Shown here piece after piece: positions 1-64,000 of a DNA stretch of 64,000 bases. The notes beneath the pieces are model-generated. The model ran no database searches. It was not told the origin of the DNA and worked only from the letters and a program-made list of their open reading frames with translations. Each line of letters opens with the position of its first letter. Positions within the stretch are counted from its first letter, which is position 1. A program made the translations under genes and the position numbers. This DNA is from Pelagibius sp. Alg239-R121 (GTDB lineage Bacteria > Pseudomonadota > Alphaproteobacteria > Kiloniellales > Kiloniellaceae), in assembly GCF_947331435.1 (NCBI RefSeq), contig NZ_CAMZOF010000004.1, forward strand, positions 1 to 64,000, in the 5' to 3' direction.

Positions 1-159
1 GATACAGAAACTGAAAGCAGCTTAAATTCTACTGACAGGCCCCTCTAAAATTGGGGGGATTACCGTTGGATTGCTTGTAATGTAGAGGGCAGAAAGGCTT
101 TCAGGCCCTTTTCCATCTCCTCGAGACTGTCTTAGAAATTTCTACGCCCCATGACTTAC

Positions 160-745
160 GCCACGGTGATTGGCCGTTTGAAGTATGGAGTTGTCATCAG
201 GCATAGCGGGAACGGTGGTCGATGACGTTCTGCAAGTAGGTCCGTCCAATCCCTTTCAAATGGTCGATTAAGAAGGTGTCGACAGCCATCAGGTCGCTTG
301 TATAGTAGGTCTCAATGTGGCGTTCGCGAAACTCGGGTTGAAGTGTTCCAGCAGTCTGATTTGCTCTTCGCTCAGCCCGAGTTTTTTGCCCCAGATATGC
401 TTTCCCAGAAGCAGCAAGCGCTTATCTTAGGTCAAGAGATTATGGTCGCTTAAGACCCAACGTATCTCGCCGAAGGAAACCTGAACGCCTTTTAATGTGA
501 GTTCATAAGCTACCCGCCGATGGTCTTGACTGGAACCCTCCAGAGCGTGATCGAAGATCGCCCGCTCAAATGCCACGGAGACCTAGTTCGAATGCGGTCC
601 TCTGGCACCAAGCTGCCGGTTTATCAGTCCGGCGACAGCGTGGGTCTGGAGGTTTCGCTGGGTCTCGTAAAACTGCCGGCGGGAATAGCCCATGATCCTA
701 CAGGCGTTGGATACGTTGTGCACATCCATCGGCCAGTTCAAGCAA
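160..745 (-). pseudogene. Decayed IS481-like transposase remnant
   Basis: Read leftward, three frames joined by frameshifts give the N-terminal part of an IS481-like DDE transposase. A helix-turn-helix segment (CRIMGYSRRQFYE) is followed by GLINRQLGARGPHSN, then a TAG stop. The frame continues as FERAIFDHAL, GVQVSFGEIRWVL and LSEEQIRLLEHFNP, and after a shift as HIETYYTSDLMAVDTFLIDH and VIDHRSRYA before another stop where the family has Trp. At least two in-frame stops and two shifts are visible, and the C-terminal catalytic core is missing. No terminal inverted repeats or target duplication were found. The family is recalled from its conserved sequence pattern. This is a fossil of an insertion at the window edge, not an active element. 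Confidence 0.75.
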
Positions 746-788
746 AGTCAGCGTGCGATGTGCTAACTAAATGCATGATCACAGGACA

Positions 789-1187
789 TCATACCGGCCC
801 CGGCATGTCCTCGGGGTCGATGCCCGGGACATAGGTAATGCCCGCTAACTGTTTCCAATTGTGCGGATAGGCCGCGTAAAAAATCACGGCTTTTTCATCT
901 GCTTCATATTTGATGTGATTGTCTTTTGGAATGTAGAGGACGTCACCCGGTTTGCAGATATAGGCCTCGCCATCACAAACTAGGCGGAAGGTGCCTTCCA
1001 TGCAGTAGATGATCTCGTCGCAGGTCAGATCCCAAGGCACCGAAACCTTGTTCAGGAAGTTGAGCCCGCCGCACATGGTGTCACTGACGCTGCTGGTGAC
1101 GAAAGGCTTGATGTAGGTCTGCCCCGGCTCAAGGGTTTCCAGGCGGTTTTGTATGTCAGTGAATTTGTAGAGCTGTGGTTTTGCCAT
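789..1187 (-). CDS. EutQ-like single-domain cupin protein
   Basis: A 132-residue single cupin. The barrel includes a GDVLYIPKDNHIKYEA segment typical of cupin motif 2, and the C-terminal half resembles the EutQ/ethanolamine-utilisation cupin fold. A longer reading frame exists upstream, but the ATG at 1187 follows CAGGAAACATTACC, gives a sensible N-terminus (MAKPQLYKF), and avoids overlapping the glyoxalase gene. It is the last gene of a leftward group with a glyoxalase, a Rieske oxygenase and a LysR regulator, so it may handle a small organic substrate or product of that pathway. Whether it is an enzyme or only a binding protein cannot be told from sequence. No eut operon or microcompartment genes are nearby. 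Confidence 0.8.
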   Translation of the reverse strand: MAKPQLYKFTDIQNRLETLEPGQTYIKPFVTSSVSDTMCGGLNFLNKVSVPWDLTCDEIIYCMEGTFRLVCDGEAYICKPGDVLYIPKDNHIKYEADEKAVIFYAAYPHNWKQLAGITYVPGIDPEDMPGPV

Positions 1188-1206
1188 GGTAATGTTTCCT
1201 GTTGGG

Positions 1207-1647
1207 TTAAGCGTTGGGTGTATTGAGGATGGATTCGTTGAGTTCGACCTTGTAACCGTCCGGATCTTCGACAAAGGCAATGACACGTGTGCCATGTTTC
1301 ATGGGGCCTGCGGGGCGGGTGATGGTGACACCCTTTGCGGCGAGATCATCACAGGTGCGATAGACGTCGGGGACCTCGAAGCAGATGTGCCCCCAGCCAT
1401 TACCCTTGTCGTAGACGTCCGACTGTTCCCAGTTATGGGTGAGTTCGAGGGTCGGAAATTCGGCTTCCGGTCCATAGCCGATAAAGGTGTTGGTGAACTT
1501 GCCGTCCGGGTAATCGCGTCGGCGGAGTACCTGCATACCCAGAATGCCGACGTAGAATTCGAGCGATTTTTCCATGTCTCGGACGCGCATCATCGTATGC
1601 GCAAGGCGGTAACCCCGTTCCTGCGGTTCGCGTTTCTGGTCTGTCAC
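1207..1647 (-). CDS. gloA: Lactoylglutathione lyase-like glyoxalase
   Basis: A vicinal-oxygen-chelate protein of 146 residues, the usual length of glyoxalase I, which converts the glutathione hemithioacetal of methylglyoxal to lactoylglutathione. Visible family features are the N-terminal LAHTMMRVRDMEKSLEFY with a metal-ligand His, the central LELTHNW with its Glu, the second-module GHICFEV, and the C-terminal FVEDPDGYKVEL with the last Glu ligand. A GTG at 1647 is preferred because GGGGAG lies seven bases upstream; the in-frame ATG at 1668 has no such site. It lies between the cupin and the Rieske oxygenase on the same strand with about 20-30 bp gaps, so co-transcription is likely. The sugar or aldehyde specificity is inferred. 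Confidence 0.88.
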   Translation of the reverse strand: MTDQKREPQERGYRLAHTMMRVRDMEKSLEFYVGILGMQVLRRRDYPDGKFTNTFIGYGPEAEFPTLELTHNWEQSDVYDKGNGWGHICFEVPDVYRTCDDLAAKGVTITRPAGPMKHGTRVIAFVEDPDGYKVELNESILNTPNA

Positions 1648-1680
1648 TGTGCTTCTCCCCGTAATCATTCGTTGTGGCGG

Positions 1681-2814
1681 TCAGGAAACCGCAGCTGCAA
1701 CTAGCTCCTGAAAGCGCCGGACGCTGTTCTCCCATTCCGGGGAGAGAAAACCGCCGGATTCTGCAATATCGGATAGGCGCCCCATCTGTAGCCGCTCGCA
1801 GATTTCATGATCTTCGCGATGCACGTCGCTCCAGAGCTTTTTGAGCGCTTCTGTTTGTGATTCGTCGGGCCTGCTGCCGTCAGTGGTGTAGATGGCGCGG
1901 CGCTGATGGGTTTGCCCGGGTCCGATCGGTGTGTTCAGATGAACGCCGATCTGGTCAGGGAAGTATCGCCCGAAGACGAAGTTGGGAAACAACGTCAGGT
2001 AACGCGACGAGACGGCAAGTGTCTTTCCAGCCCGATACTGTTCGAGATCTTCGTCGGAAAGGTCGACCGCACTGCCCAGGCAGGGTCCGTCTATCACTGT
2101 GTAGTGATCACGCAGGGGCTGCTTGGTGGTTTCCTTGTGGACAAACTGAACGTGGTAGGGCTCGATAAAGTTCTCCATCAAGGCCTTCCAGTTGGCCTGG
2201 ACTATACCAAGGTCGATAACCCCAACCAATTTGATCTGGTTCAGATCAAGTGCCTCAAGGTTTCGGACCAAGGGTTGGATGAAGTCATCGAAATTTTGGG
2301 CGTCGCCGCCCAAATTGACGAAGATCCAGTCATGCCAGATTGCCGTCCGGACAGGCACCAGACCTGTTTCCGCCCGGTCGAAGCCCTCTGCGCTGTGGCT
2401 GTTACGGCCACCGAAGTAGGGCGTTGCGCGCAGTTCGCCGTTTAGGCTGTAAGCCCAGGCATGGTAAGGGCATTTCAGCAACCGGCCGACATTGCCAGGT
2501 GTGTCGACGAGCTTTAGACAGCGGTGGCGGCAGACATTGTGGAATCCGTTGATCTCGCCGTCCCGGTTGCGCAGAAGCAACAGCGGCTTTCCCGCCACGG
2601 TTACGGGAACGGCGTCTCCCGCGTTGGTCAGCTCATGGGTAAAGCCGACGAAAACCCACGAGTCAGGAAACAGTTTTTCAGTTTCGCGTTGCCAGAATGT
2701 CTCGCCGGTATAGGCGGAACCTGGGAGACCGTGGGCCGCAGCCGTTACCGACTGGCCGCAGAGGTTTCCGAGAAGTCCTGAAGACTTTTGGTCCTCCAAG
2801 TGCCGTGATCGCAT
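1681..2814 (-). CDS. Rieske aromatic-ring-hydroxylase-type oxygenase, alpha subunit
   Basis: A Rieske non-haem iron oxygenase alpha subunit. From the ATG at 2814 the [2Fe-2S] ligands are C95-x-H97 and C115-x2-H118 (CRH and CPYH), followed by AWAYSLNGELR. The mononuclear iron region ENFIEPYHVQFVH supplies the H-x4-H pair. Length (377 residues) fits the family. The start at 2814 is chosen because TGGAGATGGCACT precedes it; an upstream in-frame ATG at 2877 lacks a ribosome site. The family uses NADH-derived electrons through a separate reductase, and none is encoded nearby. The resemblance is to the GbcA/choline-monooxygenase branch rather than to classical dioxygenases with a beta subunit, which is also absent. 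Substrate unknown. Confidence 0.85.
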   Translation of the reverse strand: MRSRHLEDQKSSGLLGNLCGQSVTAAAHGLPGSAYTGETFWQRETEKLFPDSWVFVGFTHELTNAGDAVPVTVAGKPLLLLRNRDGEINGFHNVCRHRCLKLVDTPGNVGRLLKCPYHAWAYSLNGELRATPYFGGRNSHSAEGFDRAETGLVPVRTAIWHDWIFVNLGGDAQNFDDFIQPLVRNLEALDLNQIKLVGVIDLGIVQANWKALMENFIEPYHVQFVHKETTKQPLRDHYTVIDGPCLGSAVDLSDEDLEQYRAGKTLAVSSRYLTLFPNFVFGRYFPDQIGVHLNTPIGPGQTHQRRAIYTTDGSRPDESQTEALKKLWSDVHREDHEICERLQMGRLSDIAESGGFLSPEWENSVRRFQELVAAAVS

Positions 2815-2960
2815 AGTGCCATCTCCACAGAACGAAACGCCTCGAGGGCGGGCGACACTCTTGTCGAGATCAAGCATTAGCGTGCCAGCGTTTCTCTGGC
2901 GAACGCGTCTTTCTCAGGCTTGTTGAAATAATTTCCGTGTTCGCAGGACGCAGGGAAGGC

Positions 2961-3854
2961 TCAGGGCGCTCGACCCGCTTCGTTTAGGATCCAGGTGACG
3001 AACTTCTTTACGGCTGGAATCTTCATGCGATTGGCTGGTGCAATGATGTAATAGGCATAACTGTCGAGACGGGCGTCAAAAGGGCAGACGAGCTGGCCGC
3101 TGTTCAGATCATCTTCGATGAGTGAAGGGCAAACCAGGGCAAAGCCCTCGCCGGCAATTGCGGCACTATGGCGAACGTTCGAATCTTCGAAGAAGAGCTT
3201 GCCACCGGCCCAGAGATTGGGCTCACCCGCGGCAGTCAGCCATTCTTGCCAGCTTCGCTCATCGTTTTCGTGCAGAAGCTTATGCTTTGCCAGATCGCTG
3301 GGCTTGGTAACCGTCATTTCACCCTTAAGGATGTCAGGACTGCAAGCAGGGCTCAAATCACCTGGCCAGAGCAGGCGCGCATGTGTTGGAACTTCGCTGA
3401 CATGCAGCCATTCGATCGCGACATGGATATTTGGATTTCCGAAGTCGGCAGGGCCATTGTGGTGGAAAAAGCGGACGTCGAGACCCGGAAGCTTACGCCA
3501 AAGGCGGCTCATACGCGGACCGAGCCAGCGAGCGGCAAAGTGTGAACGAAGCGAAACCCCGAGAGGTGAGGCGGTCGTTCGCGCTGCAACATCGGCTGCG
3601 CCCTGTCGGATCAAGCTGAAAGCTTGGGAGAGATAATCGAAGAGAATCTGGCCTTCTGGCGTCAATCCGAATTTCTTGCTGTTACGTTCTAGGAGATCCG
3701 CATTCATGAAGTCTTCGAGATTACGCAGCTGATGGCTGACTGCGGACGATGTTACGCTCAGTTCTTCGGCGGCCTTTTGAAAGCTTTGATGCCGGGCGAC
3801 CGCTTCAAAAGCGCGAAGGGCGTTGAGGGGAGGTAGCACGTCCTTAGATCCCAA
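2961..3854 (-). CDS. LysR-family regulator, GcvA type
   Basis: A 297-residue LysR regulator. The winged helix-turn-helix is at the N-terminus (LNALRAFEAVARHQSFQKAA and then SSAVSHQLRNLE), followed by a substrate-binding effector domain with the GcvA-like ARWLGPRMSRL and DLAKHKLLHE segments. It lies immediately upstream of, and on the same strand as, the Rieske oxygenase, glyoxalase and cupin genes, with about 150 bp to the Rieske start, so it is the natural candidate to control them. GcvA-type regulators in alphaproteobacteria usually respond to small metabolites; the effector here cannot be read from sequence. There is no close divergent partner: the next gene left of its promoter is a PEP-CTERM-like protein on the same strand. 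Confidence 0.9.
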   Translation of the reverse strand: MGSKDVLPPLNALRAFEAVARHQSFQKAAEELSVTSSAVSHQLRNLEDFMNADLLERNSKKFGLTPEGQILFDYLSQAFSLIRQGAADVAARTTASPLGVSLRSHFAARWLGPRMSRLWRKLPGLDVRFFHHNGPADFGNPNIHVAIEWLHVSEVPTHARLLWPGDLSPACSPDILKGEMTVTKPSDLAKHKLLHENDERSWQEWLTAAGEPNLWAGGKLFFEDSNVRHSAAIAGEGFALVCPSLIEDDLNSGQLVCPFDARLDSYAYYIIAPANRMKIPAVKKFVTWILNEAGRAP

Positions 3855-3995
3855 ATCCGCTTCGGCGCTGAGACGACCCTCAATGCCGGTGTCTGCGATC
3901 TTTCATTTCTTCAGGCTCAAGGTCAAACCAAGAAAGTGCCGGCGACCCATTCAGGTCACCGGCATATAAGTTTGCCGACAAAAGAATGCGGTCTT

Positions 3996-4799
3996 TCATG
4001 TGCGGAAAGCTAGGCGCTTCCTGGTTGCTGGCAGAGTCAAGAGTGCCAAGCTGAGCAAACCAAAGCCGAAGGATGCTAGAGATGCCGGTTCCGGTACACT
4101 GGCTGTTGGCGGCACGATCTGTGACAGGTCGCCGATGGTCATGTTGTCGAATGCGAAGATGTCACTTGTGGTGCTGTTGGCGAAGGTAAGTTGGGTGAAG
4201 GGTGAGTCGGTGATCAGGCCGAAAAAGAGAACCGATCCATCCGTACTGCCGCCGCTGCCGACCGTGTTACCGATGTCGAGGGATTCAGTAACGCCGTTCG
4301 CCAGAGTCAGGGACAGTTCACCGCCGAAATCACCAATGTCGATCCCGTAGAAGCCGAATGCCGCGATGCCGTTGTCGAAATCGATTTGGAAGTTGGCACC
4401 ATCCACATCGAGATATTGATCTCCGGAGATGGGATAACGCCCATAGCCATTGGTCCCGCTCGTGCGGTTGTTTATAACGATGTTCGAACCAGCGGGATTG
4501 GATAGGGTCGAAGTGATAGTCGAGCCCATGCTGCCGGGAAACGACAGTGCCAGAGATGAGACCGAGCCAGAAGAGAAACTCTCAAACTCTTCGGTGCCCG
4601 TCCCGCTTAAATTTGAGAGAAACTCTGCCGCTGCTGCATCTGCGTTGGGTGTGCTGGACAGGCGCGTCGTGCGGCTGTTGTGGAGATCCTCACCAAAGAA
4701 CGTCCTTATAGGTTCGGCCTGGGCTGCAACCGCCAGTGCGGCCATGGCCGTGCAACCGAGCACTGTACGGATGGCTATGCGTTTAAATTTTTTTCTCAC
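3996..4799 (-). CDS. Secreted protein with PEP-CTERM-like sorting tail
   Basis: A 267-residue exported protein. A basic start and hydrophobic core (TVLGCTAMAALAVAAQA) form a signal peptide, with cleavage expected after AQA. The mature part is Ser/Thr/Gly/Asn-rich and beta-strand-like (ITSTLSNPAGSNIVINN, GSTDGSVLFFG), with a single Cys only in the signal. The C-terminus has VPEPASL, a hydrophobic helix (FGFGLLSLALLTL) and a basic tail (ATRKRLAFRT), the tripartite PEP-CTERM signal recognised by exosortase. The family is generally linked to exopolysaccharide and biofilm. No exosortase (EpsH/XrtA) is in the window, so the sorting enzyme must be elsewhere. It stands alone between the LysR gene and a non-coding gap. 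Confidence 0.8.
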   Translation of the reverse strand: MRKKFKRIAIRTVLGCTAMAALAVAAQAEPIRTFFGEDLHNSRTTRLSSTPNADAAAAEFLSNLSGTGTEEFESFSSGSVSSLALSFPGSMGSTITSTLSNPAGSNIVINNRTSGTNGYGRYPISGDQYLDVDGANFQIDFDNGIAAFGFYGIDIGDFGGELSLTLANGVTESLDIGNTVGSGGSTDGSVLFFGLITDSPFTQLTFANSTTSDIFAFDNMTIGDLSQIVPPTASVPEPASLASFGFGLLSLALLTLPATRKRLAFRT

Positions 4800-5337
4800 G
4801 TTTCAGTCTCCTTATTGGCGTTTTTGGGTGAAACCGCGCCAGCTCCGCAGAGGGACGGTACGAACCATTGGGTCAATAAGGGCAACCTTCGTGCCATGCG
4901 GCGGGTAGATGCGATTTCTCGAAGACTTTGGTATGATAAATCCAGTTGGTGAACTGGCAGAGAAACAGCTTCAAAAGGACAGTGTGAATTTCGGTAACGA
5001 GTTGAAAAACAATATTTAAATATGTTCTCTTAAGCCAGAAACAGCCGCGAGTGTTTTTTGTTTCAGTATGATGCGATTCGAGGTTCGATCCGTTATTGTG
5101 GATATGGAATCAGGACAACGCATCTTGCCAGATTGCGAACAGCGTCACTTTCAGAACGAGCCGATCCTTTGCGAATTGCGAAGTATGTCGGAGCTTCTGC
5201 AGCAGGACTGCGCGTTTTCCCTAGCTTGTTTTCCTAGTGGCATTAACGCTAAAGCTGACGGGTCAGTCTTTGCCAGGGGGTGGTTTTGCAATTGGATCAA
5301 CCGAAGAAACGCGCCGAAGCGATGGTGAGGACAAGAG
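4800..5337. other. Gene-free gap between divergent genes
   Basis: About 540 bases separate the leftward PEP-CTERM gene and the rightward SLC13 gene. The middle (about 4980-5060) is AT-rich and must hold promoters for both. A short reading frame at 5068-5328 has no recognisable protein character, no convincing ribosome site and Cys/Trp-rich composition, so I do not call it a gene. Confidence 0.5.
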
Positions 5338-7113
5338 ATGAATACTGATCAAATCATTCTGTTCGCCTTGCTTTTTGCAGTTTTTGCGATGCTGTTGTGG
5401 GGACGTTACCGTTACGACCTCATTGCGTTTGGCGCGCTGGTTGTGGCGGTGGTGACCGGGACAGTGCCGACCGCAGACGCCTTCTCGGGATTTGGTCATC
5501 CGGCCGTGGTGATCATTGCGCTGGTATTGATCGTCAGCAAAGGCCTGGTTTTGTCCGGCGCGATCGACCTAATCACCCGCTATCTGATTGATGGTAGCCG
5601 GAAGCTCTCCAGCCACATCGCGGTCATGAGCGGCTTGGGCGCGTTCTTTTCCGCTTTCATGAACAACGTCGGCGCGCTCGCTTTGCTGATGCCGGTCGAA
5701 TTGCAGGCCAGTGCAAAGGCCAAACGATCGCCGGCATTGACCCTCATGCCGCTGTCCTTTGCCACCATCCTGGGTGGCCTGGTAACGCTGATCGGCACGC
5801 CGCCCAATATCATCATTGCAGCCTTTCGCGAAAAGTCGCTGGGCGAGAGCTATTCCATGTTTGATTTTGCACCAGTTGGTTTTGCCTGTGCCGTTGCTGG
5901 TGTCGCTTTTGTCGCTCTCATCGGCTGGCGCTTGATCCCCGGCGAACGCGGCGAGCACGATAGCGGGCAGGAATTGATGGACCTGCAGGGCTATATCGCC
6001 GAGGTCAGGGTGCCCGAAGAATCCCCGACAATTGGCCGTAAGATATTGGATTTGGACGAGGAGGCCGACGATTGTGACGCCCACATCGTGGGACTGGTGC
6101 GCCGCGGAAAGCGCTTGCCGGGCATGGCGAGGCGCGAAGAGATCGTTGGTGGTGACATTCTGGTGGTTGAGGCCGGGCCAGAGGCGATCGATAAGCTGGT
6201 GGGCAGTCTTAAGCTGGAATACGTCGGCAGTGAGAAGCATGCCAAGGCGGACGAGGGCGGACAAAAGCTGATGGAAGTTGTGGTGCCGCGGCATGCCCGG
6301 ATCGAAGGACGCTCTGCACTGGATGTCAGCCTGCTATACCGCCATGGCGTCACATTGCTGGGGGTTTCACGCAGGGGGCAACGCTTTCGGGACCGGGTGC
6401 GCAAGCTGATGATCTCCGCGGGTGATGTGCTGTTGCTGCTCGGACCGTCTGAGCGCCTGCCCGAGGTTGCGAGTTGGCTGGGGACGTTGCCGCTGGCAGA
6501 GCGCGGCCTGGAGGTGATCCAACGGGAAAAGGCGGCCTTGGCCGCGGGTTTCTTTGCGCTGGCGATCGTACTGGCGAGTGTCGGCATCGTTTACCTGCCG
6601 ATCGCGCTTGCGGGCGTGGTAATCGCCTACGTGCTGCTGAAAATCATGCCTTTGCGCCAAATCTATGACTTCGTGGAATGGCCGGTGATCGTTCTGCTCG
6701 CCTGTCTGATCCCGATCGGTCAGGCCCTTGAGACCAGTGGCGGTACAGCTTTGATTGCGGAAGGGATTGTCGCGGTCTCGACCGGCTGGTCGCCGGCGGT
6801 CGTGTTGACCATTCTTATGATCGTGACAATGACCCTGTCGGACGTGCTTAACAATACGGCGACTACAGTGATCGCAGCGCCGATCGCGATCGATATCGCC
6901 GGGCGACTTGGGGTTAGTGCGGATCCGTTCCTGATGGCCGTCGCTGTGGCGGCCAGCTGTGCGTTTCTGACACCGATTGGGCATAAGAACAACACCTTGG
7001 TCATGGGACCTGGCGGTTACGCATTCGGGGACTATTGGCGCATGGGATTGCCACTCGAGATTTTGATCGTGGCCGTTGCGGTGCCGGTGATTCTAGTGGT
7101 CTGGCCCTTCTAG
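5338..7113 (+). CDS. SLC13-family (DASS) permease with two TrkA-C domains
   Basis: A 591-residue inner-membrane carrier of the divalent anion:sodium symporter family. N-terminal membrane segments occupy residues about 1-200, including FSGFGHPAVVIIALVLIVSKGL and the TPPNIIIA hairpin signature. A soluble insert of about residues 215-385 holds two RCK-C/TrkA-C modules (GGDILVVEAGPEAI and AGDVLLLLGPSERLP). The C-terminal membrane half has the mirrored LSDVLNNTATTVIAAPIA and LTPIGHKNNTLVMGPGGY motifs. Carriers with this architecture are often annotated as sulfate or dicarboxylate transporters. GAGG lies nine bases before the ATG. It stands alone, convergent with the desaturase, so context gives no substrate. 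Confidence 0.9.
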   Translation: MNTDQIILFALLFAVFAMLLWGRYRYDLIAFGALVVAVVTGTVPTADAFSGFGHPAVVIIALVLIVSKGLVLSGAIDLITRYLIDGSRKLSSHIAVMSGLGAFFSAFMNNVGALALLMPVELQASAKAKRSPALTLMPLSFATILGGLVTLIGTPPNIIIAAFREKSLGESYSMFDFAPVGFACAVAGVAFVALIGWRLIPGERGEHDSGQELMDLQGYIAEVRVPEESPTIGRKILDLDEEADDCDAHIVGLVRRGKRLPGMARREEIVGGDILVVEAGPEAIDKLVGSLKLEYVGSEKHAKADEGGQKLMEVVVPRHARIEGRSALDVSLLYRHGVTLLGVSRRGQRFRDRVRKLMISAGDVLLLLGPSERLPEVASWLGTLPLAERGLEVIQREKAALAAGFFALAIVLASVGIVYLPIALAGVVIAYVLLKIMPLRQIYDFVEWPVIVLLACLIPIGQALETSGGTALIAEGIVAVSTGWSPAVVLTILMIVTMTLSDVLNNTATTVIAAPIAIDIAGRLGVSADPFLMAVAVAASCAFLTPIGHKNNTLVMGPGGYAFGDYWRMGLPLEILIVAVAVPVILVVWPF

Positions 7114-7143
7114 ATTTTGCTGTGACGCAATCTTTGGCAGAGC

Positions 7144-8205
7144 TCAGGCTGCGTTCACAGGCTCCAGATTGGGCGCGGTCATTGCCGTTAGCCCTTTTTC
7201 CGTAAATGCCGATGCGGTGCTTGCAACCTCAACAGAAGTAACGTCTCCCTGTGGGTGCCGGACATGCTCTTTGGGCCATAGGAAGTAGCGTAAAAGAATT
7301 TCGCCGTAGCCGCTGAAGCGGTATCCGCCATTCGCCGTCAGGAGTTCGCCTCGCCGGGCCTTGAATCGTGCCGGTAGGCGATACCATGCCAATCCCGGCT
7401 CGGCGTGATGAAGCGCATGGAGATTGTTGTTCAGGAACAGAAGAGACATGAGTCCACGGGATTCGACGATGACCGTGCGTTCGTCGACACCGGGATGGGC
7501 GCGGTGCTCGGCGAAGGAGCGTATGAGCGACAAGGAGATTGCCGGATAGACAAAGAGGGCGATGTAGGTCAGGAGCGGGATCTGACAAATGCCGACCACC
7601 CAGGTGAGAACAAGCGCGCAGCCTGCAGCATGGACGCACCAAGTGCCCAGATTCTGCAGTTGGCCACGGCGGAGCTGCCCAAACTCGTTCCTGTAGAGAT
7701 GCCAGATGCACACCGCGGGCCCAATCAGTAAGCGGCCGAGAAAGCTGTTGTGGACAAAGTAGAAAAATCGGGCAGTCCGTCCCAATGAGGTCCAGTGTTG
7801 TGGTGTCAGGTAGTAAGATTCAGGGTCTTCAAGAGGATCGGTCAGCTTTGCGTTGCAGTGATGTCGAAGGTGGGCGGAGCGGTAGAGGCCGTAGGGGATC
7901 CAGAGCCAAAGGCTGGGAAAGATCAAGACTTCATTGAGCCTGCGCCAAGCGGTGGGGTGGCCATGCACAACCTCGTGTTGGAGTGACCCGTGCCATGCGA
8001 TGAGATAGATGCCAATTGCGGCTGCAAGCCACCAGGGGAGAGTGTGAAAGTACCAGGTAATGAGCCCGAACCCGCTGTAGATAACGAACGCTAGCACGAG
8101 CGTGGGCCATTCGATCGTGGGTATTTGAGCGGGGCGTGCTCTTTCCTGAGGCGACTCCGATTCCCGTCTTCGGACTGCTCTCTTAGTAGTTGTTACGCCG
8201 AACAT
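7144..8205 (-). CDS. Membrane fatty acid desaturase
   Basis: A di-iron integral-membrane desaturase of 353 residues. The three histidine boxes are visible: H77-x3-H81 (HEVVH, followed by GH), H112-LRHH, and a late LHALHH. Hydrophobic spans precede and separate them (VLAFVIYSGFGLITWYF, AAIGIYLIAW, and around ALFVYPAISLSLI). The family inserts double bonds into acyl chains of membrane lipids or related substrates. ATG 8205 is preferred over the in-frame GTG at 8223 because AAAAGGAAA stands just upstream of it. It is convergent with the SLC13 gene and divergent from the XRE regulator across a gap of about 390 bases. It carries no cytochrome b5 domain, so electrons come from a separate ferredoxin or cytochrome. 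Confidence 0.88.
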   Translation of the reverse strand: MFGVTTTKRAVRRRESESPQERARPAQIPTIEWPTLVLAFVIYSGFGLITWYFHTLPWWLAAAIGIYLIAWHGSLQHEVVHGHPTAWRRLNEVLIFPSLWLWIPYGLYRSAHLRHHCNAKLTDPLEDPESYYLTPQHWTSLGRTARFFYFVHNSFLGRLLIGPAVCIWHLYRNEFGQLRRGQLQNLGTWCVHAAGCALVLTWVVGICQIPLLTYIALFVYPAISLSLIRSFAEHRAHPGVDERTVIVESRGLMSLLFLNNNLHALHHAEPGLAWYRLPARFKARRGELLTANGGYRFSGYGEILLRYFLWPKEHVRHPQGDVTSVEVASTASAFTEKGLTAMTAPNLEPVNAA

Positions 8206-8595
8206 CGATTTCCTTTTCACCACACAGAAGCCTGATTCCAGGCATGTTTTTCAATGAGCCATCACGTGGATAGCGAGAGTCCGATCGAGTTTCGCTGGAA
8301 CAACGAAGCGTGAATCCGCCACTCATCATTAAAGTTCGAGGGTGGTTCACGCTCTTGACCTTCGCTGTCAGGAGCGATCGCACTCTGAGAGCCAAATTGG
8401 GTGGGCCGCGGCATTTTTAGTGTCGTCTGATTGGCGTGACCGCTTCCCCAGGCGATCCCGAGCTCATGTGTCAATTGTACGAGCGAAATGAAAATGACAA
8501 TAGTGCGATTCGGCGCACAATACGTTGATAGTGGTATGCAAACACGTCAAATGGTGATAACTGTAAACAAAATTGATGCAAATCGAGGAACAAAA

Positions 8596-9444
8596 GTGGA
8601 TCGTCGTGAAACCGTCGAAGTTTTCCGGGAACGGTTAACCGACGTTATTGAACGCTCGGGTCTGAGCCGATCCGCCTTCGCGGCATCAGCTGGCCTTGAC
8701 CGTTCGACGCTGTCGCAATTGTTGTCGTCCAACAACGACCGTCTGCCCCGGGCCGAGACCATTGCGGCTATCGCAGCAGCCCAGCAAGTCAGCGTAGATT
8801 GGCTGTTGGGGCTGAGCCAGATCGATCAGGAAGGCATCAATATCATGGGGCAGCCGCTGGAAATTGAATCCGGCGCTGGATCTCCCGTCGATGAGCGCTT
8901 GATCCGTTGGCATGCGGAGGCTGAGGGTTACAAGATTCGCTATGTGCCGTCGACCTTGCCGGATCTGCTGAAAACCGAGGCTGTCACACGCTACGAATAT
9001 CGTGATTATGCGCCGATTTCACCCGAGCGCGGGCTCGAACAGGCCTCTCATCGCCTGGAATACAGCCGGCGTCCGGAAACCGATCTTGAGGCTTGCTGTT
9101 CGTTTCAGTCGGTACAGGATTTCGCGCGAGGACATGGGATCTGGGGCGACTTTCCGGCAGAGTCGCGTCATGAGCAGCTGTTGGCGATGATGTCGTTGAT
9201 CGACGAACTCTACCCTGCCTTTCGCTGGTTCCTGTTCGATGGTTTACAGCGTTATTCTGTCCCCGTCACACTCTTTGGCCGGCAGAGGGCGGCGGCTTAT
9301 TTCGGCAATATGTACTTCGTGTTCAATTCGACCGAACATATCCGTGTCCTGAACCGGCATTTCGACGAGCTGATCCGTTCGGCGGTCATTCAGCCCACTG
9401 ACGTCATTGGGTTCTTGGAACGGCTCCTGTCGGATGTAAAGTGA
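8596..9444 (+). CDS. XRE-family helix-turn-helix regulator
   Basis: A DNA-binding protein of 283 residues. The N-terminal XRE helix-turn-helix is clear (SRSAFAASAGLDRSTLSQLL, then RAETIAAIAAAQQVSVDWLLGL). The rest (about residues 85-283) is an alpha-helical region of unknown function beginning near VDERLIRWHAEAEGYKIRYVP and ending with GFLERLL. The GTG at 8596 is chosen because GAGGAACAAAA precedes it; an upstream in-frame ATG at 8488 would add 36 atypical residues coded by AT-rich DNA. It lies about 75 bp upstream of the GFA and PhnD-like genes on the same strand, so it may regulate or be co-transcribed with them. Large XRE proteins of this kind often sense a small ligand with the C-terminal part. 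Confidence 0.82.
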   Translation: MDRRETVEVFRERLTDVIERSGLSRSAFAASAGLDRSTLSQLLSSNNDRLPRAETIAAIAAAQQVSVDWLLGLSQIDQEGINIMGQPLEIESGAGSPVDERLIRWHAEAEGYKIRYVPSTLPDLLKTEAVTRYEYRDYAPISPERGLEQASHRLEYSRRPETDLEACCSFQSVQDFARGHGIWGDFPAESRHEQLLAMMSLIDELYPAFRWFLFDGLQRYSVPVTLFGRQRAAAYFGNMYFVFNSTEHIRVLNRHFDELIRSAVIQPTDVIGFLERLLSDVK

Positions 9445-9518
9445 AGCGAAGACACAGAAAGTGATCGCAAATCAGTCGCCTAGGCGATCGTCAATCCTGA
9501 AAGGATGGAGTTAGAAAA

Positions 9519-10049
9519 ATGCGTGAGGAGATGGAAGGGGTTGAAGACAGGGAGGATGAGCAGCCGAGTGCGACTGGTGGCTGCTTGTGCGGAGCCGTGC
9601 GCTATCAACTCTTCGGCCCATTGCGCGATGTGGTCAACTGCCACTGCGGCCAGTGTCTGAGAACCCACGGCAACTTCGCCGCCTATTCCAAGGTGAAGCG
9701 CGCCGCATTCAAATTTGTCGAGCGGCAGGGTTTGCGCTGGTATGGCTCGTCCGACCGTGCCCGACGGGGATTCTGTCGGCACTGCGGATCGTCGTTGCTC
9801 TGGGAACGATCGGATGGAGACGCGATATCCGTATCGGCGGGAAGCATTGATCGTCCGACCGGCTTGAAAACAACACATGACATTTTTGTCTCGGATAAGG
9901 GTGACTACTACGAACTCGCGCCAGGCACCGACATTATCCTTCATGGCGGTTTATCAAAGGAAAAAGAAGGCTCTGCCGCCTTCGGTGCGCATGCAGGAGG
10001 ACAAGCACTCGCGGGAATGTCCGATAGGGATTCAGGGGATCGGGAATGA
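9519..10049 (+). CDS. GFA/CENP-V domain zinc protein
   Basis: A 176-residue protein of the glutathione-dependent formaldehyde-activating (GFA) family. The zinc ligands are the expected cysteines: C22-x-C24 (GCLCGAVRY), C41-x-C43-x2-C46 (CHCGQC) and C86-x2-C89 (CRHCGSSLLWE). The family name comes from a spontaneous glutathione-formaldehyde reaction whose enzymatic status is disputed, so catalytic assignment is uncertain. The C-terminal tail (about residues 130-176) extends beyond the domain and is charged. Its stop overlaps the next gene's start in an ATGA arrangement, indicating translational coupling to the PhnD-like protein. The local pairing with an XRE regulator suggests a small detoxification or sensing unit. 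Confidence 0.88.
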   Translation: MREEMEGVEDREDEQPSATGGCLCGAVRYQLFGPLRDVVNCHCGQCLRTHGNFAAYSKVKRAAFKFVERQGLRWYGSSDRARRGFCRHCGSSLLWERSDGDAISVSAGSIDRPTGLKTTHDIFVSDKGDYYELAPGTDIILHGGLSKEKEGSAAFGAHAGGQALAGMSDRDSGDRE

Positions 10050-10864
10050 GTGGCGCAATAGGACACGCCAGCCTGGCAATGTACGCTATGCCCGAGTTCC
10101 AAAGGGCGAACGAAAGTTGGTGGAAGGGACTGTCGCAGGCGATGGTCGCCGAGGGCGTCGATGGCGTTCCCGAACGCCTGGCTGAAGCCTCAAACTTGAA
10201 GGCCCATTGGACTAAACCTGATCTCTTGTTCAGCCAAACCTGTGGTTATCCACTGATGCACGGCCTGGCCGGCAAAGTCACCGTGATTGCGACCCCCGGT
10301 TACGACTGCCATGGTTGTGAGGGCAGCAACTACTGTAGTTTCATTCTTGTGCGTGAGAACGAGACCGCTGCTGGGCTGTCCGATTTGATTGGACGGTCTG
10401 CTGTTGTGAATTCTCATGATTCCCAGTCAGGCTTTTCGGCGCTTCGGGCTGCAATAGCGCCATTTGCCACCGACGGGCGGTTTTTCTCGAGTGTGGGCGT
10501 GAGCGGCGGACATATGGCCAGCATGGCTGAGGTGAAGGCTGGAAACGCCGATGTCTGCTCCGTCGACGCTGTTACCTATGCTCTGGCGGCGCGATACCGG
10601 CCCTCTGCAACTGAAGGTCTCCGTGTTTTGGCGTTCAGCCCCCAGGCGCCCGGTCTTCCCTACATAACAGCGGGTGGGACAGGAAAAGACCGCTTACAGC
10701 GGATCCGCGCGGCGCTCTTTTCGGCGATAGAAGATCCGAAGTTGGCAGATACGCGCGAAGCTTTGCTTATTGAGCGTGCGGAGGTTCTGCCTAACAAGGC
10801 TTACGACCGGATCCTGTATCTGGAAAACGAGGCGATTGCACTAGGCTATGCAGATGTCGCGTGA
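10046..10864 (+). CDS. PhnD/SsuA-like substrate-binding domain without signal peptide
   Basis: A 272-residue periplasmic-binding-protein fold of the phosphonate-type PhnD superfamily. Visible features are a ligand-region GYPLMHGLAGKVTVIATPGY, a Cys-bearing GCEGSNYCSF stretch, VVNSHDSQSGF at the hinge, GVSGGHMASMAEVKAGNADV and CSVDAVTYAL. The N-terminus (MSGAIGHASLAMYAMPEFQ) is not a signal peptide and there is no lipobox, so the protein is probably cytoplasmic. There are no ABC permease or ATPase genes beside it. It starts inside the GFA gene's stop (ATGA), so the two are coupled. A cytoplasmic binding domain could act as a sensor, a scavenger or an enzyme; I cannot choose between these from sequence. 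Confidence 0.82.
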   Translation: MSGAIGHASLAMYAMPEFQRANESWWKGLSQAMVAEGVDGVPERLAEASNLKAHWTKPDLLFSQTCGYPLMHGLAGKVTVIATPGYDCHGCEGSNYCSFILVRENETAAGLSDLIGRSAVVNSHDSQSGFSALRAAIAPFATDGRFFSSVGVSGGHMASMAEVKAGNADVCSVDAVTYALAARYRPSATEGLRVLAFSPQAPGLPYITAGGTGKDRLQRIRAALFSAIEDPKLADTREALLIERAEVLPNKAYDRILYLENEAIALGYADVA

Positions 10865-10914
10865 ATCAGCCCGCAATTAGTCGTGGAGCCTGTTATTTTT
10901 TAGCGACTCAAACG

Positions 10915-11604
10915 CTAGCTGCGATGACGGCTGCGCCGCAGCAAAATGCCCAGTCCCAGCAGAGCGGCAAACATCAGCGAGAGCGTGCCAGGCTCATTGA
11001 CCTTGGCAGGCAAAGCTGCCGCTGACGCATTGGAAATGAGAATGTTGTCGATTCCGAAACCGTCCGCGACCGGGGTTGAGAACATGAGGCTGGAAACAAA
11101 TTGCCCGGTTTCAAGGATGAACCCAAAAAAACCGTTCGAGATGCCGGGTGTGATCGACTGGCTACCGAGTTGAGTCGTGTAACTGATAACGGTGCTGCGA
11201 TCCATTTCCCGGAAATTTGCGCCAAAGGCTCTTGTTGGTTCATCAAATGTCAGAGTGACGGTTGTCGATCCACCGCTTAATGTTTGTAGATAGAGGCCAG
11301 CATAAGGCGTGAAATTGGGCGCTGTCGTTGGGAAGGTAACGGGACTCACCTCAACCTTGTTGAGTTGATTGTGTGCTGGTCCGGACGACGAAAAGGATAA
11401 GGGGCCGACATCTAGTGACGAATTCTGGAAAAAGGCGTCGACTCCAAAACTATTAAAATCCACACGAGCGTCAACAGACCCGCCGAGTTGATTCACGAAA
11501 CCGATCGGGCTGGTATAGGTCATCGGTCCAGCGACGCTGCTGCCCGACGTCGTCGTCAGGCTCGCAGCCGCGATCATGAGAGATAGAGCAACACCTTTGG
11601 TCAT
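10915..11604 (-). CDS. Secreted protein with PEP-CTERM-like tail
   Basis: A 229-residue exported protein. The signal peptide (VALSLMIAAASLTTTSGSSVAG) is followed by a beta-rich, Ser/Thr/Asn-rich mature part with no Cys. Near the end comes NEPGTLSL, a hydrophobic helix (MFAALLGLGILL) and RRSRHRS. This is a PEP-CTERM-like sorting signal with NEP in place of the more usual VPEP. The central part (TVTLTFDEPTRAFGANFREMD and FGIDNILISN) resembles the beta-sandwich found in many PEP-CTERM proteins. It is the second such protein in the window; the first, at 3996-4799, is not similar beyond the tail. No exosortase is present. It is convergent with the PhnD-like gene. Confidence 0.75.
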   Translation of the reverse strand: MTKGVALSLMIAAASLTTTSGSSVAGPMTYTSPIGFVNQLGGSVDARVDFNSFGVDAFFQNSSLDVGPLSFSSSGPAHNQLNKVEVSPVTFPTTAPNFTPYAGLYLQTLSGGSTTVTLTFDEPTRAFGANFREMDRSTVISYTTQLGSQSITPGISNGFFGFILETGQFVSSLMFSTPVADGFGIDNILISNASAAALPAKVNEPGTLSLMFAALLGLGILLRRSRHRS

Positions 11605-12071
11605 GAAAAGCTACCTTCTTAACACGCAGGGTCGGCCTGATACCCAGGGCAAACGCGCGTTGCAGGTCATGACTGTTGCCAGACCCCACGAATGCGCTAT
11701 GCAGAGAACCGCCGATCCCCGAAAAGCCTCAGCTACCAATTCCTGTAGCTGTTTCTTCAATACGTCTAAAAAGCATGACGCTTTTTATCTATCTGACTTG
11801 TTTTAGTGCCCAAATGTTAAGATTTGGTTTTTACGATTTCTTAATTTTAGAATTCGTTAACAGGTAATTCGCGCTTAAGGGGAGAATTCGAAACGGTGGA
11901 GATTTCCAGTCCTGGCGTTGAAAGAAGAACGCGTCAGCAGGCCTGTGGAGGTTCCTGACTGGACCATTCAATAATGATCGCACCTTAGATAAGACAGGAT
12001 GTGGACGGAATAACGGGTGCGATGATCCTCTTGCAAAGGTGCGGAGGTTCAACGCATGTGCGGCGATTATA
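11605..12071. other. Gene-free gap, upstream of a PEP-CTERM gene
   Basis: About 470 bases with no credible gene. It contains the promoter region of the leftward PEP-CTERM gene. A short hairpin at 11769-11787 (AAAAAGC, loop ATGAC, GCTTTTT) could be a weak bidirectional terminator. An AT-rich tract follows at about 11800-11880. Confidence 0.4.
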
Positions 12072-12452
12072 TCAGGTTTCGTCGCCGCGGATCCGAAGCA
12101 CCCAGAGCAGGTTCACAATCACACCTTTCACCCGCGGTAGAAGCAGCAGGGTCAGTAAAAGTGTCAGAGTCGGCCAGACCGCCATGTGGACCCAAAATTC
12201 CGGCGGCGAAGTCTGCTCTAAGTAAAGGATCGAGGGCACGATCATGTGCCCGACGATCAGAATTGTAAAATATGGCGGAATATCATCGGCGCGGATGTGC
12301 CCCAACGGCTCACCGCAGTGCGAGCAACTGTCCGCAACCTTCACATACCCTTTGAAAGACTTCCCAATCCCGCAAGATGGGCAGCGGCGCAAGAGCCCCC
12401 GAAACAAGGAAAGAAGCATGGGGCGCTTTGTTTCGGAAGCCATATATGCCAT
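12072..12452 (-). CDS. DUF983 family membrane protein
   Basis: A 126-residue member of the DUF983 family. Two CxxC pairs at the N-terminus (RRCPSCGIGKSF and DSCSHCGEPLGH) form a probable zinc ribbon. RADDIPPYFTILIVGHMIVP then opens two or three membrane helices (VHMAVWPTLTLLLTLLLLP and a last one), with a charged C-terminus. The family has no assigned biochemical function. ATG 12452 is preferred over more distal starts because it begins just outside the neighbouring pentapeptide gene and keeps the typical short lead before RRCPSC; ATG 12443 is an alternative. It follows the pentapeptide gene on the same strand by 25 bases, so they are probably co-transcribed. Confidence 0.82.
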   Translation of the reverse strand: MAYMASETKRPMLLSLFRGLLRRCPSCGIGKSFKGYVKVADSCSHCGEPLGHIRADDIPPYFTILIVGHMIVPSILYLEQTSPPEFWVHMAVWPTLTLLLTLLLLPRVKGVIVNLLWVLRIRGDET

Positions 12453-12477
12453 TGGGATGCTTATCTTTCGAAGGGGA

Positions 12478-13086
12478 TTACGATGACCTGCAAGACAGAG
12501 CCGTATGTAATGCCTTTGGAGAGATTTTGCACCCAATAAGATTTGCTCGCCAGAAGTCGGTGCCCTTTAGTTTCGCACCCGTCAGTACGGCGTCACGCAG
12601 GTCGGCGTCACTTAAATCTGCCCCACTCAGATCGGCACCGGAAAGATTAGCGCCTTGAAGATTGGCCCGGACCAGGTTTGCGTTTTGAAGATTTGCCTTC
12701 CCCAAATCTGCGAAGGAAAGATCTGCTTCGGCGATATCAGCATGCGGCAGTGCGGCATTTGGTATCTTTAAGCCGGCAAGATTCAGGCGGTTCAGATTGG
12801 CCCGACTCCCGTCTTTTCCGTTCTGCAGCCAAATGTGATGCCCTGCCATAATATGCAGGAGTTGTCGTGCCTTAGCAGATTTCAAGGAGTTAGTGTCGCT
12901 GGATTTCCCGCTTTTGGCTTCCGCTGGTTTTTCGATTAACAAGGTGTCATCCGGCAGGCGGGTACAGACATACTTTACCCGTAGCTGCCGACGGGCGTCG
13001 GCTTCATTGGTGGCGATGACCTCGCCGGTATTCGACCCTTCGTCTTGGTCAAATGTCAGGCGGTATACAAATGTTTTCTTTGCCAT
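12478..13086 (-). CDS. Pentapeptide-repeat protein
   Basis: A 202-residue protein. Residues about 95-190 are pentapeptide repeats of the A(D/N)Lxx type (ADLSFADLGKANLQNANLVR, GANLSGADLSGADLSDADLR), predicted to fold as a right-handed quadrilateral beta-helix. The first 90 residues form a separate domain: MAKKTFVYRLTFDQDEGSNT resembles a small DNA- or nucleotide-independent beta fold with ATNEADARRQLRVKY, and a basic linker joins it to the repeats. Some pentapeptide proteins mimic DNA and inhibit gyrase, but most have no known role, and nothing here shows gyrase binding. It is cytoplasmic, without a signal peptide. It lies upstream of the DUF983 gene in a likely two-gene unit. Confidence 0.85.
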   Translation of the reverse strand: MAKKTFVYRLTFDQDEGSNTGEVIATNEADARRQLRVKYVCTRLPDDTLLIEKPAEAKSGKSSDTNSLKSAKARQLLHIMAGHHIWLQNGKDGSRANLNRLNLAGLKIPNAALPHADIAEADLSFADLGKANLQNANLVRANLQGANLSGADLSGADLSDADLRDAVLTGAKLKGTDFWRANLIGCKISPKALHTALSCRSS

Positions 13087-13323
13087 AGGGGACTCCCTCG
13101 CTCAGGCCCGTCTTGTCAAAATTGCAAACCGCCGGACTGTTGGATTGGCTTCGGCCGCGCGGTTTTGACGCAGGCATAGACCGCAATATCCAGGTGGCGG
13201 AGTTCGTTAACCATAACGTAGAGGCCTTAGAAAGTTGTTAACGCGCTCCCCAAAACACCGCGGCTGATTTGAGAAATTTTTGACTGCTGACCAGGTTGCT
13301 GCAAGAAGTGCCGGATAAGTGAC

Positions 13324-13350
13324 TTGACATAATTGAACGATCGTTCCAGT
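13324..13350 (+). promoter_or_regulatory. Promoter with palindromic operator before the peroxiredoxin-like gene
   Basis: TTGACA at 13324-13329 looks like a -35 element. The perfect 12-base palindrome GAACGATCGTTC (13335-13346) occupies the spacer, followed by a poor -10 candidate (GTTATG). The layout is typical of a TetR-type repressor site occluding a promoter. The regulator is not adjacent. The transcription unit would be the gene starting at 13384. Confidence 0.5.
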
Positions 13351-13383
13351 TATGCAGCAACTTAGATCTGAAGGAAGCCTGTC

Positions 13384-13950
13384 ATGAGCACGATCACTCC
13401 ACTGTTTCCCCGTCAAGCCGTTCCATCGCTGGATTTACCGACTGTTGGTGGCGGTACCTGGTCGCTTGCCGATCAAAAGCCTGAAAACTTCACCATGCTG
13501 GTGGTTTACCGCGGTCTCCACTGCCCGATCTGCTCGATGTACCTCGGTGATCTCAATCAAAAGCTTGAGCAGTTTGCCGAGCGCGGCGTTTCGGTTTTCG
13601 TTGCGTCGAGTGACGATGCGGATCGTGCCACCGAAGCCAAGGAGAAGTGGAAGCTCGACAAACTGACGCTGGGATATGGCCTCAGCTTGGACAAGGCCCG
13701 CGAGTGGGGGCTCTACGTTTCCGCTGGTATCGGCACGACGTCGATCGGCATTGAAGAGCCTGCAATGTTCAGTGAGCCGGGTATCTTTCTGATTCGTCCG
13801 GATGGGACTCTTTACTTCGGCAGCGTTCAGACCATGCCTTTTGCCCGTCCGGCCTTCGGCGACATTCTCAAGGCCTTGGATTTCGTAATTGCAAAAGGGT
13901 ACCCCGCACGAGGCGAGGTTCTTAATCATCAGGCGCAGGCTGCCGAATAG
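13384..13950 (+). CDS. Peroxiredoxin-like (AhpC/TSA) protein
   Basis: A 188-residue thioredoxin-fold protein of the peroxiredoxin-like family. The redox motif is C47-P-I-C50 (YRGLHCPICSMYLGDL), a CxxC arrangement rather than the single peroxidatic Cys of classical 2-Cys enzymes. The rest of the fold is visible in GVSVFVASSDDADRA and IFLIRPDGTLYFGSVQTMPFAR. No signal peptide is present. AAGGAAG precedes the ATG by eight bases. It is a single-gene unit behind a palindromic operator and ahead of a strong terminator. The family is expected to reduce peroxides or disulphides; the actual substrate is unknown. Regulation by a TetR-type repressor responding to oxidants or electrophiles is an inference from the operator. 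Confidence 0.85.
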   Translation: MSTITPLFPRQAVPSLDLPTVGGGTWSLADQKPENFTMLVVYRGLHCPICSMYLGDLNQKLEQFAERGVSVFVASSDDADRATEAKEKWKLDKLTLGYGLSLDKAREWGLYVSAGIGTTSIGIEEPAMFSEPGIFLIRPDGTLYFGSVQTMPFARPAFGDILKALDFVIAKGYPARGEVLNHQAQAAE

Positions 13951-14040
13951 GCATTTTCACTCGAGCAACGTGACGGAACAAATGCTTGCCGTTTGAAAGA
14001 CGGCAATCGCTATCATCGTCTTATGTGCAAATCAGCAATG

Positions 14041-14072
14041 AGGGCTCTCCTATTTGAGGAGAGCCCTTTTTT
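14041..14072 (+). terminator. Rho-independent terminator after the peroxiredoxin-like gene
   Basis: A perfect 11-base-pair stem (AGGGCTCTCCT at 14041-14051, AGGAGAGCCCT at 14057-14067) with loop ATTTG is followed by a run of T. It ends the transcript of the gene at 13384-13950. A second small inverted repeat (TTGCCGT...ACGGCAA) lies about 40 bases upstream. Confidence 0.9.
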
Positions 14073-14133
14073 GCTTTTATTGCTTCACCGAATGGGAAAC
14101 GACTCGGGGGGAAGTCGGGGAGTCTGGCCGGAG

Positions 14134-14179
14134 GCTCCGGGAAGAACACCCGGGTTCGAGCCATCCAATTGAGGGATGG
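14134..14179. ncRNA. Two tandem stem-loops, possible structured RNA
   Basis: Two hairpins stand side by side: an interrupted stem formed by GGCTC-CGGG (14133-14141) with CCCG and GAGCC (14049 offset region 14149-14162), and CCATCC (14161-14166) with GGATGG (14174-14179). They lie between a terminator on each strand and inside a gene-free region. They could be part of a small RNA ending at the leftward terminator region or at 14041. No known RNA family was recognised. Confidence 0.25.
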
Positions 14180-14194
14180 CTTGGAAAGATGCAG

Positions 14195-14225
14195 AAAAAA
14201 TAAAACCCCGGCGGAGTCGCCGGGG
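14195..14225 (-). terminator. Leftward rho-independent terminator with no gene upstream
   Basis: Read leftward, CCCCGGC (14225-14219) pairs perfectly with GCCGGGG (14212-14206) around GACTCC and is followed by TTTTATTTTTT. It is a textbook terminator for a leftward transcript, yet no protein gene lies to its right on that strand before 15199. A small RNA transcribed leftward from within 14230-15190 is the simplest explanation. Confidence 0.65.
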
Positions 14226-14279
14226 CAGAAGTAGTGAGTCGGAGTGACAGGGTAGAATTCAGCGACTCAAACACGGGGT

Positions 14280-15198
14280 GTGTTAGAATTTAGATGAGGA
14301 TGAAACTTGAATTTTCAAGAGGTTGCCGAACCAAGCCGAGTGATCATGACGAAACGGGCTCTTCTTTAATGGTCATGAGATTCGACCGTACGCGAATTAT
14401 ACACAGCATGTCGATCCGCGTTAGTGGATCCTCCGACTGAGGTGACCTCTGGTCAAAATTAAGTCTCTGATGTAGTAAGTTTTCGAAAATATCATAAATA
14501 ACAATGCACTAGATAAATTTTTACCTTTGTAAATAAAACTTAATGATGTGTGAAACGTCAGCCGATACAGCGAATCAGCGTAAAATTCTCAACAAATTTA
14601 TCCACACCCTAATCAGATCAATCGGACGACTTAATATCCACCCGATTACAACGGCACATACCCCGCACAACCGACATGTGTAAGAGGCTTATGCAGTTCA
14701 TAGATGGCGACAGGACTGTTTTGCTTTGGATTGATCCAGGATGTTTTCGTGGGTTGGCCAGTAACTCTTCTTCACGTGTTTTACTCTGTAGATGCCTTAT
14801 CTGACTGATTCGAATATTTGACCGGCGAAAAGGTCAGTTAAAACAAATTTTTATCGGAAGACCTGGGGATACTTCTGCGAATTTCCACTCAGCGAGGCGA
14901 TCTGATAAGCAGCAAATTCAGAGGCCTGGCACCGGGGCCTTTGCCGCATTGCGTGCAGTTTAATTCTGCCATAACCGACTGTATCTCTGGTGTTCGTAGT
15001 AATGGGCCTCGGTCAAGCGAGAAGCTGGGCAACTTCATCCGAATAACCGCTACTGACTTAGTAGTGGAGATGAAAAGAAAATTAGTTTGGTGAATGAAGC
15101 AACGTCGAAGGTAACAAAATATTTACCAAGTGAGTTTAAACGATACGCCACCAAGGCGTGAATCGCCGGACCTTACTTCATAATTTTGAGGATTTAGA
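14280..15198. other. AT-rich gene-free region with two consensus DnaA boxes
   Basis: About 900 bases with no credible gene. TTATACACA at 14397-14405 and TTATCCACA at 14598-14606 match the DnaA-box consensus exactly, and a weaker relative (ATATCCACC) lies near 14635. Between the boxes, 14458-14560 is strongly AT-rich. The right part must hold the promoter of the histone-like gene. This could be a replication origin or a DnaA-titrating or DnaA-regulated site, or chance. Confidence 0.35.
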
Positions 15199-16467
15199 AT
15201 GGTTGCGAAAAAACGGACGGCGACGCCTCGGGCTACTGCCAAGGCTAAACCGGCAAAAGTAACGAAGGCCGCTGCGAAACCAGCTGCTCGTAAGACGGCT
15301 GCTGCTAAAAAGCCAGTCGCTAAGAAAACCGTTGCTGCTAAGAAGCCAGTCGCTAAGAAGGCTGTAGCTAAGAAGCCAGTCGTCAAAAAGACTGCTGCTA
15401 AAAAGCCGGTCGTCAAGAAGGCTGTAGCTAAGAAGCCGGTCGCCAAGAAGACTGCGGCTAAGAAGCCAGTCGCCAAGAAGACTGCGGCTAAGAAGCCAGT
15501 CGCCAAGAAGACTGCAGCTAAGAAGCCTGTAGCCAAGAAGACTGCGGCTAAGAAGCCAGTAGCAAAGAAGACTGCAGCTAAGAAGCCGGTCGCCAAGAAG
15601 TCTGCTGCTAAGAAGCCAGTCGCTAAGAAGTCTGCTGCTAAGAAGCCAGTCGCTAAGAAGACTGCTGCTAAGAAGCCAGTCGCCAAGAAGACTGCAGCTA
15701 AGAAGCCGGTCGCCAAGAAGACTGCAGCTAAGAAGCCAGTCGCCAAGAAGACTGCAGCTAAGAAGCCAGTCGCTAAGAAGACTGCTGCTAAGAAGCCAGT
15801 AGCTAAGAAGCCTGCTGCTAAGAAGCCGGTAGCAAAGAAGACTGCGGCCAAGAAGCCGGTTGCTAAGAAGGCTGCAGCTAAGAAGCCCGCTGCTAAGAAG
15901 ACAGATGCTAACAAGACTGCAGCCAAGAAGCCGGCTGCTAAGAAGGCCGCTGCTAAGAAGCCAGTTGCTCGCAAGACGGCAGCCAAGAAGCCAGCTGCTA
16001 AGAAGGCCGCTGCTAAGAAGCCAGTTGCTCGCAAGACGGCAGCCAAGAAGCCAGCTGCTAAGAAGGCCGCTGCTAAGAAGCCAGTTGCTCGCAAGACTGC
16101 AGCCAAGAAGCCGGTTGCTAAAAAGGCCGCTGCTAAGAAGCCAGTTGCCCGCAAGACGGCAGCCAAGAAGCCGGCCGCTAAGAAGGCCGCTGCTAAGAAG
16201 CCAGTTGCTCGTAAGACGGCAGCCAAGAAGCCGGCTGCTAAGAAGGCCGCTGCTAAGAAGCCAGTTGCTCGCAAGACGGCAGCCAAGAAGCCTGCCGTTC
16301 GCAAGGTTGTCGCTAAGAAGCCGATGGCCAAGGCCGCTATTGCTAAGAAGCCGATTGCGCGTAAAGCTGTCACCAAGCGTCCGTCTGCTACTAAGGCTGC
16401 GGTCAAACGCCCAGTGTCGGTAAAACCCTTTCGTTATGTATGGTCGAATGGTGCTGTCAGCCGGTAA
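15199..16467 (+). CDS. Histone H1-like Lys/Ala-rich repeat protein
   Basis: A 422-residue, extremely basic protein built almost entirely of Lys, Ala, Pro, Val, Thr and Arg. After a short lead ([20 protein letters not shown]) the body is a decapeptide repeat of the [10 protein letters not shown] type to about residue 230. It then changes to a 20-residue unit alternating [10 protein letters not shown] with [10 protein letters not shown] to about residue 375. The tail ([19 protein letters not shown]) is non-repetitive and contains the only aromatic residues. It resembles the C-terminal domain of histone H1 and bacterial AlgP/Hc-type proteins, which bind DNA and condense or organise it. It is expected in the nucleoid. 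A perfect rho-independent terminator follows it. Copy number of repeats is likely to vary between strains. Confidence 0.88.
15961..16260 (+). repeat. Five in-register 60-bp tandem repeats inside the H1-like gene
   Basis: Five consecutive 60-base units, each beginning CCAGTTGC and ending GCTGCTAAGAAG, encode the 20-residue repeat. The first two units (15961-16020 and 16021-16080) are identical base for base and the others differ at a few positions. Upstream (15421-15840) the repeat period is 30 bases and the copies are more diverged. Recent unit duplication is the likely cause. Confidence 0.95.
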
Positions 16468-16499
16468 TCTATCGGCGGCAAGAGCATATCGCTCATAAG

Positions 16500-16531
16500 A
16501 AAAGCGGGGCCTTTCAGGTCCCGCTTTTTTA
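16500..16531 (+). terminator. Rho-independent terminator after the H1-like gene
   Basis: AAAGCGGG (16501-16508) pairs with CCCGCTTT (16520-16527), extended inward by GCC/GGT, and is followed by TTTTTT at the 3' side. It closes the histone-like gene's transcript. The rest of 16532-16819 shows no gene. Confidence 0.9.
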
Positions 16532-16819
16532 TTTCCTTCGAGTCTTCTGCTCAAAGGCTGATGTAGGCATAGGGTCTTAATTTAGTGCACCTGCGCAGTC
16601 GGTAACCGAGGCTGCATCTGTGATCAGGTTATCAAGCGCTCGAGCTCGCGAATGCCGGTCGGCGTCACTGACGTTTCACCAGCACGTGTCGTTACCGGCT
16701 ATTGATTTCTTCTTGGATAACGACCGCGAGGCATTTGGCGGATCCCGGGCGGTCTTTCAGTACTCTACGGTGACTTTGAAAGACTGGCGTCAGGACTCCG
16801 GCAATAAAACGGGCAGGCG

Positions 16820-17377
16820 TTAGTTGCGAACGCCTTCAACCATGACGGTTCCATCCATAATATGCCGACGTAGATCGTTAAGGCCTTGCTGCAGTTCTTC
16901 ATGAGTGTCACGGAGCTGCTTCAGATCTTCGATGCTGCTGGCGGAGACGCTTTTACCCTTGGATGACTCGAGTAGTGTCGCGAGGTAGCGGCCTTTGGCG
17001 CGTGCCACCTGCTTGACGAGCGCCGCCACTTCAGTGCGTTCAACTTTAATGACGTGCTGTATGATCTCCGCCTGGCTTTCGTTGCGGATCATGTCTTCGA
17101 TCATCCGGTCGTACTGCCCAGCGGCCACGGCACCTGAATTGCCAGGACTGGATGTGGTCTTGGGCAGCTTTTTATCCTGCTTTACAGCTTGTGACAGCTT
17201 ATCAGAAAGGCCCGCCTTCAGCTTCGGGGCAATCGCGCTGGCAGCTGTCTCCGCTGGTGGGTCGATGGGTTTGGCCACCGGAACCGAGATGTCGAGGTCG
17301 GCTGTCGTACTTTCCTTCATCCACGATCGTGCGGAATTGAACTGATGCTTGATGTCACCTGGTTCGATAAGAGACAT
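16820..17377 (-). CDS. Hypothetical helical protein
   Basis: A 185-residue protein I do not recognise. The first 70 residues are low-complexity (VPVAKPIDPPAETAASAIAP) and the region to about 100 is Lys/Ser-rich. The second half is strongly helical with heptad-like spacing (MIEDMIRNESQAEIIQHVIK, VAALVKQVARAKGRYLATLL, DLKQLRDTHEELQQGL), suggesting a coiled coil. There is no signal peptide, membrane helix or Cys. ATG 17377 is chosen because AGAGGAAG precedes it; a frame open to 17494 has no such site. It is convergent with the H1-like gene. A structural or regulatory role is possible, but no function is supported. Confidence 0.65.
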   Translation of the reverse strand: MSLIEPGDIKHQFNSARSWMKESTTADLDISVPVAKPIDPPAETAASAIAPKLKAGLSDKLSQAVKQDKKLPKTTSSPGNSGAVAAGQYDRMIEDMIRNESQAEIIQHVIKVERTEVAALVKQVARAKGRYLATLLESSKGKSVSASSIEDLKQLRDTHEELQQGLNDLRRHIMDGTVMVEGVRN

Positions 17378-17721
17378 GAACTTCCTCTTCTGACTGAATC
17401 TTCCTGTTTGCAGTGGATATGCAAAGTCTGGACCAGAGAGAGGTTCGGTGGAGGGATAGTGTCCGGTCGTTATTGCCGAGGCGGTGGAGACCATGAACTC
17501 GCTTCTTATTCATATAGTTAGAGCTCGATCCACACCTCTGATTGTTTTACTCGAGAGCGGACAATAACGCTTTTGCTCCATGAAGCGGCAGTTTTGAGGG
17601 CGATGCGGCCTGTTGCCGGGAAAATCTTTCCCGGCAAATATGGGCATTACCCTTAAGGGCCGCCTTTCTCCGAGTCATACAACTAGAGTGTAGATGCAAA
17701 CGATTGCGCCGTTCCCAGGCA
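17378..17721. other. Intergenic region with a perfect 11-bp inverted repeat
   Basis: This 344-base gap lies between two leftward genes. TTGCCGGGAAA (17613-17623) and TTTCCCGGCAA (17627-17637) form a perfect 11-base-pair inverted repeat around ATC. No T-run follows on either strand, so it is either an operator or a factor-dependent stop for the DMT-exporter transcript. Nothing else was recognised. Confidence 0.5.
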
Positions 17722-18618
17722 TTATGTGCCGTCGCTGCGCTTCTTCAGATTTTCACGGTGAAAGATGTAAAGGCCGCTGGCTGCGATGATGAGGGCACCG
17801 GCAACGGTCGGCTGATCCGGCAGATCACCGAACACGATGAAGCCGTAGAATGTGGCCCAGATCAGGCTCGAATAGCTAAAGGGCGTGACCGCAGCGGCAG
17901 GTGCCGACTGAAAGGCCTTGATCAGGGTAAACTGACTAATACCGCCGAGAAAGCCGATCAGAATCATTAACAGCCAGCCGTTCGTGTCGGGAGATTGCCA
18001 ATTAAAGGGCGCCACGAAACACATGACGACGGCGCCAACCAATGCGGTATAAGCCAGCGTGGTCAAAGGTTGGTCACTGTGGCTGAGCGAGCGGGTTATA
18101 ATCTGATAGAGCGCATAGCAACAGGCCGCACAAAAAGGCAGAAGGGCAGCAATCTGCACAGTTTCGCCTCCAGGGCGAATGATGATCAGCGCGCCGATGA
18201 ACCCGACGACGATACTCACCCAGCGCCGGGGGCCGACCTTTTCCTTAAGCAGCGGCATGGACAGAGCTGTCACGATGATCGGAGCGACGAACATGATAGC
18301 GCTCGCGTCCGCCAGTGGGATTAGGCTAATGCCGGTAAAGAACAATACCGTGGTCACCAAAAGCAGAAGTGAACGAAAAAGCTGTATTCCCAGCCGTTTC
18401 GTACGCATCAAGCCCGGAATTCTGCGGTTGAGGTAGAGCGCCAAAAGCAAAGCATGGAAAAAGTAACGAGCCCAGACGACCTGCAGCACTGGATAGCTCT
18501 GAGTGAGATGCTTGGCAGCCGTGTCCATGCTGACAAACAGCAGCATGGTCAGCAGCATCCAAAGTATCCCTTTGCTCGAACCGGAGGAAGAGCCGGTGCG
18601 TACAGATGCGTCCGTCAT
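17722..18618 (-). CDS. DMT-superfamily (EamA) transporter
   Basis: A 298-residue inner-membrane protein with ten predicted helices arranged as two EamA repeats. The first repeat runs from GILWMLLTMLLFVSMDTAAKH to LLKEKVGPRRW and IVVGFIGALIIIRPGG. The second runs from ALLPFCAACCYALYQI to GDLPDQPTVAGALIIAASGLYIF. The drug/metabolite transporter superfamily exports amino acids and other metabolites; substrate cannot be read from sequence. The N-terminal 15 residues are Ser/Gly-rich and cytoplasmic. It stands alone between non-coding gaps. Confidence 0.9.
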   Translation of the reverse strand: MTDASVRTGSSSGSSKGILWMLLTMLLFVSMDTAAKHLTQSYPVLQVVWARYFFHALLLALYLNRRIPGLMRTKRLGIQLFRSLLLLVTTVLFFTGISLIPLADASAIMFVAPIIVTALSMPLLKEKVGPRRWVSIVVGFIGALIIIRPGGETVQIAALLPFCAACCYALYQIITRSLSHSDQPLTTLAYTALVGAVVMCFVAPFNWQSPDTNGWLLMILIGFLGGISQFTLIKAFQSAPAAAVTPFSYSSLIWATFYGFIVFGDLPDQPTVAGALIIAASGLYIFHRENLKKRSDGT

Positions 18619-19109
18619 TTAATGGCTTTGCGTTATTGGTTGTATGCCGCAGCAATACAGGAAAATTCCATTGCTAGGAATTCTCGGATTTGCGTATCAG
18701 CCATGCATAGATGATGAGAGCAGGACTTCTGCGCCGTGCGGCACCGGCCTTTTGATCAGGAATGCGTCCAACCTGCCCGATGACAATCGTTTGCATTGTG
18801 TAGAGGCATTTCTAATTTCAGCTCGGGATATGGCTTTGAATGAGAAGTCGGGTTCCCTGTCGGCATTGTGACAGCAGCAGGCACAGCGTAACGTACTGCA
18901 TTGCCAAACATGACCATTAATCAAGGTATTAAGGTGACCTTAACTTCGTATGTTGCTAAGTTAAATGCACGTGCTTCGTCTGAGTTGAAGTAAAATAGAT
19001 TTTTTATCGTCTATGGTATCTTTTTCTATGAAGATTGTTTTTACATGGAATGCAGCTTCCTTGACATCTATGCGCGAAATGACTCCTGTAAATTCTTGGA
19101 GCAGTAACG
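18619..19109. other. Gene-free gap with a perfect 15-base palindrome
   Basis: About 490 bases between divergent genes. It contains TTAAGGT-G-ACCTTAA at 18929-18943 and, just upstream, a related half (CAAGGTA). The rest is AT-rich and shows no gene. The region holds promoters for the DMT exporter and the PAS protein. Confidence 0.5.
18929..18943. promoter_or_regulatory. Palindromic operator candidate TTAAGGT-G-ACCTTAA
   Basis: A perfect palindrome centred on 18936, about 170 bases upstream of the PAS gene and about 310 upstream of the DMT gene, with an extra half-site (CAAGGT) at 18922-18927. The binding protein is unknown. Confidence 0.4.
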
Positions 19110-19667
19110 ATGTTCAATAGATTGTCAGATCCGAGGTTGGCAGTTTTCCTTGACCATTACCTGGAGGTGCGGGGCGAGCGTACCATGCCGAGCCGCCAAG
19201 ATATCGATGCGCTCCGGCTAGGTCCGGTTTTGCCTTTTATCTGGCTGAGTGACTATGAAGCGGCGCACGACACCTTTCGCTACCGGCTGGCTGGCGAGGA
19301 AGTAAATGCGGTGTTCGGCTCGCGGATTACCGGAAAGCTGTTGTCTGAAATTGTGAAAGGCGGGCGTTTCCCGACCGTTAACGAACTCTTCCTGAGGGTA
19401 GTGAACGAGAAACTGGCGCTGCACGCAGAAGGCCCAATCTATCGTTGTACTGATCGTATGACTTTGGGGGAGCGCCTAGTTCTGCCATTGTCCAGCGATG
19501 GTGGGACGGCCGACGGTTTGGTGGGCGTCACCGTGCGCGGTGATTCGATCGATCTTGTGAACAGTGCTCACTATCAGGAGCAGAAGTATGATTTTCTGCC
19601 GGTAGACGAACTCACAGAGCCCTCATCAAGTTTTCAGAGAAAAAGGGCAATCGGCAGCGGTTGTTGA
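19110..19667 (+). CDS. PAS_5-type PAS-domain protein
   Basis: A 185-residue cytoplasmic protein made of a single PAS-like domain of the alphaproteobacterial PAS_5 type. Family-like features are the opening LDHYLEVRGERTMPSRQDID, LGPVLPFIWLSDYE, FRYRLAGEEVNAVFGSRITG, and the strand-turn LVLPLSSDGGTADGLVGVTV. A second copy of the family sits at 34511-35083 (leftward). PAS_5 proteins lack an output domain and their partner is unknown. GGAG stands nine bases before the ATG. The neighbours are the DMT exporter and the HPr-rel-A cluster, with no clear operon link. Confidence 0.82.
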   Translation: MFNRLSDPRLAVFLDHYLEVRGERTMPSRQDIDALRLGPVLPFIWLSDYEAAHDTFRYRLAGEEVNAVFGSRITGKLLSEIVKGGRFPTVNELFLRVVNEKLALHAEGPIYRCTDRMTLGERLVLPLSSDGGTADGLVGVTVRGDSIDLVNSAHYQEQKYDFLPVDELTEPSSSFQRKRAIGSGC

Positions 19668-20191
19668 GACAGCGGCGCGCGCCACAAGCCCCGACCTGCA
19701 CCCGCGATCAAGCCCAACAGTCAGAAGACTTTGATTCTTCACATTTTATAAGGGCGAGTGCCAGCCGGTGAGCAGCACTGCCGTTTGACATTCAGTTGAA
19801 ATTTTACGTTCTAGCTGCCGTTCCACAGCTTTCGGCTGTAGGTCCGATTGCCATGCCTACCCACTGTAGATTCGCCTGGAGTCAGGGATTGTCGGTTTTT
19901 TTTACGGTGTGGCATTTCTGTGTTTTATATATTTTTCAATCTCTTATAGACATTATCATCGTTCTATACCAACTCGAGCCGGAAAAATGTGTTGAGATTC
20001 TTTACAGAAGCAATGGGTGGGAATCACTAAGTAGTTGAAAATACGAATATAAGACTCGTGGCATAGAAGTTGCTTTGTAACTGCCAGGATTGCGATTAAA
20101 CCATTTGCAGCAGCGTGACCCTCTGGGGTATTCCTGTGGCGAAATTTGGATGCGGCGATTTATTAAGCCGATTTTAAGGAGTGTGGCATTT
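19668..20191. other. Gene-free gap before the HPr-rel-A cluster
   Basis: About 520 bases with no credible protein gene. A small frame at 19796-20038 is AT-rich and aromatic-rich without protein-like features. The right side must hold the promoter of the exported Gly/Tyr-rich gene. No strong promoter element was recognised. Confidence 0.45.
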
Positions 20192-20683
20192 ATGGATCCG
20201 ACTTTGCATGGCAACGAGAGTGCCGGGTCTAGGAGTGAGGAGCAGATGGACGAGGCGCGAAAAGCGCGGCGCCGTCTATTGAAGCTTGGTGCAGCGAGTG
20301 CGCCGCTGGTGTTGACCTTTCGGCCGAGTTCGGCTTGGGCAAACTCGGCTGGCTGTCTTCTGCAGCACGGAAATCTGCCGATCCCGGGCCGAATCATTAA
20401 GGTCGACACATATTGGCGGCCGATTCCCGACTATTACGGCTCTGGCTACGGTTACACGACCTACGACAATGGCTCTAACAGCGGTTATAGCGATAGTGGC
20501 TATAATAGCGGTTACAGCTACGATCAGAGTCAGTACCGCAGACGGGTGACCTACAAGACGATCAGGATAAGACAAAGAGTCGGTCACGTGGCTGATGCTG
20601 ATATGCGGCACAGCAAGCTTCGCGCGCTGGTTTACAATGACAACATGGGAATGTCGTGCTTGAACTCGATTACGACGTTCTAG
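20192..20683 (+). CDS. Tat-type exported Gly/Tyr-rich protein of the HPr-rel-A cluster
   Basis: A 163-residue protein. The N-terminus has an unusually long basic lead ending in A25-RRR-LLKLG (R26-R28), then a hydrophobic stretch (AASAPLVLTFRPSSAWA) and a probable cut after A50. This fits a Tat-like signal. The mature part starts with NSAGC54, then a Gly/Tyr/Ser/Asn-rich low-complexity stretch (residues 81-115, GYGYTTYDNGSNSGYS), a basic region (YRRRVTYKTIRIRQRV) and a last Cys at 156 (GMSCLNSITTF). I do not know its function. It precedes the PqqD-like, HPr-kinase-like and nucleotidyltransferase genes. TAAGGAG precedes ATG 20192 by ten bases. A strong terminator separates it from the other genes, as expected for a more abundant product. 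Confidence 0.75.
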   Translation: MDPTLHGNESAGSRSEEQMDEARKARRRLLKLGAASAPLVLTFRPSSAWANSAGCLLQHGNLPIPGRIIKVDTYWRPIPDYYGSGYGYTTYDNGSNSGYSDSGYNSGYSYDQSQYRRRVTYKTIRIRQRVGHVADADMRHSKLRALVYNDNMGMSCLNSITTF

Positions 20684-20735
20684 CAAGATAGCCTTGACGT
20701 GATCTCTGGAATCAGAGCATTGACGGTTTGGGGAG

Positions 20736-20773
20736 CGGGCGTCGGCCGATTATCGGCCGCGCCCGTTATTTTT
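20736..20773 (+). terminator. Terminator or attenuator inside the HPr-rel-A operon
   Basis: CGGGCG-bulged T-CGGCCGA (20736-20749) pairs with TCGGCCGCGCCCG (20753-20765), a 13-base-pair stem with one bulged T and a three-base loop, followed by TTATTTTT. It ends or attenuates transcription after the exported-protein gene and directly precedes the GTG of the PqqD-like gene. Confidence 0.85.
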
Positions 20774-20775
20774 CA

Positions 20776-21072
20776 GTGATTGAAGCCTCTACAGTCTGGC
20801 ATCTTCCAGAACCCGGCAGTCTTGTCTGGCGGTCTTTCGACTCCTATTCGCTGCTTTTCAACGAGCGTTCGGGCGACACCCACGTGCTTGATCCCCTGTC
20901 ACGCGAAATTCTGGATCTTCTGATGGAGGCTCCGCACGACGAGACCTCTCTGGTTCGCGAGTTAAGCAGCCTGATGGAAGGGCAGGATCCCGCGAAGCTT
21001 GAGGCGGCCATCCATGAGACCCTCGAAGCTTTTGATTCTGCCGGCTTGATAATTCCAGCATATTTTTCTTAA
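20776..21072 (+). CDS. PqqD-like protein, HPr-rel-A system
   Basis: A 98-residue PqqD-fold protein. The mid-section SYSLLFNERSGDTHVLDPLS and REILDLLMEA is the recognisable PqqD motif, and the C-terminus is a helical tail (KLEAAIHETLEAFDSAGLI). PqqD proteins bind and present peptides to modifying enzymes in PQQ and lasso-type systems; the HPr-rel-A subfamily is defined by its gene neighbourhood. The start is placed at GTG 20776, after the terminator hairpin, because an upstream frame begins inside the stem-loop. No clear ribosome site is visible. The downstream ATPase starts 24 bases later. Confidence 0.75.
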   Translation: MIEASTVWHLPEPGSLVWRSFDSYSLLFNERSGDTHVLDPLSREILDLLMEAPHDETSLVRELSSLMEGQDPAKLEAAIHETLEAFDSAGLIIPAYFS

Positions 21073-21096
21073 TCCTCACGGTGTTATAAGGGCTCC

Positions 21097-22062
21097 GTGA
21101 ATACAACGGATCGAACAATCTCGCCGCAACATCGTGCGGAGGTCATGCGTGGGCTGCGTCGCGGCACGCTGAAGTTCAAGGTCGGCCCATTCGTGGCGCG
21201 AATCGGTACGACCTATCCTCTACTGCAGCAGGATTTTCTGGACATTTATGAAGGCTATCCTCTGGCAGCGCCCGAGGACTTCGTCCATTTCAATCTGAAG
21301 GTCGGCCCGGTTTCACTGCTTCGGCGCTGGTTTAGACCTAAGGTGATTGCAGATGGTGGGTTCGTTGCCTCACCGTTCGTTCCCTTACCCGGCGATCTTG
21401 CTATCTTGGCGCTTGAAATGGGATTGAACTGGCAGGTCGGCACGAAATCCGACCAATTTCTGATCTTTCACTCGGGGGTCGTTGCCAAGGATTTTGAGCC
21501 ATCGGCAACCGGCGAGGTTCGGCCCAGTCGCGCAGTGCTGATGGCCGGGCAGTCCGGGGCCGGAAAAAGCACTCTGACCGCCGGCCTTGCTTACAACGGC
21601 TGGCGCCTTTTCTCCGACGAGTTTGCGCTGATGGATACCAGCGATCTACAGCTTTATCCCTATCCCCGGCCGATCTCGCTAAAGAACCAATCTATCGAAG
21701 TTATGGTAGAGCGATTGGGTGAGGAGGTTTTCAGCCGTCCATACCTGGATACGCCCAAGGGAACCATCCGGTACCTCAAGGCGCCGGGGGACAGCCTGCG
21801 CAATGGGGATAGGCCCGCAAGGTTGGACTTGGTGGTTTTCCCGGAGTACAGCCCTGGCGCGCCGGCCCAGGTGGCCGAATTCGAAGGTGCGGAGGCTTTC
21901 GCGATGCTGCGCGGCGCGAGCGTCAATTGCGATCGTCTGGGCCAGGCGGCCTTTGATGCGATCTCCGATCTCACCGGACGCTGCAAATTCTTTCACTTGC
22001 AATACGATACGCTCGACATGGCTATGCGTATGGTGGAAGACCTGATGGAGGAGGCGGCATGA
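21097..22062 (+). CDS. HprK-related kinase A
   Basis: A 321-residue P-loop protein of the HprK-related kinase A family, named for its resemblance to HPr serine kinase. The Walker A is G151-QSGAGKST (residues 151-159), followed by LTAGLAYNGWRLFSDEFALMD, where S-D-E-F (173-176) corresponds to the HprK Asp-Asp region. The N-terminal 130 residues are a domain of unknown role. The downstream loop DRPARLDLVVFPEYSP and the C-terminal helical part are family-like. HPr itself is not encoded here. The phosphate acceptor is unknown. GTG 21097 follows AAGGG. Its last codons overlap the nucleotidyltransferase start (ATGA), so these two are translationally coupled. Confidence 0.85.
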   Translation: MNTTDRTISPQHRAEVMRGLRRGTLKFKVGPFVARIGTTYPLLQQDFLDIYEGYPLAAPEDFVHFNLKVGPVSLLRRWFRPKVIADGGFVASPFVPLPGDLAILALEMGLNWQVGTKSDQFLIFHSGVVAKDFEPSATGEVRPSRAVLMAGQSGAGKSTLTAGLAYNGWRLFSDEFALMDTSDLQLYPYPRPISLKNQSIEVMVERLGEEVFSRPYLDTPKGTIRYLKAPGDSLRNGDRPARLDLVVFPEYSPGAPAQVAEFEGAEAFAMLRGASVNCDRLGQAAFDAISDLTGRCKFFHLQYDTLDMAMRMVEDLMEEAA

Positions 22063-23210
22063 AAGGCCTGCCGGCAGATCTGAAAACGCTGCTGGTGGCC
22101 CCGCATATGGCTGGGGGCTGGTCTGCCGAGCGTTGGTCCCGCGTAGCCTATCTTGCGCAGGCTGCTGGTGTTTTGACACGCATAAGTGTCGACTTGACCG
22201 AAGCAGGAAAACGGACCGGATTGCCGCAGGGTCTGGAAGGGTGCTTGTTGTCGGCCGAACGCAATGGCGCGCGCAACCAGGTTCGGCTGTCGTGGGAAAT
22301 GGATCGGATCAAGCGTGTCTTTTGGGACCGCGACATAAAGATTGTACTGTTAAAAGGGGCGGCCTATCTGGCAGGCGACATTCCCTGTACGCGGGGCCGC
22401 CTGAGTTCGGATATGGACATCCTGGTGGCCAAGGATGAACTTGCCGGTGTGGAAGCGACCCTGCTGGATGCCGGCTGGGTTTCAGCCAAGGAGATTCAAG
22501 GCGACGCGGAGGATTATGACGACCTCTATTACCGCCGATGGATGCACGAACTGCCGCCGCTGGTTCATGAAGGCCGTGGCACTGTTATTGATGTCCACCA
22601 CACAATCCTGCCCCCCACAGGCCGGGTAACGGCTGATGGCAGCGAATTGCTTGAGCTTGCGGTGCCGGTTGAATCTCTTGCGGCAACAGAAGTCGAGGCG
22701 GCAAACGATCCGGCAGAACGTTCGCGACAAGGTTACTATGTCCTCTGCGATACCGATATGTTGCTGCATTCAACTGTCCATCTTTTTCAAGATGGTGAGA
22801 TCCGCGGCGGTTTGCGGGACCTCGTCGATCAACGGGATATGATTGCCCATTTTGCGGATCGGCCGGGTTTCTGGGATCGCCTGATTGCACGTGCGGAATA
22901 CCTGGGGCTGGGGCGCCCCCTGTTCTACAGTCTCCGGTACGCTGAGGCCTTGCTCGATGCGCCGGTTCCCGAGCCAGCGCTGAAAGCCTCTCAGCGTTTT
23001 GCGCCTCCGCTTCCGGTACGTTTGCTCATGGACCTTTTGGTGCCGCGCGCCCTGACTCCGACCTATCTTTTCGACTCCAACCGGGTTGTGAATTTCGCTG
23101 GTGAGTTACTTTATATGCGTTCGCATTGGCTGCGCATGCCGCCAGTCATGCTGGCTCGCCATTTAGCAATCAAAGCTTGGCGAAGAGCCGGCGGAACAAA
23201 GACCGCATAA
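22059..23210 (+). CDS. Nucleotidyltransferase-family protein, HPr-rel-A system
   Basis: A 383-residue member of the NTP_transf_5-like nucleotidyltransferase family. The active-site region is IVLLKGAAYL followed by GRLSSDMDILV, where K99-G100 and the S117-D118-M119-D120 run give the two metal-binding Asp. A later VIDVHHTILPP holds the third acidic residue. The C-terminal half is helical (TVHLFQDGEIRGGLRDLVDQ). No substrate is known; family members may nucleotidylate a protein, a peptide or a small molecule. It overlaps the HprK-like gene by four bases and ends with GGTKTA. A strong stem-loop at 23288-23313 follows. Together with the PqqD-like protein it suggests modification of the exported Gly/Tyr-rich protein or of another peptide. 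Confidence 0.85.
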   Translation: MKGLPADLKTLLVAPHMAGGWSAERWSRVAYLAQAAGVLTRISVDLTEAGKRTGLPQGLEGCLLSAERNGARNQVRLSWEMDRIKRVFWDRDIKIVLLKGAAYLAGDIPCTRGRLSSDMDILVAKDELAGVEATLLDAGWVSAKEIQGDAEDYDDLYYRRWMHELPPLVHEGRGTVIDVHHTILPPTGRVTADGSELLELAVPVESLAATEVEAANDPAERSRQGYYVLCDTDMLLHSTVHLFQDGEIRGGLRDLVDQRDMIAHFADRPGFWDRLIARAEYLGLGRPLFYSLRYAEALLDAPVPEPALKASQRFAPPLPVRLLMDLLVPRALTPTYLFDSNRVVNFAGELLYMRSHWLRMPPVMLARHLAIKAWRRAGGTKTA

Positions 23211-23287
23211 ACGCAAACTGCCCCAGGCAAGCGACTTGCTGTCGTGGATGTCACCGGCATAGCTTTGCTCATGCTTGGTCGTTTTAC

Positions 23288-23313
23288 GGAGGCCGGAGTT
23301 CCAACCGGCCTCC
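23288..23313. terminator. Strong stem-loop after the HPr-rel-A cluster
   Basis: GGAGGCCGG (23288-23296) and CCGGCCTCC (23305-23313) form a perfect nine-base-pair stem with loop AGTTCCAA. No T-run follows, so it is not a canonical rho-independent terminator. It may stabilise the 3' end of the operon transcript. Confidence 0.4.
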
Positions 23314-23462
23314 CGGGCTCAAGTTCGCAACCTAAGCAACGATCGTTCTTGATTGAAGCAATCAATGACGTGAATCACTGTCTCGCGGTAAGATGACGAA
23401 CCCGGTTGTTTTGCAGAACGAGTGACAAACGAACAGGTTCTCGCGGAGAGGTAGGGGAGACC

Positions 23463-23819
23463 ATGGTGGTGTCGGGCATTTTTTCTTCCGTCGCGGCGGC
23501 GGTGCTGATCGCGAACATGCCTCTGAGCGGAGAGACCTGGCCACCTTACATGACTGGGGAGCGGCTGCTTGTGGCTTGCGGAAGTGAAGACCCGGCGGAG
23601 AAAGGACTCTGCATTGGTTACATCCTGGGGGTCGCAGATGTTTTGGGTGGTCCTGGTGCCAAGGTCGACGGTATCTATGCCTGTCTGCCGGGCGGAGAGA
23701 CGACCGAGGAACTCGTCGAACTCGTGAAGGACTATCTGGCTGCCAACAGGCAACTTGCTAACTTAAAGGCGGACGGTTTGGTAGCCTACGCCTTGTCACT
23801 GTCTTTTCCTTGTGAATGA
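23463..23819 (+). CDS. Rap1a/Tai-family protein, exported
   Basis: A 118-residue exported protein. The signal peptide (VVSGIFSSVAAAVLIANMPL) is followed by TWPPYMTGERLLVACGSEDP, C50 and IGYILGVADVLGG, the pattern of the Rap1a/Tai immunity family, in which cysteines form disulphides in the periplasm. A late KADGLVAYALSLSFPCE contains the last Cys. Members of the family block T6SS amidase effectors, but orphan copies are common and may have other roles. GGGGAGACC stands directly before the ATG at 23463; the longer frame upstream lacks this. No effector or T6SS gene is in the window. Confidence 0.78.
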   Translation: MVVSGIFSSVAAAVLIANMPLSGETWPPYMTGERLLVACGSEDPAEKGLCIGYILGVADVLGGPGAKVDGIYACLPGGETTEELVELVKDYLAANRQLANLKADGLVAYALSLSFPCE

Positions 23820-23840
23820 CGGCTGATAATCACCGTCATT
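23815..23840. terminator. Stem-loop between convergent genes
   Basis: AATGACGG (23815-23822) pairs with CCGTCATT (23833-23840), extended inside by TGA/TCA. It overlaps the stop of the Rap1a gene and lies 13 bases from the end of the leftward sugar importer. No T-run follows on either side, so it is a weak terminator candidate. Confidence 0.4.
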
Positions 23841-23852
23841 AGGACAATTCCG

Positions 23853-24809
23853 TCACTCCCGCCGCCCGCCTGCGAGCGTAATGACGCCGACGATAATGAC
23901 GCCGGTCAGGAGCAGGCGAATGCCGGCGCTGAGGCCGAAGGTGTTGAGCATGGTCACCAACAGAAACATGAAAAGCGCCGCGCCCCAGATACCCGGGAGG
24001 TTGGCGAAGCCTCCGGCAACAGAGGTTCCACCAATCACCACGACGGCGATAGAGGCGAGCAGATATTCCGCGCCCATGTTCAAGGACGCACCCCCGGAAA
24101 ACCCAGAGAGCAAATACCCGCAGAGACCTGCAAGCACAGCCGATTGAACGTAGGTTGCCAGGCGAATAATGTCGACCTTGACGCCCGCCAGTTCTGCCGC
24201 ACGTGCGTTTTGCCCGATGGCATGGACCGAACGTCCGAATACTGTGCGATGAAGTACGACACTCATAACGACGGCAAGAAGGACGACGCAGAAAGCGAGA
24301 ATGGGAAAACCGGCAATCTTCGTCGTCGTAAAGTCAGCCAGGAGTTCCGGTGGCTTGATCTTTATGCCACGTCCATAGGCGATGGCGCAGGACTGTACCA
24401 GGAAACTCGATGAGAGGGTGGCGATGATCGGTGGGATACGTAGAGCCCGGATCAGTCCGTAGTTGAATATTCCGACCAGCAGGCCGCAGATCAACGCGAT
24501 CACAAGTCCAGGCAGGATCATGACATCCTGACTATCCATGATCTTCATGGAAACCGCGCCGGCGAAGGTCATGGTGGCTGGAATGGAAAGATCGACGTTA
24601 CCGGGGCCGAGCGTGATGACGTACATCTGGCCGATGCCGACGATGACCGAAAAGGTTGCGAAGGCCAAGGCGGCGGACAGAATTTCCCCTGCGCCGGTTC
24701 CACCGGTAAAGAGGATCGTTGCAAGCCAAACAAGGAACGCGCCCAAAAAGGCCCAGATCCAGGGCTTCTCTGAGACCGTCCTGATTCGTTTGGTGAGTAG
24801 AGCGGTCAT
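23853..24809 (-). CDS. Sugar ABC transporter permease
   Basis: A 318-residue membrane permease of the ribose/xylose (RbsC-like) family. Conserved stretches include VITLGPGNVDLSIPATMT, GLIRALRIPPIIATLSSSFL, FGRSVHAIGQNARAAELAGV, and the coupling-loop region near VVVIGGTSVAGGFANLPG. Its start overlaps the stop of the next gene upstream (ATGA), and the four importer genes lie on one strand with little or no spacing: binding protein, ATPase, permease, permease. It works with the partner permease at 24806-25744 as a heterodimer. Substrate is probably a pentose or related sugar, not resolvable from sequence alone. Confidence 0.92.
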   Translation of the reverse strand: MTALLTKRIRTVSEKPWIWAFLGAFLVWLATILFTGGTGAGEILSAALAFATFSVIVGIGQMYVITLGPGNVDLSIPATMTFAGAVSMKIMDSQDVMILPGLVIALICGLLVGIFNYGLIRALRIPPIIATLSSSFLVQSCAIAYGRGIKIKPPELLADFTTTKIAGFPILAFCVVLLAVVMSVVLHRTVFGRSVHAIGQNARAAELAGVKVDIIRLATYVQSAVLAGLCGYLLSGFSGGASLNMGAEYLLASIAVVVIGGTSVAGGFANLPGIWGAALFMFLLVTMLNTFGLSAGIRLLLTGVIIVGVITLAGGRRE

Positions 24810-25744
24810 TTTGCACCGGTCCGGTTGATCACCACCCTGAGCGCCAGAACGATGATGAGGATCGCACCCTGAGCGCCGATCTGCCAGTCAGGCGAAATCT
24901 TCAGGAAGGATAGAAAGGAGCCCGCCAGTGTCAGGGTCATAGCGCCCAACACTGCGCCGACCGGTGAAATGCGGCCTCCGACGAATTCGCCACCGCCCAG
25001 GATGACGCCTGCGATTGACAGCAGTGTGTAGCGCAGCGCGATGTTGGCATCGGCAGAGGTGGTCAGGCCAATTAGCGAGATCCCGCTTAACACGCCAAAG
25101 AAACCAGCCAGAGCATACATGGTCATTTTGGCTTTCAGGATCGACCAACCCGCGCGCGCCACGGAACGTGGATTGCCGCCGACACCACGGAGCACTGTTC
25201 CGTAGGACGAACGCATCAGAGCCAGATGGACAACGAACGCAACCAGCGCCGAAGCGTATATGGTTGCGGGAAGGCCGGGTGCCTTGAAGGTCATGGCTGC
25301 ACGCACCCAGTCGGGAGCTTTTCCACCTGGCGTCGGCAGGACCAGCAACGCCAGACCGAGCCAGAAAAACGACATGCCGAGAGTGACCACGATCGAGGGC
25401 AAGTTGCGCAGATGGATTAATGCGCCCAATGCCGCGTAGGCCAGGATACAAAGCAGCAGAACGGCAGCCCCTAGAAGGGGCGCTTCGTTCAACCAGGTCG
25501 CGCCAACGCAAGCAACGAAGCCGACGAACGCGCCGATCCCCAGGTCAAGATCGTTTACCGTGATGACGCACATCTGCGCAAGCGTCGCGAAGGCGATCGG
25601 CAAGGCGAGATTCAGCAGCAAATTGAGCCCGAAATAGCTCATGGCGCGCGGTTGCAGATAGAAGATGGCGATCAGAATAACCGTCAGCGAAAAGGCGGGA
25701 AGCAGGCTTCGAAGGAGGCGGGGTGAGGGGAGAAAGGTGCTCAC
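24806..25744 (-). CDS. Sugar ABC transporter permease
   Basis: A 312-residue permease partner of the RbsC family. Visible stretches are YFGLNLLLNLALPIAFATL, QMCVITVNDLDLGIGAFVGF, SSYGTVLRGVGGNPRSVARAGW and ILGGGEFVGGRISPVGAVLG. The start is the GTG at 25744 (VSTFLPSP), which overlaps the ATPase stop in a GTGA arrangement; the frame open to 25915 lies inside the ATPase gene. The end overlaps the second permease. The two permeases are divergent in sequence, so they form a heterodimeric channel as in some xylose and autoinducer-2 type importers. Confidence 0.9.
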   Translation of the reverse strand: MSTFLPSPRLLRSLLPAFSLTVILIAIFYLQPRAMSYFGLNLLLNLALPIAFATLAQMCVITVNDLDLGIGAFVGFVACVGATWLNEAPLLGAAVLLLCILAYAALGALIHLRNLPSIVVTLGMSFFWLGLALLVLPTPGGKAPDWVRAAMTFKAPGLPATIYASALVAFVVHLALMRSSYGTVLRGVGGNPRSVARAGWSILKAKMTMYALAGFFGVLSGISLIGLTTSADANIALRYTLLSIAGVILGGGEFVGGRISPVGAVLGAMTLTLAGSFLSFLKISPDWQIGAQGAILIIVLALRVVINRTGAK

Positions 25745-27252
25745 GATGCAGGAGCCTTCGCTGACGAATGACTCTTGGACTGGTCTTCGAAGGAAGCGTG
25801 GAGCACCTTTTGTTCGGTGACCTCTGCTCCCGCGAGATCGGCCACGATGGTACCATTGCGGAACACGTAGATATGATCGCAGTGCGCCAACTCGTCCATC
25901 TCGGTTGTGTACCACACGAAGGTTCGTCCCAAGCCGACCTCTTCGCGGATCATCTCGTAAACCTCCTGCTTCGTGCCGATATCGACACCGCGCATCGGAT
26001 CATCCATCAGGATAATCTCGGCGTTCGAAGCCAATGCCCGCGCAAAGAGCGCTTTTTGCTGATTACCGCCGGAGAGGGAGAGAATGTTGTTGTTCACGTC
26101 CGGTGTGCGGATTGCGATTTTGCGCTTCCAGTCTGCTGCGAGTTGCGCTTCGGCCTTGGGATCGATCAGGCCGCCACGGGTCAGTTGGCGCATGGAGCCA
26201 ATGACAATGTTCATGGCAATCGACCAGAGCGGAAAGACACCGTCCACCTGCCGGTCCCCGGGGACAAGTGCCATCGGAACCGACTCTTCTCTCAACGCCG
26301 GTCCTGTGCAGCCCTTGTTACGATAGACATCAAGCAGGGCATCCGTCTGTCCATGACCGCCAAGGCCTGCCAGCCCGACAATCTCACCGCGGTAGGCAAG
26401 CAGCCGATGACCGTCGCTTTGCCCCTTGGGCTGCAGTGACACCAGCACTTGCTCTCCTGACTGGCGAATATCGGAAGTTCGTTGCGTGCCGTCCTGTTCT
26501 TTGGCGACACTTCCCATGGCTTCGACAAGATTGGTCCTCGTAAAGGCGCTGGCTTCCCGGTCTTCCACGATGCCGCCGTCACGCATGACGACGACCCGGT
26601 GGCTGGTTTGAAGAATCTCCTCCAGCAGGTGCGAAATCAGTATGCAGGCACCGCCTTGGTCGACGAAATTCCGGACGTGTTCAAGAAGTTGCCGCGCGAT
26701 GACTGCGTCGAGCGAGGACGTTGGCTCATCCAGGATCACCAAGCGGATTGGGCTGTCGACCTTGGTAAAGGCACGCGCGATTTCAACCATCTGACGCTTG
26801 GCGATGGAGAGGTCCCCAACCAGCGCATCCGGATCAATGCCGTGACCGGGGAAGATTTCCTGCAGCTTGTTGGAAATGAGCGCGCGTGCCCGTGCTTTCC
26901 AACCCACGCCCTTTATCGCCGGATGCAGGATGCGGGCATTCTCGGCAACCGTCAGGTTTGGACACAACGACAACTCCTGAAAGACGCAGCGGATGCCGTT
27001 TGCTTGTGCCTGGTTCACACCGTAACCCGGCAGGACGCTAGCCGCTGTTTCGAATTTGAGGTTCCCCTGCGAGGGGCGTTGTGTGCCTGCCAGAATCGAA
27101 ATGAGGGTGGACTTGCCGGCGCCATTGTGACCGACGATCCCCAGGACCTGACCCGTGAGAATCTCAAGATCGATACTGCCCAAGGCCTGGACGGCGCCGA
27201 AAGTCTTGCAGACACCGTCCATCGTAATCAATCGTTCTTGTGACTCGAACAC
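25741..27252 (-). CDS. Sugar ABC transporter ATPase with two nucleotide-binding domains
   Basis: A 503-residue duplicated ABC ATPase of the RbsA/XylG family. The first domain has a full Walker A (GHNGAGKST), the signature variant LSIAKRQMVEIARA and Walker B (LVILDEPTSSLD). In the second the Walker A is degenerate (GLGGHGQTD) while the signature is LSGGNQQK with ILMDDPMRGVD. That asymmetry is normal for sugar-importer ATPases. The start is a GTG at 27252, preceded by GGGAGCAGG. It sits between the binding-protein gene (58-base gap) and the first permease (four-base overlap). It energises import through both permeases. Confidence 0.93.
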   Translation of the reverse strand: MFESQERLITMDGVCKTFGAVQALGSIDLEILTGQVLGIVGHNGAGKSTLISILAGTQRPSQGNLKFETAASVLPGYGVNQAQANGIRCVFQELSLCPNLTVAENARILHPAIKGVGWKARARALISNKLQEIFPGHGIDPDALVGDLSIAKRQMVEIARAFTKVDSPIRLVILDEPTSSLDAVIARQLLEHVRNFVDQGGACILISHLLEEILQTSHRVVVMRDGGIVEDREASAFTRTNLVEAMGSVAKEQDGTQRTSDIRQSGEQVLVSLQPKGQSDGHRLLAYRGEIVGLAGLGGHGQTDALLDVYRNKGCTGPALREESVPMALVPGDRQVDGVFPLWSIAMNIVIGSMRQLTRGGLIDPKAEAQLAADWKRKIAIRTPDVNNNILSLSGGNQQKALFARALASNAEIILMDDPMRGVDIGTKQEVYEMIREEVGLGRTFVWYTTEMDELAHCDHIYVFRNGTIVADLAGAEVTEQKVLHASFEDQSKSHSSAKAPAS

Positions 27253-27310
27253 CCTGCTCCCTCAAAATTTACGCCGTTCGGGTTTAGGATATTCTGCGGG
27301 ACGCGATCGA

Positions 27311-28330
27311 TTATTCGCCCGCGATGACCTTTTTGGCGTCGTCTAACGAGTATTCAACATTGGCCACGCTGCCTACTTCGGTACCGGCCAGTTTTTCTTC
27401 CAGGTCATCCTGGTCTACGCGCAGGAAGGGGACAACCAGTTCCTTGGGTACATCGGCACCATCGAGGATCTGTTGGGCGACCCAGAACGCCAGAGTGGAA
27501 ACGCCAGGGGCAATCGAGACGGACATTGTCTTATAGCCGTTGGCGTCCTTTTGCTCCTTCCACCACTTCAATTCATCCTGACGGTTACCCATGATGATCA
27601 ATGGCGTTGGCCGGTCGGCTGCTTTGAATGCCTGCGCTGCGCCATAACCGTCGCCGCCTTGCGTTACCACGCCGGTGATCTCCGGCAACGACGGCAGGAT
27701 ACCTGCGACGGCTTTCTGCGCGACGTCCTGCGCCCAGTCGCCGTGAACCGAACCGACGATTTTAAACTGAGGGTTTTCGGCGACGCCTTCATGAATACCG
27801 GCGCTGATTTCGTCGTCCACGAACACGCCTGCCAGGCCGCGGATTTCCAAAAGATTACCACCGTCCGGCATATGCTTGGCGAGATATATAAGCTGTTCTT
27901 TGCCCATCTGTTTAAAGTCGATCGCGATCCGCCAGGCACAGGGCGCTGTGACAATGCCGTCGAAGGAGATGACCTTGATTCCGGCGCTGCAGGCTTCTTC
28001 GACCGCACCGTTAAGTGCATCGGGTGAGGCCGCGTTGATGACGATCGCGTCGTAGCCCTGGAGAATCATATTCTGAATCTGAGCGGCCTGCTCGGTCACT
28101 TGATTTTCAGCGGTCGTGAAAGCGTCTGCAGATGAGACAATACCGTCTTTCACTGCCTGCGAAGTAATCTTTTCCCAGCTGTTGAGCATTGCCTGACGCC
28201 AGGAGTTGCCGGCGTAATTATTGGAGAGCGCAATTTTTTTGTCCGACGTATCGGCAACCGCCATCTGAGACCACGCGGTCAAGCCGATCGCAACACCAAG
28301 GGACAGCACCTTCAATTTTGAACGGATCAT
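27311..28330 (-). CDS. Sugar ABC transporter substrate-binding protein
   Basis: A 339-residue periplasmic-binding protein of the RbsB (PF13407) type. The signal peptide is MIRSKLKVLSLGVAIGL to AVA. The mature part shows KKIALSNNYAGNSWRQAMLN, MILQGYDAIVINAASPDALN, IKVISFDGIVTAPCAWRIAI, and GVVTQGGDGYGAAQAF. ATG 28330 is chosen because AAGGAGGAAATC precedes it directly; a longer frame upstream to 28513 lacks a signal at its start. It is the first gene of the importer operon. A palindrome related to the one before the SMP-30 gene lies about 300 bases upstream. Confidence 0.93.
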   Translation of the reverse strand: MIRSKLKVLSLGVAIGLTAWSQMAVADTSDKKIALSNNYAGNSWRQAMLNSWEKITSQAVKDGIVSSADAFTTAENQVTEQAAQIQNMILQGYDAIVINAASPDALNGAVEEACSAGIKVISFDGIVTAPCAWRIAIDFKQMGKEQLIYLAKHMPDGGNLLEIRGLAGVFVDDEISAGIHEGVAENPQFKIVGSVHGDWAQDVAQKAVAGILPSLPEITGVVTQGGDGYGAAQAFKAADRPTPLIIMGNRQDELKWWKEQKDANGYKTMSVSIAPGVSTLAFWVAQQILDGADVPKELVVPFLRVDQDDLEEKLAGTEVGSVANVEYSLDDAKKVIAGE

Positions 28331-28664
28331 GATTTCCTCCTTGCTACAGCTTTGGGGCATCAACTTTCTGCAGTCCCGTGCGAAACGATCTCGGCTGGTT
28401 GGCCGTGGCAGTGATCGACAGGGATAGTTGCCCATCTTGATCGCCAATTTTTGAGGATGCTCGCAGCTGATGGCACTGAGTAACCAGGACGCGGTTTCCC
28501 CGTCCAGCTGCAATGGAGCCTCCCCGATTTGGCTTCGAAATGCTCTGCGGCATTTTGATTGAGGCTAAGAGAAGCATAGCTTGGCGTATGCGGCGCTTGT
28601 GGGAATGTTGTTACGCAAAATCGCCTCTCAGAGTGCGGGTTCCCGCAGTTGCTCGTGGGGTCAT
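28331..28664. other. Regulatory gap between response regulator and importer
   Basis: A 334-base gap between two leftward genes. It holds the importer promoter and, at its right edge, the palindrome TGCGG-GTTC-CCGCA. Nothing else was recognised. Confidence 0.5.
28634..28647. promoter_or_regulatory. TGCGG-N4-CCGCA operator candidate
   Basis: TGCGG (28634-28638), four bases, CCGCA (28643-28647). It is the same inverted repeat and spacing as the site at 30855-30868, so both may be bound by the LuxR-type regulator at 28665-29411. It lies about 300 bases upstream of the sugar-importer operon. Confidence 0.5.
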
Positions 28665-29411
28665 TCAGGCCCGGCCACGCGGAACTGTGGCCCGTATTGA
28701 AAGCCAACGATCGAGGTCATCCTGCAATGCCGCGAGACCGTCGACGTTCAGCAAACCGCGTTCCATGGCGATCGCGACTGCTCGGGTTCTGGAGTTGAAG
28801 ACGGGACCGAATTCGGCATCTGCTTCTCGTTCATCCACGCCGAGTTTTTCATAGAGATGCTTGAGGCGGCTTTGAACGCCTCGCGTCGACATACTGCGGC
28901 GCGCGGCGATGGCCTTGTCGGTCATGCCGAGAGAGATATCCATCAACACCTCGAATTCCGAATCAGTGAGGCCCTCCAGCACGTTCTCGGCGCGTTGCTG
29001 AACACCTCGTATTTCCCGGTCGATGATGCATTGGTCCTCGCGCAGGACCCCGCGCAACGCAAGCACCAGACGGTCTTCGCTTGCGGATTTGAGAAGATAA
29101 CCATAAGCAGCGAGTTGAGGAACGATGCGAGAGACGCCGCGGACATAAGCCTCGTCGGCGTAGTTGGACCAAAAGAGGATCCGCATCGAGGGGTTTTTTC
29201 GCCAGATCTGTTTCGCCGCTGTCACGCCGTTGGTCTGAGGCATCTGCAGGTCCATGATAACGCCGTGCACGTCGGAGCTCTCAACGATCTCCATGGCCGA
29301 CTTACCATTGTCAGCCTCGAAGACCTCCTCGCATTCCGGTAGCGCCCGGGTCACGGCTTCTTTCAGATACGCTCTGTGAAAGGGATCGTCTTCTGTAACC
29401 AGAATATTCAT
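28665..29411 (-). CDS. LuxR-type response regulator
   Basis: A 248-residue response regulator. The receiver domain has the acidic pocket (TEDDP near the N-terminus), the phosphorylation site D54 (GVIMDLQMPQT), and the conserved Lys near GYLLKSA. A LuxR/NarL-type helix-turn-helix follows (LTDSEFEVLMDISLGMTDKA, then STRGVQSRLKHLYEKLGVD). Unlike typical members, the recognition helix is followed by an insertion of about ten residues (EADAEFGPV) before the final helix. It is transcribed just after its sensor kinase (nine-base gap) and upstream of the sugar importer. Sequence supports a two-component pair; regulation of the importer and the SMP-30 gene is inferred. Confidence 0.88.
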   Translation of the reverse strand: MNILVTEDDPFHRAYLKEAVTRALPECEEVFEADNGKSAMEIVESSDVHGVIMDLQMPQTNGVTAAKQIWRKNPSMRILFWSNYADEAYVRGVSRIVPQLAAYGYLLKSASEDRLVLALRGVLREDQCIIDREIRGVQQRAENVLEGLTDSEFEVLMDISLGMTDKAIAARRSMSTRGVQSRLKHLYEKLGVDEREADAEFGPVFNSRTRAVAIAMERGLLNVDGLAALQDDLDRWLSIRATVPRGRA

Positions 29412-29420
29412 GCTCGTCCT

Positions 29421-30758
29421 TTATTGAGCCGCCAGATCCTTGCGGGGATCGGCATGTACTGCCGCCTCGTCGATGACTTCTGATACTTCGCTCGTCTCAT
29501 CCTGAACATCGTCTCGGGAGTCCGTCAGTTGAGAGAGCGGCAGGCTGATGGCTACCCTGGTTACCCCATCGATTGCGGAGCGGACGAAATCAATCTTCGC
29601 TGAGATCAGTCGTGCACGCACGCGCATGTTATCGACTCCGCCGGATGATCGGTCCCATTCGCCTGCTGGTCCCATGCCATTGTCCTCGACGCAAATGGAC
29701 AGATCGGTAGCGCAGGTATCGATGGAAACTCTGATCCTACGGGCGCGGCCATGCTTTATGGCATTATTTATGGCTTCCTGTACGATTCGAAAAAGGGTCT
29801 GTCGCAGGGGTTCCGGGCCGCTGTCCAGGAGCGAGGCTGTGTTGTCGATGACCGTTGTCCTGATCGGCGGATGTACGCTGACCACCGACCGCTCGAGCTG
29901 TGCCTCCACGGCCTGACTAAACCCGAAAAGTTCCAGAATGCCTGGTTTGGTGTCTTCAATAATGCGCCGCAGCTCGGTGATGCAGGTTGCGACTTCGTGG
30001 TCCAGTTCGGCCAGATCGGATGATCGCAGTGTTGGTTGGCGACGCAAATGAGCAAGTTGCCGTGACACTCGCGCCAGATCCGCCAAGGTCTGATCGTGAA
30101 GATCCATACCGAGGCGTTTACGCTCATTCTCCATGCCTTCAGTGAGGCGCAGGGCTCCCAGTCGCAGAGCCTCTTCGCGACCCCTTGCGGCTCCCTCGGA
30201 GAGCGCAAGTTTCTTGGCTTCCTCGCTTCGGATTACGGCATAGACATAGGGTGCGAGCAGATCTGCGATCTCGCGAGCGGTAGCAACATCCTGATCGCTG
30301 TAGCGGTTCTTTTCGTGATTGGAGATATTGAGCGCGCCGTGAATTGTACCATGCACACGGAAGGGGACATGCAACCGGCTGTGCAATCGAGCCTCGTAGA
30401 TCGGCGCGTCGAAGGCACCTTCAAAATGAAAGCGATCGTCCTGCCAGGCATCGCCGGTCAAAATGTAGTCGACCTCGCCGCGCAACAGCTGGCGGATCGG
30501 ACTTTTCTCTATGGGCTTTGGCTCTTTTTCTTCGCCCCAACCGGTCGTGACTCCGACTTCGTAGGCAACGCAGCAGTCGCGGGTATCGGCGAAGATCACC
30601 GAAATATCCATATGATCGTATGATATCAGTGCCCGAATCTCACCGGCGACCCGCTGTAGGACCTGTTGAAAGTCGAGCTGACCGGCAACCGCTCTAGATA
30701 TCGCCATATAGCGATCCAAAAGGGACCTCGCCTGCAACGATTTGGTTTCATTCGGCAT
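29421..30758 (-). CDS. Cytoplasmic GAF-domain histidine kinase
   Basis: A 445-residue sensor kinase without membrane helices. Residues about 20-180 form a GAF domain (DFQQVLQRVAGEIRALIS, LHVPFRVHGTIHGALNISN). The dimerisation helix carries H221 in ERKRLGMDLHDQTLADLARV, a HisKA_3-type site as in NarX-like kinases. The ATPase domain follows (FRIVQEAINNAIKHG, VEDNGMGP, GVDNMRVRA). The GAF domain probably binds a soluble ligand such as a sugar acid or lactone, inferred from the neighbours. It is cotranscribed with the response regulator and is divergent from the SMP-30 gene, with a 230-base gap holding palindromes. Confidence 0.88.
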   Translation of the reverse strand: MPNETKSLQARSLLDRYMAISRAVAGQLDFQQVLQRVAGEIRALISYDHMDISVIFADTRDCCVAYEVGVTTGWGEEKEPKPIEKSPIRQLLRGEVDYILTGDAWQDDRFHFEGAFDAPIYEARLHSRLHVPFRVHGTIHGALNISNHEKNRYSDQDVATAREIADLLAPYVYAVIRSEEAKKLALSEGAARGREEALRLGALRLTEGMENERKRLGMDLHDQTLADLARVSRQLAHLRRQPTLRSSDLAELDHEVATCITELRRIIEDTKPGILELFGFSQAVEAQLERSVVSVHPPIRTTVIDNTASLLDSGPEPLRQTLFRIVQEAINNAIKHGRARRIRVSIDTCATDLSICVEDNGMGPAGEWDRSSGGVDNMRVRARLISAKIDFVRSAIDGVTRVAISLPLSQLTDSRDDVQDETSEVSEVIDEAAVHADPRKDLAAQ

Positions 30759-30853
30759 ATTTGCGACACTTTCTGGGGATCAAATCTACCATGATGCCCC
30801 GGAGGCAGCCAGACCCCACGTGGTGTTCCCGATGTTAGTCTCCGCCTGTGGTT

Positions 30854-30892
30854 CTGCGGGAATCCGCAGGTTGGCGCGGTGAAAACTGCGCC
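30854..30892. promoter_or_regulatory. Tandem palindromes between the kinase and SMP-30 genes
   Basis: CTGCGG-GAAT-CCGCAG (30854-30869) is a perfect inverted repeat, and GGCGCGGT-GAAA-ACTGCGCC (30873-30892) is a near-perfect one beside it. The first matches the site at 28634-28647 in half-site and spacing. They lie in the divergent gap between the sensor kinase (start 30758) and the lactonase (start 30987). Confidence 0.55.
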
Positions 30893-30986
30893 GTCATTCC
30901 GTCAAGCAAGGCAGACGATTAGCATTTCAACACCTAGGATTCCACGATCCAAATCGGCCTGCGTTTAGGTTTCAGGAGAGAGTGCG

Positions 30987-31889
30987 ATGACCGGTGATCT
31001 CGTCGTTCATGACGAAGCTTTTCGTTTTCTGGTCAATCCCGCTGCCAGCTTGAAGAAATTATGTTCCGGCATGCTTTGGGCCGAGGGGCCGGTTTATTTT
31101 CCGCAGGGCGATTATCTGCTTTGGAGTGATATCCCCAACAACCGGATGCTGCAGTGGGTTGAAGGCCCAGGAATGCGGATCTACCGGTACAGTTCTAACA
31201 ATTCGAACGGCAACACGCGCGACCGCGAAGGGCGCCTCGTGACTTGCGAACATCTCACACGACGTGTCACCCGGACGGAACCCAATGGCTCGATCACCGT
31301 GCTCGCGGACAGCTACGAGGGTAAGCGGCTTAACTCGCCCAACGATGTCATCGTCAAATCCGACGGCTCCATCTGGTTCACCGACCCCTCCTACGGCATC
31401 ATCAGCGACTATGAGGGAAAAAAATCGCCGCAGGAGCAGGATGGCTGCTTCGTATTTCGGCTGGATGTTTCGAGCGGTTCGCTGGAGGTGGTCGCCGATG
31501 ATTTCGTGAAACCGAACGGCCTGGCCTTTTCACCGGATGAATCAATCCTCTACGTATCCGATACCGGCGTTTCTCACCAACCTGGCGGGCCGCGCCATAT
31601 CAGGTCATTCGAGGTGGAAGAGGGGGGACGATTGAAAGGCGGAGGGATCTTCGCAGAGATAGAACAGGGCGTTTCCGATGGCTTCCGTCTGGATTGTCAA
31701 GGCAATCTCTGGACCAGCACCGGCGGTGGCGTGCAGTGCTTTTCGGCAACAGGAAAACTGCTCGGCGAGATCGTGATCGGTGAAGCCGTGGCGAATGTCG
31801 CGTTTGGCGGCCCCAAGAACAACCGCCTTTTTATCACCGCCACGTCGTCGCTCTATGCCATCTATCTTGCGACCAGCGGCGCCATCTGA
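30987..31889 (+). CDS. SMP-30/gluconolactonase-family protein
   Basis: A 300-residue six-bladed beta-propeller of the SMP-30/gluconolactonase family. The metal-site residues are the early Glu in GMLWAEGPVYF, the Asn in RLNSPNDVIV and the Asp in SPDESILYVSDTG. Blades repeat through GSIWFTDPSYG and GFRLDCQGNLWTSTGG. No signal peptide is present. The family hydrolyses sugar lactones such as gluconolactone, or acts on related substrates. The divergent kinase and the neighbouring importer suggest a sugar or sugar-acid pathway. The stop codon lies within the terminator stem at 31875-31903. Confidence 0.88.
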   Translation: MTGDLVVHDEAFRFLVNPAASLKKLCSGMLWAEGPVYFPQGDYLLWSDIPNNRMLQWVEGPGMRIYRYSSNNSNGNTRDREGRLVTCEHLTRRVTRTEPNGSITVLADSYEGKRLNSPNDVIVKSDGSIWFTDPSYGIISDYEGKKSPQEQDGCFVFRLDVSSGSLEVVADDFVKPNGLAFSPDESILYVSDTGVSHQPGGPRHIRSFEVEEGGRLKGGGIFAEIEQGVSDGFRLDCQGNLWTSTGGGVQCFSATGKLLGEIVIGEAVANVAFGGPKNNRLFITATSSLYAIYLATSGAI

Positions 31890-31903
31890 TTTATGGCGCC
31901 GCT
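31875..31903 (+). terminator. Terminator overlapping the SMP-30 stop codon
   Basis: AGCGGCGCCAT (31875-31885) pairs perfectly with ATGGCGCCGCT (31893-31903) around CTGATTT, and a T/A-rich run (TTAATAATT) follows. The stop codon lies in the loop. It also lies 21 bases from the end of the leftward chemoreceptor gene. Confidence 0.75.
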
Positions 31904-31923
31904 TTAATAATTGAGCTTAGGTG

Positions 31924-34080
31924 TTATGCCGCTTTAACGGCGGTCAGAAATTTATCCACTTCGTTGCGTAACAACTCGGTCTGCTGCGAGAGGCTCTTCG
32001 AGGCATCCAGCACTTCGCCTGCGGCATTGCCTGTCTCGACACTGGCTTTGCTAACGTTCGCGATGTTGCTGTCAACCTGTTCCGTGCCATTCGCGGCTTC
32101 CTGAGCGTTCCGGCTGATCTCTCCGGTGGCAGCACCCTGCTCTTCGACCGCAGCAGCAATGGCACCTGCAACTTCGTTGATCCGGCCGATGGTTTTCGTG
32201 ATCTCTTCGATCGCGCCGACCGCCTCGCCCGTTGCCTCCTGAATTCCCGAGACTTGCTCTGCAATCTCATCGGTTGCCTTGCTGGTTTGAGAAGCGAGGT
32301 TCTTTACCTCTGTGGCTACCACCGCGAAGCCCTTGCCTGCCTCGCCGGCGCGGGCCGCTTCGATCGTCGCGTTCAGAGCCAATAGGTTGGTCTGTTCGGC
32401 GATGTCGTTGATCAGGTTGATAACTTCGCCGACTTTCTGCGACGCCTGGACCAGGCCCTGGACTTTCTGGGTTGCTTGCTCAGCCGCGCCGACGGCCGCA
32501 TTTGCCGTGCTTGACGAGGTCGTGACCTGACTCGAGATCTCGGTGATCGACGCTGAAAGTTCTTCCGACGCCGCAGCAACGGTTTGAACGTTGCTGCTAG
32601 CCTGCTGAGAAGCAGCGGCAACCGAACCAGAACTTTCACTGGCGTTCTGTGCCAGCGACGTCATGGACTGGGCAGTCGAACCCATTTGATCTGTGGCGGC
32701 GACAACACTGTTGATGACGTCTCCGACCTGTTGGTCGAATTCGGTGGTCAACTGTTCGATCCGTTGAGCGCGTTGTTCACGAGTGGCCCGTTCGGCTTCC
32801 TGTTCGGCGGCCAAGGTGTCGGCCTTAATCATGTTGTCTTTGAAGACCTGCACGGCCTGGGCCATATCACCGAATTCGTCTCGGCGTTCGGTCGCAGGAA
32901 TATGGGTGGTCTTGTCACCGCCCGCGAGTTCTACCATGGCAGTGGTCATGGCGGTGACGGGCGCAACGATCGAGCGGGATGTTAGAACGACCGCCGTCAC
33001 AGAGACGACGAAGCCGATGGCCAGCATGAGCCATGCCGCCATCGACAAGGTATCGGCCTCGGAAAGAGTGACCTTGGCGTCGGTGTCAAGCAGGTGCCGC
33101 TGATTATCCAGCATCCCGCCTGTACGCGTGCCGTCGGCCTGCAACTCGCCGAGGAGTATGGTGAGCAGCTTACCGGCGCGCGGTGCAGCTTCCTTGACCA
33201 GAGTGTAGTTGGCCATGTTCCAACTGTCAGAGCCACGAATCTCAAACATCCGGCCAGGCATGGGTGCGAAGTTCGTCCGGCTTTCAGAGAACTCTTTGAA
33301 TGCTGAAGCCTGACTTGGGGTGAACAGAGTGTTCATAGCGGCAAGGTCGGCGAAACGCCGTTCATTTTTCGCCCAGACGGTGTCGAAGCCGTCCGCGAAT
33401 TTCTTGTTGCCCGACAACAGGTATGCGCGGATGTTGGCGAGTGCTACGGCGGTGGTACCACGTACGTCGGCCATAGCGCCCAACAGCTGCCGGCGCTCCA
33501 CCGTAGGAGCTTTCGTCATCTCTTCATCGATCATCTCTGTAATCTTAGACAGCAGGACCGCCGCCAACGGGGCTGCCTCGGTCAGCAGTATTTTTGTGGC
33601 AGGCTGTTCATCGGCGCTGTTGGCGATGGCTTCGACTTGGGCTTGAGCCGTGCGAAACTCCTCGAGAACGCGCTCGAATTCAGCCCATTTCTCTATGTTT
33701 TCCGCGTTGGTCCAGCTCTGAGACAGACGAGACATATCAGCACGCTGGGATTCGATATCGGTCCAAATTCCGGCACGTTCGGCCTTGAACTTGTCGTTAC
33801 CGGTCAGCATCCAGCCGCGCAGACTGGCGAGGGAAGCATAGAGGTCGCGTGTGATCGCGCCACTTGCAAAGGCTGTGGGTATGCGCAGTTCGTTGATCCG
33901 AATGATATTTCTATCGATTGAACCGACTTGAACTATCGTCGCGCTAACAATGACGATCAGGATTGCGCATATAGCCGCAAAGCCCGCAATCAGTCGGCCG
34001 CGGATACGTAGATTGACTCCGGAGTTGCCTGGTGCCTTGCTATCAAGGTCCGATGCGTTGAATTCGGTATTGTCGGTCAT
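31924..34080 (-). CDS. Methyl-accepting chemotaxis protein
   Basis: A 718-residue chemoreceptor. The first membrane helix is [20 protein letters not shown], then a periplasmic helical-bundle sensor domain of about 310 residues, a second helix ([20 protein letters not shown]) and a HAMP domain ([20 protein letters not shown]). The signalling hairpin contains the conserved tip ([20 protein letters not shown]) and flanking heptads ([16 protein letters not shown]). It has no Cys and no C-terminal CheR pentapeptide. The start ATG 34080 is chosen over TTG 34092. The ligand is unknown. It is downstream of a PAS protein on the same strand and convergent with the SMP-30 gene. Confidence 0.93.
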
Positions 34081-34092
34081 CGTTCGTACCAA

Positions 34093-34510
34093 TTCGTTTC
34101 AGTTAATGTGCTGGCCAATCCGGATCGATGCCGTGTGTTTTCGTTCCGATTGAACGAAGTGGGCAAATAACCGGCACACCCGGTTTCGGTCGGGCGTAGT
34201 CGTGTTTGTAGGCGAGAGGGCACGGATGCCACGGGTTCGCGGTTATACACGTTAAGACTGTGGTATGGAAAATAGCCCGGTTGTTTTTAGAAATAGTAAA
34301 AACTAACCAATATTGAGAAATTATTGTGCAAAGCTATGTGTAGTGGTTGCAATTTGCGCAGATTATTTTATGGAATTTACAAATCAGTAATCTATATATT
34401 TAAAATTAGTAAATAAATGACACCAAAGTATTGAAAATTTTGGTTGTGTGAAAGCACTACCAGAAGTAATTACGCAGCCTTTTGGTAGTAAATATTGACG
34501 TTGAATAAAG
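34093..34510. other. AT-rich gap upstream of the chemoreceptor
   Basis: A 418-base gap between two leftward genes, AT-rich from about 34270 to 34500. An imperfect inverted repeat (CTACCAGAAG near 34458, CTTTTGGTAG near 34482) lies beside the end of the PAS gene. No gene was recognised. Confidence 0.5.
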
Positions 34511-35083
34511 CTAGCTGGAATTCCTGGAGGTGCTGACGGCGTCGCACGCGGCTTGATCGGCGACCAGTTCTTCAGGCCGTGCCGGGCGTAATTCCTCGCG
34601 GTTAACGGCGCTGCTTGTTTCGTAAACCTGACCGACCAGCACCACATCGATGTTTTTACCATCTCTTGTCAGTGGGAGGTGCAGACGTTTGGTCCAGCAG
34701 TGTTCCTTTCCAGCCCATCTGAAATGGCCTTGCGAAAAGACCGGAATCGCCTGACCCACGACCATGCTGTAAAGGTCCCGGGTGAAATCGAGCGTCGCGC
34801 CGCTGGTCAGTTCCTCGATTGTTTTTCCGGTGTAATCGACGCCGTGGGCGGTTACGATTTCGGTCCCGACAAGGCGATAGCGGATTGCGCGCCCTCCTTC
34901 CGACACATCGGCGAGGATAAGATTTTTCAAAAGGTGGGGGATGTCCATTGGGTCCAGGTCGCTGCGGAGCATGGCAGGTTTTTCGCCACGATGCGCAAGC
35001 CAGAAGTCATAGAGTTCCGTCAACGCCGGATGCGCGATGACTCGCCTGAACGACCCAAGGTCTGGTGAAGATCGATCTTGCAT
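34511..35083 (-). CDS. PAS_5-type PAS-domain protein
   Basis: A 190-residue protein of the same family as 19110-19667. Shared features are LYDFWLAHRGEKPAMLRSDLD, PHLLKNLILADVSEGG, RYRLVGTEIVTAHGVDYTGK, and LHLPLTRDGKNIDVVLVGQV. The C-terminal tail is charged. It is cytoplasmic, with no output domain. It lies upstream of the chemoreceptor on the same strand, separated by a 430-base gap. Two copies in one window suggests the family is amplified in this genome; ligand and partner are unknown. Confidence 0.82.
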   Translation of the reverse strand: MQDRSSPDLGSFRRVIAHPALTELYDFWLAHRGEKPAMLRSDLDPMDIPHLLKNLILADVSEGGRAIRYRLVGTEIVTAHGVDYTGKTIEELTSGATLDFTRDLYSMVVGQAIPVFSQGHFRWAGKEHCWTKRLHLPLTRDGKNIDVVLVGQVYETSSAVNREELRPARPEELVADQAACDAVSTSRNSS

Positions 35084-35280
35084 CTGAACTCTAACAAAAC
35101 TCTACGGACTTGCGTCCATCGACCCTATTTGTCCGCTGGTAATCCGCACTACACAACTGCTGACCATCGAACTAGGCATACGATGGGATGCAGCGTTCGA
35201 CATTAGGCGTACAAACGACTTTAGGCAATGTTCTGTAACGCGAAGTTAAGGAAGTCGAGGAAAACAGCCGCTGCATCCAA

Positions 35281-35643
35281 TCAAGCGAGTGTCTTAGCGG
35301 CTGTTTCGAAATAAACCGCAAGCAGACAGCCATCTGGCGAATAGGATGAATGCCGCGTGCCCGCTTCGAGCCAAACGAAGTCTCCTTCGCGGTACTGAAT
35401 GCCGTCGTGATCAAGAAGACTGCCCTGCAGCACAACGAACTGTTCGTTGCAGCTGTGCTCGTGAGGCTCGCTCGACGCACCCGGCTCCAATCGGTAGAGA
35501 TGAAACCCAACTCCGGGTGCGGCTGAGGAATCGAGCTGCAGTATACTGGCACCTGAAGTTTTCCCATCCAAGCGTTCCAGGGTTTCGAAGTCGGCCGTCT
35601 GAAAATTCTTAACGCGTCGCTTGCCGGTTTCTATCGGATCCAT
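35281..35643 (-). CDS. Small cupin-domain protein
   Basis: A 120-residue single cupin. The metal-site motif is GASSEPHEHSCNEQFVVLQG, with two His and a Glu, and motif 2 is YREGDFVWLEAGTRHSSYSP. Nothing else is attached. It is similar in size to other stand-alone cupins, which may be small-molecule binders, isomerases or dioxygenases. It lies alone between the PAS protein and the amino-sugar importer, so context does not help. No ribosome site stands out beyond the AT-rich sequence at 35650. Confidence 0.82.
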   Translation of the reverse strand: MDPIETGKRRVKNFQTADFETLERLDGKTSGASILQLDSSAAPGVGFHLYRLEPGASSEPHEHSCNEQFVVLQGSLLDHDGIQYREGDFVWLEAGTRHSSYSPDGCLLAVYFETAAKTLA

Positions 35644-35907
35644 TGTGCCCCTGCCTCACAGTTCAAAAAGACTCTCGGTGTGGAAATAGAAATACGGTCA
35701 GTCTCGTAAGGCTATTGATGGCTGATTGGTTTGTGAAGAAACGATCTTTAGGTCATAGGGGTGCAGATGGTTAAGTCTGGAGAGGCGAATTGTCAGCAGC
35801 CGAGACCATCAACCCAACCTTGGATGCATTGCGCGATACGCTCGCGCAGAGTTTTCTCACAGATGGTTCAGGCTGCTGAGCGGACACCGAAACTCGCTTG
35901 TCCCAGG

Positions 35908-36909
35908 TTATTCGGCAATTCGCTGTTGGTTTTGATCGAACAGAAACGCGTTCTGGTCCTGGAAATCAAGGCCGACGGGTTCACCGACATTGGCGTCATG
36001 TTGTCCGAATTGCCTCACCGTAAGCGTTTCTCCAGCCTCGGACATGACGAGAAGATTTGTGTCGCCGCCCAGTCGTTCAACATGGGTGACCTGCCCCTTG
36101 ATGCGACCATCATCGGTAAGCGACAGGTGTTCGGGTCGTATGCCCAGTGTTGCACCGTCCGGAATGGGTATCTCGGATTTACTGAGGAAATTCATTGATG
36201 GCGACCCCAGGAAGCCCGCGACGAACTGGTTGGCGGGGTTGTTGTAGAGCTCCATTGGTGAGCCGACCTGCTCTACATTGCCGTCACGAAGGACAACGAT
36301 CTTGTCGGCAAGGGTCATGGCCTCGGTCTGGTCATGCGTCACGTAAATCATCGAGGCGCTCAGTTTGCGGTGAAGATCGGCGATTTCAATCCGGGTGTTC
36401 ATCCGCAGTGCAGCATCGAGGTTTGACAGCGGCTCATCGAACAGGAAAAGTTTTGGTTCACGCACGATGGCCCGTCCAATGGCCACGCGCTGACGCTGAC
36501 CACCCGACAGATCTGAGGGGCGACGGTCAACATAGTCACCCAGATCCAACATCTTCACGGCTTTGTCGACGCGCTCTTCAATCACTGCCTTGGGCTGCTT
36601 TTCCTGTTTGAGCCCGAGCGACATGTTATCTCGCACGCTCAGATGTGGATAAAGCGCATACGACTGGAACACCATGGCAATGCCGCGTTTGGCAGGCGGA
36701 GTGTCGTTAACGACTTCGCCGCCAATGTCCACCGTGCCCGAAGTGGCGTCCTCCAGCCCCGCAATGACGCGTAAAAGAGTGGATTTACCGCAACCCGACG
36801 GGCCGACAAAGACTACAAATTCGCCGTCTTCCACGACCAGGTCGATATTCTTAAGAACCTCTACATCACCAAACGATTTGCACACTTTTTCAAGTTTGAG
36901 GGCGGTCAT
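35908..36909 (-). CDS. ABC transporter ATPase, UgpC/MsmX type
   Basis: A 333-residue carbohydrate-importer ATPase. Walker A is GPSGCGKST, the signature LSGGQRQR, Walker [13 protein letters not shown], and the switch His is in [10 protein letters not shown]. The C-terminal TOBE/OB region follows ([19 protein letters not shown]). It is the last gene of the leftward importer group and its start overlaps the Gfo/Idh gene by four bases. It powers the two permeases at 37937-39714. Such ATPases are sometimes shared among several importers. Predicted cargo is an amino sugar because MurQ and the nag genes flank the cluster. Confidence 0.92.
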
Positions 36910-37940
36910 GCGGGGTCTCCCAAATGGACGGGTTGGCCTGTGCGGATGCTTTCATCGGCGGCCATACAGATGCGAAGAGATTGTACGGCGTCTGCCGCGT
37001 GGCGGCTGAGATCGGTGTCGTTGCGGATCGCGTTGATGATGAAGTCCTGTTCGGCAAAGCACAGCGCCTGATGATCCGGCTCATCAGGCAGGTCGACGAC
37101 GGTGTCGCCGTCAAGGCGGTGGATCAGCAGGCTACCCACTCTGGTGTGGCCATCCACATCGTCCGACGCGCCTTTGTCGGCGTCGACGATCGACACCGCG
37201 CCATTGGGGCTAACGATGTCCTTCACGAAAAAAGCGGTTTCGGACATCATCGGACCCCAGCCGGCCTCGTACCAGCCGACAGAGCCATCCGCGAAAACAA
37301 CCTGCAGCTGGCCGTAGTTATACATGTCCTCTGCAATCTCGTCGGACAGGCGCAGGCCGATGCCGTGCACCCGTACCGGCTTTGCATCGGTGATTTGGCA
37401 CATGATGTCGACGTAATGAACGCCGCAATCTACAATCGGTGACGTCGTTTCCATCAGGGCCTTGTGGGTGCCCCAGGTCGCCCCGTCGGATTGTTGGTTC
37501 AGATTCAAACGAAAGACGTAAGGACCGCCGAGATTGCGGGCTTCGGCGATCAGGCGCTGCCAACTGGGATGATGCCGAAGGATGTAACCCACAGCCAGTT
37601 TGCGGTTTAGCCGCTTTGCGGTCTCCACCACTCGGCGGGCGTCTTCCACGCTGGTCGCCAGCGGCTTTTCAACCATGACATGGGCACCGGCCTCCATCGC
37701 CGCGATCGCATAGGCGGCATGGCTGTCAGAATAGGTCGCGATGCAGACAAGATCCGGACAGGTACTCTCCAGGGCTTCGCTGAAATCCGGGAATAAAGGG
37801 TAGTCCCGAAGCGCCTCTGGAAGATCGACGGCCGATCGGTTCACCAGCCCGACTATGTGGGCGTCCGGGTGGGCGTGGTAGGCCAGCGCGTGGCTCCGCC
37901 CCATATTCCCCAAACCGGCGATCAGAACTTTAAGGCTCAT
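36906..37940 (-). CDS. Gfo/Idh/MocA-family oxidoreductase
   Basis: A 344-residue NAD(P)-dependent dehydrogenase. The N-terminal Rossmann fold is [20 protein letters not shown], followed by the family signature EKPLATS (Lys of the catalytic triad). The C-terminal half is the substrate domain ([20 protein letters not shown]). ATG 37940 is used because it overlaps the upstream permease's stop in an ATGA arrangement; the open frame to 38135 lies inside that gene. It sits within the importer operon between permease and ATPase, so it probably oxidises, or inverts the configuration of, the imported sugar. Confidence 0.9.
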
Positions 37941-38776
37941 TTGACTGCACCTGAAGTGATCCCGCGAATGAGCTGGCGGGAGAAGATCACATACAGGCCC
38001 ATGACCGGTAGGATCGCCAGCGACAGTGCGGAAAGCACCGCGTTCCAGTCTGTCACAAACTGCCCGATGAACACCTGGCTGCCCAACGTCAGCGTTTTCA
38101 CCTCTTCTGCAGGCGCAAGGATCAATGGGAACCACAAGTCGTTCCAGATCGGGATCATGTTGAACACCGCGACCGTTGCCATGGCCGGGCGCACGAGCGG
38201 CAAGACCAGACGGAAGAAGATGCGATACTCTGAAAGACCATCGATCCGGCCGGCGTTCTTCAGGTCGTCTGACACCTGTTTCATGAACTCAGACAAGATG
38301 AACACGGCCAGTGGCAAACCTTGCGCCGTGTAAACCAGGATCAGCGCCCAGAGTGTATTCACCAGTCCGGTTTGCACCATCAATTCAAGAATAGCGACGG
38401 TGCCGATACGGATCGGGATCATGATGCCGAGCGCCAGGTAAAGGCCCATCAGTGTGTTGCCTTTAAAGCGGTACTCCGCAAGCGCGAAAGCCGCCATGGC
38501 TCCGAAAAGCAAAATGAAGAATAACGAGACGACAGTGACGATAATCGAGTTCTGGAGATAGAGGAAAAAGTCCCCCTGTTTGAGTACGGTCTCATAACCG
38601 ATCATTGAAAAGCTGTCCGCATTCGGCAGGACCAGTGGTTCGCGGAAAATCGCCTTGCGGGTCTTAAAGCTGTTGATGACGATCACGAATACCGGGAAGA
38701 GCGCAATCAGCGTGTAGAGGATCAGCGCACCGTGGGCGGCGAATGTGTTTAGGCGGTTCTGGCGAGCGGCACTCAT
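37937..38776 (-). CDS. Carbohydrate ABC permease, MalG/UgpE type
   Basis: A 279-residue permease with six membrane helices. It starts with MSAARQNRLNTFAAHGALI and a first helix (LYTLIALFPVFVIVINSF). The EAA coupling loop reads NAGRIDGLSEYRIFFRLVLP. It overlaps the downstream Gfo/Idh gene by four bases, and its start is 11 bases from the end of the upstream permease gene. It is the partner of the MalF-type permease at 38788-39714. Confidence 0.92.
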   Translation of the reverse strand: MSAARQNRLNTFAAHGALILYTLIALFPVFVIVINSFKTRKAIFREPLVLPNADSFSMIGYETVLKQGDFFLYLQNSIIVTVVSLFFILLFGAMAAFALAEYRFKGNTLMGLYLALGIMIPIRIGTVAILELMVQTGLVNTLWALILVYTAQGLPLAVFILSEFMKQVSDDLKNAGRIDGLSEYRIFFRLVLPLVRPAMATVAVFNMIPIWNDLWFPLILAPAEEVKTLTLGSQVFIGQFVTDWNAVLSALSLAILPVMGLYVIFSRQLIRGITSGAVK

Positions 38777-38787
38777 ATCTTGTCTCC

Positions 38788-39714
38788 TCAGAACTGATAG
38801 CGACGCATGCGGCTTTGGATGCCGAACAGGTAAATGCTCACACCGACAAGGATGATGGCGAACATGGCCGACGCGATCGCGGATCCCATGTGCGGATCTC
38901 CGAGCTGCAATTGGAAGCCAAAGAAGGAGCGATACATGAAGGTGCCCAGAATGTCGGTCGAGAAGTCCGGTCCGGCCAACGCGCCCTGGGCGGCATAGAT
39001 CAGGTCGAACGCGTTGAAGTTGGCGACGAAAGTCAGGATTGAAATGATCCCGATGGATGGCAGGATCAGAGGCAATTTAATCTTCCAGAAAGCCGATTGA
39101 CCGGTGATGCCCTCGACCTCGGCCGCTTCAAGAATTTCATCGGGTATCGACAAGAGCGCCGCATAGATCAACATCATCGGAATGCCGACGAATTGCCAGA
39201 CCGACACAAGCGACAAGGTGGTCAGAGCGTAGGCTTCTTTGCCCAGCCACGGCGCGTAGAGTGATTTCAGCCCCACAGCGTCAAGCATCCCGGGGGCGAT
39301 ACCCCAAATGGGAGAAAGTATGAGTTTCCAGGCAAAACCCACGATCACAAATGACAGGATCGTCGGGATGAAAATTGCCGAGCGGTAGAAGCTGGCGAAC
39401 CGCAGCTTTGGATGGCTCAGGATTGCCGCAAGCGCGATGCCGATGGGGTTCTGTACCAGCATGTGAATGAGGAAGAACTGTAAATTGTTCCCAAGCGCGT
39501 TCCAGAATTGATCAGACCAGACGTCATCGCCAAACAGAGTGCGAAAATTCTGCAGTCCTACAAATACGCGCTGCTGATCGGTCTCGGTAAACAGGGAGAG
39601 CCGCATGGTATTGAACAGCGGGTAGACCATCACCGCAGTGTAGACGAGCACTGCAGGTGCCAGAAAGACGATGATATGCCACTTGATTCGGATCCGGCGA
39701 TTCTGTTTTGGCAT
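38788..39714 (-). CDS. Carbohydrate ABC permease, MalF/UgpA type
   Basis: A 308-residue permease. Membrane segments begin with IKWHIIVFLAPAVLVYTAVM, and the EAA loop is EAAEVEGITGQSAFWKIKLP. ATG 39714 is chosen because CAGGATATTCCA precedes it; an in-frame GTG at 39768 is a weaker alternative. It follows the solute-binding gene by 119 bases, a gap that may let the binding protein be made in excess. It pairs with the MalG-type permease. Confidence 0.9.
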   Translation of the reverse strand: MPKQNRRIRIKWHIIVFLAPAVLVYTAVMVYPLFNTMRLSLFTETDQQRVFVGLQNFRTLFGDDVWSDQFWNALGNNLQFFLIHMLVQNPIGIALAAILSHPKLRFASFYRSAIFIPTILSFVIVGFAWKLILSPIWGIAPGMLDAVGLKSLYAPWLGKEAYALTTLSLVSVWQFVGIPMMLIYAALLSIPDEILEAAEVEGITGQSAFWKIKLPLILPSIGIISILTFVANFNAFDLIYAAQGALAGPDFSTDILGTFMYRSFFGFQLQLGDPHMGSAIASAMFAIILVGVSIYLFGIQSRMRRYQF

Positions 39715-39833
39715 TGGAATATCCTGTTGGATCACATCCGGTGGCGTTGCGGTTTGGCGCAATGACACGGACTGCGTTCACTCGTCCCGGCGCATCGGGA
39801 AAGCCCGGGACAAGTGAAGTCAGGCAGGTTGGT

Positions 39834-41123
39834 TTATTGTTGTGGCGCGTACCAGCTGGCCAGGCCCTCTTGCAGGCGCTTGCCGGCGTCTTCGGGGCTT
39901 TCCTCGCCTTTGATCACGGCAACTGAAGCATTCCAGGTATCGTTCTCAAGGTTCGGAGTGCCACGCGATAGAACCTGATAGGTGGACCGGATCGAGCTTT
40001 CGCATTCACCACGCCACGAGATGAATTCCTGTGCCAGTGGGTCTTCCAACTCGACCGTGCCTGATGACAGCGGGAAGAAGCCGGGTAGTGCGTTTGCGAA
40101 GAGCGATGCGAACTCGGTCGTCCCAACCCAGTTCAGAAAGACTGTTGCAGCCTCTGGATGCGCCGTCTTGGCGTTCATGCCGATGCCGATATCGGTGTGA
40201 TCCGAGATATAGCAAGTGTCACCCGCATTCGCGACCGGCGGAAAGAACGCGCCCATCTTAAAATCGGCCTGAGTGTTGAAGCCTGAGATCTCCCAGGACC
40301 CTGCGGGATAAATTGCAGCGCGGCCAAGTGTGAAGATGTTCTGGCTGTCGGGATAGGTTTGAGCTTCATAGCCGTCACCCAGATACTGTCCCCATTTGGC
40401 GAGTTGGCGGAATGGGGCCACCCATGCCTCATCGGTCAACTTCTGTTTGCCTGCGAGCAGAGCCAGTCGACCTTCTTCACCCTTCCAATAGTTTGGGCCG
40501 ATATTGTTGTAACCCATCGTCGCGGCTTCCCATTGGTCATTGGTGCCCATCGCCATCGGAATGTAAGTGCCGTCATCCTTGATCTTATCGAGGGCGGCAA
40601 AGAACTCGGCTTCGGTTTGGGGTTCTTCAATGCCAAGCTCGGAAAACGCGTCTTTGTTATAGATGAAGCCGTGAATGACCGAAGCCATTGGCACACAGAA
40701 CTGGATCGCGGCATCGTCTGTGCTCCAGCCCGATTTTGCGACAGGGGAAAAGTTCTTCATGCCTTCAAGACCGGTCACATCTGACAGATGGCCTGCTTCG
40801 TAAAGCGCAAGAGATGCGTCGAAGGGGCGACAGGTGATGATATCGCCCGCCGAACCGGCGCTTAGTTTGGAATTCAGTACGGCATTGTACTCAGCAGGGG
40901 ACGATGGCGTGAATTTCAGCTTGATCCCGGGGTGTTTGGCTTCGAATGCTGGGATAATTGTGTCCTGCCAGATGGCAAGATCGTCATTGCGCCAGCTTTC
41001 AATGGTAAGCGTGACGTCGTCGGCTGCCGCTGCTGTGGTACCGAAAGCGAAAACTGCACCGAAAGTCATTGCGGTGAAGCTTGCGGTCAACCGTGTGCCG
41101 GTTTTACAGGTTTTCTTGTCCAT
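39834..41123 (-). CDS. Carbohydrate ABC solute-binding protein
   Basis: A 429-residue extracellular solute-binding protein of family 1. The signal peptide runs to TTAAAADD. The mature protein shows VTLTIESWRNDDLAIWQDTI, FEAKHPGIKLKFTPSSPAEY, and GTNDQWEAATMGYNNIGPNY in the binding cleft. Cysteines occur in pairs (TCRPFDAS, QFCVP, DTCYIS, GECES), possibly as disulphides. It is the first importer gene downstream of MurQ (58-base gap) on the same strand. Predicted ligand is an amino sugar or short peptidoglycan or chitin fragment. Confidence 0.92.
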   Translation of the reverse strand: MDKKTCKTGTRLTASFTAMTFGAVFAFGTTAAAADDVTLTIESWRNDDLAIWQDTIIPAFEAKHPGIKLKFTPSSPAEYNAVLNSKLSAGSAGDIITCRPFDASLALYEAGHLSDVTGLEGMKNFSPVAKSGWSTDDAAIQFCVPMASVIHGFIYNKDAFSELGIEEPQTEAEFFAALDKIKDDGTYIPMAMGTNDQWEAATMGYNNIGPNYWKGEEGRLALLAGKQKLTDEAWVAPFRQLAKWGQYLGDGYEAQTYPDSQNIFTLGRAAIYPAGSWEISGFNTQADFKMGAFFPPVANAGDTCYISDHTDIGIGMNAKTAHPEAATVFLNWVGTTEFASLFANALPGFFPLSSGTVELEDPLAQEFISWRGECESSIRSTYQVLSRGTPNLENDTWNASVAVIKGEESPEDAGKRLQEGLASWYAPQQ

Positions 41124-41181
41124 AGCTTGTTTCCTTTCCTCCCTGAACCTTCTTTAGCTCAGTGCTCCAGTGGTACGACGT

Positions 41182-42096
41182 TTAATCTGGTCTGGTTTTG
41201 TTTTTCCTATGTGCTTCAAGCGCGTGACGGACATTTCCGTTTGTCGCTGAAAGCATCGAGGTTGCTTCTTGAAGCGACCCAATGCCAGCACCGAGAAGAA
41301 TAGCAGGTTTCACAACACCGTCCGTTTGCATGAGCAATTGCCTTGCGACGGGAACTTCGACGCCGCTGATCCGCGCAACGATTCCGGCGGCACGCTCTCT
41401 TAACTTGCTGTTGTCGGCTTGCAGGTTGACCATCATTCCGTCGTAGACATGACCTAGTCTGATGGAGACCAGGGTCGACAACAGATTTAGGGCGCACTTT
41501 TGTGCGGTACCTGCGTTCATTCGGGTTGAGCCTGCAACGACCTCAGGATCACTGTCGAGCAGCACCGCATGCTTGGAAAGATCAAGCAGTGGAGTCCCCG
41601 GATTGCAGGCAATACCGATCGTAAGGGCAGAAGCGGTCTGAGCGGCTTCAATCGCCGCAAGGACGTAGGGCGTCGATCCGCTCGCGGATATGCCGATCAC
41701 GGAATCTCGGCTCGTAATTTCCTGCGATCCTATTGCCGAAAGTGCCTCTTCCCGGTCGTCCTCGGCACCGCTGTTTAAGTTTCTTAGAGACTCTTCGCCA
41801 CCTGCCAAAAAAGTGACAATTCGATCTCTTGGGATGCCATAAGTTCCTGGAAGTTCAAGAGCATCCAGGCGAGCAATAATCCCCGAACTGCCCGCGCCAG
41901 CGTAGATTAGACGCCCGCCTGCTTCGTAGCGTTCGACAATATCGCACGCGGCAGCAGAGATTTCAGGGATCGCACGCTGGACTGCAGTGATGGCGCTCGC
42001 CTGACCTTCGATCATGGCGGCAAGGATTGCGTTGTCCTGCCAAGTGTCGAGGCCGCGATAACGGTCGCTCACCTGTTCCGTGCGGCGCGGCTCCAT
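41182..42096 (-). CDS. murQ: N-acetylmuramic acid 6-phosphate etherase
   Basis: A 304-residue SIS-domain lyase that splits the lactyl ether of MurNAc-6-phosphate to give GlcNAc-6-phosphate and D-lactate. Family motifs are IYAGAGSSGIIARLDALELPG, with catalytic E81, then SVIGISASGSTPYVLAAIEA, STRMNAGTAQKCALNLLST and NLQADNSKLRERAAGIVA. The start is firm: GGGGGAGGAAT stands directly before the ATG. It is the first gene of the leftward importer group. The product enters the divergently encoded NagA/SIS pathway. An AT-rich promoter region with direct repeats separates it from the kinase gene. No MurNAc-6-P-producing PTS is seen, so the BadF-type kinase may supply phosphorylation. Confidence 0.93.
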   Translation of the reverse strand: MEPRRTEQVSDRYRGLDTWQDNAILAAMIEGQASAITAVQRAIPEISAAACDIVERYEAGGRLIYAGAGSSGIIARLDALELPGTYGIPRDRIVTFLAGGEESLRNLNSGAEDDREEALSAIGSQEITSRDSVIGISASGSTPYVLAAIEAAQTASALTIGIACNPGTPLLDLSKHAVLLDSDPEVVAGSTRMNAGTAQKCALNLLSTLVSIRLGHVYDGMMVNLQADNSKLRERAAGIVARISGVEVPVARQLLMQTDGVVKPAILLGAGIGSLQEATSMLSATNGNVRHALEAHRKNKTRPD

Positions 42097-42151
42097 ATTC
42101 CTCCCCCAAAGCCCCTGTGTTCAACATGCTTAATTAAGTGTTATCAAAAAC

Positions 42152-42169
42152 AATACCAAAATAATACCA
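42152..42169. promoter_or_regulatory. AATACCA direct repeats, candidate GntR operator
   Basis: AATACCA occurs at 42152-42158 and again at 42163-42169, an 11-base period that puts both on one face of the helix. It lies in the AT-rich divergent gap between murQ and the kinase gene, near a CTTAATTAAG palindrome at 42129-42138. The GntR regulator at 43268 is the obvious candidate. Confidence 0.4.
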
Positions 42170-42375
42170 TTTGTCCAGTCAGAAAAAATTCCAAATATAG
42201 TTTTTTAGGGGAAATTCATGAAAAAATTCCTTAATATATTGTAAAATAATAATAAAATAAAAAATCGCTATGCGAAACTCGATGTGAGCGGGCGTATTTC
42301 GTTAAACATAAGCGATTGCAAATGGACTTAGGTTGGTATTATAAGAGGGAAGGAAAATTTGAAGGTGCAACTGAA

Positions 42376-43266
42376 ATGTACTTTTTGGGAGTGGACGGCG
42401 GTGGCACGCAGTGCCGGGCGCGGATTGAAGCTTCGGACGGACAGGTGCTCGGTGAAGGCCGGTCTCAGATGGCAAATGTGACCGCGGGGATTGAGAATTC
42501 CTTTCGCGCGATCATGGCATCTGTGGACGCGGCTGCGCAGAGTGCCGGGCTGAACCAAACTGTCTATGCGGATTGCTATGCGGGTTTTGGTATCGCTGGT
42601 GCTAATCTCAAGGAGCATCACAGCGCTTTAGCAGCCATGCCATTTCCCTTTCGGAAGGTAAGTCTTGAGTCGGATGCTTACGTCGCCTGGTTGGGTGCGC
42701 ACTATCCGGATGATGGCGCGATACTGATCGTCGGAACCGGTTCGGCTGGCTTTGCCAAAATTGGTGCGCGAAAGAAGACGGTTGGTGGATGGGGCTTTTC
42801 TGTCTCAGACAGTGGCAGCGGCGCATCCATGGGGCGTCATCTGATCCGAACGGCGTTGCTTTGTCATGAAAAGATCCGCCCTGAATCGCTGCTGACCGAG
42901 CGTGTTATGGCGCGTTTCGGATCGGATCCGCAGGCGCTGGTATCTTGGGCTGAAACCGCACTGCCCAAGGACTATGCCGCATTTGCGCCGATGGTTATCG
43001 GTGCGGCCAAGGAGGGTGATTTGGTTGCAGAGGACGTCCTTGCAACGTCCCTGCGCGAGGTCGAGGAACTTCTGGTCGCTCTGTCGGAACTCGGGGCGAG
43101 CCGGATCTGCCTGCTTGGCGGGCTGTCTGATGCTTATACACCGTTGCTGTCGGAGCAGGTTCGAAGCCTGATTGTGGCACCGAGGTCTGATGCCATGGGT
43201 GGTGCGATCACAATGGCGCGTATGGCGGCCCAAGACCAGGGCGCGATTGGGGCAACCGGAACCTGA
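42376..43266 (+). CDS. BadF/BadG-family amino-sugar kinase
   Basis: A 296-residue ASKHA-fold kinase of the BadF/BadG/BcrA/BcrD family, to which bacterial and animal N-acetylglucosamine kinases belong. The phosphate-binding loop is YFLGVDGGGTQCRARI, and later motifs are AILIVGTGSAGFAKIG, GGWGFSVSDSGSGASMG and RICLLGGLSDAY. ATG 42376 is preferred to an in-frame ATG at 42322 or so because the protein opens directly with the P-loop, as in the family. It would convert GlcNAc or MurNAc to the 6-phosphate. It is the first gene of the rightward operon, followed within two bases by the regulator. Confidence 0.88.
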   Translation: MYFLGVDGGGTQCRARIEASDGQVLGEGRSQMANVTAGIENSFRAIMASVDAAAQSAGLNQTVYADCYAGFGIAGANLKEHHSALAAMPFPFRKVSLESDAYVAWLGAHYPDDGAILIVGTGSAGFAKIGARKKTVGGWGFSVSDSGSGASMGRHLIRTALLCHEKIRPESLLTERVMARFGSDPQALVSWAETALPKDYAAFAPMVIGAAKEGDLVAEDVLATSLREVEELLVALSELGASRICLLGGLSDAYTPLLSEQVRSLIVAPRSDAMGGAITMARMAAQDQGAIGATGT

Positions 43267-43267
43267 T

Positions 43268-44038
43268 ATGACAGCGCTCAGCGAGATATTCGACCAAGCC
43301 CGCTTGAACGGCGATGATCCGACCCCGCTCTATCTGCGTCTGCAGGCGATGATCCAGGATGCCGTGACCGGAGGTGTTTTGAAACCTCAGCAGGCACTGC
43401 CGGCGGAACGTGAAATCGCTACGGCGCTGGGGGTGTCCCGCGTCACAGTTCGTAAGGCTATCAGCGGTCTCGTCGACGATGGCGTTCTGAAGCAGCGGCG
43501 CGGGTCGGGCACCTTTGTGTCGAAGCCCCCACACCATGTGGAACAGCGTCTGTCACGTTTGACCTCGTTTAGTGAAGACATGGTGGCGCGCGGGCTGACA
43601 CCGGGATTTGTCTGGCTCGAACGCAGCTCAGGTCATCCTTCGACCGAAGAGGCGATGGTGTTCGGCCTCTCGACCGGTGAAAAGGTCTCCCGCTTGCATC
43701 GATTGCGTTTGGCGGATGGTGTGCCAATGGCTATTGAGCTGGCCGTCGTTCCAGCCCGTTTTCTGCCTGATCCCGCATCGGTCGAGCTGTCGCTGTACAA
43801 GGTGCTCGACGCAGCCAACCTGCTCCCGACGCGCGCGCTTCAGCGCTTCAGCGCGGTCAATCTGGAGCCCCTGAATGCGGAGCGCTTAGGGGTAGAGCCC
43901 GGAACGGCGGCATTGCGGATTGAGCGCGTCTCATATCTGGAAGACGGCAGCGTGGTCGAGTTTACACGATCGTTTTATCGCAGCGATGCCTACGACTTTG
44001 TTGCCGAACTGGCAATGACGAGCGGCGATGAAGAATGA
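43268..44038 (+). CDS. GntR-family (HutC/UTRA) regulator
   Basis: A 256-residue GntR repressor. The winged helix-turn-helix is PLYLRLQAMIQDAVTGGVLK and ALPAEREIATALGVSRVTVR, with KQRRGSGTFV as the wing. The C-terminal UTRA domain binds a sugar phosphate effector (RLHRLRLADGVPMAIELAVV and SYLEDGSVVEFTRSFYRSDA). Its ATG starts just after the kinase stop. Related NagR/DasR proteins respond to GlcN-6-P or GlcNAc-6-P. Its place inside the operon suggests autoregulation. The direct repeats at 42152-42169 are the candidate site. Confidence 0.93.
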   Translation: MTALSEIFDQARLNGDDPTPLYLRLQAMIQDAVTGGVLKPQQALPAEREIATALGVSRVTVRKAISGLVDDGVLKQRRGSGTFVSKPPHHVEQRLSRLTSFSEDMVARGLTPGFVWLERSSGHPSTEEAMVFGLSTGEKVSRLHRLRLADGVPMAIELAVVPARFLPDPASVELSLYKVLDAANLLPTRALQRFSAVNLEPLNAERLGVEPGTAALRIERVSYLEDGSVVEFTRSFYRSDAYDFVAELAMTSGDEE

Positions 44039-44106
44039 CAGCAGTTGCGGCTCTCAAACCGATGCCTGATGCCAGGAACAACTGCGATATGACTGGAGGA
44101 ACTGAT

Positions 44107-45177
44107 ATGGCCGCTGACACTGTGCTGGCGCAGCAGACCGCTATGGAGCGTGAGATTGCCCAGGCACCTGAAGCAGTCGCCAGGCTTCTTGATGCCGAGC
44201 GTAGCAATTTTGTTTCTATTGGCAAACGTCTTCGTAAATTGGATCCGTCGGTCGTTGTCACCTGCGCTCGCGGGTCGTCAGACCATGCAGCAGGTTTCTT
44301 CAAATACGGTCTCGAGATTCTGCTGGGGGTTCCAGTTGCGTCTATGGGCCCCTCTGTCGCTTCGATTTATCAAGCGCCTCTGCGGATGCGCGGGGGTGTG
44401 CAGCTGTCTATCTCCCAATCCGGTCAGAGCCCGGATATCGTTACCCTGCAAACAGCAGCGAAACGGGCAGGAGCCTTGACGATCGCTATTGTGAATCATG
44501 TTGATTCACCGCTGGCCGAAGGCGCAGATATCGTGGTTCCGATGCATGCCGGGCTGGAAGAAAGTGTTGCGGCGACCAAAAGCTTCATAGCGTCGGCTGT
44601 GGCTGCTGCGGCTATCATTGCCGCCTGGTCGGAAGATCGTTCTCTGCAAATGGCGCTCGAGGCTCTGCCTGACCGGCTTTCGGATGCGCTTTCACTCGAT
44701 TGGCAAAAAGCTATCGAGCCGCTGGCCACGACCGATTCTCTCTATGTGTTGGGTCGGGGGCCGAGCTTTCCGATCGCCATGGAAACCGCGCTGAAGTTCA
44801 AGGAAACCATGTCTCTGCATGCCGAAGCCTTCAGCGCAGCCGAAGTCATGCACGGTCCCTTGTCGCTTGTTCAAGACGGATTTCGTATCTTCGCTTTCAA
44901 TCCATCTGACGCCTCTCATCCGGGAATGTCGGCTGTGCTCGATCGATTGCGTATCGCTGGCGCCGAGGTCTTTTTCGTCGCGGAAAATGGGACGGCGAAC
45001 AAGGCGTCGGACGGGCCGAATGAAGGCCGCTTGCCCATGACGGCGAGCGGTCACTTGCTTACCGATCCGATCGCAATGTGCTTGTCGTCCTACCAATTGA
45101 TTGAGGGGCTCGCCCGGCGGCGAGGCTACGATCCCGATAACCCCACAAACCTGAAGAAAGTAACGGAGACCGTTTGA
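44107..45177 (+). CDS. SIS-domain glucosamine-6-phosphate deaminase/isomerase
   Basis: A 356-residue protein with two SIS domains, the isomerase half of GlmS without its glutaminase part, as in the NagB-II/AgaS group. Motifs are CARGSSDHAAGFFKYGLE, LSISQSGQSPDIVTLQ, ESVAATKSFIASAV and AAEVMHGPLSLV. With no amidotransferase domain it probably runs in the deaminating direction, turning glucosamine-6-phosphate into fructose-6-phosphate and ammonia. ATG 44107 is supported by GGAGGAACTGAT just upstream; an earlier in-frame ATG at 44035 overlaps the GntR stop. It is followed by nagA with a TGATG overlap. Confidence 0.9.
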   Translation: MAADTVLAQQTAMEREIAQAPEAVARLLDAERSNFVSIGKRLRKLDPSVVVTCARGSSDHAAGFFKYGLEILLGVPVASMGPSVASIYQAPLRMRGGVQLSISQSGQSPDIVTLQTAAKRAGALTIAIVNHVDSPLAEGADIVVPMHAGLEESVAATKSFIASAVAAAAIIAAWSEDRSLQMALEALPDRLSDALSLDWQKAIEPLATTDSLYVLGRGPSFPIAMETALKFKETMSLHAEAFSAAEVMHGPLSLVQDGFRIFAFNPSDASHPGMSAVLDRLRIAGAEVFFVAENGTANKASDGPNEGRLPMTASGHLLTDPIAMCLSSYQLIEGLARRRGYDPDNPTNLKKVTETV

Positions 45178-46373
45178 TGGCGGATACTGCCGCAGTCACG
45201 AAGAGAATTCTGCTCGGCGCACGGCTGTTCGACGGTGAAGGCTTTCTGGACGATCGTGCGGTGGTAATCGAAAATGGTCATATCGCCGAGATCGTTCCGG
45301 CAGTTTCTCTCGATCCCAATGCGGTGTTTGAAGACCTTGGCGGCGGTGTTCTGGCGCCAGGTTTCATCGATGCGCAGGTCAATGGCGGCGGTGGCGTATT
45401 GATTAATGACCAGCCGGATGTGGAGGGCCTGAGGATCGTTGCCCGTGCACACCGGCGGTATGGTACGACGGGATTATTTCCAACACTCATCACGGACACC
45501 CCCAACATCATGTGCCGCGTGATCGAGGCCGTGCAAGAAGCCGTAACGCTGGATAGCGTGCCGGGTGTCCTCGGCCTTCATTTGGAAGGGCCCTTTCTGG
45601 CACCGAGCCGCAAGGGAGCACATGCCGGGGGTTTGATCAGGGAGATGGGGGATGCAGATGTCGAGTACCTGACTTCCACAGGACTTAGGACGCTATTGCT
45701 TACAATCGCGCCCGACCAGGTTGCGCCACGACTGATCCGCCGGCTCGTCGACGGCGGTGTTACGGTCAGCTTGGGCCATTCGGATGCCAGTTATGAAGTG
45801 GTTTGCGCCGCCGTCGATGCCGGTGCACGGGGCGTGACCCATCTGTTTAATGCCATGAGTCCCTTGAGTCATCGTGCACCGGGAATGGTGGGCGGAGCCT
45901 TGGATCGCGGTGAACTCTGGTGCGGCATTATCGCCGACGGGCATCACGTCCATCCGGCGGTGTTGCGGGCAGCGTTGCGCGCGAAGGCCGGCCCGGGCCG
46001 GATGTTCCTGGTTACCGACGCTATGCCGACTGTCGGCTGTGCCGAAGACCGCTTTGTTTTGAATGGGCGCAGCGTTGTGCGCGAAGACGGTCGAGTCACT
46101 TTGGAGGACGGCACGCTTGCGGGTTCTGATTTGGATATGGCACAGGCAGTTCGCTTCGCCATTGATCAGCTCGGTCTATCGGTGTCTGAAGCCCTTAGGA
46201 TGGCCTCACTGTATCCAGCTCAGTTCCTCGGGCTGGACGACCGTTTCGGTTATCTCCGCGTTGGTCATCGTGCCGACCTCGTGTTGCTTGACGATGATTG
46301 GCAAGTCAAACGCACCTGGATCGCTGGCGACAACGCCGGCACAGAGGCTTCAGTCGCGTCACTGCATTCTTGA
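45177..46373 (+). CDS. nagA: N-acetylglucosamine-6-phosphate deacetylase
   Basis: A 398-residue amidohydrolase. Family motifs are APGFIDAQVNGGGGV, LGLHLEGPFLAPSRKGAH (metal Glu), VSLGHSDASYE (metal His), GVTHLFNAMSPL (metal His), IADGHHVHPAV and FLVTDAMPTVG (catalytic Asp). It removes acetate from GlcNAc-6-phosphate for the SIS deaminase encoded just upstream. The ATG at 45177 shares bases with the preceding stop (TGATG), and GGAGACC stands eight bases upstream; a TTG three bases earlier was rejected. It is the last gene of the kinase-regulator-deaminase-deacetylase operon. Confidence 0.95.
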   Translation: MADTAAVTKRILLGARLFDGEGFLDDRAVVIENGHIAEIVPAVSLDPNAVFEDLGGGVLAPGFIDAQVNGGGGVLINDQPDVEGLRIVARAHRRYGTTGLFPTLITDTPNIMCRVIEAVQEAVTLDSVPGVLGLHLEGPFLAPSRKGAHAGGLIREMGDADVEYLTSTGLRTLLLTIAPDQVAPRLIRRLVDGGVTVSLGHSDASYEVVCAAVDAGARGVTHLFNAMSPLSHRAPGMVGGALDRGELWCGIIADGHHVHPAVLRAALRAKAGPGRMFLVTDAMPTVGCAEDRFVLNGRSVVREDGRVTLEDGTLAGSDLDMAQAVRFAIDQLGLSVSEALRMASLYPAQFLGLDDRFGYLRVGHRADLVLLDDDWQVKRTWIAGDNAGTEASVASLHS

Positions 46374-46447
46374 GATTTGGAAGGTTTCCCGCCGTCCAAC
46401 AGGTCGGCTTCGTCATAGAAATTCAATAGCCTGAATTCTATTTGTAT

Positions 46448-46462
46448 TGCGACTGACTCGCA
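46448..46462. promoter_or_regulatory. TGCGA-N5-TCGCA palindrome, Fur-like
   Basis: TTGCGA and TCGCAT surround CTGAC at 46447-46463, a perfect five-base inverted repeat with a five-base spacer, in an AT-rich setting about 58 bases before the haem-monooxygenase ATG. It resembles the Fur boxes described for some alphaproteobacteria. A longer inverted repeat (ATAGAAATTCA/TGAATTCTAT, 46415-46441) lies just upstream. Confidence 0.45.
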
Positions 46463-46519
46463 TTATTAGTATTGCATAGACGGCAAACTGAATTTCAAAC
46501 GTGGGGAAGGACTCAATCC

Positions 46520-46828
46520 ATGTTCATCGCAATGAATCGTTTCAAAGTGACCTCCGGTCAAGAAGATGCCTTTGAAGAAGTTTGGCGCAGCCGCGATACG
46601 CATCTTGAAGAAGTACCGGGTTTTGTTGAGTTTCGCCTGCTTAAGGGTCACGCCGAAGAAGATCACACCTTGTTTGCGTCTCATACAATTTGGGCCACGG
46701 AAAAGGACTTCGAGAACTGGACCAAATCGGAACACTTCCGTATGGCACATCGCAATGCCGGAGATAATAGAGCACTCTACCTCGGTCATCCGCAATTCGA
46801 AGGCTTCAGCGTCGTCTTAGGTGCTTAA
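46520..46828 (+). CDS. IsdG-type haem-degrading monooxygenase (ABM family)
   Basis: A 102-residue antibiotic-biosynthesis-monooxygenase fold. The first strand MFIAMNRFKVTSGQEDAFEE carries N6, and the pair W67 and H77 in ENWTKSEHFRMAH lie exactly ten residues apart. This reproduces the Asn-Trp-His triad of staphylococcal IsdG and related alphaproteobacterial haem oxygenases. It would release iron from haem in the cytoplasm. AAGGA stands eight bases before the ATG at 46520. A Fur-like palindrome lies upstream, supporting iron control. No haem-uptake genes are in the window. If the triad were coincidental, a generic ABM monooxygenase would remain the fallback. Confidence 0.82.
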   Translation: MFIAMNRFKVTSGQEDAFEEVWRSRDTHLEEVPGFVEFRLLKGHAEEDHTLFASHTIWATEKDFENWTKSEHFRMAHRNAGDNRALYLGHPQFEGFSVVLGA

Positions 46829-46973
46829 CCAGTCACCGTTACCTTCCCTAACAATCAGAAAATTGCGCGCGGAGCACCGGAGCCCTGCTATCGCCATGGT
46901 ATGCAGGCCTACGCCACTGCTATAGGCTTGCGCCAGAACGTTGATGCGGCAGTGGAGGTCGCGGCGCATTTCT

Positions 46974-49900
46974 ATGTTGGGCAAATTTTTCCGCGGCCGC
47001 CTGTGGCTCGCCGGCTTTATCGTCGTTGGGTTAAGCGTGATAGGTGCCGTCGCTCTTCGAAAGGATGTCGCGGTTTGGGCTCTTACCAAAGGTCTGGAAG
47101 AGCAGGGCCTGCAGGTAACATCTTTGGCGTTGACGCAGTTGGATTGGGAGCGTGTTTCCATTCGGCGTCTGTCCGTCAGTGCGCCTGGGGTCTCCGCCGA
47201 TCTCGACGTTATCGATCTTGACTATAACTTCACCGACTTACTTTCCGGAACATTGCCAACGGTGTTTCTCTCTGGCGCCGAACTGTCCCTGGACATGGAC
47301 TCACCATGGTTGAAAGACCAATCGGGGGGGAAAGATGGCGGGACCTCATTAGGAGCCAACTCGGAGACAGGTGAGCCCCTTCCAGCGTTTCCCGAAGTGA
47401 CAATTGAGGAAACGTTGGTCCGTCTGGGAACACCGGTTGGACCAATCGACTTGGGGGTCGAAGGCTCAGTCTGGCGCGATCCGACGGCTGCGATTCTCGG
47501 GGCATTCAGTCTCGCTGCTAACGCGTCGCAGGGCCGAACGACCGCGGTCGTCGGACTGACTGTCACGCCCGATGCCAGTGTTCTGGCAGATGTCGTTGTC
47601 GAGGACGGAAACCTGGACGTCGGCGAACTGACGTTTCGTGGTTTGAGCGGTAGTTTTTCCGCGGCGCTTAACGGACCGAAGGCCGTCTTTGAGCGGCTGG
47701 ATGGTGCTTTGACGTTCGAGAAGATAAGTGGGGCGCTCTCTCCCGACACGCACCTTGCCCCAATCCAGGTCTCTCTCGAAGCTGGTCTGGAGCAGCAGGA
47801 TGTGGTTTTCGAAGCCACGCTTTTGTCGGGCGGTCAGACAGAGAACCCCTCGCGCGCGAAGGTTGCCGGCCGCGTCGCACAAGGCGACGATGCCGCTACC
47901 CTGTCGGTTTCGAGCAGCATCGATACGCCCGCCACTCTACCGTTGTTTTCCAAGTTTCCTTTCCCTCTGCCAGAAGCTGGACAAGTGGCAGCACAGGCCC
48001 GCATCGATGCCACGATGCCGCCACTTAAGGACTTACAGTCGATAGGCATTTTTGCGATGCCGCCCGAACAACTGCTTCAGATTGTATCTACGATCAAGTC
48101 GGATTTTACACTGAGGCTGGAAGCACTCTCGCATCCCGAATACCTGGAGGGCTTCTCCTTGGATATAGATGGTGGGATTCAGCTGGATGATGAGGGCCTT
48201 GTGGTACGTCTGGCGCAGCCTGCGGCTGCCCGAATATCTGCACTTTCCGACAAGCTGTTGGACAATCTAGCCCTTCCTGATGATCTGCGGGAGTGGCTCG
48301 ACGGACCAGTGAAGCTTGACCTGTCCCCTATAGAGGAAACAGCCTTTCTAAGGGCGTCGCGTGCAAACGCTTCTGTCGGACCTTATTTCCTTGCGGCGGC
48401 TCTTGATGCTGCAGGCGAAGGCTTTTCGGTTGTTACAACGGCAACGGGCAAGTTTAGCCCGGAAGCAGCCGATTGGTCCCTTGGCGGTCCGGTTGCCGTG
48501 GAGGCGCAGAAACTTCCTTTGCGGGGAATTAGTGGTGCCAAAGGACGATTTAATATCGGCATCCAGGGAGAGTTCACCTCGAGCGCGGCTGTTTCGGTAA
48601 TGACGGGAGATGTGAAGGCCACGTCCAAGCAGTTGATCAAGGAAGATGCTAAGATCGCAGGTCTGGTTTCCATGATGCCTTTCCGCGCAGAACTGAAAGG
48701 ACAAAAGCTTAACGTCGAGAGTACCGGCTCTGCTGTGACCACGGCAAAAAGGCTTTCGACACCTGCGGTAACCAGCACGATCCCCTTGAAGCTCCACATA
48801 ACTTCGTCTGAGGTGGAGGTTGATCTTGCCTCAGGCATTGTTCGGCCCATGATGGTTGCCAAGATGGCGGCTTCCGGATTCTCATTTGCTGCTGAAGAGC
48901 AAGAAGTTACGCTCGAGATAGAGCCGATTGATCTTACAATATCGCCGGATCGGAAGGCCGATGGTCCGCTTTTGCTTGGCATTGAAACCGCGGGTGTTTC
49001 CATAACCGAGCTTCAACTACGCGCGGCGAATATCGGATTACGGGCTCGAGCCGATCCCAACACGAATCGGCTGTCCGGTGAATTCAATGATCTGAAGCTT
49101 GAAGATCTGGCGCAGCCGCGGCGGTTTGAAGAGGTTTTGCTGGACGGTACTTTTAGACGCGACAAAAGCGGCCGGCTCGACTTCGCCGCCGAAGGCCGCA
49201 CTTTCCAGAACGCAATCACCTTTGACGTGAAAGGGAGGTCCGATCCCGCAGGTGGGTTATCCGTCGATGTTAACCTGCCAACGCATGATTTTGCGGTCAC
49301 ACCGCTCAACTTGAAGGATTTATCCTGGATTTCCGGCGCGGCAGTCGATGTGGGTTCATTGTCGGGTAAATTGCATGTCGAGATATTGCCGGAGGGTCCG
49401 GTCGGCTTTGCGCGGATCAAAAGCGAGGGTTTAGCGGGAGAGGCTCTCGGATTTCCCTTTTCGGATCTCTCCATGGCAGTTGAACTCGACGGTCTCTGGC
49501 CGCCCCGGGCTTCGGTGCCGATCAGGATCGATCTGGCCAGGTTCGATCCCGGCCTGCCGGTCAGTAATTTGCGTGTCGAGGCGCTTCTGCCGGAGGCAAT
49601 GCCCTTTGCACTGGACCTTCAGGACATGGCTTTGACCGTTCTGGGCGCACGTCTGTCGGTGGCTGGCGGCCGAGTGGCCTTGCTGGACGGTTCAGCAGAC
49701 CTCCCAATTCGTATCACCGGACTGGATCTTGCTGAGATCCTGAAGGCGGCGGACCTCGCTGATGTCGATGTGTCTGGCCGGCTCACAGGCGATCTGCCCA
49801 TCAGCTTCAATGATGGCACTGTGATTATCCAGCAAAGCAAGCTGGCGGCGACCGAGCCGGGTGTTTTGCGCGTCCGTTCGGACAAGGTCAGTTCCTTGCT

Positions 49901-50168
49901 GACAGGGTATGGTGATGAGGTGAATTCCCTCGTGCGAGCCCTGGAAGATTTCCACTACGACGATCTATCGCTGACCCTTGAGAAGACGGCCGAGGACGAT
50001 CTCACGCTTCTTTTGTCGATTCTCGGAAACAATCCGGCTGTGCTCGAAGGACAGCCTTTTCGCCTCAATCTGAACCTCGAAAGTAATATCGGCCAGGTCC
50101 TCAATACGCTTGGTGAAAGCCTGGAAATCACCAAAGACCTGCTGTCCGGGCGGTATTCCCTGCAATGA
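46974..50168 (+). CDS. ydbH: YdbH-like AsmA-family envelope protein
   Basis: A 1064-residue protein anchored by one N-terminal helix (LWLAGFIVVGLSVIGAVAL) with the rest in the periplasm. The long body is beta-rich and repetitive in the way of AsmA/TamB/YhdP/YdbH proteins, which span the periplasm as a lipid-transfer bridge. The C-terminal region (ISFNDGTVIIQQSKLAATEP and DDLTLLLSILGNNPAVLEGQ) is typical of the YdbH domain. ATG 46974 is used because it opens directly on the membrane helix; a TTG and ATG 30 bases earlier lack a better site. It is followed by ynbE- and ydbL-like genes, the same order as in E. coli, where YdbH and YnbE form an outer-membrane lipid bridge regulated by YdbL. Confidence 0.85.
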   Translation: MLGKFFRGRLWLAGFIVVGLSVIGAVALRKDVAVWALTKGLEEQGLQVTSLALTQLDWERVSIRRLSVSAPGVSADLDVIDLDYNFTDLLSGTLPTVFLSGAELSLDMDSPWLKDQSGGKDGGTSLGANSETGEPLPAFPEVTIEETLVRLGTPVGPIDLGVEGSVWRDPTAAILGAFSLAANASQGRTTAVVGLTVTPDASVLADVVVEDGNLDVGELTFRGLSGSFSAALNGPKAVFERLDGALTFEKISGALSPDTHLAPIQVSLEAGLEQQDVVFEATLLSGGQTENPSRAKVAGRVAQGDDAATLSVSSSIDTPATLPLFSKFPFPLPEAGQVAAQARIDATMPPLKDLQSIGIFAMPPEQLLQIVSTIKSDFTLRLEALSHPEYLEGFSLDIDGGIQLDDEGLVVRLAQPAAARISALSDKLLDNLALPDDLREWLDGPVKLDLSPIEETAFLRASRANASVGPYFLAAALDAAGEGFSVVTTATGKFSPEAADWSLGGPVAVEAQKLPLRGISGAKGRFNIGIQGEFTSSAAVSVMTGDVKATSKQLIKEDAKIAGLVSMMPFRAELKGQKLNVESTGSAVTTAKRLSTPAVTSTIPLKLHITSSEVEVDLASGIVRPMMVAKMAASGFSFAAEEQEVTLEIEPIDLTISPDRKADGPLLLGIETAGVSITELQLRAANIGLRARADPNTNRLSGEFNDLKLEDLAQPRRFEEVLLDGTFRRDKSGRLDFAAEGRTFQNAITFDVKGRSDPAGGLSVDVNLPTHDFAVTPLNLKDLSWISGAAVDVGSLSGKLHVEILPEGPVGFARIKSEGLAGEALGFPFSDLSMAVELDGLWPPRASVPIRIDLARFDPGLPVSNLRVEALLPEAMPFALDLQDMALTVLGARLSVAGGRVALLDGSADLPIRITGLDLAEILKAADLADVDVSGRLTGDLPISFNDGTVIIQQSKLAATEPGVLRVRSDKVSSLLTGYGDEVNSLVRALEDFHYDDLSLTLEKTAEDDLTLLLSILGNNPAVLEGQPFRLNLNLESNIGQVLNTLGESLEITKDLLSGRYSLQ

Positions 50169-50235
50169 CCCCAAAGCTCAAGCTGTTCAGGCTCTGTTCA
50201 GATAGCCGGGTTTATATGCGTTATCAGCTTGGAGC

Positions 50236-50565
50236 TTGTGCTTGCCTGTGAGTACACTCTGGTCGGAAACCTCTTCGGTGAAAGGTGATATCTCTTTGTC
50301 CCAGGCTTTTACTTTAGCTTTTAATCGCGAAGGCCCGCGAATTGCCGGTTTGCTGCGTGATTATCGCCTTGTACCCACCGGGATCAGGTTTGCCGCGCTT
50401 ACGGCAGCGATCGGCGTGTTATCGGCTTGCCAGCCTACGGTTCGCGTCGAGGCGCCCAAGGAGCCGATCACCATCAATCTGAATGTCAAACTCGACGCGG
50501 AAGTGCGGCTGAAGCTGGAAGAGCAGGCACGCGAAGAAGTTGAAGCTAACCCGGATATCTTCTGA
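50236..50565 (+). CDS. ynbE: YnbE-like outer-membrane lipoprotein
   Basis: The YnbE-family core is at the end of the frame: a lipobox (VLSAC) is followed by QPTVRVEAPKEPITINLNVK and a short charged helix ending EVEANPDIF. YnbE proteins are about 60 residues long, so the true start is probably well inside this frame and only the C-terminal two thirds need be coding; no start has a decisive ribosome site, and a non-AUG start is possible. The lipoprotein joins YdbH at the outer membrane. The stop overlaps the next frame (TGATG). The position between ydbH- and ydbL-like genes supports the call. Confidence 0.8.
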   Translation: MCLPVSTLWSETSSVKGDISLSQAFTLAFNREGPRIAGLLRDYRLVPTGIRFAALTAAIGVLSACQPTVRVEAPKEPITINLNVKLDAEVRLKLEEQAREEVEANPDIF

Positions 50566-50669
50566 TGCGCAGTGCGAATGACATAATGAACTCTGACGCC
50601 GGCCGGGTGCAGCGCGCACCCGACGAACGGCCCACCACCCTATGTTCCAGAACAACTGGTCAACACAAT

Positions 50670-51023
50670 ATGACAGATACGAACCTGATTGGCCGCCGGG
50701 CCGCACTTTGCTCTCTTGCGGCATTCGCTGCCCTTGGCATCGGTGCTGCGGGCCGACCCGCCTTTGCTGCCTCGCTTGATGATCTGCGCAAACAAGGAAC
50801 TGTCGGCGAACGTTTCGACGGGCTCGCGGTCGCACGCGACGGCGGTGCCAAAAAAGTCGTGAAAGACGTAAATGCGAAGCGCAGTAAAATCTATCAGCGC
50901 GAAGCCAAAAAGACGGGTGCGGACGTCACTTCTGTCGGTAAGATTTACGCCAAACAGATAATGAAAAAAGCCCCGTCTGGAACCTGGTTTCTGAACGAAA
51001 AAGGCAAGTGGGTTCAGAAATAA
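50670..51023 (+). CDS. ydbL: YdbL-like (DUF1318) periplasmic protein
   Basis: A 117-residue exported protein. The N-terminus (IGRRAALCSLAAFAALGIGA to AFA) is a signal peptide with a twin Arg. The mature part matches YdbL/DUF1318: SLDDLRKQGTVGERFDGLAV, VKDVNAKRSKIYQREAKKTG, and GTWFLNEKGKWVQK. An upstream in-frame ATG at 50565 would put 35 atypical residues before the signal, so ATG 50670 is preferred. In E. coli YdbL is proposed to control YnbE-YdbH assembly. Here the order ydbH-ynbE-ydbL is conserved. Confidence 0.85.
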   Translation: MTDTNLIGRRAALCSLAAFAALGIGAAGRPAFAASLDDLRKQGTVGERFDGLAVARDGGAKKVVKDVNAKRSKIYQREAKKTGADVTSVGKIYAKQIMKKAPSGTWFLNEKGKWVQK

Positions 51024-51124
51024 CGATTGTATTCTTTTCCTAGCCTTTACGGTCTAATTCAAGGCTCTACATGGGCCGTGTAGAAATCTGCCGTAAGACC
51101 ATTCTTCGGGAAGCCATCTGCCCT

Positions 51125-51901
51125 ATGAACACTGAATTGACGGGGAAACGCGCCGTTGTAACAGCAGGGGCGGGTGGATCCGGCCTCGTGATCGCGCAGG
51201 GCTTGGCGGCCGAGGGTGCTGAAGTCTTTGTTTGTGATGTCGACGAAACTGCGATTGGGAACCTGCCAGAGAGTTTGACGGGTTCCTTCGTTGATGTCTC
51301 CGACCCCGATGCGGTCGACGCGTGGCTGGCGCCGATTGTTGCCGACGGAATCGACATCCTGATCAACAATGCCGGAATTGCCGGACCGACAGCGGCGATT
51401 GAGGATATTACCACCGAAGATTGGCGACGCTGTCTTACGATCGATCTCGACAGCCAGTTTTTCTGCACGCGCGCCGTCGTGCCAGCTATGAAAAAGAACG
51501 GCTCCGGTGCGATCGTCAATATCTCCTCGACGACCGGTTTGATGGGTTTGCCCATGCGTGCCCCTTATGTCGCCGCCAAGTTTGCTATCGTCGGTCTGAC
51601 AAAGACGCTGGCGATGGAGTTGGGCCGGGACAATATCCGGGTCAACGCCATTGCGCCTGGATCGATCACCGGCGACCGCATGGAACGTGTGATTGCGGCG
51701 CATGCTACCGCCGACGGGATTTCCGAAGATCGGGTGCGGGCGATGTACACCCAGGGCGTTTCCTTGGCGAGTTTTGTCGAGCCCGAAGAGATCTCTGACA
51801 TGGTCGTCTATCTCTGTTCTGCGCGGGGCAGGCGGATCACCGGGCAGGTGATTGCCGTCGATGGCGGTACTGAGACGCTCTATCCTCGAGAACTCAGTTA
51901 G
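51125..51901 (+). CDS. Short-chain dehydrogenase/reductase
   Basis: A 258-residue SDR. The nucleotide-binding loop is VVTAGAGGSGLVIAQGLAAEG (T-A-G-A-G-G-S-G, a slight variant of TGxxxGxG), with NNAG next. The catalytic set is NISSTTGLMG (Ser) and APYVAAKFAIVGL (Tyr-x3-Lys), and the end is ITGQVIAVDGGTET. ATG 51125 opens the fold directly and is preferred to an in-frame ATG at 51071. Its 3' end overlaps the convergent TetR gene by eight bases. It stands at the head of a methylated-amine cluster, and could oxidise an alcohol or hydroxy-acid intermediate, though that is inferred only from position. Confidence 0.9.
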   Translation: MNTELTGKRAVVTAGAGGSGLVIAQGLAAEGAEVFVCDVDETAIGNLPESLTGSFVDVSDPDAVDAWLAPIVADGIDILINNAGIAGPTAAIEDITTEDWRRCLTIDLDSQFFCTRAVVPAMKKNGSGAIVNISSTTGLMGLPMRAPYVAAKFAIVGLTKTLAMELGRDNIRVNAIAPGSITGDRMERVIAAHATADGISEDRVRAMYTQGVSLASFVEPEEISDMVVYLCSARGRRITGQVIAVDGGTETLYPRELS

Positions 51902-52544
51902 GCTTTTCAGGTCCGCCGTCTTGCAGATCGAATGCCTGCGGAAAGAGGGCGGCCACGAAACGGAAGACGATTCTCTTTGCCGTGGCGCGGTTGAACTGGT
52001 CGCTGTGCAGGAAGAAGTCGACCCACATACCTTCCAAAAGAGCGATGGTGCCGTGCGTGGCGTCCCGAGCAAGCATCTCAGGGTTCTCCGATTGTGCTGC
52101 GATCTCAAGATATGTCTCAAAGATCAAGTTCCGAAGCGCGTCGTCCCGGGTATCTGAGTAAGCCATAAACGCGTTGTCGGACCGGGCTTCACCGCGAAAG
52201 GCGTACCAGATATTGACTGACTTGCGGGTCAGAATTTCCTCGCTGAGGTCGGCGGTGACGATGGCCTCCAGCTTATCCTGCGGTTTAGGGCCAGCCTGAC
52301 TCAGAAACCCATCCAGCTTGGCGTAATATTGTTCGCTCATGTGGCGGGCAACGCCGACCAGAAGGTCCTCTTTGCTCTGAAAATGCAGATGTACCATGCC
52401 GCGCGAGAGCCCGGCTCGCTCGATAATCCGAGTTACCGAGGTGTTGGCAATGCCGTGATCAGAAATGACATCAGCTGTCGCTTCCACGAGCATCTCCCGA
52501 TGCCGGACCTTCTTGAGTGCTCGCTTTTGCGGTTTGTCTTTCAT
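51894..52544 (-). CDS. TetR-family regulator, BetI-like
   Basis: A 216-residue TetR protein. The helix-turn-helix is MLVEATADVISDHGIANTSV and IERAGLSRGMVHLHFQSKED, closely resembling BetI. The C-terminal part is the usual ligand-binding helix bundle (VNIWYAFRGEARSDNAFMAY). It is divergent from the Pot-type importer and convergent with the SDR. A palindrome between it and the importer (52592-52607) is a likely operator for both. BetI senses choline, so a quaternary amine effector is reasonable but unproved. Confidence 0.92.
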   Translation of the reverse strand: MKDKPQKRALKKVRHREMLVEATADVISDHGIANTSVTRIIERAGLSRGMVHLHFQSKEDLLVGVARHMSEQYYAKLDGFLSQAGPKPQDKLEAIVTADLSEEILTRKSVNIWYAFRGEARSDNAFMAYSDTRDDALRNLIFETYLEIAAQSENPEMLARDATHGTIALLEGMWVDFFLHSDQFNRATAKRIVFRFVAALFPQAFDLQDGGPEKPN

Positions 52545-52591
52545 GGTAACTAGCTATTGACCCATCGCCGGATTCTAGTCTAGATATATTT

Positions 52592-52607
52592 ATGGACGAT
52601 TGTCCAT
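52592..52607. promoter_or_regulatory. TetR operator candidate ATGGAC-N4-GTCCAT
   Basis: A perfect six-base inverted repeat (ATGGAC at 52592-52597, GTCCAT at 52602-52607) around GATT in the AT-rich divergent promoter of the TetR regulator and the importer operon. The half-site form is typical for TetR/BetI proteins. Confidence 0.6.
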
Positions 52608-52673
52608 TTTTGAATTCTGAAGGGCAATTTGAGAGTGTGAGCTAGTCTCAATCTCCGATTGACGCGATCTAAC

Positions 52674-53537
52674 ATGGCGATCTCGCTCAGATCAGACAGC
52701 GCAAAGGGCTATGCGCTCAGTATGCCGGCAGTGGTCTACGTCGGTTTTCTGGTCGCCGTCCCTCTGGCGTTAATGGTCGCGCATAGCTTCTGGACTCAGG
52801 ATTACATCGACATTAACCGTGAGTTGACCCTCGAGAACTACCGGCAAGCCGTGGACGATCCGCTGATCCGTCTTTTGTTGATCCGTTCAGTGGTGATTGC
52901 CGGGCTTGTGACCGGTCTGACGGTTCTGCTGGCTTATCCGATTGCCTACTTCATTGCCTTTAAGACCCAGAAGAAGGCTCTTTGGCTGATCCTGGTGACG
53001 ATCCCGTTTTGGAGCAGTTATTTGCTTCGGGTCTTCGCGTGGAAATTGATTCTCGGTTACAACGGCGTGCTCAACAGCGGACTGCTGACGGTCGGGCTGA
53101 TCGATGAACCTCTGAGTTTCATTCTTTACAATCCCAACGCCGTTGTCCTGACACTTGCCCACGCCTGGGCACCCTTTGCGATCCTGCCGATATATGTCTC
53201 GCTCCAGAAAATCGACCCCAGCCTGCTGGAGGCGGCGACAGATCTGGGAAATACGGCGATCGAACGGTTTTTACGGGTGACGCTGCCGCTCTCCATTCCA
53301 GGGGTTATTGCCGCCAGCCTGATTATCTTTATCCCCACTGTCGGTGACTATGTAACGCCGGCACTTGTGGGCGGGGCCGACGGAAAGATGATCGCCAATT
53401 TGATCCAGGTCCAGTTCGGTGCGGCCAACGACTGGCCCATGGGGGCGACTCTCTCGATAATGGCAATTCTGGTCGTGGCTTTCGTGGCCGCCGTCTTTGT
53501 CATTTCACTGCGCTCGGCCGGGCGGCGGATCCGATGA
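52674..53537 (+). CDS. ABC permease, PotB-like
   Basis: A 287-residue permease. It opens with MAISLRSDSAKGYALSMPAV, and six helices follow. The EAA loop is LEAATDLGNTAIERFLRVTL, then LSIPGVIAASLIIFIPTVG. ATG 52674 is chosen over a TTG at 52659. It is the first gene of the rightward operon and overlaps the second permease by four bases. Membership in the spermidine/putrescine-type importers is clear; the cargo may be a polyamine or a betaine. Confidence 0.9.
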   Translation: MAISLRSDSAKGYALSMPAVVYVGFLVAVPLALMVAHSFWTQDYIDINRELTLENYRQAVDDPLIRLLLIRSVVIAGLVTGLTVLLAYPIAYFIAFKTQKKALWLILVTIPFWSSYLLRVFAWKLILGYNGVLNSGLLTVGLIDEPLSFILYNPNAVVLTLAHAWAPFAILPIYVSLQKIDPSLLEAATDLGNTAIERFLRVTLPLSIPGVIAASLIIFIPTVGDYVTPALVGGADGKMIANLIQVQFGAANDWPMGATLSIMAILVVAFVAAVFVISLRSAGRRIR

Positions 53538-54337
53538 CGAGGCTTCAGCATCTCCGGCCGGGCTTGGGCAGCTATGCGGCGGCCTACTTGGCATTTCTCT
53601 ATTTGCCGGTGCTGTTCCTTCCGGTGTTTTCCTTTAACGCGGGAACCATTGTGGCCTTTCCGCTGACCGGGTTTACCTTTCAATGGTACGAGAAGCTGGC
53701 GGAAGCCGATGCTCTGCTGGGCGCTTTGGGCAACAGCCTGATCGTAGGCTTGGCAACAGCGGTAATCAGCACTGCTATCGGTTTGTTCGCCGCCCGCGCG
53801 TTTGCCCGGCACAGCTTTTTCGGTCGTGGACCTGCCGAGGGTCTGGTGATGTTGCCGTTGGTCATACCGGGCATCATCGTTGCCTCGTCCATGTTAGTGC
53901 TGTTCATCAATATGGGACTCCAACCTTCTCTTTTGACCATCATTGCCGGACACGTCTTTCTCGCCTTGCCGTTCGCCGTGTCGATCTTGAAATCTTCCTT
54001 TGATCAGTTCGACGGGTCGCTGGAAGAGGCAGCCTATGATCTTGGCGAGACGGTCGTGGGAACCTTCAGACGCGTGACGTTGCCGGTGGTTGCTCCAGGC
54101 ATAGTTTCGAGTTTTCTGGTGACCTTTACGGTGTCCTTTGACGAATTTGTGCTGGCGTTCTTTCTGGCCGGAAACGAGCCGACTTTGCCGGTCTACATCT
54201 GGAGCCAGATACGCTTTCCGGCCAAGCTGCCCAATACTCTGGCCCTGGGCACGCTGCTGATCCTGGGCTCCATCCTTCTTCTGCTCGCCGCGGAGTATTT
54301 CCGCCGCAGGGCCGAACGCTCGTCCGCTTCACGCTAA
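53534..54337 (+). CDS. ABC permease, PotC-like
   Basis: A 267-residue permease of the PotC type. The first helix is YAAAYLAFLYLPVLFLPVFS, and the EAA loop is LEEAAYDLGETVVGTFRRVTL. It overlaps the PotB-like gene by four bases (ATGA), and its stop is 12 bases from the ATPase. It forms a heterodimer with the PotB-like protein. Confidence 0.92.
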   Translation: MTRLQHLRPGLGSYAAAYLAFLYLPVLFLPVFSFNAGTIVAFPLTGFTFQWYEKLAEADALLGALGNSLIVGLATAVISTAIGLFAARAFARHSFFGRGPAEGLVMLPLVIPGIIVASSMLVLFINMGLQPSLLTIIAGHVFLALPFAVSILKSSFDQFDGSLEEAAYDLGETVVGTFRRVTLPVVAPGIVSSFLVTFTVSFDEFVLAFFLAGNEPTLPVYIWSQIRFPAKLPNTLALGTLLILGSILLLLAAEYFRRRAERSSASR

Positions 54338-54349
54338 AGGTTTCGACTC

Positions 54350-55471
54350 ATGGAAAGTGATGCACCTATCGTCGTTGTGAAGGACATCGAAAAACGCTTC
54401 GGCAATTACGTCGCCGTGAGTGATTTTAATCTCGACCTTAAGCAACGAGAGTTCTTTTCGCTGCTCGGCCCTTCGGGCTGCGGCAAGACCACGGCGCTAC
54501 GTATGATCGCCGGCTTTCAACAACCCAGCAAAGGCGAGATTTTTATCGACGGCGCGCCTATGCGCGACGTGCCGGCCAATCTGCGGCCCACCAACATGGT
54601 GTTTCAGAGTTACGCGATCTTTCCCCATTTGAACGTCGCCGACAATGTGGGTTTCGGGCTTCGCAAGAAAGGTCTGAGCCGGCAGGAGATCGATCAGCAG
54701 GTCAGAGAGGCGCTCGAGATGGTCGAGCTGCCCAACTTGGGTACGCGTAAGGCCGACGAACTTTCCGGCGGGCAGCGTCAACGGGTGGCCCTGGCACGTG
54801 CTTTGGTGATGCGGCCAAAGGTACTGCTGCTGGACGAGCCCCTTTCCGCACTCGATAAGAAACTGCGGGAAACCATGCAGTTAGAGTTGCGCCGATTGCA
54901 GCAGTCGGTTGGTATTACCTTCGTGATGGTCACTCATGACCAGTACGAAGCGATGACTATGTCAGACCGTATCGGGGTCATGTTCCAGGGCAAGCTGGCA
55001 CAGGTCGATACTCCGAAACGGCTGTACAGCGCGCCCCTGAACCGCGAAGTGGCCTCGTTCGTCGGCAGCATGAATTTTCTGAAAACCTCCCTGCGTGCGG
55101 AAGCGGCCGATGTGTTGCGAGTCGAGGCCGATGGGGTTGGCCCTATGGCCGTCAAACGTAACCCCTACGGCATCGAATCGGGTCACGAGCCGCTAGTGGG
55201 TATCCGGCCTGAACAGCTGGAGATCGGAACAGCGCAACCCTCGGGCTACGACGTTGCGGTAAAGGGTAAAGTTACGAACGTCGCCTTCTACGGCGAGAGC
55301 ATCCATTACTACGTTGGCATCGACGGTCAGGACGAGCCGTGCGCTGTCGCAGTCACCAACTACTTCCATACGGTGGACCATCAAGTAGGGGATGACGTTT
55401 GGATTGGATTCCAAAATTCGTCCGTCATCGATCTCGGAAAATACCAAGAAACAGGAAGCCCGGGATTCTAG
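54350..55471 (+). CDS. ABC ATPase, PotA-like
   Basis: A 373-residue ATPase. Walker A is GPSGCGKTT, the signature LSGGQRQR, Walker B LLLDEPLSALD and the switch His is in MVTHDQYEAM. A C-terminal TOBE domain follows (GIRPEQLEIGTAQPSGYDVA). It drives the two permeases upstream. The order permease, permease, ATPase, binding protein is that of polyamine-type importers. Confidence 0.93.
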   Translation: MESDAPIVVVKDIEKRFGNYVAVSDFNLDLKQREFFSLLGPSGCGKTTALRMIAGFQQPSKGEIFIDGAPMRDVPANLRPTNMVFQSYAIFPHLNVADNVGFGLRKKGLSRQEIDQQVREALEMVELPNLGTRKADELSGGQRQRVALARALVMRPKVLLLDEPLSALDKKLRETMQLELRRLQQSVGITFVMVTHDQYEAMTMSDRIGVMFQGKLAQVDTPKRLYSAPLNREVASFVGSMNFLKTSLRAEAADVLRVEADGVGPMAVKRNPYGIESGHEPLVGIRPEQLEIGTAQPSGYDVAVKGKVTNVAFYGESIHYYVGIDGQDEPCAVAVTNYFHTVDHQVGDDVWIGFQNSSVIDLGKYQETGSPGF

Positions 55472-55503
55472 GGAGACTAAAAATGAGCTTAAGGAGAAGA
55501 ACA

Positions 55504-56583
55504 ATGAAGGCGACCGAGAAGCCTCTCTTGTCCAGGTCGATAATTGCCGGCGTTGCCGTTGCAGGAGCGATCTGGTCGGGCGAAGTAAAGGCAGAAGGAT
55601 CAGATCTGCGCGTGTTCGATTGGTCCGGCTATGAAGACAGCGGTTTTTTTCAACCCTATATGGATAAGCATGGCAGCGCGCCGTCCTATGCCTTTTTCGG
55701 CAGCGAGGAGGAAGCCTATACCAAGCTGCGATCCGGTTTCAGTTCGGACCTTGCGCATCCCTGCATCGGCGTGACGCGAAAATGGGCTGACGCTGGGTTG
55801 ATCAAACCGCTCGACACAACGAAGATCAAGAATTGGGATCAGCTCCTGCCGACGATAAAAACCGTCTCCGGTGTCGCCTTTGACGGCAAGACCTGGATGA
55901 TGCCTTTTGATTGGGGCAATTCGGGGCTGATCTACCGCACGGACAAGGTCGACGCAGAAAAGATTTCACTTGATCTGGTCACCGGGCCGGAGTTCGAAGG
56001 CAAAGTGGCCATCCCCGACATTGTGACCAGTGCCTACGCCATGGCGTCTCTCGCCATTGGCCTGCGCGACTGGACTAATATGACTGATGCGCAGTTCAAG
56101 GAAGCCTCAGCTTATCTTAGGAAGCTACACAAAAATGTCCGCTTTTACTGGTCCGATCCGGGGCAACTCGACCAGGCACTTGCCAGCGGCGAAATTGTCG
56201 CTGGTTGGGGGTGGAACCAGACGGAACTGAACCTGCTTGCCAACAAGACACCGGCCACCATGATGAAGGACGTCGACAAGGGTGTTGCCACCTGGGTCTG
56301 CGGCTATGTGCACCTGGCGAATGGGACCATGTCGGATGAACAGGTCTACGACATGCTGAATGCTTTAAGCGATGTGAATTCCGGCAAATACATCATCGAA
56401 GCCTGGGGCTACGCGCACGCCAACGCGGACGCCTATGGCAAGGTCGATCCTGCGTTGGTCAAGAGCTACGGTTTCGACAATGCCGAGGTGTTCCTGAAGG
56501 AAAGCCTGCTGACCTCCGCACTCGATCCAAAGACCGAAGCGAAAATGACGAAGGAATTCGAGCGTATAAAAGCGGGGTTCTGA
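55504..56583 (+). CDS. ABC substrate-binding protein, PotD-like
   Basis: A 359-residue exported binding protein. The signal peptide (RSIIAGVAVAGAIWSGEVKA) is followed by the family opening SDLRVFDWSGYEDSGFFQPY. Later PotD-like stretches are SSDLAHPCIGVTRKWADAGL and WMMPFDWGNSGLIYRTDKVD. ATG 55504 has AAGGAG seven bases upstream; an in-frame ATG at 55483 (GGGAG upstream) is possible. It is the last gene of the importer and 91 bases before the flavoprotein. The ligand is a cationic amine by family, and the downstream enzymes suggest a methylated one. Confidence 0.9.
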   Translation: MKATEKPLLSRSIIAGVAVAGAIWSGEVKAEGSDLRVFDWSGYEDSGFFQPYMDKHGSAPSYAFFGSEEEAYTKLRSGFSSDLAHPCIGVTRKWADAGLIKPLDTTKIKNWDQLLPTIKTVSGVAFDGKTWMMPFDWGNSGLIYRTDKVDAEKISLDLVTGPEFEGKVAIPDIVTSAYAMASLAIGLRDWTNMTDAQFKEASAYLRKLHKNVRFYWSDPGQLDQALASGEIVAGWGWNQTELNLLANKTPATMMKDVDKGVATWVCGYVHLANGTMSDEQVYDMLNALSDVNSGKYIIEAWGYAHANADAYGKVDPALVKSYGFDNAEVFLKESLLTSALDPKTEAKMTKEFERIKAGF

Positions 56584-56674
56584 TGCGCAACCGGGACCAG
56601 GTCAGAGCTTATCTGTAAAGTGCGGCCTGGTCTCACCGACTCTCTTAAAGACAAGCGCATGCTGGTAGACGGGA

Positions 56675-58759
56675 ATGCTGAAAAAAACCGGTTATGACAT
56701 TCTGTTCGAACCCTTGGCTATCGGTCCGGTGACGGCGAAGAACAGGTTTTACCAAGTGCCGCACTGTTGCGGCATGGGGCATTTGCGCCCCCGGGCACAC
56801 GCTGCCATGCGGGCCACGAAAGCCGAGGGAGGCTGGGCTGTCGTCAGCACGGAAGAGGCCGAGATCCACCCGAGCTCGGACCTTTCACCCTACGCGGAAC
56901 AGCGTATCTGGGATGAAAGAGATGTCCCGGCGCTGCGGTTGATGACAGATGCGGTGCACAAGCACGGCGCGCTGGCGGCGATCGAATTGGTCCACAACGG
57001 GCATCACGCGCCGAACCTCTATTCCCGCGCGCCTGCGCTCGCACCCTCGGACACTTCGCTGGAGCTCGTCTATCCCAAGCAGGCGCGCGCCATGAGCAAG
57101 ACCGATATTCGCGAGTTCCGGCGCTGGCATCGCCTGGCTGCCCGCCGGGCAAAGCAAGCGGGCTTCGACATCGTTTATGTCTATGCCGGTCACTCCATGA
57201 CCCTGACACAGCATTTTCTTTTGCCGGAGTTCAACACCAGAAGTGACGAATATGGGGGAAGCCTGGAAAACAGAGCGCGACTGATTCGCGAGCTTCTGGA
57301 GGAAACCAAGGAGGAGATCGGTGATACTTGCGCCGTTGCCTTAAGATTTGCGGTTGACGAGCTGAAGGGCGCTGACGGCATGCAGGCGGCCGAGGAGGGG
57401 CGGGCAGTTGTCGAGCTTTTGGCGGAACTGCCGGACCTCTGGGACGTCAACGTTTCCGATTGGGCGAATGATTCGCAAACCACCCGCTTTGCCTTGGAGG
57501 ACGGCTATCAGATCCCCTACATAGACTTCGTTAAGCAGGTGACCAGTAAACCCGTGGTCGCGGTGAGCCGCTTGAGCTCTCCCGACATGATGGCCTCTCT
57601 CATCAAGCGAAAGGTCGTGGATTTTATCGGCGCGGCACGCCCGTCCATTGCCGATCCCTTCCTGCCGTCCAAAATCGAATCGAACCGGACCGATGAAATC
57701 CGCGAATGCATCGGCTGTAATATTTGCGTCTCCTCCGATACGCTCGGTGTTCCCATCCGCTGTACACAGAATCCGACCATGGGCGATGAATGGCGCCGTG
57801 GCTGGCATCCGGAACGGATCGAACCGAAAGTGTCGGAGGCTGCCGCACTAGTGGTCGGAGGTGGTCCGTCGGGACTTGAATGTGCCCTGCAACTGGCCCG
57901 CCGCGGATATCAGGTCACACTGGCCGAAGCCTCCGACCGTCTTGGCGGCCGCGTCGCCGAGGAGGCAAGCCTGAAAGGTCTTTCGGCCTGGCTGCGCGTG
58001 CGGGACAACCGGCTGTACGAGCTGCAGCAGAAAGCCAACGTGGATATCTTCACCGGCAGCGAATTGTCGGCTGCGCACATTCGCGAACTGGAAATCGAGA
58101 ATGTCTTCCTGGCTACGGGTGCCCGCTGGCGCGTCGACGGCGTCGGGCGCAGCAGCCGAAAGGCGATTGCCGGTCTAGGCTCGATGCAGGTTTTTACCCC
58201 TCATGATATTATGACAGGCGCAGCGCTGCCAGAAGGTCCGTTGGTCGTTTACGACGACGATCAGTGCTATCTGGGCGGCGTCGTCGCGGACCACCTGAGC
58301 GCGGCCGGATATGACACCTCCATCGTCACACCCGCCGCTGTGGTCTCGCCCTGGACCAGCTATACCCTGGAACAGGAACGGGTTCAGCGAACCCTGTTGC
58401 AACAGGGGGTGAAAATCCATGCAAATCGAACCTTATCTCACGCGCGGGAAAACTCCATCGAAGCCAACTGCGTCTTCACGGGTGAAGCTATTGAACTTCC
58501 TTGTGCGGGTCTCATTCTGGTCACAGAGCGCCTACCTCAAATGAAGCTTTACCGGCACCTGATGAAACTCCAAGAATCGGGCGATCTTGGCGGCATGCCG
58601 CTCAGGCTTGAAGTCATCGGTGACGCGCTGGCACCTGGATTGATTGCCGATGCCGTTTACTCCGGCCATCTTGCTGCGCGGAGTTTCGAAGCTGACCCGG
58701 ATAAAGTCGACTCTGCCCTCTATCGGCGGGAAATGCCGTCGCTGTCTGATCAAAGGTGA
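56675..58759 (+). CDS. Trimethylamine-dehydrogenase-like flavoprotein (OYE + FAD/NAD domains)
   Basis: A 694-residue flavoprotein of the Old Yellow Enzyme/trimethylamine-dehydrogenase family. The N-terminal barrel binds FMN (YGGSLENRARLIRELLEE and VEFIGAARP-like region VDFIGAARPSIADPF). The 4Fe-4S ligands are C345-x2-C348-x2-C351 then C363 after 11 residues. The C-terminal half has a dinucleotide fold (VVGGGPSGLECALQLARRG). Relatives oxidatively demethylate trimethylamine, dimethylglycine or stachydrine, or reduce dienoyl-CoA. Its stop overlaps the Rieske gene's upstream GTG. The gene lies between an amine importer and a Rieske oxygenase, so N-demethylation is the favoured role. Confidence 0.88.
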   Translation: MLKKTGYDILFEPLAIGPVTAKNRFYQVPHCCGMGHLRPRAHAAMRATKAEGGWAVVSTEEAEIHPSSDLSPYAEQRIWDERDVPALRLMTDAVHKHGALAAIELVHNGHHAPNLYSRAPALAPSDTSLELVYPKQARAMSKTDIREFRRWHRLAARRAKQAGFDIVYVYAGHSMTLTQHFLLPEFNTRSDEYGGSLENRARLIRELLEETKEEIGDTCAVALRFAVDELKGADGMQAAEEGRAVVELLAELPDLWDVNVSDWANDSQTTRFALEDGYQIPYIDFVKQVTSKPVVAVSRLSSPDMMASLIKRKVVDFIGAARPSIADPFLPSKIESNRTDEIRECIGCNICVSSDTLGVPIRCTQNPTMGDEWRRGWHPERIEPKVSEAAALVVGGGPSGLECALQLARRGYQVTLAEASDRLGGRVAEEASLKGLSAWLRVRDNRLYELQQKANVDIFTGSELSAAHIRELEIENVFLATGARWRVDGVGRSSRKAIAGLGSMQVFTPHDIMTGAALPEGPLVVYDDDQCYLGGVVADHLSAAGYDTSIVTPAAVVSPWTSYTLEQERVQRTLLQQGVKIHANRTLSHARENSIEANCVFTGEAIELPCAGLILVTERLPQMKLYRHLMKLQESGDLGGMPLRLEVIGDALAPGLIADAVYSGHLAARSFEADPDKVDSALYRREMPSLSDQR

Positions 58760-58764
58760 AGACC

Positions 58765-59988
58765 ATGTGCGGAATGGAATCCCGTCAGGGAATGGATGAG
58801 CAATCGATTGAGGTCTGCGTCGGCAGGTTTCAGACAGGTCAGTCGCTCGAACGGCAGTTCTATACCTCCGAGCAGATTTATCAGCAGGAGCTCGAGAAGA
58901 TTTGGGGCGGAAGCTGGATTTGGGCTGGGCACATCAGCCAGTTGGCAAACAAGGGTGATTATTTTCTCTTCGAGGTCGGATCGGAATCCGTCATTGTTGT
59001 ACGTGATGGGACTGGGGCCATCTGCGCACACCTAAACGTCTGTCGGCACCGTGGTTCAAGGATCTGTTTGGAGCCTTGTGGAAATCTGCGGGCATTCTCC
59101 TGTCCCTATCACGCCTGGACCTACAGCCTGAACGGCGACCTGCGCAGCCGGCGGATGATGCCCGATGGCTTCGATCGCGCAGACCATGGATTGTTGCCGG
59201 TCAAGGTGATCGATTTTCAGGGTCTGATCTTCATTTGTCTGTCCGAAACTCCACCGCCAATCGAACCTGCGCTCGAACGCCTGGCGCCGATGACCGCCCC
59301 TTTCCAGTTCGAAAACCTGAAGATCGCCCACCACGCCTCCTATCCGGTTCCCGCTAACTGGAAGCTGGCGCTGGAGAATTATCTCGAGTGCTACCACTGT
59401 GCGCCGGCACACAAGGAGTATTCCAAATCACATAGCCTAAAGGACCCGGCCGCCATGACGCCGGAATTGATCGAAGCGATGCAGGCACGGTCTGTTAACG
59501 TGGGCTTGCCCACCGGAGAACTCAACGAAACCGGTGAGGATGCACGTGCGCCGGGTGCCGATGTTTATTACCGCCGCTACCCGCTTTTCCCCGGCTATGT
59601 GACCGGCAGTCGGAACGGTGAGGGACTTGCCCCTCTGCTGGGCAACCTGACCGATTACGACGGTGGTGCCACGGATATTCAGATCGGTCCGCTCAACAAT
59701 TTTCTCGTCTATTCGGACTATCTGGTGGGCTATCGTTTCGTGCCGACCAGCCTCCAAACCACGGACATACAGACTGTCTGGCTGGTTCGATCCGATGCCG
59801 AGGAGGGAAGGGATTACGATCTAGAGCATCTGACTTGGCTCTGGCACGTGACCACCTTGGATGACGAACGGATTATCCGGCATAACCAAGAAGGTGTAAA
59901 TTCCCTCTACTATCGCCCAGGCCCACTGTCTTCTATGGAGTGGGGGATCGTTGATTTCCACCATAACTATTTGAAGATGCTTGTTTAA
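58765..59988 (+). CDS. GbcA-like Rieske oxygenase, alpha subunit
   Basis: A 407-residue Rieske non-haem iron oxygenase. The cluster ligands are C93-x-H95 (NVCRHRG) and C113-x2-H116 (SCPYHAW). The iron site is ENYLECYHCAPAHKEY with H-x4-H. The sequence is close in layout to GbcA (glycine betaine demethylase) and stachydrine/carnitine monooxygenases. ATG 58765 has AAAGGTGAAG upstream; a GTG at 58756 overlaps the preceding stop. The reductase that must donate electrons (GbcB-like) is not next door. It would produce formaldehyde and a dealkylated amine for the flavoprotein upstream. Confidence 0.88.
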   Translation: MCGMESRQGMDEQSIEVCVGRFQTGQSLERQFYTSEQIYQQELEKIWGGSWIWAGHISQLANKGDYFLFEVGSESVIVVRDGTGAICAHLNVCRHRGSRICLEPCGNLRAFSCPYHAWTYSLNGDLRSRRMMPDGFDRADHGLLPVKVIDFQGLIFICLSETPPPIEPALERLAPMTAPFQFENLKIAHHASYPVPANWKLALENYLECYHCAPAHKEYSKSHSLKDPAAMTPELIEAMQARSVNVGLPTGELNETGEDARAPGADVYYRRYPLFPGYVTGSRNGEGLAPLLGNLTDYDGGATDIQIGPLNNFLVYSDYLVGYRFVPTSLQTTDIQTVWLVRSDAEEGRDYDLEHLTWLWHVTTLDDERIIRHNQEGVNSLYYRPGPLSSMEWGIVDFHHNYLKMLV

Positions 59989-60009
59989 AACGACATTCAC
60001 TCAGATCGA

Positions 60010-60044
60010 AAGGAGCATTCGCCGTGGCTAGGCAAATGCTCCTT
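60010..60044. terminator. Inverted repeat between convergent genes
   Basis: AAGGAGCATT (60010-60019) and AATGCTCCTT (60035-60044) form a perfect ten-base inverted repeat with a 15-base loop between the Rieske gene and the leftward cupin gene. There is no T-run, so termination is plausible but unproved. Confidence 0.45.
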
Positions 60045-60071
60045 CCCGCAAACCACGATCGGGATTCTAGC

Positions 60072-60755
60072 CTAAGCGGCGTTGGGTGCCTTTGGCGCTT
60101 CTGCCAAGTGGTCACGTTTGACCCAGACGCGTGCGCCTTGCCCACCTGCCGTTGCTTGAGTGCTGCTCCCCGTCGGTAACCGCAGCCAGGATTGCGGCTC
60201 AAAGCTTTCTCCGGCCTCCATAAAGGCCCCGTCGAGCACCAGAAGCTCCATGCCCTCCGCCGCGACGAGATCTACCTGAGCATCGGGCTGCCACCTTTCC
60301 AGCCAGACCTCTTCCCGGCTGTCTTGGAACAGCGGCATAACCTCGACGCCCGGTCGTTTTGGATCTGCGACGAAGGCCATTTTGTTGGTATCGATCTGGA
60401 CATGAGTCCGGTCGGCCAGATCGAACTGCCAGAGTTTGACAAAGATCGTGCAGCCAAGCGCAGAGCCGGGTGTGTGGCTGGATTCCGGCGGGTTGCGGAT
60501 GTAACTGCCCGCTGGAAAGTCACCGTGTTCGTCCTGGAATACACCGTCGAGTACGAAGAACTCCTCGCCGCCGGTATGAACGTGCGGCGAGAAGCTGCTT
60601 TCCGGAGCGTAGCGAACGATCGATGTTGCGCGCGCGACCTCGTCGCCGAGGCGGTCAAGCATCCGGCGATCGACACCGGGCATGGGCGAACTCTTCCAGG
60701 GGAGCTTGGCCGCATGCACGGCGACGCGCTGAGAGAAATCGGCATTCAGTTCCAT
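60072..60755 (-). CDS. Two-cupin ChrR-like protein
   Basis: A 227-residue protein with two cupin modules. The first is clear and metal-binding: PHVHTGGEEFFVLDGVFQDE and GSYIRNPPESSHTPGSALGC (two His, Glu, His). The second (VDLVAAEGMELLVLDGAFME to WLRLPTGSSTQ) lacks the His set. It resembles the ChrR/anti-ECF cupin family but lacks the N-terminal zinc domain and has no sigma factor nearby. The end is close to the convergent Rieske gene. It sits 15 bases downstream of the GST gene on the same strand. Confidence 0.85.
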   Translation of the reverse strand: MELNADFSQRVAVHAAKLPWKSSPMPGVDRRMLDRLGDEVARATSIVRYAPESSFSPHVHTGGEEFFVLDGVFQDEHGDFPAGSYIRNPPESSHTPGSALGCTIFVKLWQFDLADRTHVQIDTNKMAFVADPKRPGVEVMPLFQDSREEVWLERWQPDAQVDLVAAEGMELLVLDGAFMEAGESFEPQSWLRLPTGSSTQATAGGQGARVWVKRDHLAEAPKAPNAA

Positions 60756-60770
60756 GACTTCGTCCTCAAT

Positions 60771-61403
60771 TTATCCGGCAATGCTGGGCCGTTCGGCGAT
60801 GCGCTGGCGCCAGGATTTTAGATTGCTGCAATCATCCGGTACATCGATTTTCGCAAAGTCGGCGAAGGCCAGCCCGGCAAATGCCGTGATGTCAGCCATC
60901 GAGAAGCTATCACCTGCGACATAAGGTTGATCCGCCAGCTTGCTGTCGAAATAGCGCATTCCGGCTATGGCGCGCTCGCGCTGATGGTTACCCCATTCGG
61001 CACATTGATAGCCTTCAATGTCCGGGCCTAATCCGGGAGTGGCGTGATGGAAGTAAGTTGCAACTGCGTCCAGCAGGCCTGATTCAGCGCGCCTCTGCAT
61101 CATGTGAATCACGGCGCGTTCCTTCGGCGTGTTCCCGGTCAGTGATGTCTCGCCAGAAACATGATCGAGATATTCGGTAATGGCGGTGCATTCCGCGATC
61201 GTCGTGCCGTCTTCGAGCTCAAGAACCGGAACTGCACCGGAAGGGTTCTTTTTGAGGAAAGCTTCCTTTTGATGTTCGCCGCTCGGCACATCGACGGTAA
61301 CAAATTCGACTTGGTCCATAAGGCCTTTTTCCGCCAGGGCGATTCTAACTCGTGCCGGGTTCGGAAAACCCTCGAAATCATAAATCTTCATTGTCGCATC
61401 CAT
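60771..61403 (-). CDS. Glutathione S-transferase
   Basis: A 210-residue GST. The thioredoxin-like N-terminus (KIYDFEGFPNPARVRIALAE) has the NPARVRIAL motif of a Ser/Cys-independent bacterial GST class, and NPSGAVPVLELEDGTTIAEC shows the conserved cis-Pro and Glu-Ser-equivalent (AEC). The C-terminal helical domain has SMADITAFAGL. It may conjugate electrophiles such as those from glyoxal-type stress or the formaldehyde released by the adjacent Rieske pathway; this is inference. It is divergent from a TetR regulator, with two operator candidates between them. Confidence 0.9.
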   Translation of the reverse strand: MDATMKIYDFEGFPNPARVRIALAEKGLMDQVEFVTVDVPSGEHQKEAFLKKNPSGAVPVLELEDGTTIAECTAITEYLDHVSGETSLTGNTPKERAVIHMMQRRAESGLLDAVATYFHHATPGLGPDIEGYQCAEWGNHQRERAIAGMRYFDSKLADQPYVAGDSFSMADITAFAGLAFADFAKIDVPDDCSNLKSWRQRIAERPSIAG

Positions 61404-61411
61404 TCATCTAT

Positions 61412-61425
61412 CTATCAGTAGGTAG
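61412..61425. promoter_or_regulatory. TetR operator candidate CTATC-AGTA-GGTAG
   Basis: An inverted repeat with one mismatch (CTATC at 61412-61416, GGTAG at 61421-61425) just upstream of the GST start. It is the same motif as the perfect copy at 61459-61474. Confidence 0.6.
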
Positions 61426-61458
61426 ATTTATCTAACTTGCAATTCGAACGATGTCAAG

Positions 61459-61474
61459 CCTATCTAGTGATAGG
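61459..61474. promoter_or_regulatory. TetR operator candidate CCTATC-TAGT-GATAGG
   Basis: A perfect six-base inverted repeat with a four-base spacer, 24 bases before the TetR start and 48 bases centre-to-centre from the related site at 61412-61425. Two copies in one divergent promoter strongly suggest a TetR-type operator pair. Confidence 0.65.
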
Positions 61475-61497
61475 TTGAGTGACGAATTGGTGATGAC

Positions 61498-62037
61498 GTG
61501 AGTGAAACTTTTGACAAATTGATGGATGCAGCGGAGAACGGCATCCGATTGCGCGGTTACCACGCTGTCAGTTTTCGTGATCTCGCAGAGGAACTGGGCA
61601 TCAAGAGCTCCAGCGTTCACTACTATTTCCGCCAGAAAGAGGACCTGGGTCTCGCATTGGTCGAGCGATATGCCGCCCGGTTTTTTGCCGCGCTGGATAC
61701 CAAGGTCGAAAAAGCGAAAACGCCGGAAGACCGTATTCGCGCCTTTGCCGAGCTCTATCGAGAAGCTCTGACGGGTTCCGACCGGATTTGTCTTTGTGGT
61801 ATGCTGGGTGCAGAAAGCTGTGGGTTGCCGCCGACTTTGTCGAAGGCCGCTGGTGAGTTTCTGCAGGAGAATATCAACTGGGTTGCTGCTGCGCTTCCTA
61901 AAGCACTACCGTCCAAGGCGCGCCATAAGAAGGCGATGCACATCGTAGCGACATTACAAGGCGGGATGATCCTGGCGAGTAGTCTGAAAGATTATGGCAT
62001 CTATGACAATGCGGTGCAGGATTTGCTTGCAGCGTAA
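61498..62037 (+). CDS. TetR-family regulator
   Basis: A 179-residue TetR protein. The helix-turn-helix is LMDAAENGIRLRGYHAVSFR and ELGIKSSSVHYYFRQKEDLG. The C-terminal part is a ligand-binding bundle with Cys at GSDRICLCGMLGAESCG, which could allow electrophile or oxidant sensing. GTG 61498 starts the frame. It is divergent from the GST gene, with the paired operators between them, so it probably represses the GST and itself. Confidence 0.92.
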   Translation: MSETFDKLMDAAENGIRLRGYHAVSFRDLAEELGIKSSSVHYYFRQKEDLGLALVERYAARFFAALDTKVEKAKTPEDRIRAFAELYREALTGSDRICLCGMLGAESCGLPPTLSKAAGEFLQENINWVAAALPKALPSKARHKKAMHIVATLQGGMILASSLKDYGIYDNAVQDLLAA

Positions 62038-62068
62038 AATCGACTGACAAAGATCAGGTCGTACGCTG

Positions 62069-62548
62069 TCAAAAACTGAGTGGGGCGTTGTCCACGACTT
62101 CCTTCATGACGAAAAAGGTCCGCGTTTGCCGCACGCCGGGCAGGGCGATCAGCTGCTCGCCGTGCAATCGGTTGAAGTCGGCCATATCGCGCACACGGAT
62201 CTTCAGGAAATAGTCGAAGTCGCCGGCCACCAGATGGCAATCCAGAATGAAACTCAATCCTTTGATTGCGGCCTCGAAAGCGGCGAAGCTCTCCGGCGTG
62301 GAGCGGTCCAACACGACGCCGACCATAACCAGCGCTGCTCGCTCGACCTTGTGTGGGTCGACCTGAGCCCGCACAGATTGAACGTATCCGAGGTCAAACA
62401 GTCTTTGCGTTCGGCGGTGACAGGTTGCGGCGCTGGCATTGACCCGGCGCGCCAGTTCCGCGTTTCCCATGCGGCCGTCCTGCTGCAACAGGCGGAGAAT
62501 CTTCATATCCGTCCGGTCGAGGCTGTTGTCTATGGAAGATTCTTTCAT
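62069..62548 (-). CDS. acdR: Lrp/AsnC-family regulator, AcdR-like
   Basis: A 159-residue Lrp-type regulator. The helix-turn-helix is LDRTDMKILRLLQQDGRMGN and ELARRVNASAATCHRRTQRL, followed by the RAM effector domain (VGVVLDRSTPESFAAFEAAI, LKIRVRDMADFNRLHGEQLI). It is divergent from acdS, the arrangement of AcdR in other proteobacteria, where it controls ACC deaminase in response to ACC. The 143-base divergent gap holds the likely site. The gene symbol is inferred from the position. Confidence 0.85.
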   Translation of the reverse strand: MKESSIDNSLDRTDMKILRLLQQDGRMGNAELARRVNASAATCHRRTQRLFDLGYVQSVRAQVDPHKVERAALVMVGVVLDRSTPESFAAFEAAIKGLSFILDCHLVAGDFDYFLKIRVRDMADFNRLHGEQLIALPGVRQTRTFFVMKEVVDNAPLSF

Positions 62549-62691
62549 ATTTTACACTAGAATTGAGGTGGTCGGTCAGAATATCCGCAGTTTTAATTGA
62601 GATGGTGAATTTTGTTATCTAATTGTGAGAGCACATTTCGTGCCTTTTTGTCTAGCCTCTCTGTAAGGTTTTGAACAAGGAGAGACGAGAC

Positions 62692-63705
62692 ATGCTGGAA
62701 AAATTCGACCGTTATCCACTTACATTCGGTCCGACGCCGATCGAGAAACTTGAACGCCTGTCTGCACATCTGGGGGGCGGAGTGGAACTCTACGCGAAGC
62801 GCGAAGACTGTAACTCGGGCCTTGCCTTTGGAGGCAACAAGGTTCGCAAGTTGGAATACATCGTGCCGGACGCGATTGCATCGGGAGCAGATACTCTGGT
62901 GTCTATTGGTGGGGTTCAGTCAAACCACACCAGGCAGGTAGCCGCAGTTGCGGCCAAGATCGGTATGAAGTGCCGGCTGGTTCAGGAGAGCTGGGTTCCC
63001 TTCGAAGATGCCGTCTATGATCGTGTCGGCAACATTTTGATGAGCCGTGTTATGGGGGCCGAGATCGAGTTGGTCGACGAAGGCTTCGATATCGGGATTC
63101 GTGAAAGCTGGGAAAACGCCCTTGAGGATGTAAGATCGAAAGGTGGCAAGCCCTATCCCATTCCGGCCGGCGCTTCAGTTCATAAATACGGTGGTCTCGG
63201 TTTCGTCGGCTTTGCCGAGGAAGTGCGCGCGCAGGAAAAAGAGCTCGGGTTTGCTTTTGACTACATTGTCGTCTGTACCGTCACCGGATCGACCCATGCG
63301 GGAATGGTGGTCGGGTTTGCCAAAGACGGGCGCGCGGACAAAGTGATCGGTATCGATGCGTCCTGCACGCCTGATCAGACCCGTGCACAGGTGCTGGATA
63401 TCGCACAAAAGACGGCGGAACTGGTTGATCTGGGACGTGAGATCGAGGCCGAGGATGTGGTCTTGAAAACAGAATACGCCTATCCGGTATACGGTGTTCC
63501 CTCGGCGGAAACCAATGATGCCATGCGCCTTTGTGCGCGCATGGAAGGCATGATGACCGACCCGGTTTACGAAGGGAAATCGATGCAGGGCATGATCGAC
63601 CTCGTGCGCAAGGGATTCTTTCCCGCTGGATCCAAGGTGCTCTATGCGCATCTGGGCGGCGTGCCGGCCATCAACGGTTACAGCTACGTTTACCGGAACG
63701 GCTGA
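62692..63705 (+). CDS. acdS: 1-aminocyclopropane-1-carboxylate deaminase
   Basis: A 337-residue PLP enzyme that splits ACC, the ethylene precursor, to 2-oxobutyrate and ammonia. The PLP Lys is K50 ([14 protein letters not shown]). The residues that separate true ACC deaminases from D-cysteine desulphydrases are present: Y293-E294 in [11 protein letters not shown] and L321 in [12 protein letters not shown], one position short of the Pseudomonas numbering (294, 295, 322). The other active-site Tyr (Y267, YPVYGVPS) is also there. AAGGAG precedes ATG 62692. It allows use of ACC as a nitrogen source and suggests contact with plants or algae. Confidence 0.95.
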
Positions 63706-63970
63706 TACCCGTCCCTCCGGCACCTGCTCGGCAGTTACCATTGAACGGCACCAACTCATTTTTCGATCAAGATAACGTCATTTTGTCTTTCTGCAGAAAG
63801 GGTGCAGAACGGAGTTCAAAGCGCCTGTGGTTGGGAGCAAACTCTCTCTCAGGCGCCGCAACCCGATTTTCCATCTGTTTTGCCACCGGCTCTTTTCCGG
63901 TTGGCACGCCGCTGAACGATCGCTGACTCCTTTTGCAAACGGGAGTGCGGTCGGCGAAAGGGAGGCTCCG

Positions 63971-64000
63971 ATGAAAAAGACAATTGCTCTGTTAGCCGTT
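63971..64000 (+). CDS. Start of an exported protein, cut by the window edge
   Basis: ATG 63971 opens MKKTIALLAV, a classical signal-peptide start, and GGGAGG stands six bases before it. Only ten codons are inside the window. A binding protein of an amino-acid importer would be a common partner downstream of acdS, but nothing visible proves that. The gap 63706-63970 holds no other gene. Confidence 0.6.
   Translation, partial: MKKTIALLAV

Follow-up and report, generated by a model that had tools for sequence, protein, structure and literature searches.

A Tat-signal protein associated with the HPr-rel-A genes: a putative client of a PqqD-family protein, an HprK-related kinase and a nucleotidyltransferase

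Background

Kinases and transferases that modify peptides have precedents in PadeK, ThcoK, SyanK and PsmK/PsmN (PMC9266682, PMC8498205). In the paeninodin and LPP pathways, enzymes of the same kinds polyphosphorylate a Ser of the precursor (PMC9266682, PMC8498205, PMC13381572), and in pseudomycoidin the transferase attaches a hexose (PMC9266682, PMC8498205). In PMC13381572, LppK acts on core Ser3, together with an RRE and with a leader peptidase that resembles signal peptidases, LppN was inactive in its heterologous host, and LPPs are described as restricted to Bacillota. The MNIO-modified signal-peptide RiPPs such as the bufferins are modified on Cys, and PMC12452194 gives preliminary evidence that their signal peptide is part of recognition.

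The genes considered here are those of the HPr-rel-A system of NCBIfam (TIGR04352 plus TIGR04353), which were named there without a client family. We now supply a client, its motifs and a proposal for the mechanism.

The four-gene cluster

The window (the whole stretch of 64,000 nucleotides that was analysed) contains four genes on the forward strand between positions 20192 and 23210, and the ORF list and translations place all four where the initial annotation had put them. The first (20192–20683; ATG at 20192, stop at 20681–20683) encodes the client, a Tat-signal exported protein of 163 aa that belongs to class I as defined below. Its twin-arginine signal peptide, RRRLLKLGAASAPLVLTFRPSSAWA (residues 26–50, 20267–20341), has a cleavage site, placed by eye, after AWA, and Cys55 (20354–20356) lies directly past it. 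A Gly/Tyr/Ser-rich middle (about residues 79–118, 20426–20545) is followed by the C-terminal core motif SCLNSI (residues 155–160, 20654–20671), which includes Cys156 and Ser159 and was recognized in alignment A5 (the window client plus 30 other class I clients).

The second gene (20776–21072, GTG start) encodes a PqqD-family protein of 98 aa, a putative RRE-type peptide chaperone, which matches TIGR04353 with 58.3 bits (cut-off 35) and also PF05402, a family whose proteins we take to be RREs. The third (21097–22062) encodes HprK-related kinase A, of 321 aa, which matches TIGR04352 with 251.2 bits (cut-off 200); with both adjacent genes over their cut-offs, the locus belongs to HPr-rel-A. The Walker A motif of the kinase, GQSGAGKST (21547–21573), occupies residues 151–159 as previously stated, and the residues invariant among the 35 rows of alignment A1 include a His, the Walker Lys, an Asp and a Glu, the His being His125 (21469–21471; column H116, 35/35) and the acidic pair Asp174-Glu175 (21616–21621; D154 and E155, 35/35). 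The solved structures closest to the kinase are those of HprK (1jb1, 2qmh and 1ko7).

The fourth gene (22059–23210) encodes a nucleotidyltransferase of 383 aa (NTP_transf_5, PF14907, 165 bits), whose start shares the four bases ATGA (22059–22062) with the kinase stop, an overlap that the initial annotation had noticed. G113, R114, D118 and D120 are invariant among the 50 rows of alignment A8, and the motif SDMD (residues 117–120, 22407–22418) is presumably catalytic, as in the nucleotidyltransferase fold. Comparison of its AF2 model (pLDDT 90.2) with known structures gave nothing at E under 0.001; the best match was MenT1 (8an5; E 3e-3, probability 1.0), and further weak matches were TglT, ANT(2''), LnuA and FKRP. 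These model-based matches, weak but consistent, fit a nucleotidyltransferase fold and leave the transferred group unfixed.

The client gene occupies the same position in three congeneric genomes, and its pN/pS is 0.39–0.52 in five well separated congeneric pairs and 0.11 in the closest pair; the kept position and these values below 1 indicate a real gene. Searched at E up to 0.1, the window client matches nothing in Pfam or NCBIfam, and none of 66 clients scanned is covered by any client family in NCBIfam release 20.

Comparison with described systems

Like the LPP pathways, the window combines a discrete RRE (if the PqqD-family protein is one, as we assume), an HprK-like kinase and an NTP transferase. 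The likeness extends to a precursor of 35–200 aa with a conserved N-terminus and a variable remainder, to the removal of the leader by a signal-peptidase-I-like enzyme, and to a kinase target Ser near the leader, as proposed here for class II clients. The window cluster differs in having neither an SpI-like peptidase nor an MsbA-like exporter; none was found among the Pfam-scanned window neighbours, where the ABC genes are of importer types (at other loci the nearest gene per side was tallied, and the top 25 families are listed). It differs also in its leader, a Tat signal peptide without the motif YxxPxVLxHQ. The fuller motif YxxPxVLxHQxIxFETxxS is absent from the class alignments A4 and A5, and the YxxP of lasso and LPP leaders shows no conservation in the clients. 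A tempting lasso-type leader motif, YxxPx(L)xxxG at YWRPIPDYYG, was dropped, the YWRP region being unconserved in the genus.

The cluster resembles the paeninodin and pseudomycoidin pathways, where an HprK-like kinase phosphorylates a C-terminal Ser, a nucleotidyltransferase is linked to the hexose on that phosphate and the B1 protein is of PqqD type, but its client, exported and Cys-containing, is a protein without a lasso core. Neither a macrolactam cyclase C nor a B2 peptidase was found between the client and NTP genes or among the Pfam-scanned neighbours. The lasso-tailoring and LPP kinases have a catalytic His-Lys-Asp-Asp; the invariant His, Walker Lys and Asp-Glu pair of the present kinase may occupy the corresponding positions. 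The bufferins and oxazolins resemble the present system in an export signal on the precursor, with a suggested part in recognition, and in having both short and long clients; they differ in using Sec, not Tat, an MNIO iron enzyme with a DUF2063 partner, and Cys chemistry. HprK/P of the PTS supplies the closest solved sequence relatives of the kinase, but its family model TIGR00679 scores only 13 bits on the window kinase, against a cut-off of 240.

Co-occurrence of client and kinase

The initial annotation had suggested looking for such an exported protein at other kinase loci, and it is there. In a first set of 80 kinase loci, a Tat-signal client lies inside the cluster in 74 (67 by profile, seven by eye), and the genomes of the remaining six encode it away from the cluster; in the named set the client is inside the cluster in 79 of 80 loci (58 identified by rule and 21 by eye). 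Based on a scan of 398 genomes, in which the best 10 first-look candidates per genome were scored, the class I client profile gave 50 matches, all within the 61 kinase genomes and none in the 337 kinase-free genomes (Fisher p 3e-53, kinship among genomes ignored), 27 of the 50 positive genomes having supplied profile rows. The client is associated with the kinase system, and these counts (74/80, 79/80, and 50/61 against 0/337) strongly support the earlier proposal, in which the PqqD-family protein, the kinase and the nucleotidyltransferase have the exported protein as their client. That the kinase is accompanied by such a protein in almost all the genomes studied points to decoration of this protein by the enzymes prior to export.

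Candidates for client-free kinase loci did not stand: for the five of the first set the client lies elsewhere in the genome, and in G629 the client is unlinked to the kinase locus. Among five first-set genomes without PqqD at the kinase locus, the client adjoins an over-cut-off PqqD in four, which further supports its being the client. In the genome of one locus (L162) the class II match is truncated at a contig end and has no signal part, and at another locus (L108) the client is encoded on the opposite strand. PqqD was recognized by profile in 69 of the 80 first-set loci, and in six more as a small ORF judged by its place. The NTP gene was not found in 11 of the 80; since seven of these have at least 4.4 kb of downstream sequence, linkage of the NTP step is not universal.

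The signal peptide

The window client, as read from its sequence, has the features of a Tat substrate: a twin-arginine motif, a hydrophobic stretch and an AxA site. In A5, Arg occupies columns 15 and 16 in 30 and 31 of 31 rows. The signal looks like an ordinary Tat signal; it also appears, from profile searches, to be one that the clients have in common and that is specific to this system. A signal-only profile (A6), built without the window's genus, ranks the window signal site first in the 8.0-Mb genome (E 7.4e-6; next match 0.093). In 15 genomes that gave no rows, and whose kinases share no more than 66% identity with the kinases of the training loci, the client was the genome-wide top match in 12 and was missed in three (G072, G746 and G455). 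In the 80 named loci the signal HMM gave 59 matches, all of them clients, against none among 5900 ORFs elsewhere. The HMM-free Tat rule was never applied alone, because it also accepts 7 percent of the other ORFs (135 of 1905).

Client classes and the candidate acceptor Ser

In size, clients run from some 20 mature residues to a folded domain, and the model of a class II client found no match in the PDB by Foldseek (best E 4.7). What is conserved in the client is its signal peptide, together with the [ST]CxxS motif at the C-terminus. The Gly/Tyr/Ser-rich middle is present as first described, but its proposed relevance is not supported: it varies even within the genus, which rules it out as the functional core.

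Two Ser motifs were found, most clients having one: the C-terminal [ST]CxxS, or Cx(2,3)S[GA]..S directly after the signal. Of 153 clients, 48 carry the former, where shuffling gives a mean of 1.1, both motifs having been derived from the same client data in which they were counted; 28 of the 153 match neither pattern strictly. The reverse motif SLxC in short clients shows no excess (9/153; shuffle mean 5.7). In class I, Cys columns 47 and 147 and Ser column 150, which correspond to Cys55, Cys156 and Ser159 of the window client, are each invariant (31/31 in A5), and the two Cys are those singled out in the initial annotation, of which Cys156 was correctly numbered and "Cys 54" is Cys55. In class II, S48 and S52 occur in 63 of 63 rows and a nearby Cys in 61. 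On the kinase tree, about a third of whose inner branches are weak, the class I/II labels require two changes; set against all other rows, unclassed included, class II requires seven and class I six, against shuffled means of 50.6 and 42.2.

The invariance of both class I Cys, equal to that of Ser150, raises the question of whether the modification falls on Cys, or joins Cys to Ser, with the kinase merely activating Ser for elimination or ligation; bufferin-type MNIO RiPPs do carry Cys modification (PMC12452194). We consider this quite improbable. No lyase, cyclase or MNIO gene was seen in the conserved gene set, Ser phosphorylation is the activity of the kinase's characterised relatives, and in class II the two Ser are invariant whereas the nearby Cys is not.

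RiPP precursors are often missed by annotation, and the true precursor could in principle be an unannotated short peptide, the Tat protein being a co-transcribed structural partner. This is highly improbable, for little room is left between the cluster genes: the median distance from client stop to PqqD stop is 317 bases (147 loci), mostly PqqD itself, and the kinase and NTP stops are at most 1500 bases apart in 139 of 148 loci. At one locus (L118), moreover, the client itself is reduced to some 20 mature residues surrounding SCLDSF.

Proposed mechanism

The cluster probably produces a decorated Tat-exported protein, with the signal as leader, PqqD binding, kinase and NTP enzyme acting on Ser, and exit by Tat. 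Gene order, co-occurrence, the motifs, the signal signature and the conserved active-site residues of kinase and transferase support this model, in which we infer the modification chemistry of the client along with the binding, the phosphorylation site, the second modification, the export and the role. The twin-arginine signal peptide would double as a RiPP-like leader, which PqqD would bind in the cytoplasm, delaying export and presenting the core. The HprK-like kinase would then phosphorylate, perhaps polyphosphorylate, a Ser of the core motif, namely Ser159 of SCLNSI in the window and the Ser pair right after the signal in class II; with acceptor sites C-terminal in one class and N-terminal in the other, one kinase family would need two geometries. 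The NTP_transf_5 enzyme may put a sugar, sugar-phosphate or nucleotide onto the Ser phosphate. The finished client would leave by Tat, an ordinary signal peptidase cutting off the leader; its two Cys may pair outside the cell, and its role is possibly at a polysaccharide surface.

The wider claim, of a widespread Tat-exported RiPP-like class in Pseudomonadota, whose PqqD/RRE reads the Tat leader and withholds export until a phospho-sugar or phospho-nucleotide is on the Ser of C-x(2,3)-S, we give an even chance. If it holds, a Tat signal peptide can also act as the leader of a RiPP, and the RRE as a gatekeeper of export; the range of HprK-like peptide kinases widens beyond the small cores of lasso peptides and LPPs to include complete exported proteins; and the system spans many environmental Pseudomonadota, in part near exopolysaccharide and exosortase genes. 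The "new post-translational modification or secretion route" first suggested is too strong a description, because the same enzyme kinds are known to phosphorylate and glycosylate lasso and LPP precursors and the signal resembles an ordinary Tat signal.

Neighbouring genes

Of the 131 upstream neighbours available, 56 were scanned, and these include 10 group 1/4 glycosyltransferases and six polysaccharide export proteins; of the 133 downstream neighbours, 54 were scanned, and 12 of these are XrtA/PEP-CTERM amidotransferases. Such neighbours, together with the five genomes where the client is encoded away from the kinase locus, would suit a reading in which PqqD is a Tat-proofreading chaperone and the kinase and nucleotidyltransferase act elsewhere, for example on a sugar or polysaccharide intermediate later bound or carried by the client. 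We regard this as improbable: the kinase clade tracks the client class, comparable trios work on peptides, and the window locus has no adjoining polysaccharide genes among its Pfam-scanned neighbours.

Some loci carry an insert between the kinase and NTP genes that is TPR-like by eye. An Asn_synthase match behind such an insert was considered as a lasso cyclase and rejected, as it scores as an XrtA amidotransferase; the Asn_synthase matches in 12 of the 54 downstream neighbours likewise score best as XrtA amidotransferases.

Cluster genes and families

The four genes at 20192-23210 of the window stand as the initial annotation had described them. Family profile searches of the window proteins placed the kinase in TIGR04352, the PqqD protein in TIGR04353 and the nucleotidyltransferase (NTP) in PF14907, and the first gene, encoding the exported Tat-signal protein (the client), belongs to no Pfam or NCBIfam family. 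Scans of 66 of 153 clients against Pfam and NCBIfam gave, in each library, isolated single-protein matches only (E 1e-3 to 6e-3), three of which were to Tat-signal models. In the open-licence papers searched we found no mention of HPr-rel-A, TIGR04352, TIGR04353 or 'HprK-related kinase A', and, among the matches listed, no such client for HprK-type kinases combined with PqqD, lasso, RRE (PqqD-type leader-binding protein) or exosortase, or for Tat combined with RiPP, RRE or PqqD.

Clients at kinase loci

A search for TIGR04352 covered 98 relatives, 385 genomes from the class and 398 from the phylum, of which 17, 11 and 61, respectively, are over the cut-off; together these make 82 different genomes. 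The first set of loci comprised wide DNA from 80 of these 82, counting the window as one and omitting G590 and G605, in which the kinase match is partial. The named set, the best 80 of at least 413 loci, was gathered by a profile search of genome contigs with the kinase alignment A2, and its selection is therefore independent of the client. According to the records, it consists mostly of Burkholderiales and other Pseudomonadota, including Malonomonas rubra, and the two sets have no identical kinase in common.

The expected co-occurrence of a Tat-signal client with the kinase and PqqD was borne out. A client lies in the cluster at 74 of the 80 first-set loci, 67 recognized with an iterated profile from the window protein (weakest match L133, E 7e-3) and seven by reading upstream ORFs, and at 79 of the 80 named loci, 58 by an HMM-free Tat rule and 21 by eye among the misses of that rule; the whole-client profile alone found 50 of the latter set. 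One client recognized by eye (L194), as read, begins inside the signal, without RR. The client is placed behind the NTP gene in L034 and on the opposite strand, between PqqD and kinase, in L108, and L139 has a gap of about 450 bases. The profile search located PqqD at 69/80 first-set loci, with a small ORF of 62–92 aa in its place at six more, and NTP at 69/80; about four of the 11 loci without NTP are near a contig end, and seven have at least 4.4 kb of downstream sequence. Each of these two genes was found at 79/80 named loci.

Clients fall into class I, with a C-terminal [ST]CxxS motif (SCLNSI in the window), and class II, with a Ser pair just after the signal peptide. Six first-set loci have no client. 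One is that of G629, whose class I client is about 163 kb away; the other five also lack PqqD, and in all five genomes a class I client (E 2e-12 to 7e-30) lies at another site. The displaced client adjoins a PqqD over the cut-off in four of the five, and in the fifth, G508, the client is on a different contig from a PqqD match that falls slightly short of the cut-off. L162, the only named locus without a client, lacks PqqD too, and its genome contains, at the end of a contig, a truncated class II match.

Core motifs and signal peptide

Counted in the same data from which both patterns were derived, the class I motif, [ST]-Cys-x-x-Ser-hydrophobic within 60 residues of the end, occurs in 48 of 153 clients (mean 1.1, maximum 5 in 200 shuffles), and the class II motif, Cys-x(2,3)-Ser-[GA]-x(1,3)-Ser within 50 residues after the signal, in 77 (mean 1.9, maximum 6). 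No client has both, and 28 strictly fit neither, many of them class II by other marks. The class I motif ends 0–5 residues before the stop in 39 of the 48. All 31 rows of A5, selected as class I, keep Cys47, Cys147 and Ser150, and all 63 class II rows of A7 keep Ser48 and Ser52. The mature L118 client is reduced to some 20 residues surrounding SCLDSF. The structure predicted by AF2 for one class II client (mean pLDDT 80.6) is mostly confident over residues 61–216, and not in the signal or the Ser stretch; Foldseek found no match to it in the PDB, and the modelled domain is possibly a new fold. This confidently predicted domain, with C.G.[ST]PGYW..WP and AAxLNA, is present in the client of L168 (3492-4139) and in further class II clients of L149–L228.

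The two classes have little in common except the signal peptide, read from client sequences as RRR.LLKG....P.I.TL.SG.ALA in class I and RRRF.KAG...GVLLTLASRP.L. in class II, the hydrophobic stretch closing with a Thr or Ser in all 31 A5 and all 63 A7 rows. A6, a profile built only from 35 signal peptides of genomes outside the test, ranked the client first genome-wide in 12 of the 15 genomes tested (E 2e-14 to 1e-3) and missed it in G072, G746 and G455; no kinase of a test locus is more than 66% identical to one of a training locus. The window client scored 7.4e-6, the next site in its genome 0.093, and the best site in the control genome G033, with no kinase over the cut-off, 0.011. This conservation goes beyond the needs of Tat export and resembles what an RRE-read leader would show.

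Scored on the ten top first-look candidates of each genome, A5 matched 50 of the 398 phylum genomes at E up to 1e-6, and 27 of these had supplied rows of A5 itself; every match falls within the 61 genomes that have the kinase, and the 337 without it gave none. Clients of two of the 50 (G526 and G548) fit neither motif. Eleven kinase genomes have no A5 match at that threshold (G452, G455, G605, G681, G684, G706, G727, G746, G748, G753 and G777), and all but G605 were read as loci, their clients being classed II, several by eye. Among the 98 relatives, A5 at the same threshold found 11 of 17 kinase genomes, each at the kinase locus, and G082 has a weak match with internal stops. Contig 13 of G000 (113184-113567) has a weak class I match with three internal stops (E 1e-4), which could be due to chance or to a second copy that has decayed.

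Enzymes and proposed mechanism

Invariant residues of the kinase in 35 diverse rows include a His, the Walker Lys, an Asp-Glu, a further Lys and an Asn, and its best solved relatives are HprK. On a FastTree tree of 160 kinases the class labels, some assigned by eye, need two changes. NTP has invariant G-R-x(3)-D-x-D and D-x-H-H, and its predicted structure weakly resembles nucleotidyltransferases. PsmN and LppN, of lasso peptide tailoring and the pathway for linear polyphosphorylated peptides (LPP), respectively, are presumably PF14907 proteins. Seven loci (L097, L105, L106, L115, L119, L124 and L125) have an extra gene of about 345–755 aa between kinase and NTP, some TPR-like by eye; at several of these loci an XrtA-type amidotransferase comes next.

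According to the lasso peptide studies, the C-terminal Ser of the precursors is (poly)phosphorylated by PadeK, ThcoK and SyanK, and PsmN is required for a hexose on the phosphate of that Ser (PMC9266682, PMC8498205). The LPP study gives core Ser3 as the LppK target, includes an RRE and a signal-peptidase-like leader peptidase in the pathway, and describes LppN as silent in a heterologous host (PMC13381572). Bufferin precursors bear Sec signal peptides, reported as unusual and with preliminary evidence of a role in recognition (PMC12452194), whereas the leader proposed here is a Tat signal. With such a leader, a finished, possibly folded product could be exported, and a dedicated peptidase would be unnecessary.

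Genomic neighbourhood

Neighbours at other loci include exopolysaccharide-related genes upstream (10 group 1/4 glycosyltransferases and 6 polysaccharide export proteins among 56 scanned) and XrtA-related genes downstream (12 amidotransferases among 54). Like some HPr-rel-A loci, LPP and paeninodin loci in Bacilli have such neighbours too (PMC13381572). No exopolysaccharide or XrtA genes were found among the neighbours of the window cluster. Directly downstream of it is a Rap1a-like exported protein (PF18602; 23463-23819), which also adjoins the cluster in the congeneric L047, occurs in two of 54 downstream neighbours scanned and may be part of the cluster in this genus. A PAS_5 protein (19110-19667), weakly MopJ-like (44 bits versus a cut-off of 200), lies upstream of the client, likewise in L047. 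A sugar-type ABC importer (23853-28513, other strand) comprises two BPD_transp_2 permeases, an ATPase and a Peripla_BP_4 binding protein; its permeases are also near the cluster in the congeneric L044 and L046. At 15199-16467 is a Lys/Ala/Pro-rich protein of 422 aa, repeating a ten-residue unit, of the histone H1-like HC2 family (PF07382), and the reverse frames of its gene are likewise open, giving spurious ORFs.
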